64,000 bases of DNA from Berryella intestinalis (GTDB lineage Bacteria > Actinomycetota > Coriobacteriia > Coriobacteriales > Eggerthellaceae): NCBI RefSeq assembly GCF_000814825.1, contig NZ_CP009302.1, forward strand, positions 1,302,001 to 1,366,000, in the 5' to 3' direction. Made by a program: the position numbers and the translations under genes. Below, in pieces: positions 1 to 64,000 of the stretch (positions are counted from its first letter, which is position 1; each line of letters opens with the position of its first letter). The notes under the pieces were generated by a model. That model was not told the origin of the DNA, searched no databases, and saw nothing but the letters and a program-made list of their open reading frames with translations.

Positions 1-466
1 GCCAGCCCTCGGGGTCCTCATGGAACACGAAGAGCAGCTCCTGGATGGCCTTGGCGGTCTGCTCTTTGTTCAGGGGCCTGGACGCAAGGAACGTCGAGAG
101 CATGTCCTCGACGTTTTTCAGCTCGTTTCCGACATAGTAGTACTTACCGTCGAAATAGGGCTGGTTCCCATTGGGATTGTTCGGATCCCCGGGCAGATAG
201 AACCCCGGATAGCTGCGGCCGTTGTTTATGCAGAAGGCCCAGTCCTCCGCCACCTGGAAATCGGAGGTGTACACCCTCAGCTTGTTGGCGGGGTCCTGCA
301 CGTGGTACACGCCGTTGGGCGACTCGGCCCGTCCGGTGTTGGCCCATCCCGCAGCGTTGGCCGCCTGCGACCCGATCGGCAGAAACGCCGACACGGCCAC
401 GGCGACGGCGAGCACTGCAAGCGCCAGCGCGCAATAGAACCCTGCGCCTATCTTCCTACTTCGCAA
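1..466 (-). CDS. Secreted thioester-domain surface protein, N-terminal part
   Basis: This gene runs off the left edge, so only about 155 codons are visible. The start is a TTG at 464-466, preceded by AAAGGAG five bases upstream; an in-frame TGA lies nine codons further up. The product begins with basic residues (LRSRK), followed by a hydrophobic segment rich in Ala, Leu and Val and a likely signal-peptidase site near QAANA. The exported part contains DWAFCINNG and, about 80 residues later, KAIQELLF. A Cys in a FCIN-type motif followed by a Gln in an IQ-type motif is the signature of Gram-positive thioester domains (TQxA family), which form a Cys-Gln thioester used for covalent adhesion to host surfaces. 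The assignment is inferred from this motif pair. The C-terminal part, where Ig-like repeats and a sortase signal would be expected, lies outside the window. Confidence 0.6.
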   Translation of the reverse strand, partial: MRSRKIGAGFYCALALAVLAVAVAVSAFLPIGSQAANAAGWANTGRAESPNGVYHVQDPANKLRVYTSDFQVAEDWAFCINNGRSYPGFYLPGDPNNPNGNQPYFDGKYYYVGNELKNVEDMLSTFLASRPLNKEQTAKAIQELLFVFHEDPEGW

Positions 467-730
467 CGCGTCTCCTTTGTTGAGTTTGCAAATTCACCAT
501 GAGTATTATAAGCGGCGATAAACCGTTGCGTCTCGGTGGTGGAGGAGAAAAGTAACCATCGGCGATATTATTTTGTAATCGCGAAGGAGCAGGACCGTTC
601 CCGCTTTCCGCCGAATCGAGCCGATCCCGCGGCATGCGCGACGCAGGATCCGCGATCCCGCCGCGCGCGAAGCCGGCGCCGAGCCGTCGTGCTATCATGC
701 CTTTTACGTTTTCGCACGACAAGGAACACC

Positions 731-1009
731 ATGACGACGTATCTTGCACATTACCAATCGCCGGCGGCCGCCGATTCCCGCGCCACCGGCTTTTTCGAGT
801 TCGAGAGCGACGCCCGCTGCGGCTCCCGCGAGAACGCCAACCACGCGCGCCTGCGCATGCTCGAGCTGTACGGCAAAGAGGCCGTATCGTGGAGCATCGA
901 CAGGATCGAAAAGAAGAAGGCCGCGACCGAAGCGCTGGACGGCCAGCTCGAGCTGGACTTCCGCCCCGAGAAGAAGAAACCGCGCAAGGCGAAGAAGGAG
1001 TACTGGTAG
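731..1009 (+). CDS. Hypothetical 92-aa basic protein upstream of smpB
   Basis: A 92-residue protein beginning MTTYLAHYQSP, with an AAGGA-type ribosome site just upstream of the ATG at 731. The middle is mixed and charged (FFEFESDARCGSRENANHARLRMLELYG). The C-terminus is a lysine-rich tail (EKKKPRKAKKEYW) that suggests nucleic-acid or ribosome contact. I do not recognise a family. It ends three bases before the smpB start and so is probably co-transcribed with it. Reading through this region in other frames gives only low-complexity Arg/Pro-rich products, which supports this frame as the coding one. No membrane segment or signal peptide is present. Confidence 0.65.
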   Translation: MTTYLAHYQSPAAADSRATGFFEFESDARCGSRENANHARLRMLELYGKEAVSWSIDRIEKKKAATEALDGQLELDFRPEKKKPRKAKKEYW

Positions 1010-1011
1010 GA

Positions 1012-1476
1012 ATGAAGCGAGAGCGCAAGCTGATCGCGCGCAACCGCCGCGCGTTCCACGAGTACGAGATCCTCGACCGGTTCGAAGCGGGCATCGAGCT
1101 CACCGGCACCGAGGTGCGGTCCCTGCGAGAGAACAACTGCCAGCTCACCGATTGCTTCGCCCTCATCCGCAAGGGCGAGGTATGGTTGAACAACGTGCAT
1201 ATCCCCCCGTATAAAAACGGAAACCTCGCCAACCCCGACCCCGATCGGCGCCGCAAGCTGCTGCTGCACCGCAACGAGATCCGCATGCTGGAGCAGAAGA
1301 TCAGCGAAAAAGGTCTGGCGCTCGTTCCCACCCAGATGTATTTCAAAGAGAATTCCCTGGTGAAGGTCGAGTTGGCCCTTGCACGCGGGAAGAAGCTGTA
1401 CGACAAGCGCAAAAGCATGGCCGAGCGCGACACCAAGCGCGAGATCGACCGCGCGCTCAAGGAGCGCAGCCGCTAG
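1012..1476 (+). CDS. smpB: SsrA-binding protein SmpB
   Basis: SmpB (154 aa) binds the tRNA-like domain of tmRNA and brings it to stalled ribosomes for trans-translation. Family landmarks are clear: the N-terminal NRRAFHEYEILDRFEAGIEL block, GTEVRSLR, the HIPPYKNGN region, KLLLHRNEI, and the basic C-terminal tail GKKLYDKRKSMAERDTKREIDRALK that reaches into the empty mRNA channel. The length is normal. The ATG at 1012 lies just after the stop of the upstream small gene. Its RNA partner, tmRNA, is encoded about 640 bp downstream on the same strand, with one small gene between. I see no odd residues in the conserved blocks. Confidence 0.97.
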   Translation: MKRERKLIARNRRAFHEYEILDRFEAGIELTGTEVRSLRENNCQLTDCFALIRKGEVWLNNVHIPPYKNGNLANPDPDRRRKLLLHRNEIRMLEQKISEKGLALVPTQMYFKENSLVKVELALARGKKLYDKRKSMAERDTKREIDRALKERSR

Positions 1477-1573
1477 CGCCCGAAGCGCCCCGCCTGCACC
1501 GCCCGCGTGGCAGAGGAAACGCAGGCCGAGCGCTTCCCCCGAGAAACCGAGACGAGCAACCAGGAGGTTCTCC

Positions 1574-1984
1574 ATGACCGAGCAGACCGAGAGCGCAAAA
1601 GCCGACCAGGCCGAACAGGAAGCGGCGACGGCCGAACACGAGCACACGTGCGAGGTGTTCGAGCTGGAATACGACGAGAAGGACATCCTCTACTACCTGG
1701 TCGACGAAGAAGGCAACGACGTCGGATTCGTCCTGCCGGGAGAAAATGGCGAGGAGCTGGAATACTATTACGCCACTGAGGAGGAGGCCGCCGAACTCGA
1801 AAGCGAGAAGGCCGCTGCAAAACCGAAGGCGAGCGGCGAGGCCCTGTTCTCGAAAGAAGAGGTCAAGGCTGCGACGGCCGGCATCAACGGCATCTACAAA
1901 GAAGGCCGCGAAACGGTCGGCGAGCTGAAGGAAGTCTACGACGACATCAAGGGCATGCTCGACTTCAAGAGCTTCCTCAAGTAG
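1574..1984 (+). CDS. Hypothetical acidic protein between smpB and tmRNA
   Basis: A 136-residue protein preceded by AGGAGG (spacing about 6) before the ATG at 1574. The N-terminal third is strongly acidic and Glu/Ala-rich. The centre reads TCEVFELEYDEKDILYYLVDEEGNDVGFVLPG, alternating as in a small beta-sheet domain. The C-terminal third (SKEEVKAATAGINGIYKEGRETVGELKEVYDDIKGML) is probably helical. No catalytic motif, signal peptide or membrane span is visible and I do not recognise a family. It sits directly upstream of the tmRNA promoter and is probably transcribed with smpB, but the sequence does not show a link to trans-translation. Confidence 0.7.
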   Translation: MTEQTESAKADQAEQEAATAEHEHTCEVFELEYDEKDILYYLVDEEGNDVGFVLPGENGEELEYYYATEEEAAELESEKAAAKPKASGEALFSKEEVKAATAGINGIYKEGRETVGELKEVYDDIKGMLDFKSFLK

Positions 1985-2005
1985 GTGCGAGCTCGAACGC
2001 CGCTG

Positions 2006-2033
2006 TTGACAGAGCGTTCGCAGCGCCTATAAT
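2006..2033 (+). promoter_or_regulatory. Consensus promoter for tmRNA
   Basis: A perfect -35 (TTGACA, 2006-2011) and perfect -10 (TATAAT, 2028-2033) are separated by 16 bases. Transcription should start near 2040, giving a 5' leader of about 70 nt that is removed at position 2113 when tmRNA is matured by RNase P. Two short inverted repeats in the leader (around CATCGG/CCGATG and GGTG/CACC) may fold before processing. A full consensus fits an abundant stable RNA. Confidence 0.85.
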
Positions 2034-2112
2034 GGGCAGTCCGCATCGGGTATCCGATGGCACTTTGACAAGGTGGGGCTTTTCACCCTCGACGGCGTTG
2101 CGCCGAAACGAC

Positions 2113-2475
2113 GGGGGCGACTGGTTTCGACATGGTAGGTCTGACGTGAGGAGCAGGCCGTGGTCTCCTCGCCACGCTAAACAGGGGTACAGTCAAATTA
2201 ATTGGCGAAAAGAACTACTCTGGGCGTTACGCCCTCGCTGCTTAATTAATTAGCGGCCGTCAACCTCGGATCTTCCCCGCTCCGAGTGCGACGTCATTTC
2301 AGGGGAATGCTCTTGCGCATGTAGCCGGTATGGCGCAAGCTAAGATCAAACCGACTCGAATCGGCAACGTCTGTCAACGAACCGAGCCGCTTTTAAATCC
2401 GATCGCTGAATAAGCTTGTAGAGCCTGACCGAGGATCTAGTATGGACCGGAGTTCGATTCTCCGCGCCTCCACCA
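2113..2475 (+). ncRNA. ssrA: Transfer-messenger RNA (tmRNA)
   Basis: One-piece tmRNA. The 5' end GGGGGCG pairs with CGCCTCC at the 3' end (one G-U pair) to make the seven-base acceptor stem, followed by the discriminator A and encoded CCA (2473-2475). The 5' side continues ACTGGTTTCGAC, the usual D-arm replacement, and the T-arm is CGGAG-TTCGATT-CTCCG. The tag reads GEKNYSGRYALAA and stops at TAA (2243-2245); GGC at 2204-2206 is the likely resume codon, though a codon or two earlier cannot be excluded. It works with SmpB to rescue ribosomes. A mobile element is inserted at its 3' terminus, and the shared core CTCCACCAA overlaps the CCA end, so the RNA itself remains intact. Confidence 0.97.
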
Positions 2476-2476
2476 A
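2468..2476 (+). repeat. Left attachment core (attL) within tmRNA CCA end
   Basis: CTCCACCAA covers the last eight bases of tmRNA plus one. The identical 9-mer recurs at 14013-14021. Upstream of both copies there is also GAGTTCGA (2450-2457 and 13990-13997), although the distance to the core differs by five bases. Serine recombinases need only a two-base identical crossover, so the true exchange point lies somewhere inside this 9-mer. Confidence 0.75.
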
Positions 2477-2546
2477 AAGAGGAAGCGTCGAACTCTTCTT
2501 TTACAAGAATGAGTTTGCGCTTGTGTATAGATTTGGGGACGCCTGA
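2477..2546 (+). other. Detached 3' end of the serine recombinase gene
   Basis: When the two att cores are joined, the recombinase frame continues from codon 526 into this stretch: 23 codons (KRGS, then VELFFYKNEFALVYRFGDA) to a TGA at 2544-2546. The stop lies within the loop of a terminator hairpin, as expected for a normal gene end. In the integrated state the segment is separated from the rest of its gene by 11.5 kb and sits directly after tmRNA without its own start codon. Confidence 0.7.
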
Positions 2547-2560
2547 TGGCGTCCCCTTTT
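2535..2560 (+). terminator. Intrinsic terminator after tmRNA, element-borne
   Basis: GGGGACGCC (2535-2543) pairs with GGCGTCCCC (2548-2556) around a TGAT loop and is followed by TTTT. In the integrated state it is the first terminator met after tmRNA. In the circular form it would terminate the recombinase gene. Confidence 0.8.
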
Positions 2561-2608
2561 CGTTTTCGTTGCCGTGAAACGCCGTATTTTGCGTTTTAAG
2601 GCGTTTTA

Positions 2609-2645
2609 AGCCCGAGGGGTACACGAGTCCCCAACGGGCTTTTTT
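2609..2645 (+). terminator. Second intrinsic terminator after tmRNA
   Basis: AGCCCG (2609-2614) and CGGGCT (2635-2640) form a stem, with an inner GGGG/CCCC extension, followed by six T. It backs up the terminator at 2535-2560. From here to about 3060 I see no convincing gene, only short frames with Arg-rich or mixed composition and small GC-rich inverted repeats. Confidence 0.65.
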
Positions 2646-3069
2646 CGTGCCTTAAAACGGCTCTGAAGCGGTCTGAGGGTATTCGAGCGCCTTTGCGCAT
2701 CTCGCATCCGCTCGATGCAAGGGTGGCCGCCCTGCGGGCGGCAGTCGGATGTGGGCGGACGTACAGAAGGGGTGCGGCATGGGCTTGGGAGGTTATGCCC
2801 GTTTGTGCGCTCCGTCGTTCGTGCACATCCCCGTCTGGTCGGCAACTACGGCGCTTCGCGCCTCCGTTGCCTTCGAGAAAGTACGCATGAGGTATGCGAA
2901 ACCGTATCGGATGGTTTCCATGCTTTTTTGCGTACCCAATATGCGATGAGGCGAGCCGAGGGCGCAGCCCGAGGCGTAACTAGCCTGCATTGAGGACGCG
3001 AAGCGTCCGAAATGCGCACCTGCTTAGGACAGAAGAATCACCCGTCCCCTCGTTTATGAGCGTTTTGCC

Positions 3070-3366
3070 TGACCACATGCTGACCAGATGACCAGAAGAA
3101 AAAATGATGTGGTCACCATCTGGTCAGCCAAATCACTAGGCGCCATCAGGCTTTTTGCAATTCCTGACCAGATGACCACATAATTTAGGACTTATTTTTA
3201 AAAATTGAAAAGGACTACGTAATACGCGTAAATAAATAAAGTTTGTCGGATTTTATCTGGTCATCTGGTCATGTGGTCAGAACGAAAAAAATCCCTTGAT
3301 AAAAGAGGGGATTTTCATTTCAAGAGCTGACCAGATGCCATTTTGATGTGGTCACACATGTGGTCA
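3070..3366. repeat. Iteron-like TGACCA array, candidate replication origin
   Basis: Thirteen copies of TGACCA or its complement lie in 297 bp. Forward copies begin at 3070, 3081, 3089, 3165, 3173 and 3328. Reverse copies begin at 3110, 3121, 3258, 3266, 3274, 3349 and 3361. Spacings of 8 and 11-12 bases recur, with flanking context GATGACCACATG/CATGTGGTCATC. The copies surround an AT-rich stretch without repeats (3179-3257), the usual plan of an iteron origin with a melting region. It lies about 600 bp upstream of an SF3 helicase gene, whose family commonly recognises origin repeats. A hairpin, AAAATCCC/GGGATTTT (3288-3315), lies inside the array. The origin role is inferred. Confidence 0.65.
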
Positions 3367-3492
3367 GCCCTCACGTGTACCTCTTGTTGCAGTCGCTGCT
3401 TTCCGGGCGGTGCGGAGGGTTGCTTTTCGAGCCTTTTCCATTCGTTTATGAGCGGAAATAGGCTCTGAACTGCGGTGACGGGAAAATTGATA

Positions 3493-3521
3493 TTGCTTCA
3501 ATTGTCTCAATGGTGTACAAT
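3493..3521 (+). promoter_or_regulatory. Promoter for the AlpA-helicase leader
   Basis: TTGCTT (3493-3498), a 17-base spacer and TACAAT (3516-3521) make a good sigma-A type promoter. The predicted start near 3528 gives a leader of about 230 nt before the gene at 3756, interrupted by a strong terminator-like hairpin. The leader also holds a 12-base palindrome, CCGAGCGCTCGG (3592-3603). Confidence 0.6.
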
Positions 3522-3643
3522 GGAATGCATATAGATGAATGGCTCAGCACCCGTCCCGTCCTCGATGCGGGGTTGCTATCGGGAATAGGAGCCGAGCGCT
3601 CGGTCGAATAGGCCGTGCGTCACGGGCGAAACAACGAACACGA

Positions 3644-3717
3644 AGCTCCCGTGGAAACCGAGATAGGCAAGGCTTTGCGCCTCTGTCCCTCTTCGGTTTC
3701 CACGGGAGCTTTTTTTG
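3644..3717 (+). terminator. Attenuator-like intrinsic terminator in replication leader
   Basis: An 18-base perfect inverted repeat (left arm 3644-3661 beginning AGCTCCCGTGG, right arm 3693-3710) with a 31-base loop is followed by TTTTTTTG. It lies between the promoter at 3493-3521 and the AlpA-like gene, so many transcripts would end as an RNA of roughly 190 nt. That is the arrangement of a transcription attenuator or a small-RNA gene. In phage P4 a related plan controls replication-gene expression; the parallel here is inference. Confidence 0.7.
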
Positions 3718-3755
3718 TTTCGCGAAAAGGACTTTGAACATGGAGGTGGCTGGTT

Positions 3756-3977
3756 ATGGCTAAAGGAAAGAAGCAGGTAAAAGAGGTAAAGCCCTCTTAC
3801 ATGACGACGCGCGAGGTGGCGGCGTTCCTCGGTTTGAGCGCGGGAACGCTCTGCACTTGGCGCTATCAGGGCAAGGGTCCGAGCTACTACAAGGTCGGAA
3901 ACGCGGTTCGCTACAAGATTGACGACGTCGAGGCGTGGAAGAACGCGAACGTGAAGCACGTCGAGCTGACGAATTAA
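3756..3977 (+). CDS. AlpA/excisionase-like helix-turn-helix protein
   Basis: A 73-residue protein with a MerR-type winged helix-turn-helix of the AlpA/excisionase group: MTTREVAAFLGLSAGTLCTWRYQGKGPSYYKVGNAVRYKIDDVEAWK. In this group the first helices bind DNA and the YK-x-G-x-xVRY strand forms the wing. The N-terminus is Lys-rich (MAKGKKQVKEVK). GGAGGT precedes the ATG. It is the first gene after an attenuated leader and is followed 12 bases later by the helicase gene, with AAGGAGGTGG between. Such proteins act as recombination directionality factors or as activators of satellite-phage integrase and replication genes. Which role applies here cannot be told from the sequence. Confidence 0.8.
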   Translation: MAKGKKQVKEVKPSYMTTREVAAFLGLSAGTLCTWRYQGKGPSYYKVGNAVRYKIDDVEAWKNANVKHVELTN

Positions 3978-3989
3978 GGAGGTGGGAAT

Positions 3990-5933
3990 ATGGAGGCAAA
4001 AGAAAAGAGCAGTTCCCCCGCCGCCACAGCAAAGGGAACCGCTCCGTCTAACTATAAATATTATAGCTCATTACCGCCCATTTTTCAAGTATCTGACCCG
4101 CAGACAAAGGATGAGATGAAGAGGGGGCGTGCGTATGACGAGGGGAATCAGGGCGAGGCGTACAACCCTGACTACCTGTACGGCGGGGAGAACTATCACA
4201 AGGCGCTCAGCGATGTGGTGAGCTATGTGCTGCGCGGCTGCGCGGGCGATGGCCTGTCCGCTCTCTCGGACGTCGTGGTCAAGGTGACGAACGCCCTTGT
4301 GGCGTGGGTCAACCTGTCCGAGCCGCCATCCAATCCGGAGGCGGGCAAGATTTACGGCAGGGGCTTTCGCTGGCCGAGGCTCAAGAGCATCGACCCCGTG
4401 CAGGCCGCCGAGCTGGTGTTCGCGCAGGAGGTCATCCGCATGGTCTGCGTCAAGGAGACCGTGGACAAGCCGACCTCGGAGGGCGTGTTCGCTATGTACG
4501 ACCCCGACGAGGGGATTTACCGCGAGATTGGCGACGGGCAGATTGACCTGTGGTGTCAGGAGGTCGTGGGCGCCGTGAACGGCAACTGGAAGAAGAACTT
4601 CGTCCAGAAGCTGCACGACATGGCATCGCGTCGGGAGAACCGCGTGTGCGAGTGCGACAACCCGTCTCTGGTCTTCATGGCCAACGGAATCTGGGATTAC
4701 GAGGAGCGCGTCCTGCGCGAGTTCTCCCCCGAGGTCGTTGCTCTCAGGAAGAGCGCCACGCGCCTCCCCGACAAGGAGCCGCCCGTCCCCGAGCACACGA
4801 TGCCGGATGGCTCGAAGATTGACTTCTGGCAGCTGCTGGACTCCTACGCCCCCTACGACGGCGGGCGCGATTTGCTCGTCAAGGTGGCGGGGGCGTCCCT
4901 GCGCAGCTACCACAACTGGCGCGTCATGGTGACCTTCCACAACAGCACGGGTCACAACGGGAAGAGCACCTTCCTCGACTGCCTCAAGTCGCTCGTCGGC
5001 TACGACGGGTGCATGACCTCAAGCCTCGCGCTGCTTGCCGGCGGCGGGGATGGCGGGCGGTTCGGCGTGTCGAACATCGTGGGGGTCTCCCTCATCACGT
5101 GCGAGGACTCCGATTCGGGTGCATACCTGAAGGACAACTCGCGCCTGAAGTCAATCATCTCGCATGACGCGATAGGCGTGGAGCGCAAGAACAAGGGCAT
5201 GTTCGACTACACGCCCCACGCGCTGATTGTCTGCGCCGCCAACGACATCCCGAAGACCCGCGACAAGGGGGACGCTTGGCTGGCCCGTAACATCTACGTC
5301 CCGTTCGCGGGGCAGTTCGTCGGCAAGGCCGACGACAAGACCATCCGCTCCGAGTGGGTCGTGTCTCCCGAGTTCTGCGAATACCTGGCCTATCAGGCGC
5401 TGGTGAAGTGGGACCGGTATTACGAGCTGCCCGAGCCTAAGGAGGCCGCGCAGCTGAAGCACGAGTGGGTTCTCGGCAATGACACGGTGGCTGAGTTCTG
5501 GGAGGACGTCAAGGATTCGATTACGGCCGACTTCGTGCCGAATGATTACCTGTCCATGCGCTACGACGAATGGCTGGACGCGGAGCACAAGGGCATGCGG
5601 ATGCAGATGAGCCGCAAGGCGTTCACGGCCCGAATCGTCGAGCTTGCGTGCTCCGACGGCGAATGGACGCAGAGCAAGGACGCGAGCGGGTCCGTCCTCA
5701 AGACGAGCTGCGAGAAGTGGTGCCCCGGCTTGAAGGCATACAGCAAGCGAGCTGCCGGTTTTGGCGGCGCGGGCGGATGGGTCCCCTTCCTGGGCAGACG
5801 TCGCGGGATTTTCCGCACGGTCGTCCTCGATTACTGCACAGCCCATGGCACGACTCCCGCAGACCTCGGTGCCGGTTACGCGGCGGTGAGGGAGCAGCTT
5901 GGCCTTGCGACGGATACAGAAGACAACGATTAA
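3990..5933 (+). CDS. P4/D5-type superfamily 3 replicative helicase
   Basis: A 647-residue phage/plasmid primase-family protein. The C-terminal half has the SF3 helicase core: Walker A NSTGHNGKST (Lys325), Walker B/B' region SLITCEDSDSG, and motif C ALIVCAANDIP, which ends in the Asn sensor. The preceding region (about 190-310) resembles the D5_N domain. The first 190 residues show no clear primase-polymerase catalytic motif, so I read it as a helicase without evident priming activity. The last 140 residues probably form the winged-helix DNA-binding part. Proteins of this family open replication origins of satellite phages and small mobile elements, and the TGACCA array upstream is the natural target. 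AAGGAGG precedes the ATG. It is likely translated from the same mRNA as the AlpA-like gene. Confidence 0.85.
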   Translation: MEAKEKSSSPAATAKGTAPSNYKYYSSLPPIFQVSDPQTKDEMKRGRAYDEGNQGEAYNPDYLYGGENYHKALSDVVSYVLRGCAGDGLSALSDVVVKVTNALVAWVNLSEPPSNPEAGKIYGRGFRWPRLKSIDPVQAAELVFAQEVIRMVCVKETVDKPTSEGVFAMYDPDEGIYREIGDGQIDLWCQEVVGAVNGNWKKNFVQKLHDMASRRENRVCECDNPSLVFMANGIWDYEERVLREFSPEVVALRKSATRLPDKEPPVPEHTMPDGSKIDFWQLLDSYAPYDGGRDLLVKVAGASLRSYHNWRVMVTFHNSTGHNGKSTFLDCLKSLVGYDGCMTSSLALLAGGGDGGRFGVSNIVGVSLITCEDSDSGAYLKDNSRLKSIISHDAIGVERKNKGMFDYTPHALIVCAANDIPKTRDKGDAWLARNIYVPFAGQFVGKADDKTIRSEWVVSPEFCEYLAYQALVKWDRYYELPEPKEAAQLKHEWVLGNDTVAEFWEDVKDSITADFVPNDYLSMRYDEWLDAEHKGMRMQMSRKAFTARIVELACSDGEWTQSKDASGSVLKTSCEKWCPGLKAYSKRAAGFGGAGGWVPFLGRRRGIFRTVVLDYCTAHGTTPADLGAGYAAVREQLGLATDTEDND

Positions 5934-5946
5934 GGAGGAATAGATT

Positions 5947-6267
5947 ATGGCAACGAAGAGGTTTGATGACGTGGCCGAGAAGGCACGTGCGTTAGAGGCT
6001 CAGGCGAAGAAGCTGCGCCGCGAGGCGCAGGCCGCGAGGACGAAGGCTTACGCCGACGCGCTCGTGGCGGTTTTCCCGGAAGTGAAGGACATGGGTTCGG
6101 CGGAAGAGGTCCTTGATTTCGTCAAGGGGCTGAAGCCGGGCACCGGACACGGAACGCCGGTTGCGCGCGCCGCTGGCGCTGCGGATTCCGGTCATGTTCT
6201 GACCGCAGAAGCTGGAGAGTCGTCGGAAGCGCACGGCGGTTTTTCCGGCGCGGCCTACCAAGGGTAG
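5947..6267 (+). CDS. Hypothetical small coiled-coil protein
   Basis: A 106-residue protein with a strong ribosome site (AAGGAGG) 13 bases after the helicase stop, so probably the last gene of that operon. The first 45 residues (FDDVAEKARALEAQAKKLRREAQAARTKAYADALVAVFPE) form a charged amphipathic helix suited to a coiled coil. The middle (MGSAEEVLDFVKGLKPG) is a short mixed segment, and the last 40 residues are Gly/Ala-rich and probably disordered. I do not recognise it. Similar small helical proteins are often accessory replication or relaxosome factors on plasmids, and it lies between the helicase and the structured mobilization region, but no function is shown. Confidence 0.65.
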   Translation: MATKRFDDVAEKARALEAQAKKLRREAQAARTKAYADALVAVFPEVKDMGSAEEVLDFVKGLKPGTGHGTPVARAAGAADSGHVLTAEAGESSEAHGGFSGAAYQG

Positions 6268-6278
6268 CCGTGCCGGGT

Positions 6279-6442
6279 TCCACCGAGGGATTCGGGTTCC
6301 ATGTCGGACAGGGGAAGTCGTTCCCGTGTCCGACATGGACGGGCGAGGCTCGGTGGACAAAAGGCGGGGGTTCGAAGGGGACGGCGCAGCCGCCCCCTCG
6401 CAAGCTGACGGAGTAGGACAAATTGCGAGAATCGCAATTTGT
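6279..6442. other. Nested inverted repeats, candidate oriT
   Basis: This 164-bp region upstream of mobC holds three hairpins. The first is a nested pair: outer arms TCCACCGAG (6279-6287) and CTCGGTGGA (6349-6357) enclose a 12-base perfect stem CCATGTCGGACA/TGTCCGACATGG (6299-6310, 6327-6338), which continues past one mismatch into GGGAA/TTCCC. The second is GGGG-A-CGGC/GCCG-CCCC (6377-6396). The third is a perfect 11-base repeat ACAAATTGCGA/TCGCAATTTGT (6418-6428, 6432-6442) with a 3-base loop, followed by GTACGTAC. No T-run follows any of them, so these are not terminators. Position next to mobC-relaxase and the inverted repeat followed by a short unique stretch match plasmid transfer origins. 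The role is inferred. From 6443 to 6568 I see only the mobC leader. Confidence 0.6.
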
Positions 6443-6568
6443 ACGTACGGAGTCAATGCTTGCTCTTTTCCCCTTTGCGCAGAGACGTTGCGAGATTAGC
6501 CGAAAACGGCATTTCGGATTGTCCGCCGCAGGCGGGCGTTTCGGATAGCAGCAAAGGAGGTGTTCCGC

Positions 6569-7027
6569 ATGGCGGAAACGTATGAAAAAAGAAGCGGGAA
6601 GGCGACGCGCCAGAAGTACGTGAAAGACCGCCGTGACAAGGTGGTTCAGGTGCGTATGAACGACGCGGAGCTTTCCCTGCTGGACGAGCGGCGCGGGACG
6701 TGCTCGCGTTCCAATTTTCTTCGCGGTGAGCTGTACGCGAGTCGGTACGCGCCGCCCAGCCGCGAGGTGGTTCTGGACGTCCCGGCCCTGGACCGTGTCC
6801 GTGTCGAGCTGAACCGCATCGGCGTCAACATGAATCAGATTGCCCGTGCGCGCAACCGGCGCTTGAGCGGCATGGGAGTGCTCGACGCGGTGCGTGAGGA
6901 AATGAGGACGAAGGACGAGGCGGAAGCGTTCCGCGAGTTCCGCGATTCGGTGGACAAGCTCCGGGCGCAAGTCGAGGGACTGCGTGCGGATTTGCAGGCG
7001 TACGTGGAGACGGGAGGTGATGTCTGA
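6569..7027 (+). CDS. mobC: MobC-like relaxosome accessory protein
   Basis: A 152-residue protein. The segment VRVELNRIGVNMNQIARARNRR matches the conserved MobC motif (LxxIGxNLNQIAR) of plasmid relaxosomes. The N-terminus (KVVQVRMNDAELSLLDERR, then SRSNFLRGELY) is a ribbon-helix-helix-like DNA-binding segment, and the C-terminus is a helical, charged tail. MobC bends or melts oriT so that the relaxase can nick it. I chose the ATG at 6569 because AAAGGAGG lies eight bases upstream; a GTG at 6560 is inside that ribosome site. The stop overlaps the relaxase ATG (TGATG at 7025-7029), so the two are translationally coupled. Structured DNA upstream is the expected binding site. Confidence 0.88.
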   Translation: MAETYEKRSGKATRQKYVKDRRDKVVQVRMNDAELSLLDERRGTCSRSNFLRGELYASRYAPPSREVVLDVPALDRVRVELNRIGVNMNQIARARNRRLSGMGVLDAVREEMRTKDEAEAFREFRDSVDKLRAQVEGLRADLQAYVETGGDV

Positions 7028-8553
7028 TGTCAACGACGCATGTGCAGTCGCTTCCGAACGTGCGCGGGCGTATGTCGTACACCGAGTTCGGCGAGGGAAA
7101 GCGCAGACGCGCTCATCTGGAAAACGGCACGGACCGCATCGCCGCGCAGATGGGCGACGCCGCCTCAAGAGGGGATTTCATTGTCTACTGCGAGGGGCAG
7201 AGGCATCGCCACCCGAACGCGGTCAACGAGGGCTACGAGCTGCGCATCTCATGGGCGACCGACGAGCTTGACCCAAGCAAGGCCGACGACATCCAGCGTG
7301 GCATGGAGTACGCGTACACGCTGTGCCACGAGCTTGCTCCCGACTCCATGTGCTGGGTCACCATGCACGTGGACGGCGAGGGAGGCTGCGTGCACGCGCA
7401 CGCGACCATTGCGAACCACGACGCCCGTACCGGTCAGGTCATCAACAAGGGGGACACGAGCCTCTACGCTCCGCGTGTGAAGGCGGTCAATGATGAGCTG
7501 AGCCGTGAGAATGGTTTCTCGGTGCTCGGGGCGGACAAGGAGATGTCCCTCTGGGAGCAGAAGCGCGAGACGTTTTCGCCCGGTTCTTTCGACCGGCGTC
7601 TCGGCGACAAGGTGGCGGATGCCCGCGACCGCTCCAGCACGCTGGACGAGTTCAGGCGCAATCTTGAGTTGAGCGGCGTGACGCTGAAGGAGACCGCGAA
7701 GACCGACGGGAAGACCGGCGAGGTCACGACGGGATGGTCCTACAAGGCTGTGGACGAGTGGGGACCGAAGCGCCGCACCCGCAAGCGCCGTGCCTCCAAC
7801 CTCGCCGACGACCTGACCCGCGAGGGCATCGAGGCGTACTTCGAGGCGAAGCAGCGCGAGCTTGAGGCACCCGAGCAGGACGCCCCGGCACCGGAAGTCC
7901 TTCCCGACGTGCCCGAGACGGCCGAACCGGCAGAACAGCCCTCTGCGGATTTCGCTCTCGACGTGTACGACCTCGACCGGGCGTACGTGTCGGAGATGGC
8001 GTCCGACCTTCAGAGGGCGCACATCCACCGCTCACGCGAGGCGGGCGAGTCCTTCATGGACGAGCGCTACGAACGACTCGTGGAGGCGCGCAACCACCCG
8101 GACGAGCAGCTGGCGAAGCTGCGCGAGGACGTGGACGCCGCGAGGCGCGAGTTCTATGCCTCCAAGGAGGCACGCGACACCATGCAACACCCGTTTCCGG
8201 GGCTTCTGGCCGGCATGCACGTGTTCGCCAAGGCGGGGCGCGACGCCCGTGACCCCGTGTCCCGCATGATGGCCGACATGACCGCCATGATGCTGCGCAT
8301 GATGATTCAGGAGGCGCTCGCGGAGGAGCGCCGCCAGCAGCGCGAGGAGGCGGAGAGGCGCGTCTACGAGTCCCGCAGGAGCATGTGGGATGCCGAGAAG
8401 CGCCTCAAGGCGGCGGAGAAGGCGCTGTCCAACGAGGACGAGCGCGAGACCAAGGCACACGCCAAGACCATGCGGGCGCGCTATGCCAGGGCGCGAAGTG
8501 CCAGCCCAAGCACGCCGAGGTCGGCGGGCAAGGACACGCAGTTCGGTGAGTAG
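7027..8553 (+). CDS. Relaxase / mobilization nuclease (MobP-like)
   Basis: A 508-residue relaxase. The metal-binding motif CVHAHATIANHD (His123, His125, Asn130) is the HxHxxxxN signature of HUH-type mobilization nucleases. Tyr18 in the N-terminal MSYTEFG is the best candidate for the DNA-linking tyrosine. The sequence between (YCEGQRHRHPNAVNEGYELRISWATDELDPSKADDI) fits the conserved core. From about residue 240 the protein turns basic (PKRRTRKRRAS), and the last 200 residues are mostly charged helix and coiled coil (AEERRQQREEAERR). It would nick oriT, stay attached to the 5' end and be exported through a helper conjugation machine. No coupling protein or T4SS gene accompanies it. The start overlaps the mobC stop. 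Confidence 0.85.
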   Translation: MSTTHVQSLPNVRGRMSYTEFGEGKRRRAHLENGTDRIAAQMGDAASRGDFIVYCEGQRHRHPNAVNEGYELRISWATDELDPSKADDIQRGMEYAYTLCHELAPDSMCWVTMHVDGEGGCVHAHATIANHDARTGQVINKGDTSLYAPRVKAVNDELSRENGFSVLGADKEMSLWEQKRETFSPGSFDRRLGDKVADARDRSSTLDEFRRNLELSGVTLKETAKTDGKTGEVTTGWSYKAVDEWGPKRRTRKRRASNLADDLTREGIEAYFEAKQRELEAPEQDAPAPEVLPDVPETAEPAEQPSADFALDVYDLDRAYVSEMASDLQRAHIHRSREAGESFMDERYERLVEARNHPDEQLAKLREDVDAARREFYASKEARDTMQHPFPGLLAGMHVFAKAGRDARDPVSRMMADMTAMMLRMMIQEALAEERRQQREEAERRVYESRRSMWDAEKRLKAAEKALSNEDERETKAHAKTMRARYARARSASPSTPRSAGKDTQFGE

Positions 8554-8565
8554 CCGAAAAGATGA

Positions 8566-8592
8566 GGGAGCAGCGTCAAGCTGCTCCCTTTC
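8566..8592. terminator. Terminator between convergent relaxase and minus-strand genes
   Basis: GGGAGCAGC (8566-8574) pairs with GCTGCTCCC (8580-8588) around a GTCAA loop, followed by TTTCTC on the plus strand. It separates the relaxase gene from the convergent pair at 8593-9217. Confidence 0.7.
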
Positions 8593-8871
8593 TCAATGGA
8601 TTTCAGGTGCTGGCACGTAGTCCCAGCTGGTCCCGAAGTGCGTGATTCCCCACACGTACAGGTCAAGCTCCTCGTCGTGGAACACCGGCTCGTCGGTGTG
8701 CTCCATGAGGAACGACGGGTCCTGCACGATGTACCACTGGAAAATCTCCTCCCACGGTGCCCAGTCCCCGCTCACGGGTTCGAGCGGGCGGCTGGCAATC
8801 TCGTTCGCGAGCACCATCCCGCCGCACGTCTCGGCGAGGTCGGCGTAGGTCTTGATGCCGTAGTCACTCAT
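8593..8871 (-). CDS. Hypothetical plasmid-type 92-aa protein
   Basis: An acidic 92-residue protein beginning MSDYGIKTYADLAETCGGMVLANEI. The C-terminal half reads EIFQWYIVQDPSFLMEHTDEPVFHDEELDLYVWGITHFGTSWDYV. I recall the same Trp/Tyr-rich pattern (QWYII, then YVWGVTHFGTSWDYV) in small proteins of Gram-positive plasmids and conjugative elements, none of known function. GGAGG precedes the ATG. Its first eight bases overlap the end of the upstream minus-strand gene, so the pair is translationally coupled. It runs opposite to the mobilization genes. A role in antirestriction or element maintenance is possible but not shown. Confidence 0.7.
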   Translation of the reverse strand: MSDYGIKTYADLAETCGGMVLANEIASRPLEPVSGDWAPWEEIFQWYIVQDPSFLMEHTDEPVFHDEELDLYVWGITHFGTSWDYVPAPEIH

Positions 8872-9217
8872 CGCCCTCCTCCTCCGCTTCCCGCTCCTCG
8901 ATTCGCTTGAGGTATTCCGCCACGCAGTAGCGCATGGTGCGCAGGGCCTCGCAGTCGATGCTCTCCGCGAGGATGTCCCCGTCGAGGACGACCTCGCCCA
9001 GAGCGTTCACGAACCGCCACTCCATCACGTTGTCGATGCGCTTGAGGACGTCCTTCAGGGTGCCGCTGTCGCGCATGGGGGTGTTCCCGTCGACCTTGGC
9101 CATGCGCTCAAGCTCCTTGGCCTTCGCCGAGCAGATGCGGGCGGTGCGCCTGAGCACCTGCGCCCTCCACATGGCCTCCTCCTGGGGGCTGCTGGGTTCA
9201 AGACGCTCCTTGTCCAT
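8864..9217 (-). CDS. Hypothetical 117-aa helical protein
   Basis: A 117-residue charged protein, largely helical: an N-terminal run (AMWRAQVLRRTARICSAKAKELERMAK), a short middle segment (NVMEWRFVNALGEVVLDGDILAESIDCEALRTMRYCVAEYL), and a Glu-rich end (KRIEEREAEEEGDE). AGGAGG lies seven bases before the ATG at 9217. It forms a two-gene minus-strand operon with the 92-residue gene it overlaps. I do not recognise a family. No membrane span, signal peptide or catalytic motif is seen. Its promoter should lie in 9218-9520, where I could not identify a convincing minus-strand one. Confidence 0.65.
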   Translation of the reverse strand: MDKERLEPSSPQEEAMWRAQVLRRTARICSAKAKELERMAKVDGNTPMRDSGTLKDVLKRIDNVMEWRFVNALGEVVLDGDILAESIDCEALRTMRYCVAEYLKRIEEREAEEEGDE

Positions 9218-9520
9218 CGTGTACCTCCTTATCTTCGTTTCAGAGGCACCCGACGCCGCAGGCGTCCTGCATGGGTGCAGTCCGCTCGCGGGCTACAAAG
9301 AGACCTTCAGAAGGGCTGTTGATGGGCGTACGTGCAAGGGGCGGAAAATCGGGGTTTTCGCCGTCCGCTCGTTTATGAGACGGATTCGGAAAACGCGCGA
9401 GACGGACGGAGCGAAGCGAGGGCGTGAAGCCCGTTTGGAGACCGGCAAAAGCCCAGATGAAGACCCGATAAAGCCCCTGCTCTGGTCTGCAAAAGGGCGT
9501 GCTCCGATAGCTACTGCATA

Positions 9521-9549
9521 TTGACTTTTATTTACTCAGTAGCTATAAT
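9521..9549 (+). promoter_or_regulatory. Promoter of the parA-RHH-RM operon
   Basis: TTGACT (9521-9526), a 17-base spacer and a perfect TATAAT (9544-9549). The -10 box lies in the spacer of an inverted repeat (9533-9563) that matches one downstream of parA, so the promoter is probably repressed by the element's own DNA-binding protein. Between 9218 and 9520 I see GC-rich short inverted repeats and one copy of a CGTTTATGAG motif (9370), but no gene. Confidence 0.75.
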
Positions 9550-9563
9550 ATAGATATTGAGTA
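9533..9563. promoter_or_regulatory. Putative operator O1 over the parA promoter
   Basis: TACTCAGTA (9533-9541) and TATTGAGTA (9555-9563) form an inverted repeat with a 13-base spacer enclosing the -10 box. The same arms, TACTCATTA and TAATGAGTA, with the same 13-base spacer occur at 10171-10201. The consensus half-site is TACTCANTA. Confidence 0.65.
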
Positions 9564-9592
9564 TATATTCTTGATAGGATGGAGGTGCTGAT

Positions 9593-10180
9593 ATGAAGAC
9601 AATCGCAGTCGTTTGCGAGAAAGGCGGCACCGGTAAGTCGGTGATAGCCAACGAGCTTTACGAGAGCTATGTGCGACAGGGCGTGCCCGCGTCGCTCTAC
9701 TCTCTGGACGGTCAGTATAAGGACGCGTCGTCTTCGAAGAAGGTCGAGGATGCCGAGGTTGCCATTGTCGATACGCCGGGCGTGCTGACGGACAATCTGA
9801 GCGACCTCGTTTCCGGTGCAGACGTCATCGTCATTCCCGTTCGACCGACGCCGAACGACATCGAGCCGTTCACGCGAACGGTCTCTATCGTGACGAAGAA
9901 CACGAATGCCCCGCTGGTCATCGTGGTGAACGGGACGAACCGTTTTCGCATGTGCGCGTCGTTCATGGCGTGGCTTGAGAAGAAGTCATGGGCGAAAAAC
10001 GTCGTCAAGGTTCCGCAGTCCGAGGCAATCGTGCAGGCGCAGGGCATGCAGAAATCCGTCGTGAGCGTGGACAGGCACGGTGCCGCCGCCGAGGCGGTCC
10101 GCACGATGTGCCGCAAGGTCAGCATTCTAGCGGGCCTGCCGTTCGAGAAGAAGCAGTTGAAAAGGATAGATACTCATTAG
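9593..10180 (+). CDS. parA: ParA-family partition ATPase
   Basis: A 195-residue ParA/MinD-type ATPase. The deviant Walker A CEKGGTGKS (Lys10 and Lys15) is the hallmark of this family; Walker B is AEVAIVDTPG (Asp60); and VIVIPVRPTPNDIEPF matches the switch region of small plasmid ParA proteins. It has no N-terminal helix-turn-helix, so it belongs to the short (type Ib) group that works with a ribbon-helix-helix partner. GGAGG precedes the ATG. The next gene encodes that kind of partner. A partition system in an integrated element implies a phase in which it exists as a circle that must be segregated. The stop codon lies inside the second operator. Confidence 0.9.
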   Translation: MKTIAVVCEKGGTGKSVIANELYESYVRQGVPASLYSLDGQYKDASSSKKVEDAEVAIVDTPGVLTDNLSDLVSGADVIVIPVRPTPNDIEPFTRTVSIVTKNTNAPLVIVVNGTNRFRMCASFMAWLEKKSWAKNVVKVPQSEAIVQAQGMQKSVVSVDRHGAAAEAVRTMCRKVSILAGLPFEKKQLKRIDTH

Positions 10181-10206
10181 ATACCTGTTAGATAATGAGT
10201 ATCTAT
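10166..10206. promoter_or_regulatory. Putative operator/centromere O2 between parA and RHH gene
   Basis: A 14-base perfect inverted repeat, ATAGATACTCATTA (10166-10179) and TAATGAGTATCTAT (10193-10206), with a 13-base spacer. Its core (10171-10201) has the same half-site and spacing as O1. TTAGATA occurs twice inside. It overlaps the parA stop codon and lies just before the ribosome site of the RHH gene. It could be a parS-like centromere, an operator, or both. Confidence 0.65.
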
Positions 10207-10221
10207 GCGAGGAGGTAGGAT

Positions 10222-10470
10222 ATGGCGAAGAAGCAAGATATGGCGGCATTGCTCGACAAGTTCGAAGCAGACGCCGCGAAGGAACACGATAAGAAGGAGG
10301 CCAAGGCGAGCGTTTCCGCCGATGCATCGGAGGAGCGCGCCACGTCGTTGGTCTCCATGACGAAAAGCGATAAGGAGCGCCTGACGGCGATTGCGAAGAC
10401 TCACGGGTTGAGCCTGTCCGCGTTTTTCCGTCTGGCTGCCGACGAGTACATCGCGAACCATGAGTGGTAA
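10222..10470 (+). CDS. Ribbon-helix-helix DNA-binding protein (ParB-like partner)
   Basis: An 82-residue protein. The N-terminal half is charged and probably flexible (MAALLDKFEADAAKEHDKKEAKAS). The C-terminal half, ATSLVSMTKSDKERLTAIAKTHGLSLSAFFRLAADEYI, fits a ribbon-helix-helix fold: a short strand with alternating residues, then two helices ending in the usual SxSxFxRxAxxEY pattern. Small plasmid partition systems often pair a short ParA with such a protein, which binds the centromere, represses the operon, and stimulates ParA through its flexible N-terminus. Both putative operators flank parA. GGAGG precedes the ATG. The methyltransferase gene follows closely and probably shares the transcript. 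Confidence 0.8.
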   Translation: MAKKQDMAALLDKFEADAAKEHDKKEAKASVSADASEERATSLVSMTKSDKERLTAIAKTHGLSLSAFFRLAADEYIANHEW

Positions 10471-10489
10471 AGGAGGCTTGAATAATTAC

Positions 10490-11488
10490 ATGAATAAGAT
10501 AACGAATATCGAGCTTTTTGCAGGCGCTGGAGGACTCGCCCTTGGCCTTGAACAGGCAGGCATTGAGGGTGTTGAGTTTGTTGAGTTCAATCACGCCGCC
10601 TGTGATACATTGCGCAAAAACCGCCCGAATTGGAATGTTGTCGAGGGTGATGTACATGGAGTGGATTTCACGCAGTATCACGGTAAGGTTGACCTGGTAA
10701 GTGGAGGTGCTCCCTGTCAAGCGTTTTCGTATGCTGGTAAAAAACTAGGGTTCGGCGACACTCGCGGGACGTTGTTTGCCGAGTTTGCGCGTTGCGTTGA
10801 AGAGGTTTCGCCGAAGATGTTCCTGTTCGAGAACGTGCGGGGGCTTCTGAGCCACGACAAGGGCCGGACGTTCGATACCATCAAGCACACGTTCGAGGGG
10901 TTGGGATACGCCGTCCAGCACCGTGTCTTGAATGCCTGCTATTTTGGTGTCGGGCAGAAGCGCGAACGTCTCATCGTCATCGGCATCCGCAACGACCTGG
11001 CAGATAAAGCAGTGTTCGAATATCCCGAGCCCGACAAGGAGCAGACGACGCTTCGCGACGTGCTGCAGAACGTGCCGGACAGCCCTTATCAGCCGTATAG
11101 CGAGAAGAAGCGCAAGGTCATGGCGATGGTGCCTCCCGGCGGATGCTGGGTTGACCTGCCCGATGACGTGGCGCGGGAGTATATGGGCAAAAGTTATTTC
11201 TCCGGCGGAGGCCGCCGTGGGATGGCGCGTCGCATCGCTTGGGATGAGCCGTGTTTGACTTTGACCACCTCGCCGTCGCAGAAGCAGACGGAGCGCTGCC
11301 ATCCCGACGAGACACGTCCGTTTACGGTGCGGGAGTATGCGCGCATCCAGAGCTTTCCCGACGACTGGCAGTTCGAGGGCGCTATCGGCGACCAGTATAA
11401 GCAGATAGGCAACGCCGTGCCCGTGGAGCTAGCGAGGCGTGTCGGGGTGGAGATTGTTCGGGCGTTGCGGAGTTGCAACGATAACTGA
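10490..11488 (+). CDS. DNA (cytosine-5)-methyltransferase of a type II R-M system
   Basis: A 332-residue C5 methyltransferase. Motif I is IELFAGAGGLALGLE (AdoMet binding), motif IV is GGAPCQAFS with catalytic Cys76, motif VI is FENVRG (Glu114), motif VIII is GQKRERL, and motif X is QIGNAVPVELA near the end. The target-recognition region lies at about 190-270. It protects the recognition site of the endonuclease encoded immediately downstream, probably GGNCC. I chose the ATG at 10490, since homologues begin shortly before IELFAGAGG. An ATG at 10460 would overlap the RHH gene, and the AGGAGG upstream sits 13 bases from the chosen start, which is long. Base composition is more AT-rich than the surroundings, a sign of separate acquisition. 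Confidence 0.93.
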   Translation: MNKITNIELFAGAGGLALGLEQAGIEGVEFVEFNHAACDTLRKNRPNWNVVEGDVHGVDFTQYHGKVDLVSGGAPCQAFSYAGKKLGFGDTRGTLFAEFARCVEEVSPKMFLFENVRGLLSHDKGRTFDTIKHTFEGLGYAVQHRVLNACYFGVGQKRERLIVIGIRNDLADKAVFEYPEPDKEQTTLRDVLQNVPDSPYQPYSEKKRKVMAMVPPGGCWVDLPDDVAREYMGKSYFSGGGRRGMARRIAWDEPCLTLTTSPSQKQTERCHPDETRPFTVREYARIQSFPDDWQFEGAIGDQYKQIGNAVPVELARRVGVEIVRALRSCNDN

Positions 11489-11502
11489 AAGGAGGAAGTG
11501 AC

Positions 11503-12345
11503 GTGGATTGGGATATAGATTTCATCTCGTATGAGGATTTCAAGAAGCATGTGCGCAATACCATTGCTCATTACGGTGAGAAATTGGAACCGTATGATGT
11601 CGAAAAGTTTAATAGCAATATCATCGACCCAGTGAAGATGATTTTTGATAAGGCTGTTTATGGCGAAGATTGGCCAACCCTTATTTCGAATGAGATTTTC
11701 CGCCAGCGCGATAAGTCAAACACAAACGAAATCGGGTATTTTCATCAGCGCTTGTTTGAGTTTGTCAAGAATTGTCATGTACCGCTTAATGGACAGGAAG
11801 GCGGATGGGACGTTATTTACGATGTCCCTGACGGCTATGTGCTGGATGATGGAAACACCGTTCACAAAATCTATGTTGAGATGAAGAACAAGCACAATAC
11901 GATGAACTCTGCCGCATCTGGCAAGACGTACATCAAGATGCAAAACCAGCTCTTGAATGATGATGATTGTGTTTGCTTCTTGGTGGAAGCAATAGCACGT
12001 CGTTCGCAAAACATCGTCTGGAAGACCACGGTTGACAAGCAGAAAGTGTCGCATAAACGCATAAGGCGCGTGAGTATTGATAAATTCTATGAGATTGTCA
12101 CCGGGCAGGCCGATGCGTTTTTCAAGGTGTGTATGGCGTTGCCTCATGTTGTCGAAGAGGTGTTGTTAGAAAGCGACAACGAGGTTAAAACACCGCACGA
12201 TACCGTATATCTCCAGATGCGAGAAACGGCCAAGGGCTTCAAGGGCGTTTCGGAAGATATGGCCATGATTCTGTCCATGTATATGCTCGGATTCAGCACA
12301 TACAATGGTTTCGAAGCAATTATCAGAGAGTCCGACAATAAATGA
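11503..12345 (+). CDS. Type II restriction endonuclease, Eco47II family
   Basis: A 280-residue protein that I recognise as the Eco47II/Sau96I family, whose known members cut G^GNCC. The diagnostic stretch is IGYFHQRLFEFVKNCHVP, then GWDVIYD, then IYVEMKNKHNTMNSAASGKTYIKMQ. Asp103 with Glu126-Met-Lys128 gives a PD-(D/E)xK-type active site. The start is a GTG with AAAGGAGG seven bases upstream. It follows the methyltransferase by 14 bases, so protection is made first from a common mRNA. No controller protein is seen. Its AT content is the highest of any gene in the element. Such pairs also act as addiction modules that stabilise the DNA carrying them. Site specificity is inferred from the family. 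Confidence 0.88.
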   Translation: MDWDIDFISYEDFKKHVRNTIAHYGEKLEPYDVEKFNSNIIDPVKMIFDKAVYGEDWPTLISNEIFRQRDKSNTNEIGYFHQRLFEFVKNCHVPLNGQEGGWDVIYDVPDGYVLDDGNTVHKIYVEMKNKHNTMNSAASGKTYIKMQNQLLNDDDCVCFLVEAIARRSQNIVWKTTVDKQKVSHKRIRRVSIDKFYEIVTGQADAFFKVCMALPHVVEEVLLESDNEVKTPHDTVYLQMRETAKGFKGVSEDMAMILSMYMLGFSTYNGFEAIIRESDNK

Positions 12346-12350
12346 TTTAG

Positions 12351-12385
12351 AAGCCCGCCGTTCCATCTGGGCGGCGGGCTTATTT
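12351..12385 (+). terminator. Terminator after the R-M genes
   Basis: AAGCCCGCCG (12351-12360) pairs with CGGCGGGCTT (12372-12381) around an 11-base loop, followed by ATTT. It ends the parA-RHH-M-R transcript before the recombinase gene. Confidence 0.8.
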
Positions 12386-12400
12386 CCAAAGGAGTGAACC

Positions 12401-12490
12401 ATGAAAACCTATAAGCAGAAATTACAGGGGGTGGTAAATCCATGGCACGCAAGAAGAAATTCGCGCCGAACGATAACAACCTCGCGATAG
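12401..12490 (+). CDS. Possible 29-aa leader peptide overlapping recombinase start
   Basis: A short frame with an excellent ribosome site (AAAGGAG, six bases before the ATG) encodes 29 residues starting MKTYKQKLQGVVNPWHARR and stops at TAG 12488-12490. It overlaps the first 49 bases of the recombinase gene in a different frame. The better ribosome site belongs to this small frame, not to the recombinase, so ribosomes finishing it could be needed for, or could compete with, recombinase translation. There is no independent evidence that the peptide itself has a function. Confidence 0.4.
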   Translation: MKTYKQKLQGVVNPWHARRNSRRTITTSR

Positions 12491-14085
12491 CGTACTATCG
12501 CTTCTCGTCCCACTCGCAGAACGATGCGAGCATCGACCAGCAGCGCGAGCTTGCCCACGAATGGGCGGATGCGCACGGCTTCAAAATCGTGCAGGAGTAT
12601 GAGGACGCGGCAATATCCGGCACCACGGACGCACGACCGGGGTTCCAGCAGATGCTGTCGGAAGTCGCAAAAATCCGTCCCCATACCCTCATCATGTGGA
12701 AGACCGACCGCCTGGGACGCGACAAGTACGTTCTGGCGATGGCGAAGAAGAAAATCCGCGACGCGGGATGCGAGATTCACCTGTTGGCCGAGCACATCCC
12801 GACGGAGGGACCCGAAGGCGTCCTCATCGAGGGGCTGATGGAGGCCATGGCGGAGTATTACAGCCGCCAGCTGTCGCAGAACATCCAGCGCGGCATGGAC
12901 TACAACGCGCAGCACGCCCTGTACAACGGCCACAAGCTGTTCGGCTACGACGTGGACAGGTCAACGAAGAAGTACATCCCGGACCCGAACACGGCGCCGT
13001 TCGTGCAGTGGGCGTTTACGGAATACGCGTCGGGCAAGCCGCTGAAGACCATTGCCGAGGAGATGAACGCGCAGGGCCTGCGCACGCCGAGGAACGCGAA
13101 GTTCAGCGTGAACATGCTGAACAAGATGCTCAAGAACCGCGCCTACATCGGCGAGTACCACCACGGCGACATCGTGGTCGCCGGCGGAATGCCCGTCCTT
13201 GTCGACGAGGCGACTTTCGATAGGGCGCAAAGGCGGTTCGCCGAGAACAAGCGCAAGGGTTCCCAGAGGGCGCACGGCATGGACGACGCCGACGCTCCGC
13301 GCTATTGGCTCACGGGCAAGCTCTATTGCGGTGAGTGCGGCAGCACCATGCAGGGCGTGTCCGGTACGAGCAAGACCGGGCGGAAGTATTACTACTACTA
13401 TTGCTCCGCCCAGCGCAGGAAGGAGTGCCACCTGCACAAGGCCCGCAAGCGGGACTTGGAGGACATGGTGCTGTTCGCCCTGCACAACATCGTCGACGAC
13501 GAGGAGAACGTGACGGCGCTCGCCCTGGATGCGGCGGAGTATTACGAGAAGAACCACAATGACACCGCGTACCTCGAAGCGCTGGAGGCGAAGCGCAGGG
13601 AAGTGGAAAAAAGCCTTGCGAACCTCGTGAAGGTCATCGAGAAGGGCGTGGTCAGCGATACGGTGACACAACGCCTCACGCAGCTCGAAGAGCAGAAGAG
13701 CGCCCTGAACGATGCCATAGGGACAGAAAACGTCCGCGTGTCGCTGTGCGAGGACAGGCACAGCATCCAGGCGTACTTCGACAAGTTCCTGCACGCCGAC
13801 GTGAACGACCCGGAGATTCGAGACCAGGTCTTCGAGTATTTCGTGGACAAGGTCTACCTGTACGACGACAAGCTCGTCGTGAGCATGTGGTTCTCCGAGG
13901 ACGACAAGCAGGAAATCACGTGGCGGGACTGGTTCTCGCTGGATGAGTATTGGACCGACGAATCCCCTTTTGTTAAAGGGGAAGCCGTCGAGTTCGACTG
14001 CTTCCCCCTCGGCTCCACCAACAATCGCAGCAGCCCCGAACGGGACCACCGTTCGGGGCTGCTTTCTTTTCATGCGCGAACATGA
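12442..14085 (+). CDS. Large serine recombinase (integrase) with host-derived C-terminus
   Basis: A 547-residue large serine recombinase. The resolvase-type catalytic domain has AIAYYRFSSHSQNDASIDQQRE with Ser22 as nucleophile and KTDRLGRD with the conserved Arg pair. A recombinase domain follows (about 160-290: GHKLFGYDVD, then TIAEEMNAQGLRTPRNAKF). Next come a zinc ribbon (CGECGSTM, then CSAQRRKECHLHK) and a coiled coil (about 375-450). It should catalyse integration into, and with a directionality factor excision from, the tmRNA 3' end. The gene crosses the right att core: Thr526 is encoded by the core, and the last 21 residues (beginning NNRSSPERD) come from chromosomal terminator DNA. 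In the circular form the protein would be 549 residues with a different end. GGGGGTGG upstream is a moderate ribosome site. Confidence 0.93.
   Translation: MARKKKFAPNDNNLAIAYYRFSSHSQNDASIDQQRELAHEWADAHGFKIVQEYEDAAISGTTDARPGFQQMLSEVAKIRPHTLIMWKTDRLGRDKYVLAMAKKKIRDAGCEIHLLAEHIPTEGPEGVLIEGLMEAMAEYYSRQLSQNIQRGMDYNAQHALYNGHKLFGYDVDRSTKKYIPDPNTAPFVQWAFTEYASGKPLKTIAEEMNAQGLRTPRNAKFSVNMLNKMLKNRAYIGEYHHGDIVVAGGMPVLVDEATFDRAQRRFAENKRKGSQRAHGMDDADAPRYWLTGKLYCGECGSTMQGVSGTSKTGRKYYYYYCSAQRRKECHLHKARKRDLEDMVLFALHNIVDDEENVTALALDAAEYYEKNHNDTAYLEALEAKRREVEKSLANLVKVIEKGVVSDTVTQRLTQLEEQKSALNDAIGTENVRVSLCEDRHSIQAYFDKFLHADVNDPEIRDQVFEYFVDKVYLYDDKLVVSMWFSEDDKQEITWRDWFSLDEYWTDESPFVKGEAVEFDCFPLGSTNNRSSPERDHRSGLLSFHART
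14013..14021 (+). repeat. Right attachment core (attR) inside the recombinase gene
   Basis: CTCCACCAA, identical to 2468-2476. It marks the right end of the element and supplies recombinase codons Ser525-Thr526 and part of the next. Chromosomal DNA, including the presumed original tmRNA terminator, begins directly after it. Confidence 0.75.
14030..14070 (+). terminator. Presumed original tmRNA terminator
   Basis: GCAGCCCCGAACGG (14030-14043) pairs perfectly with CCGTTCGGGGCTGC (14049-14062) around GACCA, followed by TTTCTTTT. It lies eight bases beyond the attR core, exactly where a terminator would stand after tmRNA in an empty chromosome. It now also encodes the recombinase C-terminal tail, and it separates the element from convergent rnr. 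Confidence 0.85.
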
Positions 14086-14131
14086 TCTCGGGAGCAGGAA
14101 AGATACGGGGAGCGATGCGGGCCGATTGCGA

Positions 14132-16252
14132 TCAACCGCGATCGAGCCCCTGCTGGTGCCGGAGCGCCCGGTCGATATCGCGTTGCCGGGGCTTCTTGCG
14201 CCCCTTGGGACGATCCTGCTCGACGGGGACCAGCTTGAACGTCAGCTTGCGGGTCTGCCGATCGGCCACCGTCAGCACCACGTCCACACGCTGTCCCAAC
14301 CGGTACTTGACGGCGGTATCCTGCCCCGCGAGCACGTGCCGCACGGGATCGAGCGCGAAGTACTCCCGTCCCAGGGAATCGATCGGAACCAGCCCCTCGG
14401 CCGTATTGGGCAGGCGAACGAACAGCCCATAGGTGGCCACCCCGACTATGAGCGCCGAGAACCGCTTCCCCACCTGCGACTCCATAAGCTCGACCAGCTT
14501 CGCTTCCTGCGAATCGCGGGAGGCCCGCTCGGCAGTGCGCTCCATGCGCGACGAATGCTCGGCCAACCAGGGGATGTTCGACACCTCCTGGTCGAAGCGC
14601 TCGCCCCGACCGAACAGCAGCGCCTTCATCATGCGATGGACCACGAGGTCGGGATAGCGCCTAATCGGCGATGTGAAATGGGTATACGCCTCGCTTGCCA
14701 AACCGAAGTGCCCGTCGCAGGCCGGCGAGTACACCGCCCGCTTCATCGAGCGCAGAACAAGCGCGACGATCAGCTCGTGCTCGGGACGGCCGTCCGACAG
14801 CTCCAGCACGCGGGCGAGCGCGAACGGATCCCCTGCGAGCACCGGAGCCTCCAGCGAGGCGTCGAACCAGGGGAATTCCTGGAAGATGGGAAGCAATCCC
14901 TCCAGATCGTCGGCGGAGGGCTTCTCGTGAACCCGGTACATGCCGGGAAACGCATGCCCGCTGAGCAGGCGCGCCGCAGCCTCGTTCGCCATGATCATGG
15001 ATTCCTCGACCATCTGGGTCGCCGCCGTTTTGCGGCGCAGGGACACATCGATCGGGCATCCCTCGTCGTCCAACACGACGCTCGCCTCGACCGTATCGAA
15101 ATCGAGCCCTCCTCGCTCGGTCCTCAGCACGGCGCGCTGCTGCGCGATGCGGGAAAGCGCGGGGATGCAGACCCGCAGCCGGTCGAGGGTATCGCCGGAT
15201 ATGCCGGAGAAGCCGGCCACGTTCTCCCGGTCGCCGTCGATCAGGGTTTGCGCCTGGTCGTAGGTAAGACGCGCGCGCGATCGGATGAGCGCCGGGTACG
15301 CGTCGCTTGACACCACCCGGCCGCGCGCGTCGATGAACAGGTCGATGGTCATGCAGCGGCGGTCCTCGTCGGGGCGAAGGGAGCACAGATCGTTCGACAA
15401 GCGCTCGGGAAGCATGGGGATCACGCGATCGACCAGGTAAACGCTGGTGGCACGACGCCGTGCATCCAGATCGATCGAGCTCGCCCACGGCACATAGTGC
15501 GACACGTCCGCGATGTGGACCCCGACGCGCGCAACCGCCCCGCGCGGGACGGCCGAATGAGAACCGTCAACGACCTCGAAGGACAGCGCATCGTCGAAAT
15601 CCCGGGCGTCGGCCGGATCGACCGTGAACACGAAGCGGGAACGCAGATCGCGGTACCCGTCGGCCAGGGCGCTATCCTCCCCCAGCTCGGCTTGGGAGGC
15701 TTGCGCAAGCGACGCTTCCGAGAACTCCGTCTCCAGCTTGTGCGAGGCGACGATGAGGTCGATCATCACGCGCTCGTCGTCGTCGAAACCCAGAACCTGC
15801 TCCACCACGCCGGTCGCCGCCGAATGGCGGGTCGGCCACGACGTGATGCGCACGCTGACCACCGCACCGTCGGGAACATGGGCGGATTCGCTCCTCAGCG
15901 TGAAGATGTCGTAGGGGATGCGGCGGTCTTCCGGCACGACCACGCCGAACGGCTCGGCCACCTCGTAGCGCCCGACCAAGATGTCGTGAACCCGCTCGAC
16001 CACGCTCACGATGCGCGCCGCGCGCTTTCGGGAACCCGTCTCCCGATGGGCGAAGCGGCCGCGCGTCGCCTCTGCGGGCAGCGGCGAGATCTCGACGAGG
16101 TCCCCGTCGAACGCACCGCGCATCCGCGACTCGGGGATGAAGAACTCCCCCTCCGCCGTGGAAACGAACCCGTAGCCCTCAGGGCGCACGGACAGCCGTC
16201 CGCGCGGATTGCTGCGGGGCTTGCGGCGGGTGCTGGGTTTCTTGCGTGCCAC
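14132..16252 (-). CDS. rnr: Ribonuclease R
   Basis: A 706-residue RNase II/R-family exoribonuclease that degrades structured RNA from the 3' end. It matures stable RNAs and, with tmRNA-SmpB, degrades non-stop messages. Landmarks: N-terminal cold-shock-like OB domain (GRLSVRPEGYGFVST, then FIPESRMRGAFDGD), the RNB catalytic domain (TVDPADARDFDDALS supplying the metal-binding aspartates; SVYLVDRVIPMLPERLSNDLCSL; YTHFTSPIRRYPDLVVHR), and a C-terminal S1 domain (GKRFSALIVGVATYGLFV) with a basic tail. The start is a GTG at 16252, three bases after the upstream stop, with no clear ribosome site, so translational coupling is likely. The frame stays open further upstream, but that part is a shadow of the protease gene. 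Confidence 0.95.
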   Translation of the reverse strand: MARKKPSTRRKPRSNPRGRLSVRPEGYGFVSTAEGEFFIPESRMRGAFDGDLVEISPLPAEATRGRFAHRETGSRKRAARIVSVVERVHDILVGRYEVAEPFGVVVPEDRRIPYDIFTLRSESAHVPDGAVVSVRITSWPTRHSAATGVVEQVLGFDDDERVMIDLIVASHKLETEFSEASLAQASQAELGEDSALADGYRDLRSRFVFTVDPADARDFDDALSFEVVDGSHSAVPRGAVARVGVHIADVSHYVPWASSIDLDARRRATSVYLVDRVIPMLPERLSNDLCSLRPDEDRRCMTIDLFIDARGRVVSSDAYPALIRSRARLTYDQAQTLIDGDRENVAGFSGISGDTLDRLRVCIPALSRIAQQRAVLRTERGGLDFDTVEASVVLDDEGCPIDVSLRRKTAATQMVEESMIMANEAAARLLSGHAFPGMYRVHEKPSADDLEGLLPIFQEFPWFDASLEAPVLAGDPFALARVLELSDGRPEHELIVALVLRSMKRAVYSPACDGHFGLASEAYTHFTSPIRRYPDLVVHRMMKALLFGRGERFDQEVSNIPWLAEHSSRMERTAERASRDSQEAKLVELMESQVGKRFSALIVGVATYGLFVRLPNTAEGLVPIDSLGREYFALDPVRHVLAGQDTAVKYRLGQRVDVVLTVADRQTRKLTFKLVPVEQDRPKGRKKPRQRDIDRALRHQQGLDRG

Positions 16253-16254
16253 GG

Positions 16255-17535
16255 CTAGTCGTTCACCGACGAGTTGGCCGAATCGATGGCGAACGACAGC
16301 TGACGGTCGCCCGAATCGTCGTTGACGACGGTGACGTCGGGAGACACGCCCAGCCCGTCCAGCTTGGCCCCGCGGGGGCTGAGGTAGTACGCGGCGGTGT
16401 AGCGCAGCGCCCCTCCGAAGGAGAGCTCGCGCGTGACCTGCACCGACCCCTTCCCCATCGTCGTCTCTCCGACAACGGTCGCCCGATCGGACTCTTGGAG
16501 GGCCATCGCCACCACTTCGGCGGCCGACGAGGTGTTCTTGTTCACTAGAACCACGAGCGGCGCCGACGTCGCCACGTTGCTGGACGTCGACTTGGAGATG
16601 ACCGCGGAGTTGGTTTGGACCTGGACCACGGCGCCCATGTCGCTGAACAGGCTGACGAGCCCGACCGCCTGGTTGAGGTACCCGCCGGGATTGTTGCGCA
16701 GGTCGAGGACGAACGCGCGGGCCCCGTCGCTTTGCAGATCGCTGAGAGCCTCCTGCACAAGCGACGTCGAATTGGCTGTGATCTGGGAGACCTTGATGTA
16801 GCCGACCTTGTCTTCCAGGTTGGTGGAGATGTTCGGCTCGGCCTTGTCCGAACAGACGAGCGTCGTGGTGAACTCCTCCCCGCCCTCGGCGCCGAACGAT
16901 TCGGGGCGCCTCCAGGTGAGGACCACCGACGATCCGACGTCTTTGTTCAGAGCCGCCGTAACCTCGGCGCGCGACCACGCCTGGCTGCGATCTCCGTCGA
17001 CCGCGACGACGAAGTCCCCCTCGATAACGCCTTCGAGCTGGGCGGACGATCCCTCGAACACATCGACGGCGTACGCCTTGCCGTTATACTCGGAGAACAG
17101 GACCCCGACGCCCGAGTAGTTCGACGCGTCGGAGTTGGAAAGCGCCTGGAAGCGCTCGGGGCTGTAATAGCGCAGGTAGCGGTCGCGCGTGGATGTCGCG
17201 AACGCGTCAAGCGAGGCCGTGGTCGCGGCATCGAGGTCGTATGAGTCGAGGCTCTCCTCTGCAAGCACGGTCTCGACCTCGGACACGCGCGTGGCAAGCC
17301 CTCCCAGGTACTCGCCGCCCTTCTTGGACGACGACGAAACGTGCTCGGTACCGGTCACCGAAGAGGGAAATCCCAGCGAGGCGAGAAGCGCGGTGTTGCC
17401 GCGCAGGGAGAAGCCCGCGACGAACACGAGCGCCACGACGACGACGCAGGCGAACGCCTTCGCTAAACGAATGTTGCGCGCACGCTCCTTTCGCATGCGC
17501 GCAACAACGCGGTTCTGGTTTTTGTCCTGCCTCAT
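16255..17535 (-). CDS. S41A C-terminal processing peptidase (CtpA-like)
   Basis: A 426-residue membrane-anchored serine protease. A basic N-terminus is followed by one transmembrane segment (AFACVVVVALVFVAGFSL, about 27-44), then a PDZ domain (SGVGVLFSEYNGKAYAVDVFEGSSAQLEGVIEGDFVVAVDG), then the S41 domain. Catalytic elements are NKNTSSAAEVVAMAL (Ser near 336) and TMGKGSVQ (Lys near 361), the 25-residue spacing of this family. VLDLRNNPGGYLNQAV is the usual conserved core. It would cleave extracellular or envelope proteins at their C-termini. In many Gram-positives this gene follows ftsEX and links to wall hydrolysis, and here it lies directly downstream of ftsX. Start: ATG at 17535. Confidence 0.93.
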   Translation of the reverse strand: MRQDKNQNRVVARMRKERARNIRLAKAFACVVVVALVFVAGFSLRGNTALLASLGFPSSVTGTEHVSSSSKKGGEYLGGLATRVSEVETVLAEESLDSYDLDAATTASLDAFATSTRDRYLRYYSPERFQALSNSDASNYSGVGVLFSEYNGKAYAVDVFEGSSAQLEGVIEGDFVVAVDGDRSQAWSRAEVTAALNKDVGSSVVLTWRRPESFGAEGGEEFTTTLVCSDKAEPNISTNLEDKVGYIKVSQITANSTSLVQEALSDLQSDGARAFVLDLRNNPGGYLNQAVGLVSLFSDMGAVVQVQTNSAVISKSTSSNVATSAPLVVLVNKNTSSAAEVVAMALQESDRATVVGETTMGKGSVQVTRELSFGGALRYTAAYYLSPRGAKLDGLGVSPDVTVVNDDSGDRQLSFAIDSANSSVND

Positions 17536-17571
17536 AGCATTCGCCGATCCGAAAAGTCCTACACCTAAGTA

Positions 17572-18483
17572 CTACACCTTCAAGTAGCGGCGCATCGCGA
17601 GCGCAGACCCGATAAGGCCGATGATGAGACCCGCGACGACCAGGCCGAGATACACGAACAGGTACGTGGTCATAGACACGTCGATGGACAGGAACGTCAG
17701 CGCGGACTGCAGGCGGGGAATCAGCAGCTGGCGGATGAGCTCGATGGAGCCGACGGCCAGAAGCGAGCCGATGACCGCATGCAGCGCGCCTTCCATCAGG
17801 AAGGGCCCGCGGATGAACCCGTTGGACGCGCCCACGAGGCGCATGATGGCGATCTCCTTGCGGCGGGCCAGGATGGCCAGGCGGATGGTGTTGTTGATGA
17901 ACACCAGCGCGATGAAGATCAGCAGGGCGATGAGCGCGACGCCGACGTAGCGGATATAGTTGGTGACCGAGAACAGGCGCTCGACCGTCTTCTGCCCGTA
18001 GTTGATGGACTTCGCGGGATCCGACGGATTATCGCAGATCGCCTTGAAGGTCGAGTTCGATTCGATCTGCTTGGCGACCGATTCGACCGACTGGGGGTCG
18101 GACAGTTCGACGTTGATGGAGGCGGGAAGCGGGTTCTCGTCGCCCAGCTGCTCGGCGATGTTGGAGCCCGAATTCATCTGCTTGAAGTTCTCGAGCGCCT
18201 GGTCCTTCGTCGTGAAGGAGACCGAAGCGACGCCGCTCAGGCCCTTGATGTAGCTCTGCAGGGACTGGATGTCGCTCGTGGAGGCCTCGTCGGCAACGTA
18301 AACGGTGACCGAGACCTCTTTCTCGACCGAGCTGACGATGCGGTCGACCATGGCGCCGCCCACCAGAAACACGCCGATGATGAGCAGCGACAGGAAGATG
18401 GTGATGATGGAGCCGAGGGTGGTGGAAAGGTTGCGGGTGAACCCGCGCAGCGATTCCTTGAAGAAGTAGACGAAACTAGACAT
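17572..18483 (-). CDS. ftsX: Cell-division protein FtsX
   Basis: A 303-residue permease-like protein that couples FtsE ATPase activity to peptidoglycan hydrolases at the septum. Topology is typical: a short cytoplasmic N-terminus ([21 protein letters not shown]), a first membrane helix ([22 protein letters not shown]), a large outer domain (about 45-165), then three helices near 180-200, 225-250 and 275-295, with the conserved cytoplasmic loop [19 protein letters not shown]. The start codon overlaps the ftsE stop by eight bases, so the two are translated as a coupled pair. The length is normal for the Gram-positive family. Confidence 0.96.
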
Positions 18484-19312
18484 TGAAGCCGTACACCCCC
18501 CTGTCCTGGTCGCGCGTGAGGTGCCCGCGATCGAGCGCGATGACGCGACGGCGCATGTTGTCGACCATCTCGCGATCGTGCGTGGCCACCAGGACCGTCG
18601 TGCCGGTGCGGTTGATTCGCTCGAGCAGGTCCATGATGCCGCGCGAGGTCTGCGGATCCAGGTTGCCGGTAGGCTCGTCGCAGATCAGCAGGGGCGGCCG
18701 GTTCACGATTGCGCGCGCGATGGAGACGCGCTGCTGTTCGCCGCCCGACAGCTGGTCGGGCATCTTGTTCAGCTTGTCCTGCAGGCCGACGAGGCGCAGA
18801 ACCTCGGGGACCTGGGTTTTGATGACGTGGCGGCTCTTCCCGATAACCTCGAGGGCGAACGACACGTTCTCGAACACCGTCTTGTTGGGAAGCAGCTTGA
18901 AGTCCTGGAACACGCAGCCGATGTTGCGGCGCAGATACGGCACGCGCCAGTTGCGCATGCTGCCCAGATCCTCGTCGGCGATGATGATGCGGCCCGATGT
19001 GGGCTTGAGCTCGCGGATGAGCGAGCGGATCATCGTGGTCTTGCCCGAGCCGGAATGGCCCACCAGAAAGACGAACTCGCCTGCGTAGATCTGAAGGGAG
19101 ATATCATCGAGCGCGGGGCGGTTCGGCTGCGCTGCGTAGACCTTGGTCACGTGGTCGAACGTGATGACGGGGGTTCCCGTCTGCTGAGGGATGTCCTCAA
19201 CTTCCAGAACAGGAAGCGACGCTGAAAGCTGCGAAGTCACCTGCCTGGATGCGGCTGCCGCATGGCGTCCGGCATGGCGCCCCGCAGCCCCCTGGCTGGT
19301 TGTTTCTGTCAC
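18476..19312 (-). CDS. ftsE: Cell-division ATP-binding protein FtsE with N-terminal extension
   Basis: A 278-residue ABC ATPase. Walker A is GHSGSGKTT (Lys91), the signature is LSGGEQQR, Walker B is [12 protein letters not shown], and the switch is VATHD. The ATPase core begins at about residue 48 ([12 protein letters not shown]), so there is an extra Ala/Arg/Gln-rich leader of about 47 residues ([15 protein letters not shown]) not found in most FtsE proteins. I keep the GTG start at 19312 because GGAG lies six to seven bases upstream and no ribosome site is evident near residue 48. The extension is probably disordered. The gene pairs with ftsX. Confidence 0.94.
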
Positions 19313-19372
19313 AGAATGCTCCGTTCGATTGATGATGTACTGGGACGATCGATTATTATACCCGACGTCGTA

Positions 19373-20341
19373 TTACGCCATCAGGCTCTTCACAGCTTCG
19401 ACAATCGCGGCCGCGTCGAGACCGAAGTACCCGAGGAGCTCTTCGAACTCGCCCGATTTGCCGAACACGTCGCGCATCCCGACGAAGCGCATGGGCACGG
19501 GCCGGGTCTGAGCAAGGGCCTCGGCCACCGCCGAAGCCAGCCCGCCGTAGATGCTGTGCTCTTCGGCGACCACCACGCGGCCCGTCTTCGCGGCCGATGC
19601 GGCGATCGTGTCGACATCGAGGGGCTTGATGGAGAACGCATCGATCACTTCGATGGAAACGCCCTGGTCGGCCAGGATATCGGCAGCTTTCAGGGCCTGC
19701 TCGACCTCGACGCCGCACGCCACGATGGTCGCGTCGGTCCCTTCGCGCAGAACGTAGGCTCGGCCCATCTCCAGCTCGACGCCCTCGGCGTAGACGGAGG
19801 GAACCGAGGCGCGGCCCATGCGCACGTACACCGGACCGGGGGTTGCCGCGGCGATCTTGAGGGCGCTGCGGGCGGCCGCGTAATCGGCGGGAACCAGCAC
19901 GCGCATATTGGGAAGGCCGCGCATCAGCGAGACGTCCTCGAGCATCTGATGGCTTCCGCCGTCGGGGCCCACGGACACGCCCGCATGGGTCGGGGCGATC
20001 TTGACGTCGAGGTTGCTGTAACACACCGTGTTTCTGATCTGGTCGTACACGCGTCCCGTGCCGAAGACGGCGAACGAGCCGGTAAAGGCGACCTTTCCCG
20101 TGAGCGCCAGGCCGGCGGCCACGTCGATCATGTTCTGCTCGGCGATGCCGGTGTTGAACAGACGGCGCTCGTACTCGGGCTTGGCGTCGGCGAACTTCTT
20201 GGTGGTGGTCGATCCGGACAGGTCGGCGTCAACCGCGACCACGGGGACCCCGCTGTCGGCGAGCTCGGCCAGCGTCGCGCCGAACGCCGCGCGCGTGGCT
20301 TTTTTCACCTGGGATTCTTCGGAATTTGCAAGTTTCACCAT
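19373..20341 (-). CDS. Transketolase, C-terminal subunit
   Basis: A 322-residue protein corresponding to the pyrimidine-binding and C-terminal domains of transketolase. FNTGIAEQNMIDVAAGLALTGKVAFTGSFAVF carries the thiamine-activating glutamate. TGRVVVAEEHSIYGGLASAV matches the C-terminal domain. With the separate N-terminal subunit encoded just upstream it transfers two-carbon units in the pentose phosphate pathway. Its ATG follows directly on the upstream stop (TAAATG), so the subunits are made together. Two-gene transketolases are common in archaea and several Gram-positive groups. The closest alternative is a 1-deoxyxylulose-5-phosphate synthase-like enzyme, which would be a single longer chain. 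Confidence 0.92.
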   Translation of the reverse strand: MVKLANSEESQVKKATRAAFGATLAELADSGVPVVAVDADLSGSTTTKKFADAKPEYERRLFNTGIAEQNMIDVAAGLALTGKVAFTGSFAVFGTGRVYDQIRNTVCYSNLDVKIAPTHAGVSVGPDGGSHQMLEDVSLMRGLPNMRVLVPADYAAARSALKIAAATPGPVYVRMGRASVPSVYAEGVELEMGRAYVLREGTDATIVACGVEVEQALKAADILADQGVSIEVIDAFSIKPLDVDTIAASAAKTGRVVVAEEHSIYGGLASAVAEALAQTRPVPMRFVGMRDVFGKSGEFEELLGYFGLDAAAIVEAVKSLMA

Positions 20342-21178
20342 TTAAGCCTCCGTCGGGTCCGTTGCGTCCAGTTCGGCCAGGGCCGCGGCGAGCTGCTCGG
20401 CGTTGGGGGCCTTGCCGTGCCAGCCGGCCTGGTTCTCCATGAACGAGACGCCCTTGCCCTTCACCGTATGGGCCACGATCGCGGTGGGTTTGCCGGATCG
20501 ATCGGCCTTGGCCGAGGCGAGCGCGGCCATCACGGCTTCGATGTCGTGGCCGTCCACCTCCACCGCGTTCCATCCGAACGCGGAGAACTTGAGCGCCACG
20601 TCGCCCGGGTCGCACACGTCTTCGGTGGCCCCGTCGATCTGAAGACCGTTGCGGTCGACTACGGCCACAAGGTTGTCGAGCCCTCGATGGGCGGAAAACA
20701 TCGCCGCCTCCCAGACCTGGCCCTCCTGGCACTCACCGTCTCCCAGAAGCGTGAACACCGTCGCGTCGGAGCCGTCGAGCACAAGCCCGGCCGCCATGCC
20801 CGCGGCGATGGAAAGCCCCTGTCCCAGAGAGCCAGTGGACACCTCGATGCCGGGAAGGAGCCGGCAATCCGGATGGCCCTGCAGGCGCGTGCCCAGCTTG
20901 CGCAGGGTGAGCAGCTCTTCTACGGGGAAGTACCCCGCATGAGCGAGCGCCGCGTACAGCGCGGGCGCGGCATGCCCCTTGGACAAGATGAACCGGTCGC
21001 GCGATTCGAGTCGGGGATTGCGGGGATCGTGGTTCAGAATCCCGCCGAAGTACAGCGCGGACAGGATATCGGTGCAGGACAGGGATCCGCCCGGATGCCC
21101 GCTGCCCGCCTCGGCGACGCTGCGCAGGATGCTGATGCGCATCTGCCTCGAAGCTTCCTGAAGCTGGTTAAGATCCAT
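20342..21178 (-). CDS. Transketolase, N-terminal subunit
   Basis: A 278-residue thiamine-diphosphate-binding subunit. Landmarks: EAGSGHPGGSLSCTDILSALYF, DRFILSKGHAAPALYA, GSLGQGLSIAAGMA, and the ThDP motif GDGECQEGQVWEAAMFSAHRGLDN. It makes the pyrophosphate-binding half of a transketolase whose other half is the next gene. I chose the ATG at 21178 (MDLNQLQEASRQM) because GAAAGG precedes it. An upstream in-frame start would add 16 residues (MYNALCSSSSRVERLS) with no ribosome site. The two genes abut, so stoichiometric expression is expected. Confidence 0.93.
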   Translation of the reverse strand: MDLNQLQEASRQMRISILRSVAEAGSGHPGGSLSCTDILSALYFGGILNHDPRNPRLESRDRFILSKGHAAPALYAALAHAGYFPVEELLTLRKLGTRLQGHPDCRLLPGIEVSTGSLGQGLSIAAGMAAGLVLDGSDATVFTLLGDGECQEGQVWEAAMFSAHRGLDNLVAVVDRNGLQIDGATEDVCDPGDVALKFSAFGWNAVEVDGHDIEAVMAALASAKADRSGKPTAIVAHTVKGKGVSFMENQAGWHGKAPNAEQLAAALAELDATDPTEA

Positions 21179-21277
21179 TGACAACCTTTCGACTCTGCTG
21201 CTGGACGAACAAAGAGCATTGTACAACCGCGGGCCCCCGCAGGCGCGCAGGATGGGCCCGTTTGGACGCTGGCGCGG

Positions 21278-22381
21278 CTACTGGGAGACGCGCCACTTGT
21301 GGTACCCGATCACGAGCTGGTCGATCTCGCCGCCCAAAACGGCGTCGACGTTGCCCGTCTCCACCCCGCTGCGCAGATCCTTCACAAGCTGGTAGGGGTA
21401 CAGGACGTAGTTGCGGATCTGGCTGCCGAACGAGATCTCCTTGCGCTCGCCGCGCAGCTCGTCGATCTGCTCGGCGCGCTTGGCCTCCTCGAGCTCGAAC
21501 AGGCGCGCCTTGAGGACCCGAAACGCCGCCTCCTTGTTCTGGAGCTGGCTTTTCTGGTTCTGGCACGTGACCACGATCCCCGTGGGGATATGGGTGAGGC
21601 GCACCGCCGAGTCGGTGGTGTTGACGCACTGGCCCCCCGGACCGCTGGAGCGGTACACGTCGACGCGCACGTCGGCGGGGTTGAGGTCGACCTCGATGTC
21701 GTCGGGAAGGACCGGAAGCACCTCCACACTGGCAAACGTCGTGTGGCGGCGCTCCTTCTCGTCGGTGGGAGAGATGCGCACGAGCCGATGGACGCCGACC
21801 TCGCTGGAAAGCATGCCGTAGGCGTTGCGGCCCTCGATCTGGATGGTCGCCCGATCGAGCCCCATGACCTCGGCGGGAACCGCGTCGAGCACCGTCGCCT
21901 TCCAGCCCTTGGAACCCGCGTAGCGCGTGTACATCTGGAACAGCATCTCGCACCAGTCGTTGGCTTCGAGCCCCCCTTGCCCGGGGTTGATGGTAAGGAT
22001 GGCGTCGCCCTCGTCGAAGCGGCCCGAGAACCATGACGACAGCTCGAGGGCGTCGAGCATGTCGTCGAGCGAAGCGGCCGCGATCCGCGCCTCTTCGGAA
22101 AACGCCTCGTCTTCGGAGGACAACTCGAAGGCCGCGCGGGCGTCGTCGAGCGCCCCGCACGCCGCGGCGTACTCCTTCAGCGTGTCGCGCAGGTTGCCCG
22201 CCTGCTTGGATATGCGCTGGGCTCGGGGGACGTCGTCCCAGAACCCCGGGCGCGCCGTCTCCTCGTCGAGCCGCGCGAGCTCGGCGCTCTTCTCTTCGAT
22301 ATGCAGGTACGAGTGCGCGTCGGAAACGCGCTCGGCAAGCCTCGCAAGCAGCCTCTCGTCCACTTCTTCAACTGCACCCAC
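21278..22381 (-). CDS. prfB: Peptide chain release factor 2, with SPT in place of SPF
   Basis: A class I release factor of 367 residues. GGQ is at 249-251 (RSSGPGGQCVNTTDSAVRLTH). The codon-recognition loop reads VRISPTDEKERRHTTFASVEVLP, so the usual RF2 tripeptide SPF is Ser204-Pro205-Thr206 here. The rest is RF2, not RF1: the PGFWDD and WCEMLFQMYTRYA regions are typical. Many prfB genes have an in-frame UGA and +1 frameshift near codon 26. Here the corresponding region (SYLHIEEK) is read without a stop, so that autoregulation is absent. The start is a GTG at 22381; an in-frame TAA lies six codons upstream and no clear ribosome site is visible, so a nearby internal GTG is possible. Confidence 0.93.
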   Translation of the reverse strand: MGAVEEVDERLLARLAERVSDAHSYLHIEEKSAELARLDEETARPGFWDDVPRAQRISKQAGNLRDTLKEYAAACGALDDARAAFELSSEDEAFSEEARIAAASLDDMLDALELSSWFSGRFDEGDAILTINPGQGGLEANDWCEMLFQMYTRYAGSKGWKATVLDAVPAEVMGLDRATIQIEGRNAYGMLSSEVGVHRLVRISPTDEKERRHTTFASVEVLPVLPDDIEVDLNPADVRVDVYRSSGPGGQCVNTTDSAVRLTHIPTGIVVTCQNQKSQLQNKEAAFRVLKARLFELEEAKRAEQIDELRGERKEISFGSQIRNYVLYPYQLVKDLRSGVETGNVDAVLGGEIDQLVIGYHKWRVSQ

Positions 22382-22426
22382 GTGCTGAAAACCGCCTTAA
22401 CCTGGTTCGTCTGGGGAAAGCCCGGG

Positions 22427-25213
<2,787 letters not shown>

Positions 25214-25316
25214 TGAAACACTGCCCTTTCGGGTTCGGACGTTATTCCCGACCACCTTAACATACCGAAGCCCAAGGCGGCGGCGCGGGCGACACTCCTA
25301 ACGCACACTCCTGTTT

Positions 25317-27980
25317 TCAGCGCTCCTCGGCCGCGCGCTGCGACGCCGCGTCGATGAGGGAGCGGTAGAGCCCTTCGAGCTCGAGCGACGGGTCGATCCC
25401 CAGCTCCTCTGAGAGAACCTTGCGGCAGCGAAGGTAGCTTGTGAGCGCCGAGGTTCGCTGGCCGGCGGAGATCTGGGCCTTTATCAAAGCCAGATAGGCG
25501 TCCTCCCTCGTCCGGTCGCGCCTCAGCGCCAACCGAGCGAACCACAGCCCCTGCTGCGGCGCCCCCGATGCGACGAGGCGGCCCGACGCCACCACCAGCG
25601 CGTCGACCATCCGAGCCCGGCACTCGGCGCGGGCCGCCCCGACGACCTCGTTTTCCAGTTCGGCAGCCATGAGGTCGTCGCCGAACTCCCCTTCCACCTG
25701 GTTGTATATCTCGGACCACCGCGCCAGGTCGAAATCCCCGAACAGCAGCTCCCGGCAGAGCTGGTTGAACCTCGCCACGTCGGCCGCCAGCAACCGCCGA
25801 TCGATCCCGCACGAGCGCTGGTGGCGCACCAGGTACGGGCACGTCCTGTCCTCCAGCGTCAAAGCCCCCTTGAGCTGGGACCACACCGTGTAGAAATTCT
25901 TGCGCGCCGTGTCGATGTCGCTGCCCGGCCACAGCGACTCCACGACGAAGTCGCGGGAAAGCTCGCGCCCGGAATTCAGGACCAGCATCGCGAGCAGCAC
26001 CTTCGCCTTGTGGCGGACGTTTGCCAAGACATCGCGGTCATCCGTCCCGATGCGCGCTTCGACCTTGCCGAACAGCCTCACCCGCAGTATCGGGGCCGAC
26101 GGGCCGGCATCGAGGTCGCGGGCGGGAACCGCCAGGTAGGCGTCGGGGTGGGTGGCCGCCTTTCCGGCTCGCTCGATCGAGCGGCGCGCCAGCCCCGCCC
26201 GGTACTCCTTCCTCTGCGCATGCAGCGCTATCTCAGCCTCGCGCAGCTCCATCATCAGATCGGCCGCCAGGGGCTCGGACTCGCGGAAAAGCCCCTTCGC
26301 GCGGGCGCGCTCGAGGCCCAGTCCCGCAGCCGTCCGATAAAGCGAGCGGGGCTGCTCGGATTCGACCAGCATGCCCCTCACCAGATCGCATACGCGCTCG
26401 AGGCCCGACCCGGCGCACAGCACCGATCCCGAACGGCGAGCCGCCTCGTCGAGCAGGACCCGCGCGAGAAGGCAGACCGCCTCCGACGGCGCATGCGCCC
26501 GCGCGAGGAGCAGGCACGCCTCGGCGCCCGCCTCGACTCCCCGGCTCCAGGCGCAGCAGGCGATCGCCAGCGGCAGCCACGAGCGCTGCGACCCATCGAG
26601 ACGGGCGAGCCGCCCCGCGCACTCGACGGGGTCGAGGGGGCGATCCCGTCGGGCTCCCGAACGCGCAGCCCCCTCGGGCGAGCCCGGCCCCATCTCGGAA
26701 GCGACCATCGACTCGAGGACGTCGCGCGCACGGGCCGCCATCGTCTTCGAGGCGCGCATGACCAGGATGATCAGGCACACCGTCCGCTCGCGCTTGCCCG
26801 CAGACGCATCGAACGCCGCTCGCTTGGCCAGCCGAACCGCGCCCTCGCCGTCCCCCAGGGCGAACAATCGCTCGGCTCGGCACGCGTCGATCGTCGCACG
26901 CGCCTTCGGTCCTCGCGGGCGCATCCGCTCGAGCAGCTCCAACCCGGCGACCAGCTCGCCGGTGCGCACGATGGCCCCGTCGTTTTCCGCGAACCATGCG
27001 CATATCCGCTCGTCGGACCCCGACAGGGCGATCACCTCGCACGCGCGCGACGCGGCCCCTTGCGCCAAAAGCCCGTTCGCCCAGTACCGGACGAGCCCGA
27101 CCCGGTTCCCGAAGGGAGAGTGCGACCCGAGCGCATCGAGCTGGGCGCGAAACGCCGCCGCTATCCGCTCGACGGGCAGCTCGACGCAGGAGAACCGTCC
27201 GGCTCCGACGTCGATGCCCGTGAAGGGGTATTCGAGCGCAATGCGCCCGACGATCTCGGATTCGGCCGCGCACGCCCCTTCGAGATCCGACACCGAGCCC
27301 CGAACCATGACGAGGGCCGTGAGGATCGCGAGCGTGCAGTCGAGGGGGCGCCGTTCGCGCGCGATGCCGGCGAGGAAGGTCCGGGGCGCCTCGCCGTCTG
27401 CCGACCACACGAGGGAGGCGACGCGCTGGGCGGGAAGGATGGCGCTGCTCGGGCGCTTCGACCGCTCCTCGGCGCTGCGGGACGCGTCGATCTCGGCATC
27501 CGACAAAAGCAGCTCGGACGCCGACAGCTTCAGGCGGTCCCTTTGCAGGTGGCCGAGGATGTCGGCTGCGGGACAACAGGTGACCAGCACTTCGACCCCG
27601 CGATCGAGCAGGGCGTCGAAGCAGCTCGAAAGCAGTTCGGCGCGCTCGGGGGACAGCTCCGGCGCATCGTCGATCACCACGAGGGCCGCCTCGGGATCGG
27701 CCCCGCACACCAGCTCGAACAGGCCGCCCGAATCCAGGTCGCGCAAAAAGCACGGGCTCGCCCCGTTGATCCAGATCACATGTTTGAACTCGAACATGGT
27801 TTCGGCGTATTCGAGCGCGAGGTCGGTTTTCCCGAAACTGTCGGGAGCCACCAGGAAGCGCACGACGCGCCGCTCCTTGAGCAACAGCGCGATCAGGTCG
27901 GGTCGGCTGCGATAGCGTCTTCCCGCAAGCGAAGCCGGACGAGAGCCGCGGCACGCCGACTGAGAGATGAAACCCCTCAT
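25317..27980 (-). CDS. Large transcriptional regulator: ATPase, helical repeats, C-terminal OmpR/BTAD
   Basis: An 887-residue protein with the order ATPase - helical repeat - DNA-binding - BTAD, the reverse of classic SARP regulators. Near residue 45, APDSFGKTDLALEYAE is a Walker A-like loop lacking the usual second Gly, and ALVVIDDAPELSPE is a Walker B-like strand, as in STAND/MalT-type ATPases. The middle (about 280-620) is Ala/Arg-rich helical repeat. The C-terminus has an OmpR-type winged helix (RLFGKVEARIGTDD, then LVLNSGRELSRDFVVESLWP) and a bacterial transcriptional activation domain (about 740-880). Targets are unknown and neighbours give no hint: secA and rsfS are both housekeeping genes. 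The start is not well fixed; an ATG at 27980 is used. Confidence 0.75.
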   Translation of the reverse strand: MRGFISQSACRGSRPASLAGRRYRSRPDLIALLLKERRVVRFLVAPDSFGKTDLALEYAETMFEFKHVIWINGASPCFLRDLDSGGLFELVCGADPEAALVVIDDAPELSPERAELLSSCFDALLDRGVEVLVTCCPAADILGHLQRDRLKLSASELLLSDAEIDASRSAEERSKRPSSAILPAQRVASLVWSADGEAPRTFLAGIARERRPLDCTLAILTALVMVRGSVSDLEGACAAESEIVGRIALEYPFTGIDVGAGRFSCVELPVERIAAAFRAQLDALGSHSPFGNRVGLVRYWANGLLAQGAASRACEVIALSGSDERICAWFAENDGAIVRTGELVAGLELLERMRPRGPKARATIDACRAERLFALGDGEGAVRLAKRAAFDASAGKRERTVCLIILVMRASKTMAARARDVLESMVASEMGPGSPEGAARSGARRDRPLDPVECAGRLARLDGSQRSWLPLAIACCAWSRGVEAGAEACLLLARAHAPSEAVCLLARVLLDEAARRSGSVLCAGSGLERVCDLVRGMLVESEQPRSLYRTAAGLGLERARAKGLFRESEPLAADLMMELREAEIALHAQRKEYRAGLARRSIERAGKAATHPDAYLAVPARDLDAGPSAPILRVRLFGKVEARIGTDDRDVLANVRHKAKVLLAMLVLNSGRELSRDFVVESLWPGSDIDTARKNFYTVWSQLKGALTLEDRTCPYLVRHQRSCGIDRRLLAADVARFNQLCRELLFGDFDLARWSEIYNQVEGEFGDDLMAAELENEVVGAARAECRARMVDALVVASGRLVASGAPQQGLWFARLALRRDRTREDAYLALIKAQISAGQRTSALTSYLRCRKVLSEELGIDPSLELEGLYRSLIDAASQRAAEER

Positions 27981-28079
27981 GATATGTCCCCTCCGTTAAG
28001 AGAGGCCGAAAACCAAGCGTTGTCGATCCTACGCAACCCGATCGGCCCGAACAGGCGGCGAAGCGCCTTTTAACGCATG

Positions 28080-28104
28080 AAGGGGAGCCGTCAAAGCTCC
28101 CCTT
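28080..28104 (-). terminator. Hairpin terminator after rsfS
   Basis: AAGGGGAGC (28080-28088) and GCTCCCCTT (28096-28104) form a nine-base stem around CGTCAAA. On the minus strand it lies 28 bases after the rsfS stop and is followed by a short, interrupted T-run. It probably ends the rplU-to-rsfS transcript. Confidence 0.6.
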
Positions 28105-28131
28105 CGCGAAAAACCGGTGCCGATCCGACGG

Positions 28132-28632
28132 TTACTCCCCGTCGGACCCCGAAGTCTCATCGGACGCGGCGTCCGCCCGCTTCGATCCCAGCATCTCGGC
28201 GATGCGGTCGGAGTACTCGATGCCCGAGAACCCTTCGGCGGAAAGGTCGATGACGGGAGCGTCGTTCCACAGCGCCTCGAGGCGGTAGAACTCGCGCGTC
28301 TCGGGCTGGAACACATGGGCCACCATGTACCCGTAGTCCAGCAGCTCCCACGACCCGTCGCGCGTCTCCTCCCGATGAACGGGATGCTCGCCGGTGCGCT
28401 TGCGCATAGCCTCCTCGATGGCGTCCACGATGGCGCTTACCTGGCGGCTGTTCGCCGCCGTGACGATCACGAAGTAGTCCGTGATCCCCACCAGCTCGCT
28501 CACGTCCTGGACGATGATGTCGGTCGCCTTCTTGCCGTCGGCCGCACGGGCCGCGAGAAGGGCGGCTTCCCGAGACGAAACGGGGCCCTTCTCGAACTGT
28601 TCGCCGGATGCGCTTTCGATCTGATCGCTCAC
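28132..28632 (-). CDS. rsfS: Ribosomal silencing factor RsfS
   Basis: A 166-residue RsfS (Iojap/DUF143) protein. ATDIIVQDVSELVGITDYFVIVTAANSRQVSAIVDAIEE is the family core, followed by DGSWELLDYGYMVAHVFQPETREFYRLEALWNDAP. It binds ribosomal protein uL14 and blocks subunit joining when nutrients are low. It has an extra N-terminal stretch of about 25 residues and an acidic Ser/Asp/Glu tail of about 30 residues (SDETSGSDGE) beyond the usual domain of about 110 residues. The start is a GTG at 28632. Next to nadD-yqeK it forms the common nadD-yqeK-rsfS arrangement. Confidence 0.95.
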   Translation of the reverse strand: MSDQIESASGEQFEKGPVSSREAALLAARAADGKKATDIIVQDVSELVGITDYFVIVTAANSRQVSAIVDAIEEAMRKRTGEHPVHREETRDGSWELLDYGYMVAHVFQPETREFYRLEALWNDAPVIDLSAEGFSGIEYSDRIAEMLGSKRADAASDETSGSDGE

Positions 28633-28663
28633 TGAATCACCTGAATCCTCGATGGAGCCGGGC

Positions 28664-29926
28664 TTAGTCCCGGTTGTCCAAAACGTAGCTGTTCCAAACC
28701 TCGACGGTGCGCGGATGGATGCGCTTACGTCGGGCTATAAGGTCTGCAAGTATATGACGATACGTCCTGAAAAACAATTTTTCCAGCGAAACCTCACCGA
28801 TGAGGTCGCGCAGATCCTGGACGCCGGCAAAGCTGCGATTCTCCTCGATGGCGTCGGCCACGTACACCACCATGTCGAGGTCGGACATGCCGCAGGCCCC
28901 CGCCGTATGCCGCCCCACCGCCTGCAGCACGTCGCTAGGAACGCCCGGGTACGCGCGGCGCAGCGCCTCGGCGGCTGTGGGGCCGTGCAGCAGCGCCGGC
29001 ATGTCGAACACCATCCGCCCGTCGATGTCGAGGCCGAGATCGAAGACCCGCCTGCGCACGCCGTCGTCGTCGAGGCCCTTATCCCAGTCGTGCAGGAGGC
29101 CGGCAAGCCGCGCGCGGCGGGGATCCACCCCGTACGTGCGGGCCAGCCGCTCGGCCATATCGGCCACGCCCCTGATATGCCGCAGGCGGCGCGGGGATAC
29201 GCGCCGTTCGAGCTCTGACACGATGCGAAGCTCGAACTCGGGGCCGAACACCTCGTCGGACGGATGCGCCTGTTCGACCGGCCGGTACGGATCGTCGCGC
29301 CCGATGAGCTCGGCGACCGCGGCGGGAACGAAGTAGCGCATCGATCCGCCGCTCGCCAGCCGCTTGCGCACCATCGTGCTCGACACGTCCATGACCGCAT
29401 CCTCGAGCAGGACGAAGTCGAATGCATCGAGCCCGCGCTCGGAGATCTCGCGCGCACCGAACGGATGGCCCGCCCGCGGAACCACCGCGAAGGAGGCGAG
29501 CGACGAAAGCGTCGGCGAGTCCGCCCAGCGATGAAGCTCGCGGGCCGCGTCCGACCCCATGATGAAGAACAGCCGCACGTGGTCGCCGAAAAACCCGTGG
29601 AGGTCCCGCAGGGTATCGACGGTGCGGGTCCGCCCCCCTCGCTCGATGTCGACGCCGCTCGCATCGAAGTAGGCGTTATCGCGCACCGCCTCCCTGCACC
29701 AGGAAAGGCGCTGCTCGGGCGAGGCGACGACCGCGCCTTCCTTGAAGGCCGATCCGGCCGTCGGCACGAACAGGACCGCATCGAGCCCGAGTTCGATCCG
29801 CGCTGCGTCGGCCATCGCGAGATGGCCGACATGGACGGGGTCGAACGTCCCGCCGAGAACGCCCACGCGGCGCGGGCGCTTGTCGGACGCAATCCAGTCG
29901 AACCGTTCGCTGACCGACGCGATCAC
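28664..29926 (-). CDS. nadD: Fused nicotinate-nucleotide adenylyltransferase and YqeK HD hydrolase
   Basis: A 420-residue fusion. Residues about 15-215 are NadD: GVLGGTFDPVHVGHLAMAD is the nucleotidyltransferase GxFxPxHxGH motif and SSTMVRKRL the ISSTxIR motif, making nicotinate adenine dinucleotide in NAD synthesis. Residues about 235-420 are YqeK: RLRHIRGVADMAERLARTYGV, then ARLAGLLHDWDKG, the HD metal site of the symmetrical Ap4A hydrolase family. The two are usually separate adjacent genes; here there is no stop between them. The GTG start overlaps the proA stop (GTGA). Coupling NAD synthesis with dinucleotide clearance in one chain is possible but unproven. Confidence 0.92.
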   Translation of the reverse strand: MIASVSERFDWIASDKRPRRVGVLGGTFDPVHVGHLAMADAARIELGLDAVLFVPTAGSAFKEGAVVASPEQRLSWCREAVRDNAYFDASGVDIERGGRTRTVDTLRDLHGFFGDHVRLFFIMGSDAARELHRWADSPTLSSLASFAVVPRAGHPFGAREISERGLDAFDFVLLEDAVMDVSSTMVRKRLASGGSMRYFVPAAVAELIGRDDPYRPVEQAHPSDEVFGPEFELRIVSELERRVSPRRLRHIRGVADMAERLARTYGVDPRRARLAGLLHDWDKGLDDDGVRRRVFDLGLDIDGRMVFDMPALLHGPTAAEALRRAYPGVPSDVLQAVGRHTAGACGMSDLDMVVYVADAIEENRSFAGVQDLRDLIGEVSLEKLFFRTYRHILADLIARRKRIHPRTVEVWNSYVLDNRD

Positions 29927-31203
29927 GCCCTCACCTGCCCATCTCCGCGCAAAACGTACTTGTATGTGGTGAGGCCCTCGAGCGCGAAGGGCCCGCGCAC
30001 GTGGAGCTTCTGGGTCGAGATGCCGATCTCGGCCCTCAGTCCGAACTCGCCTCCGTCCGTGAACCCGGTCGAGGCGTTCACGTACACGGCCGCCGCGTCC
30101 ACCGACGCCGTGAACTCGTCGGCGGCGTTGGGATCTTCGCAGACGATCGACTCGGAATGGCGCGTCCCGTACCGCTCGATATGCTCGAGCGCCTCCCCGA
30201 TGCCCGACACGACGCGCACCGCGATGTCGGGCGCGAGGTATTCGCACTCCCAGTCGGCCTCGGAGGCCCGGACGGTCGCGATGCCCGCGCGCTCGGCTAT
30301 GAGCCCTGCGCGCTCGTCGACATGGAGGGTCACGCCCCGTTTTCGCAGATCGGCAAGGACCGCCGGCAACAGCGCTTCGGCCGCCTCGTCGTCCACCAGC
30401 AGCGTTTCGGCGGCGTTGCACACGCCGAATCGGCGACACTTCGAGTTCACCGCGATATCGGCCGCTTTACGGGCATCGGCGCTGCGATGCAGGTAAACAT
30501 GGCAGTTGCCCGTCCCGGTCTCGATGACCGGAACCGTCGAGTTCTCGACGCAGGCATCGATCAGGCGCCGGGAACCGCGCGGAACCAAGACGTCGATGAC
30601 GCCGCGAGCGCGCATCAGCTCTTCGGCCGCCTCGTGGCCGCCCGCCCCCACGTACTCGATGCATCCCGCCGGCATTCCCGACGAGGTTGCCGCGTCCGAC
30701 AGCACCGATGCGATGAGGGCGTTGGTGCGCGCGGCGATGCTTCCCCCCCTGAGCACTGCGGCGTTTCCCGAGCGCAGGCAGATCGCCGCCGCATCGGCCG
30801 TGACGTTGGGCCGCGCCTCGTAGATGACCGCGACGGCCCCCAGCGGGCAGCGCACGCGCGACAGCTCGATCCCGTTGGGCAGGACGCGGCGCTCGAGGAC
30901 TTCTCCCAGGGGATCGGCGAGCCTGGCCACCTCCTCGATGGCGCGCGCCATCGACTCGACCCGCCCCTCATCGAGAAACAGCCTATCGATCAGGCTCTCG
31001 GCCGTTCCCGCAGACCGCGCTTCGGCCACATCGAGCTCGTTGGCCCCCACGATGCGCGCGCTTTGCGACCGCAGGGCCGCAGCCATCGCGAAGAGGGCAG
31101 CCTTGCGCTGGGCATCGGTTGTCCGCGCAAGGCCCCTCGATGCGGCCTTCGCCCGTTCGGCGGCTTGGCGAGCCTGCCTGCGCGCAGCGTCCGAATCGCT
31201 CAT
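29923..31203 (-). CDS. proA: Gamma-glutamyl phosphate reductase
   Basis: A 426-residue NADPH-dependent enzyme that reduces gamma-glutamyl phosphate to glutamate semialdehyde in proline synthesis. Catalytic Cys262 lies in KCRRFGVCNAAETLL. Cofactor-region motifs include IYEARPNVTADAAAICLRSGNAAVLRGG and VPRGSRRLI. The C-terminus, GLRAEIGISTQKLHVRGPFALEGLTTYKY, is typical. The length is normal. It follows proB by ten bases, and its stop overlaps the nadD start, so it sits in a tightly packed operon. Confidence 0.96.
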   Translation of the reverse strand: MSDSDAARRQARQAAERAKAASRGLARTTDAQRKAALFAMAAALRSQSARIVGANELDVAEARSAGTAESLIDRLFLDEGRVESMARAIEEVARLADPLGEVLERRVLPNGIELSRVRCPLGAVAVIYEARPNVTADAAAICLRSGNAAVLRGGSIAARTNALIASVLSDAATSSGMPAGCIEYVGAGGHEAAEELMRARGVIDVLVPRGSRRLIDACVENSTVPVIETGTGNCHVYLHRSADARKAADIAVNSKCRRFGVCNAAETLLVDDEAAEALLPAVLADLRKRGVTLHVDERAGLIAERAGIATVRASEADWECEYLAPDIAVRVVSGIGEALEHIERYGTRHSESIVCEDPNAADEFTASVDAAAVYVNASTGFTDGGEFGLRAEIGISTQKLHVRGPFALEGLTTYKYVLRGDGQVRA

Positions 31204-31212
31204 AACGACCTC

Positions 31213-32340
31213 CTATTCGAAAACGACCAGTTCGTCCCGATGGACCAATTCCTTGACGGCCAGAGCTTTGAGCAGGCGGTTTCCAGCCAGCTCCTCGCGC
31301 GTCCTCCCGATGGCGAGCTCCACCTCGTCGGAGTCGAACGCAACGTGGCCGCGCGCGAACAGGTAACCCGAACGGTCCTTGATATCCACGACGTCTCCGT
31401 GGGAGAAGCGCCCCTCCACGCACGCGACCCCGACGCAGAGAAGCGAGCTGCCGCGTTCGATGAGGGCGCGCTTTGCCCCCTCGTCGACCACGACGGAGCC
31501 CTTCGAGCTATCCCCCAGGGCGATCCACAGCTTGCGGGGCGTGATCTCGTGGGGAAGGTGGGCGGCGGGAAACAGCGTGCCGATCCTGTCGCCGCGCGCG
31601 ACGGAGACGATGGGGTCTGCGGCCGCGCCCGAGCAGATCACCAGCGGGATGCCGGCCACGGCAAGCGCGCGGGCCGCGCGCAGCTTGGTGACCATGCCCC
31701 CGGTGCCCTTGGACGAGCCGGCATCGCCCGCAGCTGCGAGGACCTCCGCATCGATGCGCTCGATGCGGGGCACGAGCCGCGCGTCGGGATGGGTTGCGGG
31801 GTTCGCGTCGTAGAACCCCTCCACGTCGGATAGGACGACGCACAGATCGGCGCCCAGAAGGCAGGCGACCAAGGCCCCCAGCGTGTCGTTGTCGCCGAAC
31901 TTGATCTGCTCGACCGAGACGGTGTCGTTCTCGTTGACGATCGGAACCACCTGAAAGTCGATGAGTCGGCGCAGCGTGTCGCGCGCATGGAGGTACGAGG
32001 TCCTGTCGGCTGTATCGCGCCTCGTCAGGAGGACAAGCGAGGTTGCGATCCCCTCCGCGGCGAACGCCTCGTCGTACGCTGCGGAGAACAGGGGCTGGCC
32101 GACCGACGCAGCCGCCTGCAGCGAGGGCAGATCGGTCGGACGCCGCTCGATCCCGAGGCGCGAAAGGCCGCAGGCGATCGCGCCCGACGACACGATGACC
32201 ACCGCCCAACCCTGCGCGCGGACGCAAGCCACCTGGCGCGCGAGGTTGGCGAGGTAGTCGCAATCCACGCTCCCGTCGGGGCGCGTCACCGTCGAAGACC
32301 CGATCTTCACCACCATGACCTTGGAGAAAGCCGCTTCCAT
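31213..32340 (-). CDS. proB: Glutamate 5-kinase with PUA domain
   Basis: A 375-residue enzyme that phosphorylates glutamate in the first step of proline synthesis. The kinase domain shows VVKIGSSTVT, VVIVSSGAIACGLSRLG, FGDNDTLGALVACLLGADLCVVLSDVEGFYD and GTGGMVTKLRAA. The last 80 residues (ITPRKLWIALGDSSKGSVVVDEGAKRAL) are the PUA domain found in most bacterial ProB proteins. The start is the ATG at 32340 with GGGAGGG just upstream. Feedback inhibition by proline is expected for the family but not testable from sequence here. Translated with proA. Confidence 0.96.
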   Translation of the reverse strand: MEAAFSKVMVVKIGSSTVTRPDGSVDCDYLANLARQVACVRAQGWAVVIVSSGAIACGLSRLGIERRPTDLPSLQAAASVGQPLFSAAYDEAFAAEGIATSLVLLTRRDTADRTSYLHARDTLRRLIDFQVVPIVNENDTVSVEQIKFGDNDTLGALVACLLGADLCVVLSDVEGFYDANPATHPDARLVPRIERIDAEVLAAAGDAGSSKGTGGMVTKLRAARALAVAGIPLVICSGAAADPIVSVARGDRIGTLFPAAHLPHEITPRKLWIALGDSSKGSVVVDEGAKRALIERGSSLLCVGVACVEGRFSHGDVVDIKDRSGYLFARGHVAFDSDEVELAIGRTREELAGNRLLKALAVKELVHRDELVVFE

Positions 32341-32369
32341 ATGCCCTCCCACGACTCCGGTTCCCTGCC

Positions 32370-33767
<1,398 letters not shown>

Positions 33768-33845
33768 CTACCCCTTAAAGAAAAAGCGCCCCCTGCTATA
33801 CCACAGGAGGCACTAGACAATCGTTGTATCGTAAAGACGAGAGCC

Positions 33846-34106
33846 TTATGCCTCGACTTCGATAGGGCGAACGTGCACGCGACGCTTCTCACCGCGGGTG
33901 AACTCGAGCGTGCCCTCGCACAACGCGAACAAGGTGTCGTCCTTGCCACGGCCGACGTTGTTGCCGGGGTGGAAGTGGGTGCCGCGCTGGCGGACGATGA
34001 TCTGACCGGTCTTGATGTGCTGGCCGGCGAACATCTTGACGCCGAGGCGCTGTGCGCGGGAATCGCGACCGTTTCGGCTGGAGCCGAGACCCTTCTTATG
34101 TGCCAT
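33846..34106 (-). CDS. rpmA: 50S ribosomal protein bL27
   Basis: A complete 86-residue bL27: [24 protein letters not shown], then [21 protein letters not shown]. The N-terminus begins directly with the mature AHKKG sequence that reaches the peptidyl-transferase centre. There is no cleavable leader of the kind seen in Firmicutes. It follows rplU by 19 bases with an AAAGAGGGAA-type ribosome site. 3' of it is an 81-base gap before obg. Confidence 0.97.
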
Positions 34107-34125
34107 TCTAATTCCCTCTTTCTAG

Positions 34126-34470
34126 CTATTCGGCGTCACGCGCAGCGGGAGCCGCAGCCTTCTCGGAACCGACGGACACGACGCGAACGCGCGTGTAGTT
34201 CTGACGATGCCCGTTGAGCTTCTTGTAGTTCTTGCGCTTCTTGAACTTGAACACGAGCTGCTTCTTGCCCTTGTACTGCTCGATGACCTCGGCGATAACC
34301 TTGGTCGCAGCAGCCTTGGAAGCATCGAACTCGGCCTTGTCGCCATCAACCACGCAGATGGTCTCCAGCTCGACCTTGTCGCCGACCTCGGCCTCGATCT
34401 TCTCGATGCTGAAAACGTCGCCCGGGGCAACCTTGTACTGCTTGCCACCTGTTTTCACAATTGCATACAT
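34126..34470 (-). CDS. rplU: 50S ribosomal protein bL21
   Basis: A 114-residue bL21: MYAIVKTGGKQYKVAPGDVFSIEKIEAEVGD, then FKFKKRKNYKKLNGHRQNYTRVRV. The C-terminus has a short Ala-rich extension (GSEKAAAPAARDAE). First gene of the rplU-rpmA-obg-proB-proA-nadD/yqeK-rsfS transcript. The leader between rplU and polA (34471-34594) is only 124 bp and must hold its promoter. Confidence 0.97.
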   Translation of the reverse strand: MYAIVKTGGKQYKVAPGDVFSIEKIEAEVGDKVELETICVVDGDKAEFDASKAAATKVIAEVIEQYKGKKQLVFKFKKRKNYKKLNGHRQNYTRVRVVSVGSEKAAAPAARDAE

Positions 34471-34594
34471 GAATTTCTCCTTGAAAGTGTCAAAACGCGA
34501 AAAAGAACTTTATCAGGGGTCGAATTCAAAGTCAACCGCCATATGTGCATTTTTCGCAGGCGATATGCGGTCCCCGCTGCGCAGGTTCGAGCGC

Positions 34595-37228
34595 CTAGTG
34601 GGCCTCGGCCCAGGTTCGCCCGCTCGAAACCTCGGCGATCAGGGGGACCTTCAGCGAAACGACGCCCTCCATCGCCTCTTTCACGGCCGCCGCCAAAGAC
34701 GGCGCCTCCTCGGCGGGGACGGAGAAGTCCAGTTCATCGTGCACCTGCACCAGCAGCCGCGCGCTCGTCCGGCTTTCCTCGAGCAGGTGCTGGACCCCGA
34801 CCATGGCGAGCTTGATGATGTCGGCCGCACTCCCCTGCATGGGATGGTTCATGGCCGTCCTCTCGCCGAACCCGCGCTGGACCGCGTTTTTCGCAGCCAG
34901 CTCGGGGATGTGCCGCTTGCGGCCGAACATCGTCTCGGCATAGCCGCACGCCCGCGCGCGCTCGATGGTCTCGTCGAGGTAGCTCCTCACGCCCGGGTAC
35001 GCCTCGAAGTACCGGTCGATCATCTCGCGGGCCTCGTACACGGGGATGTCGAGCGTCTGCGCCAGGCCGAACGCCTGCTGGCCGTAGACGATGCCGAAGT
35101 TGACCGCCTTGGCGCGCGAACGCATCTCGGGGGTGACGTCGGCCACCTCGACGCCGAAGACGCGGGCGGCCGTCGAGGCGTGGAAGTCCTCGCCCGACCT
35201 GAACGCTTCGATGAGATGGGGATCCTCGCTCAGATGAGCCAGTAGCCGCAGCTCGATCTGGGAGTAGTCGGCCGACATGAACAGATCGCCGGGCCCGATG
35301 CCGGTGAAGCACGAGCGGATCTTGCGCCCGAACTCGGTGCGGACGGGGATGTTCTGCAGGTTCGGATCGGAGGAGGACAGGCGCCCCGTCGTCGTGACCG
35401 TCTGGTTGAAGCTGGAATGGACGCGCCCGTCGTCGCTGTCCGCCGCGATGCGGGGAAGCGCATCTATATAGGTCGACTTGATCTTGGCGTACTCGCGGTA
35501 CTGCAGGACGAGCGCCGGCATCTCGTGCGTTCCGGCCAGCTGCTTGAGCACCTTCGCATCGGTGGAATAGCCGCTCTTGGTCTTCTTGCCGTGGGGAAGC
35601 TCCAGGACCTCGAACAGGATGCGGGCGAGCTGCTTGGGCGAATCGACGTTGAAGTCCTCGCCCGCCAGCTCGATGATGCGGCGGCGCAGCTCGTCGATCT
35701 CGACCTGGGTCACGTCGCCGATCGCCTTGAGCGCGGCGGAGTCGATCGGCGCTCCCGTGCGCTCCATGATGGCGAGCACCGCCACCAGCGGCGAATCGAT
35801 GTCGGAGAACACCCCGGCCGACCCGTCTTCTCCCAGCCGCTCGGACAGAGGCTCCACGAGCGCGGCGGCGATCTGCGCTTCGACAAGCGACCGCTCCCGA
35901 TCGTCGGCGGGCTCGGCAACGACCGCATCGAGGTAGTCGCGCGCCAGCTCGGCCGCCGAATACGACGAGGTGGACGAGTTCAGGAGGTACCCGGCCAGCC
36001 CGAGGTCGAACGCATCCATCGCCAGCACCTCGGCGTCGCTCACGAGCGCCGCGCGGGCCGAGTCGGCCGGGTAGACCTCCTGGATCGACCTCTTCGCGTC
36101 GAGGGCGGAAAACGCGCCTTTCCTCACGACGTCGGCGAACAGCGCGAGCGCGGCGTCGCCCTCGACGAGCGCCGCAGCCGTCTTGGTGGAAAACGCGCCC
36201 GTCGCGGGCTCGGGGAGCAGGCTTTGCTGGTCGGGGCAGACAAACGAAACGCCCAGGCGCTCCCCCGCCTCGATCGCGTCGCGCACGAACGCCTCGGCTT
36301 CGGCGCCCTCCAAGGGGACGAAGGGGGAAAACGCCGACCCGATCGGCGCCGCCGCAAGTCCGCACACCTTCACCAGGCGGTCCAGATGCGTGTTGAACCG
36401 CAGGGCGCCGAACGCCGACGCGACCCTCTCCGCGTCGTAGGAGGGAAACGAAACCCCCTCCAGATCGAGCTCGAAGTCCAGGTCGGTGACGATGGTCGCG
36501 ATCGTGCGGCTGAGAAACGCCCCGTCGCGGTTGTCCCTGATGTTCTCGAGCTGCTTGCCTTTGAGCTGGTCGAGGTTGTCGTAGACGCCCTCCATCGACC
36601 CGAAGCGCTGCAGCAGCTTGGCCGCGGTCTTCGCTCCGATGCCGGGAACCCCGGGGATGTTGTCGGACGAGTCGCCCATGAAGCCCAGAAAGTCGGGGAA
36701 CTGGGCCGGCGTGACGCCGTAGCGCTCCTCGACCTCGGCCGGGGTGTACACCACGATGTCGGTCACGCCCTTCTTCGTGGTGACCACGCTGGTAGCCGCG
36801 CTCACCAGCTGGTAGGCGTCCTTATCGCCCGTAACCAGCAGCGTCTCGAACCCCAGTCGCTCGTTTCGGGCGGCAACCGTGCCCAGGATGTCGTCTCCCT
36901 CCCAGCCGCGCACCTTCACCACCGGGACGTCCATGGCCTCGAGCAGCCCCTCGATCAGCGGGAACTGGGCGCGCAGATCGTCGTCCATGGGAGGGCGCTG
37001 AGCTTTGTACTGCTCCATCGCCTCGATTCGGAACTGGGGCTTGCCCGCGTCGAAGGCGCAGACGATGGCGTCGGGCCTCATCGTCTCGATGAATTTCAGC
37101 AGCATGGACATGAACCCGAACACCGCGTTGGTGGGGGTCCCGTCGGGTGCGGCCATCGTGGGCGGCACCGCATGGAACGCCCGGTGCATGAGCGAATTGC
37201 CGTCGATAACCGCTATTTTCTTGGACAT
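34595..37228 (-). CDS. polA: DNA polymerase I
   Basis: An 877-residue family A polymerase. The N-terminal 5'-3' exonuclease domain has IAVIDGNSLMHRAFHAVP, MGDSSDNIPGVPGIGAKTAAKLL and GWEGDDILGT. The middle domain (about 320-520) corresponds to the 3'-5' exonuclease but lacks its carboxylate motifs, so no proofreading is expected, as in many Gram-positive Pol I enzymes. The polymerase domain has DYSQIELRLLAHLSEDP (motif A), RAKAVNFGIVYGQQAFGLAQ (motif B) and LLVQVHDELDFSVP (motif C). The ATG at 37228 is used because AAGGAG is six bases upstream; another ATG lies two codons earlier. Roles: Okazaki-primer removal and repair. Confidence 0.97.
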   Translation of the reverse strand: MSKKIAVIDGNSLMHRAFHAVPPTMAAPDGTPTNAVFGFMSMLLKFIETMRPDAIVCAFDAGKPQFRIEAMEQYKAQRPPMDDDLRAQFPLIEGLLEAMDVPVVKVRGWEGDDILGTVAARNERLGFETLLVTGDKDAYQLVSAATSVVTTKKGVTDIVVYTPAEVEERYGVTPAQFPDFLGFMGDSSDNIPGVPGIGAKTAAKLLQRFGSMEGVYDNLDQLKGKQLENIRDNRDGAFLSRTIATIVTDLDFELDLEGVSFPSYDAERVASAFGALRFNTHLDRLVKVCGLAAAPIGSAFSPFVPLEGAEAEAFVRDAIEAGERLGVSFVCPDQQSLLPEPATGAFSTKTAAALVEGDAALALFADVVRKGAFSALDAKRSIQEVYPADSARAALVSDAEVLAMDAFDLGLAGYLLNSSTSSYSAAELARDYLDAVVAEPADDRERSLVEAQIAAALVEPLSERLGEDGSAGVFSDIDSPLVAVLAIMERTGAPIDSAALKAIGDVTQVEIDELRRRIIELAGEDFNVDSPKQLARILFEVLELPHGKKTKSGYSTDAKVLKQLAGTHEMPALVLQYREYAKIKSTYIDALPRIAADSDDGRVHSSFNQTVTTTGRLSSSDPNLQNIPVRTEFGRKIRSCFTGIGPGDLFMSADYSQIELRLLAHLSEDPHLIEAFRSGEDFHASTAARVFGVEVADVTPEMRSRAKAVNFGIVYGQQAFGLAQTLDIPVYEAREMIDRYFEAYPGVRSYLDETIERARACGYAETMFGRKRHIPELAAKNAVQRGFGERTAMNHPMQGSAADIIKLAMVGVQHLLEESRTSARLLVQVHDELDFSVPAEEAPSLAAAVKEAMEGVVSLKVPLIAEVSSGRTWAEAH

Positions 37229-37316
37229 GCGCATCTCCTTGCAAAGAGGTTCGGAAACGAAGGGCGGAAGCCGGGAGGCGAAGGCGGGGCGAACGGATGC
37301 GCCCCGCCGCCGAAAG

Positions 37317-37985
37317 CTAGGCGTTCCAGAGATAGCCCACCCCGCGCACGGTTTCGAGGCGCTGGGAGATCTCGGGGCCCAGCTTGGCGCGGATGCGGCG
37401 CACGTGGACATCGACGGTGCGCGAGCCCCCGTAGTAGTCGAAGCCCCAGACGCGCTGCAGCAGCGCGTCGCGCGAGAACGTGCGCCCGGGATGCTTCGCC
37501 AAAAACGCGAGCAGGGCGTATTCGAGGTACGTGAAGTCCACCGGATCGCCGGCGACGGTCACCTGGTAGGTGGCGAGGTTGATCGACAGTGCGTCGATGG
37601 AGATGAGGTCTGCCGACGAGTCCGAGCCCTCCGACCACATCAGACGGCGCAGCCGCATGGCGCACTCCGCGCTCGACGCCCCGTGGACGACGTAGTCGCA
37701 GTTCGCAAGGTACGGAGGCGCCACCGCATCGAGATCCGGTTCGTCCACAATCAAAAGAAGGGGCAGGTTGCGGTCCTCGGCGATCGACTTGATGCGCGCA
37801 AGGCAGCCGCGCGCGTGCCCGCGCGATTCGAACACCACCGCGTCGCACGGGGACCCCACGGCCAAAAGCTTGTCTATCTGAACGGTCGAGCCCGCCGACA
37901 CATCGACACCCACCTGGGAGAACACCTGCTGGAAGCGATGCGCGTTGTCGAGGCTGTCGGCGATGAACGCCACTCTCTTCCTCAA
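37317..37985 (-). CDS. Atypical OmpR-type response regulator, GlnR-like
   Basis: A 222-residue protein with a receiver-like domain (1-120) and a C-terminal winged helix (FTYLEYALLAFLAKHPGRTFSRDALLQRVWGFDYYGGSRTVDVHVRRIRAKLG). The normal phosphoacceptor position reads DAVVFESRG, with Glu53 where Asp is expected, and the conserved receiver Lys is not evident, so it probably works without phosphorylation. Actinobacterial GlnR, the nitrogen regulator, is likewise an OmpR-type regulator with an atypical receiver. This gene lies 16 bases downstream of glnA on the same strand, which fits a nitrogen role. The GlnR assignment rests on architecture and context. A histidine kinase gene is not nearby. 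Confidence 0.8.
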   Translation of the reverse strand: MRKRVAFIADSLDNAHRFQQVFSQVGVDVSAGSTVQIDKLLAVGSPCDAVVFESRGHARGCLARIKSIAEDRNLPLLLIVDEPDLDAVAPPYLANCDYVVHGASSAECAMRLRRLMWSEGSDSSADLISIDALSINLATYQVTVAGDPVDFTYLEYALLAFLAKHPGRTFSRDALLQRVWGFDYYGGSRTVDVHVRRIRAKLGPEISQRLETVRGVGYLWNA

Positions 37986-38001
37986 TTGAACCGCCCCCTT
38001 C

Positions 38002-39345
38002 CTACAGGATCGGCAGGAGCTTGTCGAGCTCCCAGCGAGACACGTGCTTCTGATACTCTTCCCATTCCTCCGTTTTGGCTCTGACCAGGTAGGAATGGAG
38101 GTAATCCCCCAGAACCGAGCGCATGAGCTCGGAGGATTTGAACCGCTCGATGGCCTCGCCCAGGTTCAGGGGCAGGGGCTCGAGCCCCTTGCCCTCGAGG
38201 CACCAGCGGGAATGCTCGAACAGGTTGGTCTCCTCGATGGGATCCGGAATGTCGAGCTCCTGCTCGATGCCCGCCAGGCCCGCGGCGAGCATCGCGGAGA
38301 ACGCCAGGTAGGGGTTGGCCGCCGAATCGGGGCTGCGCAGCTCCACGCGGCACGCCTCGGCCCGGTTCGGACGGTAGCCCGGAATGCGGATGAGGGTGGA
38401 GCGGTTCTTGTGGCCCCAGGACAGGTACGCCGGCACCTCGGCTCCCGTGGTGAGGCGCTTGTAGGAGTTGACGTACTGGTTGGTGAGCAGCGAGAACTCG
38501 GGGGCGTACTTCAGCAGGCCCGCGATGTAGCGCTTCGCCGTCATCGACAGGTTGTACCCCAAAGGATCGCCCTGGTCGAAAAACGCGTTTTTCCCATCGG
38601 ACGAGAAGAGGCTCTGGTGGACGTGCATCCCGCTTCCCGGCTCGTCTTCGAGGGGCTTGGGCATGAACGAGGCGTACACGCCGTATTTGCGGGCGATCTC
38701 CTTGACCACCTGCTTGTAGGTCATCACCGCATCCGCCATCGACAGCGCATCGGTGTAGCGCAGGTCGATCTCGTTTTGCGAGGGGCCGTTCTCGTGGTGG
38801 GAGTATTCGACGGGGATCCCCATCCCCTCGAGCGTGAGGACCGTGTCGCGCCTGAGATCGGTGCCCGAGTCGAGCGTGGTCAGATCGAAGTAGCCGCCCC
38901 GATCGAGCACCTTGGTGCCCTCGGAGCTCTCGAAGTAGTAGTACTCCAGCTCGGGGCCGACGTTGAACGTGAACCCGGCGTCGGCGGCCTTCTGCACCAT
39001 GCGCTGCAGGACCAGGCGCGGATCGCCTTCGAACTCGCGCCCGTCGGGCCGCTTCACCGAGCAGAACATGCGGGCCACGGCATTGGAAGAGGGACGCCAG
39101 GGAAGGATCTGGAACGTGGAAGCGTCCGGGTAGGCCAGCATGTCGGACTCCTGCGTCACGCCGAAGCCGGCGATGCAGCTGCCGTCGAAGCCCATACCGT
39201 CGGAAAACGCCCCTTCGAGCTCGGAGGGGCTCACCGCGAACGACTTCATGTTCCCCAGGACGTCGGTGAACCAGAAGCGCACGAAATGGATATCGCGGCT
39301 TTCGATGGTCTTCATCACAAAGTCCTGCTGGGGGGTCATCGACAT
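38002..39345 (-). CDS. glnA: Glutamine synthetase, type I-alpha
   Basis: A 447-residue GSI enzyme that makes glutamine from glutamate, ammonia and ATP. Landmarks: FWFTDVLGNMKSFAV, GFDGSCIAGFG, NVGPELEYYYFE, GIPVEYSHHENGPSQNEIDLRY, GSGMHVHQSLF and NRSTLIRIPGYRP. It lacks the 25-residue insert of GSI-beta. The position of the adenylylated tyrosine (NLY in GSI-beta) reads ETNLFEHSR, with Phe, so adenylylation is not possible. GSI-alpha enzymes are instead feedback-inhibited and controlled by a GlnR-type regulator, and such a gene follows directly. Two start codons (39345, 39339) are nearly equivalent. Confidence 0.96.
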   Translation of the reverse strand: MSMTPQQDFVMKTIESRDIHFVRFWFTDVLGNMKSFAVSPSELEGAFSDGMGFDGSCIAGFGVTQESDMLAYPDASTFQILPWRPSSNAVARMFCSVKRPDGREFEGDPRLVLQRMVQKAADAGFTFNVGPELEYYYFESSEGTKVLDRGGYFDLTTLDSGTDLRRDTVLTLEGMGIPVEYSHHENGPSQNEIDLRYTDALSMADAVMTYKQVVKEIARKYGVYASFMPKPLEDEPGSGMHVHQSLFSSDGKNAFFDQGDPLGYNLSMTAKRYIAGLLKYAPEFSLLTNQYVNSYKRLTTGAEVPAYLSWGHKNRSTLIRIPGYRPNRAEACRVELRSPDSAANPYLAFSAMLAAGLAGIEQELDIPDPIEETNLFEHSRWCLEGKGLEPLPLNLGEAIERFKSSELMRSVLGDYLHSYLVRAKTEEWEEYQKHVSRWELDKLLPIL

Positions 39346-39417
39346 GTCTGGTCCTCGATCCTTATGGGAAGCCGGGCGAAGGGCGCTCGAAGCGGCCCCT
39401 CTTTTTTACTACAAACG

Positions 39418-39444
39418 ATTATAAAACGTCGGGGGCCGACGCAA
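39418..39444 (-). promoter_or_regulatory. Probable glnA promoter
   Basis: On the minus strand TATAAT (39418-39423) lies 15 bases downstream of TTGCGT (39439-39444). The -10 is perfect; the spacing is short, so an activator may assist. It lies about 70 bases upstream of the glnA start. Confidence 0.5.
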
Positions 39445-39551
39445 CTTCTATCACAGGTCTTTCAGAACAACAGTTAGCGATTGAATCAATACACGGCTGC
39501 GAACTGGCAAAACAGAGGGGTTCTGCACCGGAGGGCCGCGCGGGTGCGCCC

Positions 39552-39580
39552 TTGCAAAGAGCCTATGATGGCCCGATAAT
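39552..39580 (+). promoter_or_regulatory. Probable metN promoter
   Basis: TTGCAA (39552-39557), a 17-base spacer and GATAAT (39575-39580), about 50 bases upstream of the metN ATG. The leader is too short to hold an S-box riboswitch, and I see no other riboswitch signature in 39346-39632. Confidence 0.5.
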
Positions 39581-39632
39581 CAACGGACTGCCTTCACAGA
39601 CCGCGTACAGACGCCCTCAGGAGCGACGCCTT

Positions 39633-40415
39633 ATGATATCGATACGGAACCTCTCGAAAACCTACGGGGACGCCGAAGGGGGCCATCGCGCCCTCGACGA
39701 CGTGACCCTCGACATCGGCCGCGGCGACATATTCGGCATCCTCGGCTCGTCCGGGGCCGGAAAGTCGACCCTGGTCCGCTGCATCAACCTGCTCGAGACG
39801 CCCACGAGCGGCACCATCTCGATCGACGGGGTTGACGTCACGGGGTACGCGGGGCGCGACCTGGCGCGCCTGCGCGGCTCGGTGGGCATGATCTTCCAGA
39901 ACTTCAGCCTGTTCCAGCAGCGCACGGTCCTGCGAAACGTCACGTTTCCCCTCGAGCTCGTCGGCATGCCGAAACCGGAACGGGACCGGCGCGCGCTCGA
40001 GCTTCTGGACGTCGTGGGCCTCTCGGGCCTGTCCGAGCGCTATCCCAGCCAGCTCTCGGGCGGCCAGCAGCAGCGCGTCGCCATCGCGCGGGCTTTGGCC
40101 AACCGCGCCAAGATCATGCTGTGCGACGAGGCGACCAGCGCGCTCGACACCAAAACCACCGTCTCCATCCTCGAGCTTCTGAGGAAGATCAACCGCGAGA
40201 TGGGGGTCACCATCGTGATCATCACCCACGCGCTCACCGTCGCTGAATCGGTGTGCAACCGCATCGCCGTCATCGACGGCGGGCGCATCGTCGAGCAGGG
40301 AACGACCGAGGAGCTGTTCGCCAACCCGCAGAGCCAGGCTCTGCGCGAGCTCATCGAGAACAGCCGGCAGGTGCACGGACGCGCCTTTCCGGCTCCGGAC
40401 CAGGAGGGCTGCTAG
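39633..40415 (+). CDS. metN: Methionine ABC transporter ATP-binding protein
   Basis: A 260-residue ABC ATPase of the MetN type. Walker A is GSSGAGKST (Lys44), the signature LSGGQQQR, Walker B IMLCDEATSALD, and the switch ITHALTV. It follows MetN in the segment TGYAGRDLARLRGSVGMIFQNFSLFQQRTVLRNVTFPLE. It lacks the C-terminal regulatory (ACT-like) domain of about 90 residues found in E. coli MetN, so transinhibition by methionine is unlikely. GGAG precedes the ATG at 39633. metI starts on the base after its stop. The substrate-binding protein MetQ is not encoded nearby. Confidence 0.88.
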   Translation: MISIRNLSKTYGDAEGGHRALDDVTLDIGRGDIFGILGSSGAGKSTLVRCINLLETPTSGTISIDGVDVTGYAGRDLARLRGSVGMIFQNFSLFQQRTVLRNVTFPLELVGMPKPERDRRALELLDVVGLSGLSERYPSQLSGGQQQRVAIARALANRAKIMLCDEATSALDTKTTVSILELLRKINREMGVTIVIITHALTVAESVCNRIAVIDGGRIVEQGTTEELFANPQSQALRELIENSRQVHGRAFPAPDQEGC

Positions 40416-41132
40416 ATGGAATTCCTCTCCGACCTCCCCGGCACCTGGCAGGCGCTTAGCGCCCAGGCTTCGGGATTCTTCGACAAATACGGTTCGCTCC
40501 TCGCCCAGGGGACGGTCGAGTCCATCGTCATGACCGGTATCGCCACCCTCATCGCCTATGCGATAGGCCTCGTCGCAGGCGTCGCCCTCGTCGTCACGGC
40601 CCCCGGGGGACTCAAGGAGAACCGCGCCGTCTACACGGTCCTCGGATGGATCGTCAACCTGGTGCGCTCGGTGCCCTTCATCATCCTGCTCGTGGCCATC
40701 ATCCCCCTCACCCGCCTCATCGTGGGCACGTCGCTGGGCGTTCCGGGCGCCATCGTGCCGCTCACCATCACCGCCGCGCCCTTCGTGGCCCGCGTGGTCG
40801 AGCAGAGCCTGTCCGAAGTGGACGGCGGGCTCGTCGAGGCCGCGCAGAGCTTCGGGGCGGGCACCTTCGCGATCGTCGTCAAGGTCCTCCTGCGCGAAAG
40901 CGTGCCCTCCCTCGTGAGGGGCGCATCGCTTACCTTCGTCACCCTGTTCGGGTTCGCCGCCATGGCAGGCGCCGTCGGAGCGGGAGGCCTGGGAGACATC
41001 GCGATCCGCTACGGCTACCAGCGCTACCAGACCGACGTCATGCTCGCAGCCGTCGTGCTGTGCGTGGCCATCGTCCAGGCCTTCCAGATGCTGGGCGACT
41101 TCACGGCGCGCAAGATAGACCACCGCAGCTAG
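40416..41132 (+). CDS. metI: Methionine ABC transporter permease
   Basis: A 238-residue permease with about five membrane segments (for example SIVMTGIATLIAYAIGLVAGVALVV and FVTLFGFAAMAGAVGAGGLGDIAI). The coupling loop EAAQSFGAGTFAIVVKVLLRESVPSLVRG is the EAA motif that docks on MetN. The C-terminal GAVGAGGLGDIAIRYGYQRYQTDVM is characteristic of MetI. GGAGGG lies within the end of metN. Without a neighbouring metQ the transporter must use a binding protein encoded elsewhere. Confidence 0.9.
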   Translation: MEFLSDLPGTWQALSAQASGFFDKYGSLLAQGTVESIVMTGIATLIAYAIGLVAGVALVVTAPGGLKENRAVYTVLGWIVNLVRSVPFIILLVAIIPLTRLIVGTSLGVPGAIVPLTITAAPFVARVVEQSLSEVDGGLVEAAQSFGAGTFAIVVKVLLRESVPSLVRGASLTFVTLFGFAAMAGAVGAGGLGDIAIRYGYQRYQTDVMLAAVVLCVAIVQAFQMLGDFTARKIDHRS

Positions 41133-41141
41133 CTCCTTTGC

Positions 41142-41147
41142 TATAAT
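41142..41147 (+). promoter_or_regulatory. -10 box seven bases before a start codon (leaderless candidate)
   Basis: TATAAT at 41142-41147 is followed by seven bases and then the ATG at 41155, so transcription would begin at or within a base or two of the start codon. No ribosome site is present. The -35 is weak (around TAGACC, 41116-41122). Confidence 0.5.
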
Positions 41148-41154
41148 CTCCCGC

Positions 41155-42450
41155 ATGGATACAGAGAAAAGCCGCGTCGACGACGCGCCCGCCGATCGCG
41201 CCAAGCGCGTCGCGGTCGTCACCATGGGGGTCAAGCTCGGCGACGAGACGCGCGGTTACACGCGCTTCAGAGTGATCGCGGAGATGCTTGCGGATGCAGG
41301 GTTCGAGGTCGACCTCGTCACCTCGTCGTTCCAGCACTGGGACAAGGCGCAGCGGGACACGACGAAGCCCTGCTACGCGAACCTCCCCTACCGCGTGGTG
41401 TTCATCGACGAGCCGGGGTACACCAAGAACCTCGACCTCAAGCGCATCCTCAGCCACCGCGTCGCCGCGCGCAACCTCCGCGCGCATTTCGCGCGGGAGT
41501 TCGAGGAGGGGCGCGGGTACGACCTCGTATACGCCGAGATCCCGCCCAACGACGTCGCCCTCGCGTGCGCCGAGGCCGCCTGCGAGCGCAACGTGCCCTT
41601 CGTGGCCGACATCAACGACCTGTGGCCCGAGGCCATGAAGATGGTGCTCGACATCCCCCTCGTCAGCGACGCGGCCTTCTACCCCTTCTCCCGCGATGCG
41701 AAGAAGACCTACCGGCTGCTCTCCGCCGCCGTGGGCACCTCCGACGAATACGCCGCGCGGCCGAGGGCCGACCGCGAAACCGACTACCCGCACATCACCG
41801 TCTACGTGGGAAACCGCATCGACGAGTTCGACCTCGGAGCGCGATCGCGCGCGAGCGAGGTCGCCAAGCCCGACGGCGAGGTGTGGGTGGCCTACGCAGG
41901 TACCCTGGGCGCCAGCTACGACATCGCGACGCTCGTGAAGGCCGCCGCGATCTGCGCGACCGACGAACGCACGCCCGAAACCGCCGACGGCCGGACGCTG
42001 CGGGTGAAGATACTCGGCGACGGACCCGATCGGCAGTCCCTGGAAGAACTCGCCCGACGGCTGTCGGCGCCCGTCGACTTCGTGGGCTACGCGCCCTACG
42101 ACCTCATGGCCGCGTACCTCTGCGCGTCCGACATCGTCGTGAACTCCCTCGTCAAATCCGCGCCGCAGAGCATCGTCACGAAGATCGGCGACTACCTGGC
42201 CTCGAGAAGCGCGCTCGTCAACACCGGGTCGAGCCCCGAGATGCGCGCGCTGGTGGAGTCCGAGGGCGTCGGCGTGAACGTGGAGGCGCAAGACCCCGAG
42301 GCCCTCGCACGCGTCCTCGCCGACCTCGCACGCGACGATCGGGCGCGCCTCGAGATGGCCGCGAAAGGGCGCGCGGTGGCGCTCGAGCGCTTCGACCAGG
42401 CGACGTCGTACCGGGCAATCGTGGACATGGTACGCAATCTGTGCCGTTAG
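41155..42450 (+). CDS. GT4-like glycosyltransferase
   Basis: A 431-residue GT-B fold glycosyltransferase. The N-terminal Rossmann half begins after a 15-residue charged leader at RVAVVTMGVKLGDETRGYTRFRVIAEMLADAGFEVDLVTSS. VPFVADINDLWPEAMKM is the acceptor-side loop of GT4 enzymes, and the C-terminal half has VWVAYAGTLGASYDIATLV, VKILGDGPDRQSLEELA and a donor-binding segment SAPQSIVTKIGDYLASRSALVNTGSSPE. The sugar is not identifiable. It is the first gene of the polysaccharide locus. Its -10 box lies so close to the ATG that the mRNA may be leaderless. Confidence 0.85.
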   Translation: MDTEKSRVDDAPADRAKRVAVVTMGVKLGDETRGYTRFRVIAEMLADAGFEVDLVTSSFQHWDKAQRDTTKPCYANLPYRVVFIDEPGYTKNLDLKRILSHRVAARNLRAHFAREFEEGRGYDLVYAEIPPNDVALACAEAACERNVPFVADINDLWPEAMKMVLDIPLVSDAAFYPFSRDAKKTYRLLSAAVGTSDEYAARPRADRETDYPHITVYVGNRIDEFDLGARSRASEVAKPDGEVWVAYAGTLGASYDIATLVKAAAICATDERTPETADGRTLRVKILGDGPDRQSLEELARRLSAPVDFVGYAPYDLMAAYLCASDIVVNSLVKSAPQSIVTKIGDYLASRSALVNTGSSPEMRALVESEGVGVNVEAQDPEALARVLADLARDDRARLEMAAKGRAVALERFDQATSYRAIVDMVRNLCR

Positions 42451-42463
42451 CCGGCGCGAATCC

Positions 42464-42469
42464 TATACT
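42464..42469 (+). promoter_or_regulatory. -10 box for the aminotransferase operon
   Basis: TATACT, about 50 bases upstream of the TTG start at 42520. A start of transcription near 42476 would exclude translation from the GTG at 42481 with any useful leader, supporting the internal TTG start. Confidence 0.35.
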
Positions 42470-42519
42470 GGGTAGGTTACGTGATACGCGAAACGAAACG
42501 AAAGCGGAAGGAGGACGCC

Positions 42520-43830
42520 TTGGGCGACCAGCGCGTCATCCCGTTCTCCCCGCCCGACATCACCGAGGCGGAGATCGACGGCGTAGTCGAAGTGCTCAAA
42601 AGCGGCTGGATCACCACCGGCCCGAAAACCAAGGAGTTCGAGCGGCGCATCGCAGCGCTTTGCAACGCCCCGCGCGCAGCCGCGCTGAGCTCGGCCACCG
42701 CCGCGCTCGAATGCGCCCTGCGCGTGCTGGGGATCGGCCCCGGCGACGAGGTCATCACCAGCGCCTACACCTACACGGCGTCGGCTTCCTGCATCTGCCA
42801 TGTCGGCGCGACCCCCGTTCTGTGCGACGTGGCGCCGGGAAGCTTCGAGATGGACCTCGAGCAGCTCGCTTCCCGCATAACCGACCGCACGAAGGCCATC
42901 ATCCCGGTCGACCTGGCCGGCATCATGGCCGACTACGACGGGCTGCGCGCGCTCGTCGAGAGCTCGTCGGACGGGTTCCGGGCAAAAAACGACGTTCAGG
43001 AGCAGCTGGGACGCATCGCCCTTATCGCCGACGGGGCCCACTCTCTCGGAGCGGCCCGGCACGGCCTGGCCTCGGGAGAGGCGGCCGACTTCACCGCCGT
43101 GTCGTTCCATGCCGTGAAGAACCTGACCACCGCCGAAGGGGGCGCACTGGCATGGCGCGCGGGCGTCTTCGATGACGACGAGGTCTACCGCCGCCTCATG
43201 CTGTGGTCCCTGCACGGCCAGACCAAAGATGCGCTAGCGAAAACGAAGGTCGGGGCCTGGGAGTACGACGTCGCGTTTCCCGGATGGAAATGCAACATGA
43301 ACGAGCTTTCCGCCGCGCTCGGCCTCGCCCAGGCGAAGCGCTATCCGTCCCTGCTCGCCCGCCGTCGGGCGATCGTCTCGCGCTACGAGGCCAACCTCGC
43401 CGAATGCGGCGTCGAGCTGATCCGCCACTACGCCGAGCACGACGGCGACGCATGCGCGCCCCGCATCCTCACCGACGAGGAAGCCGCCGCCGTACGTAAG
43501 CGCGAGGCGGCCTCACCCGACGGGCACGCCTCAAGCGGGCATCTCATGATCGCGCGCCTGACGGGCCGCTCAACGGAGTTCCGCAATCGCACGATCGAGG
43601 CGCTCGGCGAGCTCGGCATCGCCGCGAACGTCCACTACAAGCCCCTGCCGCTTCTCAGCGCCTACCGCGACCTCGGGTTCGACATCGCCGAATTCCCGAA
43701 CGCCTACGCCCAGTTCGAAAACGAGATCACCCTGCCCCTGCACACCCTGCTGTCCGACGACGACGTCGACTACGTGTGCGAGCGGCTCGCAGAGACCCTG
43801 GGCGCCCTCGAAAGGTCGGGCGTGCGATGA
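42520..43830 (+). CDS. DegT/DnrJ/EryC1-family nucleotide-sugar aminotransferase
   Basis: A 436-residue PLP-dependent aminotransferase acting on a UDP- or dTDP-keto-sugar. Landmarks: IPFSPPDITEAEIDGVVEVLKSGWITTGPKTKEFE, SSATAALECALRVLGIGPGDEVI, PVLCDVAPGSFEMD, LIADGAHSLGA, and VSFHAVKNLTTAEGGAL with the PLP lysine. There is an insertion near residue 330 (RILTDEEAAAVRKREAASPDGHASS) not typical of the family. I chose TTG at 42520 because GGAAGGAGG stands five bases upstream; a GTG at 42481 would add 13 basic residues with no ribosome site. The stop overlaps the next start (ATGA). The product is an amino sugar for the surface polymer. Confidence 0.88.
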   Translation: MGDQRVIPFSPPDITEAEIDGVVEVLKSGWITTGPKTKEFERRIAALCNAPRAAALSSATAALECALRVLGIGPGDEVITSAYTYTASASCICHVGATPVLCDVAPGSFEMDLEQLASRITDRTKAIIPVDLAGIMADYDGLRALVESSSDGFRAKNDVQEQLGRIALIADGAHSLGAARHGLASGEAADFTAVSFHAVKNLTTAEGGALAWRAGVFDDDEVYRRLMLWSLHGQTKDALAKTKVGAWEYDVAFPGWKCNMNELSAALGLAQAKRYPSLLARRRAIVSRYEANLAECGVELIRHYAEHDGDACAPRILTDEEAAAVRKREAASPDGHASSGHLMIARLTGRSTEFRNRTIEALGELGIAANVHYKPLPLLSAYRDLGFDIAEFPNAYAQFENEITLPLHTLLSDDDVDYVCERLAETLGALERSGVR

Positions 43831-44435
43831 GCTTCTACCGGTCATACGGAAAGCGCCTGTGCGACCTGGGCATCGGCATCGCCGCCCTGCCCGTCGTGGC
43901 CATCGTCGTCGGCGCGCTCGGCATCGCCATCAAGCTCGAGGACCGCGGCCCCATCTTCTACAACGCGCCGCGCGTGGGCAAAGACGGGCGCGAGTTCACC
44001 ATGTACAAGCTGCGTTCGATGAAGGTGAACGCCCCCGACCTGGTCATGGAGGACGGCTCCACCTACAACGGCGCCGACGACCCCCGTATGACGCGCGTGG
44101 GCGCCTTCATGCGCAAAACCAGCCTTGACGAGTTTCCCCAGTTCATCAACGTGCTCATCGGAAACATGAGCGTCGTGGGGCCGCGCCCCGACCTTCTGAG
44201 GGAAACCGAGCTGTACCGCGGCGACGAGGGGCGCAAGCTCGAAGTGAAGCCCGGCATCACCGGATACGCCGCCGTGTTCGGGCGCAACTCGCTGCCGTGG
44301 CGCGAACGGCTCAAGCTCGACGTCGAGTACGTCGACCGCGTCAGCTTCCCCCTCGACCTCAAGATCTTCCTCATGACGTTTTCCACCGTGTTCAAGCAGG
44401 AGGGCATCTACGTCGAGGATCGGAAGGGCGACTGA
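43827..44435 (+). CDS. Undecaprenyl-phosphate sugar phosphotransferase (priming enzyme)
   Basis: A 202-residue bacterial sugar transferase of the short WcaJ/PglC-like group. An N-terminal membrane segment ([22 protein letters not shown]) is followed by the conserved core: [31 protein letters not shown], then [34 protein letters not shown], then [11 protein letters not shown]. It transfers a sugar phosphate to undecaprenyl phosphate and so starts repeat-unit assembly on the inner membrane face. Coupled to the upstream aminotransferase by an ATGA overlap, which suggests that the primed sugar is the aminated product, as in PglE-PglC pairs. From 44436 to 44605 I see only a possible promoter and the ribosome site of the next gene. 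Confidence 0.93.
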
Positions 44436-44605
44436 GCGGCGATACGGCGTTTTTTATGTTATCTGGCTCCTATATGCGCAGTTCGTTTAAAGTGTAGAAG
44501 CCTGCGTTTCCCCTCGGGAAGCGCCTCGCCCGAACCCGGGCGGACACGGTGAAACACGCATACGAAGCCGCATCGGAACCGATGCTCACTGGAGGAAGTC
44601 TTCGC

Positions 44606-47032
44606 ATGAATATTTTCGTTGCAAGCTGGTTTTTCCCGCCGTCGGTGTCGAGCGAGGGAATCGTCACCTACAAGCTGTTCAGGAACTCGGCGCACCACTA
44701 CGACGTCTGCTCGTCGCAGAGCACCCTTTGGAGCTACGACCAGGTGCTTCCCATCGATGCCGACAACATCGCGTCGTTTCCCATCGACACCGACGATTTC
44801 GACACCTGGATCGATGCGGCGGTCGAGCTGTTCGAGCAGCGCCACGCCCAGTCCCCCTACGACGCGATCATGACCCGCTCGATGCCGCCCGAAAGCGTGG
44901 AGGTGGCCAAGCGCATCAAAGAGAAGCATCCCGACCTGCCCTGGATCGCCTCGCTTGCCGACCCCATCGCCAAGTCCCCCTACCACATCAAGGGATGGGT
45001 GCTGGAGAACCAGGCGCTCAGCAAGCAGGACAAGGCGGATTTCCAGGTGGCCCTCAAAGCGGGCTGCGAAGCCTGGAAGGACCACGAGTCCGAGGGCATC
45101 CGCACCATGTGCGAGCTGAAAGACGTCGAAGACTACGCCATCCATCACGCCGACGCGCTGATCTTCCCCCATGAAACGCTCCAACACTTCGTGCTCGGCA
45201 CCAGAAGGCGCAAGAACAACCTCGTCGTCCCCCATTCGTTCGACACCGCACTCTACCCGCAGCCGCGCGAGCGGAAAGGCGACGGCGTGATCGAGCTCGC
45301 CTTCCTGGGCCACTCCGACCACGTGCGCTCCCTCGAGCCCCTCGTGCGCGCCATGCAGCGGCTGAAAACGCTCGATGCCGACGCGCTCGGCAAGCTGCGC
45401 CTGCGCTTCATCGGCAACGTGACCGAGGAAGTGCGCAGCCTCGTGTACAACTACGACCTCTACGACTGCATCCGCATCGAAAGCAGCGTCGATTACCAGA
45501 CCAGCCTGCGCATCATGGGCGAGGTCGACTGGCTTTTGCACATCGACGCGCACTTCGACATCCTCGAGGAGACGGGCGGCTCCATCTACTTCGCCGGCAA
45601 GATCGCCGACTACCTGGGAACCGACACCCCCATCTTCGCCGTCACGGGAGAGCACACCCCCGCCTGCGAGATCGTCCGCCACGCCGGCGGGCTCTGCTTC
45701 ACCCAAGACGACGTCTCCGGCATCGCGGCTGCCCTAAGCGACATCGCGCAGGGCCGCATCCAGGCGAGCGTCGATCGGGCCTGGCGCGACCGCTACGACG
45801 CGCGCGCCGTCGCCGCCGAATACGACCGCGCCCTCGAGCGGGTCGTTTCGAAGGACGCCGCGCCCTTCGAACGCAGCTGGTGGCCCGAGGTGGAAGGGGC
45901 CGGCACGCGCACCGACAAGCTGCTGACGGTCTGCGTGCCCGCCTACAACGTCGAATGCTTCCTCGACCGGTGCCTGCACTCGTTTATGTCCAGCCCCGCC
46001 GCCGACGCGCTCGACATCATCGTGGTCAACGACGGTTCGCCCGACAACGGGCGCGCCATCGCCGAGGCGTACTGCAAGCGCTACCCTTCCATCGTATCGC
46101 TCATCGACAAGGAAAACGGAGGCCACGGCTCCACCATCAACGCCGCGCTCGAACGCGCCCGCGGGCTGTACTTCCGCGTCGTGGACGGGGATGACTGGGT
46201 CGACGGGAAGAACCTCGCCGCCATGCTCTCCAAGGTCGAATCCCTCGGCGAATACGCCGACCTCGTCTCCACGAACTACCACCAGGTGTACGGAGAGGAC
46301 GGCCACACCGTCCCCTGGATGAAGGTGAGCGGCGTCGAGAACTACCGGATCTTCGACTTCGCCTCGTCGGATTTCACCATGGAGTACTTCACCATGGCCT
46401 CCACCATGGTGAAGACCGAGATACTGCGCAAGGCGAACTTCAAGATCCAGGAGAAGACCTTCTACGTGGACGTGGAGTACATCCTGTTCCCCATCCCCTA
46501 CGTGGAAACCGTCATGTTCACGCCCGAGTTCGTGTACCGCTATGCAGTGGGCAACGCCGACCAGAGCATCAACCGCGACGTGTTCACCGCGCGCTACGAC
46601 CACCACGACCGCGTCATCCGCCGCATGCTGTCCTACTACCGCAGCCACAAGCCCGCGATGTCCCAGGGCCAGCGCGCCTACACCGAGTCGCTTTTCGTGC
46701 GCCATCTGCTGAACAGCCACTACACGCTCAGCCTCATCTGGGACACCGACAAGGAGCGCGGCTGCGCGCGGGCGCGCGACTTCGACGCGTTCCTCAAGCA
46801 GACCGATCCCGACCTCCACAGCCGCGTGGGGGCGAAGTTCCTCACCGTGAGGGCGCTGCGCAAATGCGACTTCGATCCGCGCAGCGCGCGCCTCTACACC
46901 GATCTCGGCGAGGACACGCTGATCAACTCGCTGCGGCGCGCCGCACGCGCGATCGCGACCACCCCGGTCGGCGAGAAGATCGCCTACAACCCCGTGACGG
47001 CGGCCATCTCGAACCGGTTCTTCCGGAGGTAG
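44606..47032 (+). CDS. Bifunctional glycosyltransferase: GT-B half fused to GT2 half
   Basis: An 808-residue two-domain protein. Residues 1-420 resemble a GT-B enzyme (MNIFVASWFFPPSVSSEGIVTYKLF, then VIELAFLGHSDHVRSLEPLV and GGSIYFAGKIADYLGTDTPIFAVTGEHTP). From about 440 a GT2 domain begins: LLTVCVPAYNVECFLDRCLHSF, DIIVVNDGSPDNG, NGGHGSTINAALERARGLYFRVVDGDDWV, where DGDD is the metal-binding DxD-type motif. The GT2 half and its tail are similar to the separate gene at 49800 (NGGHGS, FRVxDGDD, and a D-ER-ARxF motif), so the two are paralogues. GGAGG precedes the ATG at 44606; a frame from 44549 lacks one. It could add two successive sugars. Confidence 0.85.
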   Translation: MNIFVASWFFPPSVSSEGIVTYKLFRNSAHHYDVCSSQSTLWSYDQVLPIDADNIASFPIDTDDFDTWIDAAVELFEQRHAQSPYDAIMTRSMPPESVEVAKRIKEKHPDLPWIASLADPIAKSPYHIKGWVLENQALSKQDKADFQVALKAGCEAWKDHESEGIRTMCELKDVEDYAIHHADALIFPHETLQHFVLGTRRRKNNLVVPHSFDTALYPQPRERKGDGVIELAFLGHSDHVRSLEPLVRAMQRLKTLDADALGKLRLRFIGNVTEEVRSLVYNYDLYDCIRIESSVDYQTSLRIMGEVDWLLHIDAHFDILEETGGSIYFAGKIADYLGTDTPIFAVTGEHTPACEIVRHAGGLCFTQDDVSGIAAALSDIAQGRIQASVDRAWRDRYDARAVAAEYDRALERVVSKDAAPFERSWWPEVEGAGTRTDKLLTVCVPAYNVECFLDRCLHSFMSSPAADALDIIVVNDGSPDNGRAIAEAYCKRYPSIVSLIDKENGGHGSTINAALERARGLYFRVVDGDDWVDGKNLAAMLSKVESLGEYADLVSTNYHQVYGEDGHTVPWMKVSGVENYRIFDFASSDFTMEYFTMASTMVKTEILRKANFKIQEKTFYVDVEYILFPIPYVETVMFTPEFVYRYAVGNADQSINRDVFTARYDHHDRVIRRMLSYYRSHKPAMSQGQRAYTESLFVRHLLNSHYTLSLIWDTDKERGCARARDFDAFLKQTDPDLHSRVGAKFLTVRALRKCDFDPRSARLYTDLGEDTLINSLRRAARAIATTPVGEKIAYNPVTAAISNRFFRR

Positions 47033-47125
47033 GCCCCGCCGAACCGGCGCCTGCGCACAGAGCCGTCGGCGCCGTCGTTGTTGGTACACTGTTCCCGGCG
47101 TTCGGGACCCGATAAAAGGATTCTC

Positions 47126-47905
47126 ATGCAGGCTATCGAACAGAACCAGATGAAGAAGAACCTCTTCATCCTGCGCACCCTCGTTACCAAGGACTTCAAG
47201 CTGAAGTACCGCCGCAGCGTCCTGGGCGTGCTTTGGAGCGTGTTGAACCCGCTGCTCATGATGGTGGTCCTCTCGGCGGTGTTCTCGTTCATGTTCCGTT
47301 TCACCATCGAGAACTTCCCGCTGTACCTCATCTTGGGCACGATCCTGTTCAACCTCATGGCCGACTCGACCAGCGCGGCCATGTACTCCATCACCGGAGC
47401 TGCGCCGCTCATCAAGAAGATCCGCATCGAGAAGCTGATCTTCCCGTTGGAGTCGGTGGTGTTCCAGATCGTGAACTTCGTCATCTCGCTGGTGGCGGTC
47501 GTCCTGGTCATGCTGTACTTCCGCATCACCCCCACGCTGAACCTCCTCGCGCTTCCGCTGCTCATCTTCTACGTCCTGGTGTTCTCGCTCGGCCTCGGCA
47601 TGCTCTTGGCCGCGCTCGCCGTGTTCTTCCGCGACGTGATGCACCTCTGGGGCGTCGTCATCACCGCCTGGACCTACGCCACGCCGCTGTTCTACCCGGT
47701 CGACATGCTGGACGGATGGATGCAGACGGTCATGTCGTTCAACCCCATGTATCACTACGTCACCTATTTCCGCAGCATCGTGATGTGGGACACCATGCCC
47801 GACCTCACCGAGAACCTCGTGTGCCTCGGCATCGCGCTCGTCACCTTCCTCATAGGCTTCGCCGTGTTCCGCAAGTCCGAAAACAAGTTCATTCTGTACA
47901 TCTAA
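47126..47905 (+). CDS. Polysaccharide ABC exporter permease (Wzm/TagG type)
   Basis: A 259-residue ABC-2 type permease with six membrane segments. LRTLVTKDFKLKYRRSVLGVLWSVLNPLLMMVVLSAVFSFMF is the conserved amphipathic entry helix and first membrane span. GLGMLLAALAVFFRDVMHLWGVVITAWTYATPLFYPVDML is the diagnostic C-terminal block. It moves undecaprenyl-linked polymer across the membrane with the ATPase encoded by the next gene. AAAAGGA precedes the ATG. A weak -10 (TACACT, 47085-47090) may start transcription here. This implies an ABC-dependent rather than Wzx/Wzy-dependent polymer, and no Wzy-like polymerase is present. Confidence 0.93.
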   Translation: MQAIEQNQMKKNLFILRTLVTKDFKLKYRRSVLGVLWSVLNPLLMMVVLSAVFSFMFRFTIENFPLYLILGTILFNLMADSTSAAMYSITGAAPLIKKIRIEKLIFPLESVVFQIVNFVISLVAVVLVMLYFRITPTLNLLALPLLIFYVLVFSLGLGMLLAALAVFFRDVMHLWGVVITAWTYATPLFYPVDMLDGWMQTVMSFNPMYHYVTYFRSIVMWDTMPDLTENLVCLGIALVTFLIGFAVFRKSENKFILYI

Positions 47906-47914
47906 GGATCCGCT

Positions 47915-48697
47915 ATGGCACTCGATTTCAACCGCGACAGCGCCCCTTCCGACGGCAAAGCCGAGCCCATGATCGTGGTCGACCACGTCGATATGGTGTT
48001 CAACATCGCCAACGAACAGCTGAACAGCCTGAAGGAGTACTTCATCAAGGCCATGAAGCGCGAGCTGTTCTTCCGCGAATTCAAGGCGCTCCAGGACATC
48101 TCGGTCACCGTGAACCGCGGCGACGTGTACGGCATCGTGGGTACCAACGGATCGGGCAAGTCGACGCTGCTGAAGATCGTGGCGGGCGTGCTCGAGCCGA
48201 CGCGGGGCACCTGCACCATCAACGGCTCCATCGCGCCGCTCATCGAGCTGGGCGCCGGTTTCGACCCCGAGCTCACCGCGCGCGAGAACGTGTACCTCAA
48301 CGGATCGCTGCTCGGCTACAGCAGGCAGTTCGTCGACGAGCATTTCGACTCGATCATCGACTTCGCCGAGATCCGCGACTTCGTGGACATGCCCCTGAAG
48401 AACTACTCGTCGGGCATGACCGCCCGCATCGCCTTCGCCATCGCCACCGCCACGGTCCCCGACATCCTCGTCGTGGACGAGGCGCTGTCGGTCGGCGACT
48501 TCCTGTTCCAAGAGAAGTGCGAACGGCGCATCAACGAGCTTGTCAACGACCACGGAACCACCCTCCTGTTCGTCTCGCACAGCATCGACCAGGTCGAACG
48601 CGTCTGCCAGAAGGCGCTGTGGATCGAGAAGGGCGTCATGCGCATGAACGGGGACGTCAAAGAGGTATGCGAGGCGTATCGCGGCCTCCAGCAATAG
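47915..48697 (+). CDS. Polysaccharide ABC exporter ATPase (Wzt/TagH type)
   Basis: A 260-residue ATPase. Walker A is GTNGSGKST, the signature is YSSGMTARIAFAIATAT, Walker B is ILVVDEALSVGD, and the switch is SHSIDQV. The order KSTLLKIVAGVLEPTRGTCTINGSIAPLIELGAGFDPELTARENVYLNG is typical of Wzt/TagH proteins. It ends shortly after the ATPase domain, so the extra C-terminal substrate-recognition domain of some Wzt proteins is absent. It lies nine bases after the permease gene, and the two form the exporter. Confidence 0.94.
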   Translation: MALDFNRDSAPSDGKAEPMIVVDHVDMVFNIANEQLNSLKEYFIKAMKRELFFREFKALQDISVTVNRGDVYGIVGTNGSGKSTLLKIVAGVLEPTRGTCTINGSIAPLIELGAGFDPELTARENVYLNGSLLGYSRQFVDEHFDSIIDFAEIRDFVDMPLKNYSSGMTARIAFAIATATVPDILVVDEALSVGDFLFQEKCERRINELVNDHGTTLLFVSHSIDQVERVCQKALWIEKGVMRMNGDVKEVCEAYRGLQQ

Positions 48698-48699
48698 CC

Positions 48700-49803
48700 A
48701 TGGCTGCCGACACCCTCGCGGGAACGCCCGCCTCGACCCCGCTTTTCACCTTGGTCATGCCCACCTACGGCGTGCGCGACCACATCGCTTCGGCCGTGTC
48801 CGACGTGCTGGCTCAGACATGCGGCGACTGGGAGCTCATCGTGGTGGACGACTGCACGCCCGACGACTCGATCGAGCAGGCCCGCGCCGCCGCCTCGGGC
48901 GATCCGCGCGTGCGCTTTCTCACCCACGAGCGCAACCTGGGAATCTCGGGCGCGCGCAACACCGGCATCGAGGCCGCGCGGGGAGCCTACATCTTCTTCC
49001 CCGATCCCGACGACCGATTCGAGCCCGCCATGCTCGAGCATATCGAGGAGGCGCTGAAGCGGCACGGGTACCCCGACGTCGTCGTCTTCGGGCACATGCA
49101 GCGCTACTTCGACGAGGACGGGTCGTTTCTCTACGAGAGCGAGATGTCCCCTTCGCCGGGTTTCTGGACGGAAGATGAGCTGCCGCATCAGCTGATCGGC
49201 CTCGAAGAGGGAACGCACCTGGGATACGCCTGGAACAAGGCCTACCGTGTCGAGCTCGTCGAGCGCCTCGTCCTCAGGTTCGAGTTCGACGCCCCGCTCA
49301 TCGAGGATTTCCTGTTCGCGGCGGCCTTCTTCCGCCATGCCCGATCGCTTGCCTGCATCGGTTCGGCCGACTACCTCTACGCGAAGCGCCTGGGGAAAAA
49401 CCTCACCAACGAGTTCATCCCCAACTACTACGAGCTGCACCGCCGCCGCATCGCGGTGATGCGCGATTTGCTCGACGACCGGGGAGCCCTCGACGGGAAG
49501 GCCCGCGAGACGCTGGGAGCGCTGTACGCCCGCTACATCCTCTCCGCGCTGGAGCGCACCTACGCCGAGCAGGCGCATATGGACGCGAGGCGAAGGCGCG
49601 CGTGGTGCGCTTCGGTGTTCGCCGACCGGCTCTTCGAAGATCTGGTGATGAACGGGCGGGCGCGCAACAGCCGCAGCCTGGCAGTGTGCCTGGCCGTGCT
49701 CAAGACGCGCAACGTCGGCGCGGCGCTCGCTTTGGGAAAGGCCATCCACGCGGTTCGCAGCCGTTCCACCGCCCTCTACTCGAAAGCGAAGTCCGGACGA
49801 TGA
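48700..49803 (+). CDS. GT2-family glycosyltransferase
   Basis: A 367-residue GT-A fold enzyme. FTLVMPTYGVRDHIASAVSDVLAQTCGDWELIVVDDCTPDDS gives the nucleotide-binding start, NLGISGARNTGIEAARGAYIFFPDPDDRFEP contains the acidic DPDD metal site, and EEGTHLGYAWNKAYRVELVERL is the usual acceptor region. The C-terminal 120 residues are helical and Arg-rich. Sugar specificity unknown. Its ATG begins two bases after the ATPase stop. The end overlaps the next gene (ATGA), so exporter and transferases are translated in series. Confidence 0.87.
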   Translation: MAADTLAGTPASTPLFTLVMPTYGVRDHIASAVSDVLAQTCGDWELIVVDDCTPDDSIEQARAAASGDPRVRFLTHERNLGISGARNTGIEAARGAYIFFPDPDDRFEPAMLEHIEEALKRHGYPDVVVFGHMQRYFDEDGSFLYESEMSPSPGFWTEDELPHQLIGLEEGTHLGYAWNKAYRVELVERLVLRFEFDAPLIEDFLFAAAFFRHARSLACIGSADYLYAKRLGKNLTNEFIPNYYELHRRRIAVMRDLLDDRGALDGKARETLGALYARYILSALERTYAEQAHMDARRRRAWCASVFADRLFEDLVMNGRARNSRSLAVCLAVLKTRNVGAALALGKAIHAVRSRSTALYSKAKSGR

Positions 49804-50801
49804 ACAAGGTCCTCACCGTTGCCATCCCCAGTTACAACGTCGAGCAGTACCTGCGCGCAAGCCTCGACAGCTACTGCTGCGAGCCGATAGACGAGCGCCT
49901 GGAGGTGCTCATCGTCGACGACGGCTCCACAGACGCCACCGCCGCGATCGCGCTCGAGTACGTGCAGAGGTTCCCCAGCCTGTTCAGCCTCGTATCGAAG
50001 GACAACGGAGGCCACGGCTCGGCGGTCAACGCCGGCATCGATTTCGCAACCGGGCGCTATTTCCGCGTGATCGACGGGGACGACCGCATCTGCTCGGCCA
50101 ATATCCCCGCGCTGCTGGATGCGCTGGAAACCTGCACCGACGACCTGGTCATCGACGTCAAGCGCGAGGTCACGTTCTCGACGGGGGAATCGCAGCGGTT
50201 CGACCTGCCCGCGAACCTCCCGCGCGGCGAAAGCGTGCCGTTCGAGGACATCTGCCTGCGCACCGACATCGAATCGAGCTTCCAGATCCACACCCTCTCG
50301 ATGCGCACCGACTTTCTGCGCGAGCGCGCCGTGAAGCTGCTCGAGCACACGTTCTACGTCGACTACGAGCTGGTCGTGAAGGTGAGCGCCTGGGCCGATA
50401 CCGTGCGCTTCCTCGATCTCGAGGTGTGCAACTACTACGTGGGCAACATCGCCCAGAGCGTGAGCCCCGCCAACTACGTGAGGCGCTGGGACGACCACGA
50501 TCGGGTGTGCAGCGAGCTGCTTGCGTTCGCCACGAGGACCCCGCTCGGCGCCGTCCGCAAGCGCTTCGTCGAATCACGCGTCGATCTGCTGGTGAACACC
50601 CATTACAACATCGCGCTCATATTCGACGAGGACCGCGAGCGCGGCCTCGAGCGGGCGCGCTGGTTCAAAGACTTCCTCACCCGCGACTACCCCGCCTTCG
50701 AAAAGCGCTCGAGGATGCGCTACTACCAGGCGCGCATCCTGCACCGCCTCGGATTCGACGCGGAAAAGCTCGACCGCCTCATGGGGCGCTCCGCATCGTA
50801 G
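49800..50801 (+). CDS. GT2-family glycosyltransferase
   Basis: A 333-residue GT-A enzyme. LTVAIPSYNVEQYLRASLDSYC, EVLIVDDGSTDATAAIALEYVQRFPSLFSLVSKDNGGHGSAVNAGIDFATGRYFRVIDGDD. The region around DNGGHGS, the DGDD motif and the C-terminal FDEDRERGLERARWFKDFL match the GT2 half of the fusion gene at 44606, so the two probably arose by duplication or share a donor sugar. Coupled to the upstream gene by ATGA. It is the last plus-strand gene of this block; the stop codon sits in an inverted repeat (50798-50819) that also holds the stop of the convergent gene. Confidence 0.87.
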   Translation: MNKVLTVAIPSYNVEQYLRASLDSYCCEPIDERLEVLIVDDGSTDATAAIALEYVQRFPSLFSLVSKDNGGHGSAVNAGIDFATGRYFRVIDGDDRICSANIPALLDALETCTDDLVIDVKREVTFSTGESQRFDLPANLPRGESVPFEDICLRTDIESSFQIHTLSMRTDFLRERAVKLLEHTFYVDYELVVKVSAWADTVRFLDLEVCNYYVGNIAQSVSPANYVRRWDDHDRVCSELLAFATRTPLGAVRKRFVESRVDLLVNTHYNIALIFDEDRERGLERARWFKDFLTRDYPAFEKRSRMRYYQARILHRLGFDAEKLDRLMGRSAS

Positions 50802-50815
50802 GCACGGCTTGCGGC

Positions 50816-51892
50816 CTACCCGCGGTACTTCAGGCGCTTCATCACCAAACCGAGGCCGCCCATCTCCCAGTAGCGCACAAGCGAGGCGACGCCGGTCTGC
50901 TTTCCCTGCGTGATCGTCGCCCACGTATGGAAGTCCGACGCGCTTTTCAGGATATGGCGCAAATCAGCCTCGCTCCAAGGCTGGAACAGGTCGAAGTCGA
51001 TCGTGCCGGCGGCCTCGGCCGCCTTGAAGTCCGCCTCGAAGCGCTCGATGAACTGCGCCCGCAGATCCACATCGAGGCGCCAGTAGTTCCATATGTAGCT
51101 GTCGAACTTCAAACGCGTCTCGACCGTGCGCAGGGCGTCTTTGTCGGGATGGGCGTCTAAAAAGCGCTCGATCTCGTCGAACTCGTCGCACACGCAGAAC
51201 ACCTTGCCGGGAGCGTGGATGGAGGACGCCTCGTTATCCTGGCGGTAATGGACGAACGCATCGCTTAAGAGGGCCACCTTCGACGCGCAGGCCCACACTT
51301 TGAAGGTGAACGAGAGGTCCTGGTAGCTCGCCCCCGGCGTCTCCAGGAACCTGATCCCGTTTTCCTGCAGGAAGTCGCGGCGGTACAGCGCCGACCAGAT
51401 CGAGGGCATGTACCAGAACAGCTCGGGGTACGACGCCGGCTCGACCACCTCGGGCGTCTGGGCGCCGATCAGCTCGTTTTTCCGGTTATGGGGCTCTTCG
51501 GTGCTCCAGTAGAAGAAGAAGTTGGCCTTCACCGCATCGGCTGCGGTCCGCTCTGCTGCGGCGTGCAAGCGCTCGAACGTCTCCAGCTCGCAGAAATCAT
51601 CCGATTCGAGGATGCCCACGTAGGTTCCCCGCGCGGCGTCCAGGCCGCGGTTCATCGACGCACCGTAGCCGGAGTTCTCCTTCTCGATGACCCGGAAGCG
51701 CGCATCTTCTGCGCAGAAGCGGTCGATGATGGCCGCCGTGGAATCGGTCGAACCATCGTTTATGCAGATCACTTCGATATCCTGAAGCGTCTGGGCCTTC
51801 AGCGACCCCAGGCACTGCACAAGGTACCTCTCGACGTTGTAGCACGGCACCAGAATCGAAACCTTCGGCTCCGCCGATTGCAATTCGCTCAT
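50816..51892 (-). CDS. GT2-family glycosyltransferase
   Basis: A 358-residue GT-A enzyme. VSILVPCYNVERYLVQCLGSLKAQTLQDIEVICINDGSTDSTAAIIDRFC, ENSGYGASMNRGLDAARGTYVGILESDDFCE, where ESDD is the metal site, and the acceptor-side segment SIWSALYRRDFLQENGIRFLETPGASYQDLSFTFKV. This set of features occurs in capsular and rhamnan/galactan glycosyltransferases. Sugar not identifiable. It converges on the gene at 49800 with only 14 bases between the stops, and follows three bases after the frameshifted gene at 51896. Confidence 0.88.
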   Translation of the reverse strand: MSELQSAEPKVSILVPCYNVERYLVQCLGSLKAQTLQDIEVICINDGSTDSTAAIIDRFCAEDARFRVIEKENSGYGASMNRGLDAARGTYVGILESDDFCELETFERLHAAAERTAADAVKANFFFYWSTEEPHNRKNELIGAQTPEVVEPASYPELFWYMPSIWSALYRRDFLQENGIRFLETPGASYQDLSFTFKVWACASKVALLSDAFVHYRQDNEASSIHAPGKVFCVCDEFDEIERFLDAHPDKDALRTVETRLKFDSYIWNYWRLDVDLRAQFIERFEADFKAAEAAGTIDFDLFQPWSEADLRHILKSASDFHTWATITQGKQTGVASLVRYWEMGGLGLVMKRLKYRG

Positions 51893-51895
51893 ACC

Positions 51896-53019
51896 CTAAC
51901 CTTTCATCAGGCGCTTCGCGCGCCACAGAACCGCCGACGCCAAGCGGCGCGCGACGTTCATAGCCTTCAGATACCCACAGGTCGCCGCAGGATGCGCGCC
52001 ACGCACCAGCCAGCGATACACCGCCTGCTCGGGGTTGGTCCGCACCTGGCCCATCGAGAACAGCTCGGGCGGATTCCCCTCGGGAGGCGGATAGGCTCCC
52101 GCATAGCCGGCGGCCCAAGTCCGCGCGGCGGCGCGGCGCGCCGCAGACGGGGATGCCATCAGCAGGATCCGGTAGAAGAACTCGCGGAAAAACTCGTAGT
52201 CGTGGATCTGGCGCTGATGCATGAGGGCGTACTCGACGAAGTACCAGGCGTAGCTTCTCCACACCTCGTCCCCTACGCCGGCCTGCGCATAGCAGCGCTG
52301 GGCGAACGCCTGCATGAACAGGAAGTCCTCCTTGTGTCGCCGAGACGCCCCCTCGTTTTGCGTGATGGATCCCGCCACGTCGCGCCGATAGTAGTACAGA
52401 TGGTCGGACAGAAGCGCGATGCGCTCGGCCCGCACCAGGGACTCGACGCAAAACGACACGTCCTCGTAGATGCGCCCCTCGATGTAGCGCAACCCGTTCT
52501 CCTCGATGAAATCGCGCCTGAACAGGCGATCCCACACGCCGATGAAACGCGCCATCTCGGGTGCGGCGGCCAGATCGAACACCGAGCCGTTCAGGCGCTC
52601 GTACAGGGCCTGGTCCCGGTACGTGCCGGTGTCCCCCGTGCCGTCGAAGTACAGCCAGTAATCGAAGACGACGATCTGGGCGCCCGCCTCGTCGGCCTTC
52701 GCCACCGTCTTCTCCAGCATCGAGGGCGCCAGGTAGTCGTCGCTATCCAGGAAGGCGACGTATTCCCCGCGCGCATGGCATGGCGCAAGCCGGTGTTGCG
52801 CGCAGCGGACAAGCCGGCGTTTTCCTGCGAAACGACCACGATGCGCTCGTCGCGGGCGCGGTACTGCTCGAGGATCAGCGGCGACGAGTCGGTCGAGCCG
52901 TCATTCACGCACACCACCTCGAAATCGGGGAACGTCTGGGCCAGCACGCTGTCGAGGCACTCCTCCAAGAAGCGCTCGACGTTGTACACGGGGACGATCA
53001 CGGAAACACGCGGTTGCAT
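51896..53019 (-). pseudogene. GT2 glycosyltransferase gene frameshifted by a 5-bp duplication
   Basis: The first part (start ATG 53019, MQPRVSVIVPVYNVERFLEECLDSVLAQTFPDFEVVCVNDGSTDSSP, then ENAGLSAARNTGLRHA) and the second part (GEYVAFLDSDDYLAPSMLEKTVAKADEAG to the end) are in different frames. The break is at 52774-52783, where CATGG occurs twice in tandem on the plus strand. Removing one copy gives 1119 bases, 373 whole codons, and joins RHA directly to RGEYVAFLDSDDYL, the usual ARGEYxxFLDSDD motif. All other family parts are present, so the lesion looks recent or reversible. It could be phase variation by slipped-strand repair, a true pseudogene or a sequencing error. Confidence 0.85.
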
Positions 53020-53068
53020 ACCCTGCCTTTCGTATAACCCTCGGCGAAGCCCCGGCCGGGCCGCCCTC

Positions 53069-54613
53069 TCACAAAGCGAGCGATCGGATGAGCTCGATCT
53101 CCCGGTCAACCGTCACCTCTCGACGGCACGTCGCGTACACGCGCTCGCGGCACGCCCGCGCACACGATGCGAAATACTCCCCGTCGCGATGCAGCCGCTC
53201 GATCGCGTCAGCGTACTGGACGGGGTCCTCCACATCGCACAGCAGCCCCCGGTCGGCGGGAAGGAAATTGCGGGCAGCGGGGATATCCGAGCTCACCACC
53301 GCCAAGCCGGTCATCGCCGCCTCCCCCATCGCCACGCCCTGGGAATCGAAGCGCGTCGGGAACAGGGCGATGTCGTGATCCGAGAACGTTTCGGCAAGCT
53401 CGGCGCGCGAAAGGAACCTGCGATGCAGCCTCACGTTCGCAAACCCCGCGATGGGCTCGGTCAGCTCGCCGAACAAGGGACCCGCCCCGTAGATGTCGAA
53501 CTCAAGCTCCTCGAACACGGGCCTTCCGCTGAGCTCGACGATGACCTGCGCGACGATGTCGAGCGCATACGACGCCACGTCGTCGAACCTTCGCACGCAC
53601 ACGATGCGGCTTGCGCGGCGCCCCGCGCGCTCGCGATACCGAAACATCCGCTCGTCGACCAGGTTCGGGATGACATGGGCGCGCTCGAAGGAAAACCCCA
53701 GCAGCTCCTCGCTTCGGGCCTTGAGCGCGTCTGATACGAACACCCAGTTCACGTTGGCCTTGCGATTATAGCGCGCCAGGATCTCGTCCCGCCGTGCGAA
53801 CTCGAGGCGGCACTCGTCGGAAAGCTCGGGAGTCGGCTGGAAGTACCGAGCCGTGAACAGGGGCCAGTCCCAATAGCGGGTCTCGGGGTTATGGGACCAG
53901 AGGATAAGCGGCGTGTTCTCGGGAAGGGCCCGATCAAGCGATTCGGCGAAACCGGGGTCGAAGAAGTGAAGCGCGACCGCATCGAAGCGCTTGCTCTGCA
54001 GGATGCGCTCGAACCCGTCCATATCCGTCCGGACCACGCGCACGCCGTCGATCTCGTACAGCGAAAGCCCCGCGCAGTCCGCCGCGACGATCACCTCGCA
54101 CTCCAGCCCGGCCTCGATGTAGGCGCGCACCCGAGCGTGCACGAACGCGCACGGGTACAGGCTCTCAGACGAAGGGTACGACGGCACGACCACCGCAACG
54201 CGCCCGCTCAGGCGGCTGCAAACGCTTTCGAAAGCGAAGTTCGGGCCGAAACCTTCCCCTCCCTCCACAACCAGCGAAGACACCCTCATCTCGGATGCCG
54301 GGGCGACTTTCACCAAAAGGCTGCACGCCCCTTCGTCCTCGGAATCGAAGTAGGTCGTCGAAGACAGGGGCGCCTGGCCCAGGATGCGGTTGAACCTGTC
54401 GACCACGTAAACGAAGCCGGCAACGCCGGGACCGACCTCCCCTTCGACTTCGAGGCGCCCGCTCGAAACGCTTAGCGACCCGTCGAGCCGCAGGCGGAAG
54501 AACGCGTAGTCCCCCGTTGGGTTCACGAAGCGGGCGCCCGACCCGCCCACCTGGCAGATCGTCCCCGCGCTCTCGCGCTCCCAGGGGCCGTATGCCAGAT
54601 TAGCGCACGCCAT
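53069..54613 (-). CDS. GT4-family glycosyltransferase with N-terminal extra domain
   Basis: A 514-residue protein. The first 135 residues (YGPWERESAGTICQVGGSGARFVN, then YAFFRLRLDGSLSVSSGRLEVEGEVGPGVAGFVYVVDRFN) form a beta-rich domain I do not recognise. From about 140 a GT-B glycosyltransferase follows: VAVVVPSYPSSESLYPCAFVHARVRAYIEAGLECEVIV, AHVIPNLVDERMFRYRERAGRRASRIVCVRRF, and the donor site FPTRFDSQGVAMGEAAMTGLAVVSSDIPAA with the conserved E-x7-E-like GEA pattern. The start overlaps the end of the UDP-galactopyranose mutase gene, so the two are coupled, which suggests a galactofuranose donor. A GTG two codons upstream is an equal candidate start. Confidence 0.82.
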   Translation of the reverse strand: MACANLAYGPWERESAGTICQVGGSGARFVNPTGDYAFFRLRLDGSLSVSSGRLEVEGEVGPGVAGFVYVVDRFNRILGQAPLSSTTYFDSEDEGACSLLVKVAPASEMRVSSLVVEGGEGFGPNFAFESVCSRLSGRVAVVVPSYPSSESLYPCAFVHARVRAYIEAGLECEVIVAADCAGLSLYEIDGVRVVRTDMDGFERILQSKRFDAVALHFFDPGFAESLDRALPENTPLILWSHNPETRYWDWPLFTARYFQPTPELSDECRLEFARRDEILARYNRKANVNWVFVSDALKARSEELLGFSFERAHVIPNLVDERMFRYRERAGRRASRIVCVRRFDDVASYALDIVAQVIVELSGRPVFEELEFDIYGAGPLFGELTEPIAGFANVRLHRRFLSRAELAETFSDHDIALFPTRFDSQGVAMGEAAMTGLAVVSSDIPAARNFLPADRGLLCDVEDPVQYADAIERLHRDGEYFASCARACRERVYATCRREVTVDREIELIRSLAL

Positions 54614-55712
54614 TGCCACCGAACCACGCGGCGTACTTCGCCAGAGCGGACTTCACCGTATCCTGCATGTCGTAGTAGCGGTACTCGCCCAAACGGCCGC
54701 CGAAACGCACCTTCTCCTCGCCTTCGGCGAGCTCGCGGTAACGCTCGAAGCGGGCGCGGTTCTCGGCGTCTTCCATCGGGTAGAACGGCTCGATCCCCAC
54801 GGTCCATTCCTGCGGGTACTCGCGCGAGATCACCGTGGTCGGCTGCGTGCCGAACTCGAAGTGCTTGTGCTCGATGATGCGGGTGTAGGGGGTCTCGCGA
54901 TCGTTGAAGTTCATCACGGCGACGCCTTGGTAGTTCTCGACGTCGAGGCGCTCGTGCTCGAAGCGCAGGCTGCGGTACTCGAGGGGCCCGAAGCGGTAAT
55001 CGAAGTACGAGTCCAGCGTGCCCGTGTACACCACCTGGGACGCAAGCGCGTCGAGGGCCTCTTTGTCCGCAAGATAGTCGGTGGACAGGCGCACCTCGCA
55101 CCCTTCGAGCATCTTCTCGAGCACGGCGGTGTAGCCGCCGATCGGGATTCCCTGGTAGCGGTCGTTGAAGTAGTTGTTGTCGTAGATCATGCGCAAGGGG
55201 ATGCGGCGCATGATCGAAGGCGGAAGCTCGGTGCAGGGCTTGCCCCACTGCTTCTCGGTGTAGCCCTTGACCAGCTTCTCGTACACGTCGCGCCCCACCA
55301 AGGACAGCACGTGCTCTTCGAGGTTGCGGGGGTTTTCGCAGGCGACGCGCTGCTCTTCTATCTTCGCGCGCGCCTCGTCCGGAGTAACGACCCCCCACAG
55401 CGCATGGAAGGTGTTCATATTGAAGGGCATGTTGTACAGCTCGCCTTTGTAATTGGCCACCGGCGAGTTGACGAAGTTGTTGAACTCGCAGAACTGCTCG
55501 ACGTATTCCCAGATGGATTTATCGCTGGTCCGGAAGATGTGGGCCCCGTACTTATGCACGTGGATGCCGTCCACCTCTTCGGTGTAGCAGTTCCCGCCGA
55601 TATGGTCGCGCTTCTCGACCACCAGAACCGTTTTTCCCTCGGCGCGCGCCTCATGCGCGATGATCGCACCGAACAGTCCGCTTCCCACTACCAACAAATC
55701 GTACGAGCTCAT
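54600..55712 (-). CDS. glf: UDP-galactopyranose mutase, copy 1
   Basis: A 370-residue flavoenzyme that converts UDP-galactopyranose to UDP-galactofuranose. FAD-binding: YDLLVVGSGLFGAIIAHEARAEGKTVLVVEKRDHIGGN. Substrate-site motifs: KYGAHIFRTSDKSIWEYVEQFCEFNNFVNSPVA, LVGRDVYEKLVKGYTEKQWGK, RIPLRMIYDNNYFNDRYQGIPIGGYT. It is clearly paralogous to the gene at 57121-58233 with the same length. It is followed by an overlapping GT4 gene. Galactofuranose is absent from mammals, and here it is likely part of the surface polymer. Confidence 0.97.
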   Translation of the reverse strand: MSSYDLLVVGSGLFGAIIAHEARAEGKTVLVVEKRDHIGGNCYTEEVDGIHVHKYGAHIFRTSDKSIWEYVEQFCEFNNFVNSPVANYKGELYNMPFNMNTFHALWGVVTPDEARAKIEEQRVACENPRNLEEHVLSLVGRDVYEKLVKGYTEKQWGKPCTELPPSIMRRIPLRMIYDNNYFNDRYQGIPIGGYTAVLEKMLEGCEVRLSTDYLADKEALDALASQVVYTGTLDSYFDYRFGPLEYRSLRFEHERLDVENYQGVAVMNFNDRETPYTRIIEHKHFEFGTQPTTVISREYPQEWTVGIEPFYPMEDAENRARFERYRELAEGEEKVRFGGRLGEYRYYDMQDTVKSALAKYAAWFGGNGVR

Positions 55713-55818
55713 CGAGTCCCTTTCCGTGTTTTCACCTGGAGTTCAAAGCATACCAGATTCGAGAAAAGCCCCCTTGCATGACACCAAAACCCTGTATCTG
55801 CATTGCTTCTATTGTTTT

Positions 55819-55857
55819 GGCTGGTAAACTTGATAAACCAGCCGCCTGTCGTAGAAT
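55819..55857 (+). promoter_or_regulatory. wecB promoter with overlapping inverted repeat
   Basis: TTGATA (55830-55835), a 16-base spacer and TAGAAT (55852-55857). An inverted repeat GGCTGGT (55819-55825) / ACCAGCC (55837-55843) straddles the -35, so a repressor or activator may bind here. The leader is about 30 bases to the GTG start. Confidence 0.5.
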
Positions 55858-55892
55858 CTTGCCCACAGCAAAGCGAACAAAGGAGCCGCTAC

Positions 55893-56996
55893 GTGAAAGC
55901 CCTCGTCGTTTTCGGAACCCGTCCCGAGGCAATCAAGATGTGCCCGCTCGTGCTCACCTTGAAATCCGACCCCGCAATCGATGTGAGGGTCTGCGTTACC
56001 GGGCAGCACCGGGAGATGCTCGACCAGGTGCTGGCCATATTCGACATCGAGCCCGACTTCGACCTGAACATCATGAAGCCCGGTCAGACCCTCGAGGGAA
56101 TCACCACGGCCGTCACCGAGAAGATCGGCTCCGTCATCGACCAGGTGGAACCCGATATCGTGCTGGTCCACGGCGACACCACCACCAGCATGGCCGCCGC
56201 ACTCGGGTCGTTCTACCGCAAGGTCCCCGTGGGCCACGTGGAGGCGGGCCTACGCACCTACGATCGGTACTCGCCGTTTCCCGAGGAGATGAACCGCAAG
56301 CTCATCTCGGCCCTGGCCACCTATCATTTCGCGCCGACGCAGACGAACTTCGACGCGCTGGCCGCCGAGGGCGTGACCGAGCACGTCTACATCACGGGAA
56401 ACACCGTCATCGACGCGTTCCAGTACACCACGCATGACGGCTACCGCTTCACCAACGCCGACCTCGCCCGACACGACTTCTCGAAGCCGACCGTCCTCAT
56501 GACGGCGCATCGCCGCGAGAACCTGGGACGGCCGCTCGAAAACATCTGCGACGCCGTGCTCGAGCTGTGCGATGCGCATCCCGACACCTCGTTCGTCTAC
56601 CCCGTTCACCTGAACCCCGCCGTCCGCGAGACGGTGTTCGGCAAGCTCGAGGGCCATCCCCAGATCACGCTCACCGATCCCGTGGACGTCGAGGACATGC
56701 ACAACGCCATGTCGCGTTCGGTCATGGTCATGACCGACTCGGGCGGGCTTCAGGAAGAGGCGCCGCACCTCGGCAAGCCCGTCGTGGTCCTGCGCACCGA
56801 AACCGAGCGCCCCGAGGCCGTGGCCGCCGGCACCGCGGTGGTCGCCGGCGTCGGCAAACAGCAGGTGTTCGACACGGCGCACCGCATCCTATCCGATAGG
56901 GAAACCTACGAGGCCATGGCCAACGCCGTGAACCCCTACGGCGACGGACACGCATCCGAGCGCATCCGCGACATCCTGAAGGAGAGCTTCTCCTAA
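55893..56996 (+). CDS. wecB: UDP-N-acetylglucosamine 2-epimerase (non-hydrolysing)
   Basis: A 367-residue enzyme that interconverts UDP-GlcNAc and UDP-ManNAc. Landmarks: VVFGTRPEAIKMCPLVLTLK, VTGQHREMLDQVLAIFDIEPDFDLNIMKPGQTL, VHGDTTTSMAAALGSFYRKVPVGHVEAGLRTYDRYSPFPEEMNRKLIS, LMTAHRRENLG and TDSGGLQEEAPHLGKPVVVLRTETERPEA. The start is a GTG with AAAGGAG seven bases upstream. It is the only plus-strand gene in the right half of the locus and has its own promoter. UDP-ManNAc serves wall teichoic acid linkage units or the surface polymer. Confidence 0.96.
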   Translation: MKALVVFGTRPEAIKMCPLVLTLKSDPAIDVRVCVTGQHREMLDQVLAIFDIEPDFDLNIMKPGQTLEGITTAVTEKIGSVIDQVEPDIVLVHGDTTTSMAAALGSFYRKVPVGHVEAGLRTYDRYSPFPEEMNRKLISALATYHFAPTQTNFDALAAEGVTEHVYITGNTVIDAFQYTTHDGYRFTNADLARHDFSKPTVLMTAHRRENLGRPLENICDAVLELCDAHPDTSFVYPVHLNPAVRETVFGKLEGHPQITLTDPVDVEDMHNAMSRSVMVMTDSGGLQEEAPHLGKPVVVLRTETERPEAVAAGTAVVAGVGKQQVFDTAHRILSDRETYEAMANAVNPYGDGHASERIRDILKESFS

Positions 56997-57042
56997 GAGC
57001 GAAGGCGCCGGAACCCGAACAGCCCGCTTCGAAAGCAAAGGA

Positions 57043-57079
57043 AAGGGCCCTGCATCCGTCCGAAGATGCAGGGCCCTTC
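57043..57079. terminator. Bidirectional terminator between wecB and glf copy 2
   Basis: AAGGGCCCTGCAT (57043-57055) and ATGCAGGGCCCTT (57066-57078) form a perfect 13-base stem with a ten-base loop between the two convergent genes. Confidence 0.8.
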
Positions 57080-57120
57080 CTCTGTGCGGCCGCCGCGTCG
57101 CACAGCTGCGCGCCCGCCCG

Positions 57121-58233
57121 TTACAGCTGAACCCCCAGCTCGTCTTTCACCAGATCGAACGCCGCGGCGATCGCCTTGTCCATGTCGTAGTACTTGTACC
57201 CGCCCAGACGGCCCGCGAACACCACCGAGCCCTCGTTCTCGGCGAGCTCGCGATAGCGCTCGTACAGCGCGGAGTTGCGCTCGTCGTTGATGGGATAGTA
57301 CGGTTCGTCCCCCGGCTGCCAATTAGCAGGGTACTCCCGCGTGATGATAGTCTTGGGCTGAGATCCGAACTCGAAGTGCTTGTGCTCGATGATGCGCGTC
57401 CAGGGCACCTCGCGCTCGTTGTAGTTGACCACCGCGACGCCCTGGTGGTTTTCTTCGTCCAGCGTCTCGCTCTCGAAACGCAGGCTGCGGTACTCCAGCG
57501 TTCCCAGACGGTAGTCGTAGAACCCGTCGATCGGGCCGCAGTACACGGTACGCTCGGCGATGTCGGGCTGCTCGGCGACAAGATCGCGGTACTCCACGCC
57601 GCAGCGCACCTCGACGCCTTCCAGCATGCGCTCGATCATCTTGGTATAGCCGCCCATGGGAATGCCCTGGTAGCGATCGTTGAAGTAGTTGTTGTCGTAG
57701 GTGAACCGGCACGGGAGGCGCTTGATGATCGACGCGGGCAGCTCCTTGCAGTCGCGCCCCCACTGCTTCTCGGTGTAGCCCTTCACCAGCTTCTCGAAGA
57801 TGTCGCGGCCGACCAGGGAAAGCGCCTGCTCTTCGAGGTTCTGCGGCTCCCCGATGTTTTCGGCGGCGATCTGCTCGGCGATCTTCGCCTTGGCCTCAGC
57901 GGGCGTCACCACGCCCCACATCCGGGCGAAGGTGTTCATGTTGAAGGGCATGTTGTACACCTCGCCCTTGTAGTAGGCGATCGGGCTGTTCACGTAGTTG
58001 TTGAACTCGGCGAAGAGGTTCACGTACTCCCACACGTTCTGAAGCGAAGTATGGAAGATATGCGCCCCGTACACATGGACGTTGATGCCCTCGATCTCCT
58101 CGGTGTAGATGTTTCCGCCCACATGGTTGCGGCGATCGATGACGAGGCAGGATTTTCCCTGCTGACGAGCCTCATGGGCGAAGATGGCCCCCGTGAGCCC
58201 CGCACCGACGATCAGATAGTCGTATCGTGCCAT
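57121..58233 (-). CDS. glf: UDP-galactopyranose mutase, copy 2
   Basis: A 370-residue enzyme, paralogous to the gene at 54600-55712. FAD-binding: YDYLIVGAGLTGAIFAHEARQQGKSCLVIDRRNHVGGN. Other blocks are conserved: YGAHIFHTSLQNVWEYVNLFAEFNNYVNSPIAYYKG, LVGRDIFEKLVKGYTEKQWGRD, RLPCRFTYDNNYFNDRYQGIPMGGYTKMIERMLEGVEVRCG. Both copies have all the expected motifs, so neither looks inactive. It lies downstream of the FlaA1-like gene on the same strand, 39 bases away. Having two may separate precursor supply for two polymers. Confidence 0.97.
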   Translation of the reverse strand: MARYDYLIVGAGLTGAIFAHEARQQGKSCLVIDRRNHVGGNIYTEEIEGINVHVYGAHIFHTSLQNVWEYVNLFAEFNNYVNSPIAYYKGEVYNMPFNMNTFARMWGVVTPAEAKAKIAEQIAAENIGEPQNLEEQALSLVGRDIFEKLVKGYTEKQWGRDCKELPASIIKRLPCRFTYDNNYFNDRYQGIPMGGYTKMIERMLEGVEVRCGVEYRDLVAEQPDIAERTVYCGPIDGFYDYRLGTLEYRSLRFESETLDEENHQGVAVVNYNEREVPWTRIIEHKHFEFGSQPKTIITREYPANWQPGDEPYYPINDERNSALYERYRELAENEGSVVFAGRLGGYKYYDMDKAIAAAFDLVKDELGVQL

Positions 58234-58272
58234 ATCAGGTCCTTTCCCCTGCGCTGCGCCGTTCGGCAGCGC

Positions 58273-60129
58273 TCAGTTCGCGCAAGCGACGTTTCTGGTC
58301 AGCGTATAGGTGGGAACGACGCGCTCGAGCACCTCGACCGCCTCTTCGTCGGTTCCCGAGAGGATGGCTTCGAGCTCGGAGAGCTTCGAGCCGACCTCGC
58401 TGTAGCTTACTTCCTTGCCCGTGGAGATCATGATGCCCTTCATCTTGGTGGGCAGAGTGTTCTCCTCGTTCATCAGAAGCTCCTCGTACATCTTCTCGCC
58501 GGGGCGCAGGCCGGTGAACTCGATGCGCACATCCTCGTCCACCTTCAGGCCCGAAAGCGTGATGAGGCTCTTTGCAAGATCGACGATCTTGACCGGATCG
58601 CCCATGTCGAGGATGAAGATCTCGCCGCCCGACGCCATGCCGCCCGCCTGGATGACCAGACGGGAAGCCTCGGGGATGGTCATGAAGAAGCGCTCGATAT
58701 CGGGATGGGTCACGGTGATCGGGCCGCCCTCGGCGATCTGCTTCTTGAAGATGGGAATGACGCTCCCGTTGCTTCCCAGCACGTTTCCGAAGCGCACGGC
58801 GGCGAACACAGTCTTGGATTCCTGCGCGTAATGCTGGATCACCATCTCGCCCATGCGCTTGGTCGCACCCATCACCGACGTGGGGTTCACCGCCTTGTCG
58901 GTGGAGATGAAGATGAAGCGGTCGACCCCGAACTCGTCGGAGAGCTTCACCGTGTTCAGCGTTCCGAACACGTTGTTCAGAATGGCCTCGCGGGGGCACA
59001 TCTCCATGAGCGGCACGTGCTTGTGCGCCGCAGCATGGAAGACCACCGACGGACGGTACTTCTCGAACACGTCGCGCAAGCGCTCGAAATTGCAGATGCT
59101 GCCGATTTCGACGACCACATCCACGTCGTCGTACTGGCTCATCAGCTCGTTGCGCAGAAGGTAGGCGTCGTTCTCGTACATATCGAACACCACGATGCGC
59201 CACGGGGCGACGGTGCACATCTGGCGGCACAGCTCAGACCCGATCGATCCGCCACCGCCGGTGACCAGAACCGTTTTACCGGAGATGTAGCCGCATACCA
59301 CGCGCGTGTTCAGCACCACTTCTTCGCGACCGAGGAGGTCGGCGACGTCCACCTCGCGCAAGGAGACGTCCTCGATCTCGTCGACGCGCAGCTCGCGCAC
59401 GTTGGGAAGCGTGCGCAGCTGGCAGTCCGTCTGCGTGCAGATCTGGTAGATGCGCCGGCGCTGCTCGAGGGAAGCCGACGGGATGGCGACGACGATCTGC
59501 TCGATCCCGTATCGATCGACGAGGTTCTTTATATCTTCGCTGGTTCCGAGCACCGGAACCCCGTGAACGCGGAGCTTGCGCTTGCTCACGTTGTCGTCGA
59601 CCGCAACGATGGGCTCGCCGGGCATGAGGGGGTCCTTCGACGCCATGCGCATGATCGCAAGGCTCCCGGTCTCGCCCGCGCCCACGATCAGCGTGCGCGG
59701 ACGCATCTCCGCGTGCTTGACCAATTCGAACTCGCGGCTCTTCGAGCGCATGACGCGGAACAGCATGCGCGTTCCGCCCGTGAAGAAGACCATGAGCAGC
59801 AACGCGCCCACGTAGACGCGTATGGGGATCCAGTGGCCCATGAGCCACAAAAAGACCGCTGTGACCAGCGTGCTGATCGACACCGCAACCACGATTCTCA
59901 AAGCGTCGTCAACTGAGGCGTATTCCCATAAGTTGTTGTACAGCTGGAACGCCAAGAAGAACGAGAGATTGACCACGACGGCCGCGCCTAGGAGGAAGTA
60001 GATCTCGTGCGTACCGAAGACCTCGTGGGCCAGCCCCGTCAGCAGCGAGGCGAAATAGTAAGCGAGGAACGTCGCTGCAATATCCCAGAAGATCAGAACC
60101 GCCGTGCGGCGGGTGAATCTAATATCCAT
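58273..60129 (-). CDS. Membrane-bound NDP-sugar epimerase/dehydratase (FlaA1/CapD-like)
   Basis: A 618-residue polysaccharide biosynthesis protein. Four N-terminal membrane segments (for example TAVLIFWDIAATFLAYYFASLL and VYVGALLLMVFFTGGTRML) are followed by a first Rossmann domain (TLIVGAGETGSLAIMRMAS) and a catalytic SDR domain (KTVLVTGGGGSIGSELCRQM; FISTDKAVNPTSVMGATKRMGEM with the active-site Lys; VRFGNVLGSNGSVIPIFKKQI; GLRPGEKMYEELL). Family members are UDP-GlcNAc 4,6-dehydratases or related epimerases. A dehydratase product would feed the DegT aminotransferase at 42520. I chose the ATG at 60129 since AAGGA lies ten bases upstream; longer frames start at 60162 or 60174. Confidence 0.9.
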   Translation of the reverse strand: MDIRFTRRTAVLIFWDIAATFLAYYFASLLTGLAHEVFGTHEIYFLLGAAVVVNLSFFLAFQLYNNLWEYASVDDALRIVVAVSISTLVTAVFLWLMGHWIPIRVYVGALLLMVFFTGGTRMLFRVMRSKSREFELVKHAEMRPRTLIVGAGETGSLAIMRMASKDPLMPGEPIVAVDDNVSKRKLRVHGVPVLGTSEDIKNLVDRYGIEQIVVAIPSASLEQRRRIYQICTQTDCQLRTLPNVRELRVDEIEDVSLREVDVADLLGREEVVLNTRVVCGYISGKTVLVTGGGGSIGSELCRQMCTVAPWRIVVFDMYENDAYLLRNELMSQYDDVDVVVEIGSICNFERLRDVFEKYRPSVVFHAAAHKHVPLMEMCPREAILNNVFGTLNTVKLSDEFGVDRFIFISTDKAVNPTSVMGATKRMGEMVIQHYAQESKTVFAAVRFGNVLGSNGSVIPIFKKQIAEGGPITVTHPDIERFFMTIPEASRLVIQAGGMASGGEIFILDMGDPVKIVDLAKSLITLSGLKVDEDVRIEFTGLRPGEKMYEELLMNEENTLPTKMKGIMISTGKEVSYSEVGSKLSELEAILSGTDEEAVEVLERVVPTYTLTRNVACAN

Positions 60130-60271
60130 GAGTAACAAGTCCTTGTCGAACTTCGACGTCATCCTATGCAACAAGGGTTAAACCCGAATGCCCATTGTAC
60201 GGCTTAACTGGGAAGAAATAAACGAAACCGCCCGTGAAAGCGGAAACCAACACACCCCTCTATACAAAAAA

Positions 60272-60365
60272 AGCCCCGGTGGCCGAGGGCTCGCCGGAGA
60301 CAAAAGAAAGCCCCGGCAGCCGAACGACCCCGGGGCAAGAGAAGAGGGGCCCTCGCGGGCCCCTC
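60272..60365 (-). terminator. Tandem terminators after the rRNA operon
   Basis: Three hairpins follow 5S on the minus strand: GAGGGGCCC/GGGCCCCTC (60344-60352, 60357-60365); GCCCCGG/CCGGGGC (60310-60316, 60330-60336) followed by CTTTCTTTTG; and AGCCC/GGGCT (60272-60276, 60287-60291) followed by seven T. Confidence 0.75.
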
Positions 60366-60389
60366 CCCGGCGCACCTCCCGGTGCGCCC

Positions 60390-60512
60390 TGCGCGAGCGC
60401 GGCTCCCTATCCTCCCGCAGCCTGGCGCTGCAGTACTTTCGGCGACGGCGGGCTTAACTGCCGAGTTCGGAACGGGATCGGGTGATCCCCGCCTCCATGG
60501 CCGCGCTCGCGC
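60390..60512 (-). rRNA. rrf: 5S ribosomal RNA
   Basis: Read on the minus strand it contains the conserved CCCGATCCCGTTCCGAACTC and GGCAGTTAAGCCC segments, and the ends GCGCGAGCGCGGC and GCCGCGCTCGCGC pair as helix I. Ends are accurate to a few bases. Order on the strand is 16S-23S-5S. Confidence 0.93.
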
Positions 60513-60604
60513 AGGGCGCGGGCGGTTCGGTGCCGGAGGGCACCCTGGCGGCTGCACAGCGCCCATCGGGAGCGACCGCGGCGCGGCATGCGCGGCGGGA
60601 CGTT

Positions 60605-64000
<3,396 letters not shown>

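Follow-up and report, generated by a model that had tools for sequence, protein, structure and literature searches.

Predicted exchange of the C-terminus of a serine recombinase upon integration of a mobilisable element into the tmRNA gene of Berryella intestinalis

Background and related systems

Serine integrases are prized for their one-way reaction, the coiled coil and RDFs being credited with control of its direction, and excision by these enzymes requires an RDF. Studies of integrase-RDF fusions demonstrate that C-terminal attachments can also set the direction of a serine integrase (PMC5737554). Integration itself is known to alter genes that contain an attachment site. In the integration-dependent immunity of mycobacteriophages, attP lies inside the repressor gene, the integrase is a tyrosine integrase, and the free form of the altered protein carries an ssrA-like degradation tag (PMC9262239, PMC8092301). 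The archaeal suicidal (SSV-type) tyrosine integrases are inactivated when integration divides their gene into int(N) and int(C) parts, and in 2021 this arrangement was called exclusive to archaea (PMC8371274). In the Ralstonia phage phiRSS0, attP lies within ORF13, which encodes a putative regulator, and integration by the host XerCD recombinase truncates the C-terminus of its product (PMC3816273).

The locus described here lies in a 64,000-nt stretch of the Berryella intestinalis genome (the window) and shares features with each of these systems. As in mycobacteriophage immunity, attP is located in a coding gene and integration (there at a tRNA gene) alters the C-terminus of the product to give two protein forms; unlike that system, the altered gene is that of the serine recombinase itself, and the free-form tail is a hairpin and not ssrA-like. 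Consequently, the locus does not present the combination of attP in a repressor gene with an ssrA-like degron on the free form. Similar to the archaeal suicidal integrases, the recombinase gene itself contains attP and is altered by integration. In contrast to them, the protein is a bacterial serine recombinase and not a tyrosine recombinase left as two inactive fragments; the exchange is confined to the final ~25 residues, and the canonical domains are all encoded 5' of attP and remain intact. The likeness to phiRSS0 ORF13 is limited to the position of attP within an ORF, since there a regulator gene is altered by the host XerCD recombinase, whereas here it is the gene of the recombinase. The literature searched contained no description of a bacterial serine integrase that exchanges its own C-terminus, although coverage was partial and included few subscription journals, making this weak evidence of novelty.

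The element and its insertion site

The 3' end of the tmRNA gene is occupied by an 11.5-kb integrative mobilisable element (Table 1). One interior gene (7027-8553), which has no Pfam match, we infer to encode a relaxase. The C5 cytosine methylase and the Eco47II-type endonuclease form a restriction-modification pair carried as cargo at 10460-12345; this segment has no blastn match in a near-identical element of Bifidobacterium pongonis, so the cargo looks exchangeable.

Table 1. Positions of the features of the integrated element and of its ends in the window
Feature	Position	Strand	Evidence or remark
tmRNA gene, insertion target	2113-2475	+	ARAGORN; Rfam RF00023, 151.8 bits
attL: tmRNA 3' end and element left end	tmRNA 2113-2475	+	
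attL core CTCCACCAA	2468-2476	+	Minimal common core CTCCAC at 2468-2473; sequence, empty sites, other right ends
Circle-form recombinase 3' end: final 23 codons and stop TGA (2544-2546)	2477-2546	+	Joined translation; coding conservation in 15 left ends
attP P' arm GGAAGCGTCGAACTC	2481-2495	+	Inverted-repeat partner of 13990-14005; dyad scan
Terminator hairpin with circle-form stop in its loop	2535-2556	+	Downstream of tmRNA once integrated
Element interior	3756-12345	+ (plus one ORF pair on the minus strand)	Pfam
Interior genes: HTH_17 protein, DUF5906/D5-like replication protein, MobC-like protein, putative relaxase			
Further interior genes: ParA-like ATPase, C5 methylase, Eco47II-type endonuclease			
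Large serine recombinase, integrated-state reading, 547 aa	12442-14085	+	Pfam Resolvase, Recombinase, Zn_ribbon_recom; structure model
Element-encoded portion of the recombinase, 526 aa	12442-14021	+	
attP P arm GAGTTCGACTGCTTCC, within the recombinase ORF	13990-14005	+	Dyad scan
attR core CTCCACCAA, within the recombinase ORF	14013-14021	+	Sequence
Host-encoded tail of the integrated recombinase and stop TGA (14083-14085)	14022-14085	+	21 residues including the core-straddling codon
Stem of the tmRNA's original terminator	14030-14062	+	Now follows the recombinase gene, which reads through it

The first-pass annotation had assigned the element a 9-bp core. Both copies of this sequence are exact, and they are its only occurrences on the plus strand of the window, but the truly common core is shorter. 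Empty tmRNA genes of Bifidobacteriaceae terminate in ...GGCTCCAC, in most cases without an encoded CCA, and the right ends of the elements in Bifidobacterium, Alloscardovia and L049 have CTCCAC alone in common. Since the empty genes end in CTCCAC, mostly without CCA, the common core is CTCCAC, and the CCA can be supplied by the element. Several tmRNAs were missed or mis-tagged by ARAGORN and were confirmed with Rfam.

A congener genome (G024) used as an empty-site control has, beside the shared flank, the tmRNA 3' end alone, and the site there seems to be occupied by something else. Copies of tmRNA 3' ends that are repeated or detached from the tmRNA body were observed in this congener (L079) and, about 36.6 kb apart, in the Bifidobacteriaceae genome G308 (L170 and L179). 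These stray ends are probably the marks of other elements exploiting the same tmRNA.

The attP site lies within the recombinase reading frame

The two arms of attP form an inverted repeat whose dyad centre falls at 14015, the third base of CTCCAC, as obtained by summing over ten elements, nine of which agree. The short core within a roughly 50-bp dyad-symmetric attP seen here is the arrangement of serine integrases, for which a 25-bp half-site is known from the structure of LI integrase (PMC3783163). With the dyad centred at this position the entire attP would be coding in the circle, with EFDCFPLGS specified by the P half and roughly eight tail codons lying in the P' half. Outside each arm is a further copy of that arm's motif in inverted orientation, within window positions 13978-14007 and 2481-2522; it reads GGGGAAGC.GTCGA at 13978 and GAGTTTGCGCTTG at 2510. 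These copies are possibly extra binding sites or RNA hairpins.

No free circular form of the element in the window was found. Pattern scans of IMG/VR returned no intact attP of this element family, and comparison of the left end in the window with plasmids and phages gave only tRNA-like matches and one unrelated tmRNA junction.

Two forms of the recombinase

The exchange of the C-terminus was first proposed from the open frame across the joined ends, and recomputation reproduced each of its parts: the circle joint keeps the frame open for 23 codons, the first of which has two bases in common with the core, and the recombinase has 549 residues in the circle and 547 after integration, where 21 host residues replace the circle tail and read through the stem of the tmRNA terminator. 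The two forms diverge from residue 527, continuing as NNRSSPERDHRSGLLSFHART in the host-encoded form and as KRGSVELFFYKNEFALVYRFGDA in the circle form. On the joined translations, then, integration exchanges the C-terminus of the recombinase, and the integrated gene is detached from its circle-form 3' codons, now at the opposite end of the element. The stop codon of the circle form had also been taken to mark a natural gene end. This holds up, as the stop sits in the loop of a hairpin with the sequence GGGGACGCC-TGAT-GGCGTCCCC followed by TTTT, and this end is conserved in relatives. Because the circle stop lies in this loop while the host tail crosses the tmRNA terminator stem, the tmRNA and the recombinase would swap terminators upon integration.

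Conserved circle tails and unrelated host tails in related elements

An open frame of 23 codons in a single genome is uninformative alone, and relatives were therefore sought. A scan with the protein identified recombinases of 96-97% identity in Bifidobacterium pongonis and Alloscardovia criceti, and genome searches added relatives in the family and order of the window genome with identities down to 35%, several of them at 49-77%. The left ends of these elements lie at 3' ends of tmRNA or tRNA-Ala genes. The stop in the recombinase frame falls 25-26 codons past the core in 14 of 15 related left ends and 23 codons past it in the most divergent one, whereas the stops of the other two frames scatter; for L012 and for four left ends without recombinase sequence (L055, L057, L060 and L063) the frame was borrowed from close relatives. 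Most of the fifteen left ends encode [KR]xGSVELxFxxNEFALVYRF, and the stop is in or beside a terminator-like hairpin loop in eleven. Circle tails joined in silico for elements with both ends include RVGSVELFFFRNEFALVYRFGSAR, KRGSVELFFIKNEFALVYRFGDAL and KRGSVELYFVRNEFALVYRFVDDY.

The integrated tails, on the other hand, are unrelated among elements, and their lengths run from a single residue in B. pongonis to roughly 100. Conserved circle tails versus unrelated host tails were found in nine further elements, at both tmRNA and tRNA-Ala sites. Homologues ending in a host-type tail irrespective of insertion site would have contradicted the initial proposal, but the host tails differ in every element. 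Taken together, the comparisons show at the sequence level that the exchange recurs in many elements, at several sites and in several lineages. Some copies are dead, as indicated by in-frame stops in the recombinase genes of L044 and L049 and a frameshift in the Alloscardovia copy.

Coding selection on the circle tail

Past the 25-bp attP half-site, the tails of 13 same-frame left ends have a pN/pS of 0.23 in the circle frame, compared with 1.72 and 1.56 for the remaining two forward frames, with 7, 8 and 16 changes at the three codon positions; pN/pS ignores tree structure and relatedness, so these figures are descriptive. The observed value was reached by 0 of 200 column shuffles. Over the whole tail, pN/pS is 0.29 in the circle frame versus 1.26 and 1.47 in the other forward frames; one reverse frame also gives 0.29, but it contains 11 stops. 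These patterns argue strongly that the circle tail is under coding selection.

The left end could instead be conserved only as DNA, as an attP arm, accessory binding sites or a terminator, with the open frame incidental. The first eight codons are indeed the attP arm, one of the outer inverted motif copies falls in the tail, and GCGCTT is invariant even at third positions. Yet half of the changes fall at third positions, and among the forward frames pN/pS is low in the circle frame only. Furthermore, the stop position is fixed while the sequence varies, and in L046, where the core is in another reading frame, a 2-nt insertion downstream compensates such that FFFKNEFALVYKF is still in frame. 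Native tails of other DNA sequence also retain the same hydrophobic pattern. Constraint on the DNA alone is thus largely refuted, and the probability left to it is very small.

Both forms in phage and metagenome contigs

A profile scan of IMG/VR identified 80 relatives with 33-39% identity. Many of these genes contain CTCCACC close to their 3' end, and what they encode beyond it is a hydrophobic, hairpin-like tail such as PPNSANPNPIFFVKHVFGFVLIVEEV. In clusters of near-identical genes with differing tails, the break falls at the core. The comparison of free and integrated C-termini suggested at the outset could be made with two pairs of these records, all metagenomic and possibly fragments, and both forms are present. 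Up to the core, contigs L096 and L098 are identical at 11,469 of 11,470 bp; beyond it the identity is 22%, and there L096 continues with a hairpin-like tail, a DGR reverse transcriptase and phage families, and L098 with a host tail, an IS-type transposase and acetyltransferases. This gene content indicates that L096 continues into phage DNA and L098 probably into a chromosome; the left end of the prophage is absent from the L098 contig. In the second pair, L102 has the full tail, whereas its close relative L097 runs into an opposite-strand tRNA-Arg.

The isolate-derived viral/prophage record L142 seems to retain a native-like tail, ANPNPAPIGAGFGFVLFLNN, extended by about 50 more residues, which counts against the mechanism proposed below. 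Metagenome and isolate tails were only weakly told apart by an ad hoc hairpin score (post hoc p = 0.01), in which most tails did not exceed shuffles, and the score was not used as evidence.

Domains and structure

The recombinase matches PF00239, PF07508 and PF13408 above cut-off, the N-terminal resolvase catalytic, Recombinase and zinc-ribbon domains of a serine integrase, and all canonical domains of the large serine recombinases precede the core. In the model of the integrated form the domains are complete by about residue 500, helices span 354-437, and residues 512-547 are disordered. The best Foldseek matches are serine integrase complexes, and the solved relatives (SPbeta YokA/SprA, Bxb1, phiC31 and LI integrases) have the same fold and domain order. 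The model of a native-tailed relative (L145) ends in a hairpin with strands 500-503 and 506-514 (pLDDT about 82; the pTM is low, 0.46). Unlike in the solved integrases, this hairpin lies beyond the aligned region, residues 1-477 of the L145 model, although the matches hardly probe past residue 477 and the hairpin fold may be known. On these models, integration would take away just a C-terminal hairpin and leave the canonical domains intact.

Completeness of the catalytic and DNA-binding domains without the tail is what would be expected if the exchange regulated nothing and attP had been captured in the 3' end of the gene as part of a compact module, in which recombinase and attP travel together and the tail, with a modest role in the free form, is dispensable, so that its exchange is tolerated. 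The randomness of the integrated tails in sequence and length fits this explanation, as does the fact that the elements are clearly still moving between genera. Less readily accommodated are the strong conservation of the tail as protein, even though it would be made in the free state only, and the recurrence of a hydrophobic, hairpin-like end across a clade at 33-39% identity with other cores. A by-product of this kind is a realistic, if rather doubtful, explanation.

Proposed role of the tail

We favor a mechanism in which the recombinase gene holds the whole attP within the final stretch of its coding sequence. While the element is a free circle, this gene would cross attP and end in a conserved hydrophobic beta-hairpin, with its stop in the terminator loop. 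Crossover within CTCCAC would then leave the terminator and the 3'-terminal codons stranded at the far end of the element, downstream of the tmRNA, while the integrated recombinase would be fused to arbitrary host codons and use the tmRNA terminator. Because the tail would be translated in the free state only, its function would lie before or during integration, most likely in attP x attB synapsis or the regulation thereof. The recombinase made after integration would be without the tail module, from which a change in activity of either sign is expected, and such a difference may favor the integrated state for as long as excision has not rebuilt the complete gene. The directional switch envisaged in the first-pass annotation, for example through weakened excision, is plausible. 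Nevertheless, part of the tail DNA is an attP arm and hence otherwise constrained, and we regard the full explanation, in which a coding-selected tail acts before integration and the altered form favors the integrated state, as evenly balanced. Excision must still happen, which requires that the integrated form, leftover recombinase or recombinase provided in trans function in the absence of the tail. Extended to large serine integrases of bacteria across a broad clade, the free-form-only hairpin would be an integration-specific module that integration deletes from the recombinase made later, a generalization we hold tentatively and a little short of balanced.

The free-form tail, which is hydrophobic, might instead mark the recombinase for proteolysis, integration then stripping the tag. 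The mycobacteriophage ssrA-like tags on repressor and integrase provide a close architectural precedent (PMC9262239, PMC8092301). The conserved part of the tail is internal, however, and the extreme C-termini vary (GDA, SAR, GTR, DAL, DGY, DDY, EGC, EDC, ESR), with none resembling -LAA, so that a degradation tag has only a small probability.

If the proposed role of the tail is correct, a state-dependent C-terminus would constitute a further natural control of direction beside the RDF, and the clade would offer a bacterial serine-recombinase counterpart of the suicidal integrases, qualifying the published archaea-only claim for integrases that alter their own gene on integration (PMC8371274). 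Database sequences of integrated members would also end in host-encoded residues. Consequently, cloning of an annotated gene would give the altered form, which would matter for recombinase mining and genome engineering.

Further observations on related elements

The integrated tail of L044 resembles a decayed second P' tail located right after the recombinase core (reverse complement of about 18397-18450), which suggests tandem insertion of an element since lost. The Faecalibacterium phage FP_Epona has CTCCACCAA in the 3' end of its integrase gene, although the ends of the record are not its exact att sites. In four relatives (L045, L050, L051 and L053) the core is inverted with respect to the gene, such that the integrated recombinase continues into the tRNA or tmRNA in antisense orientation and acquires tails such as GGGAENRTPVHT.
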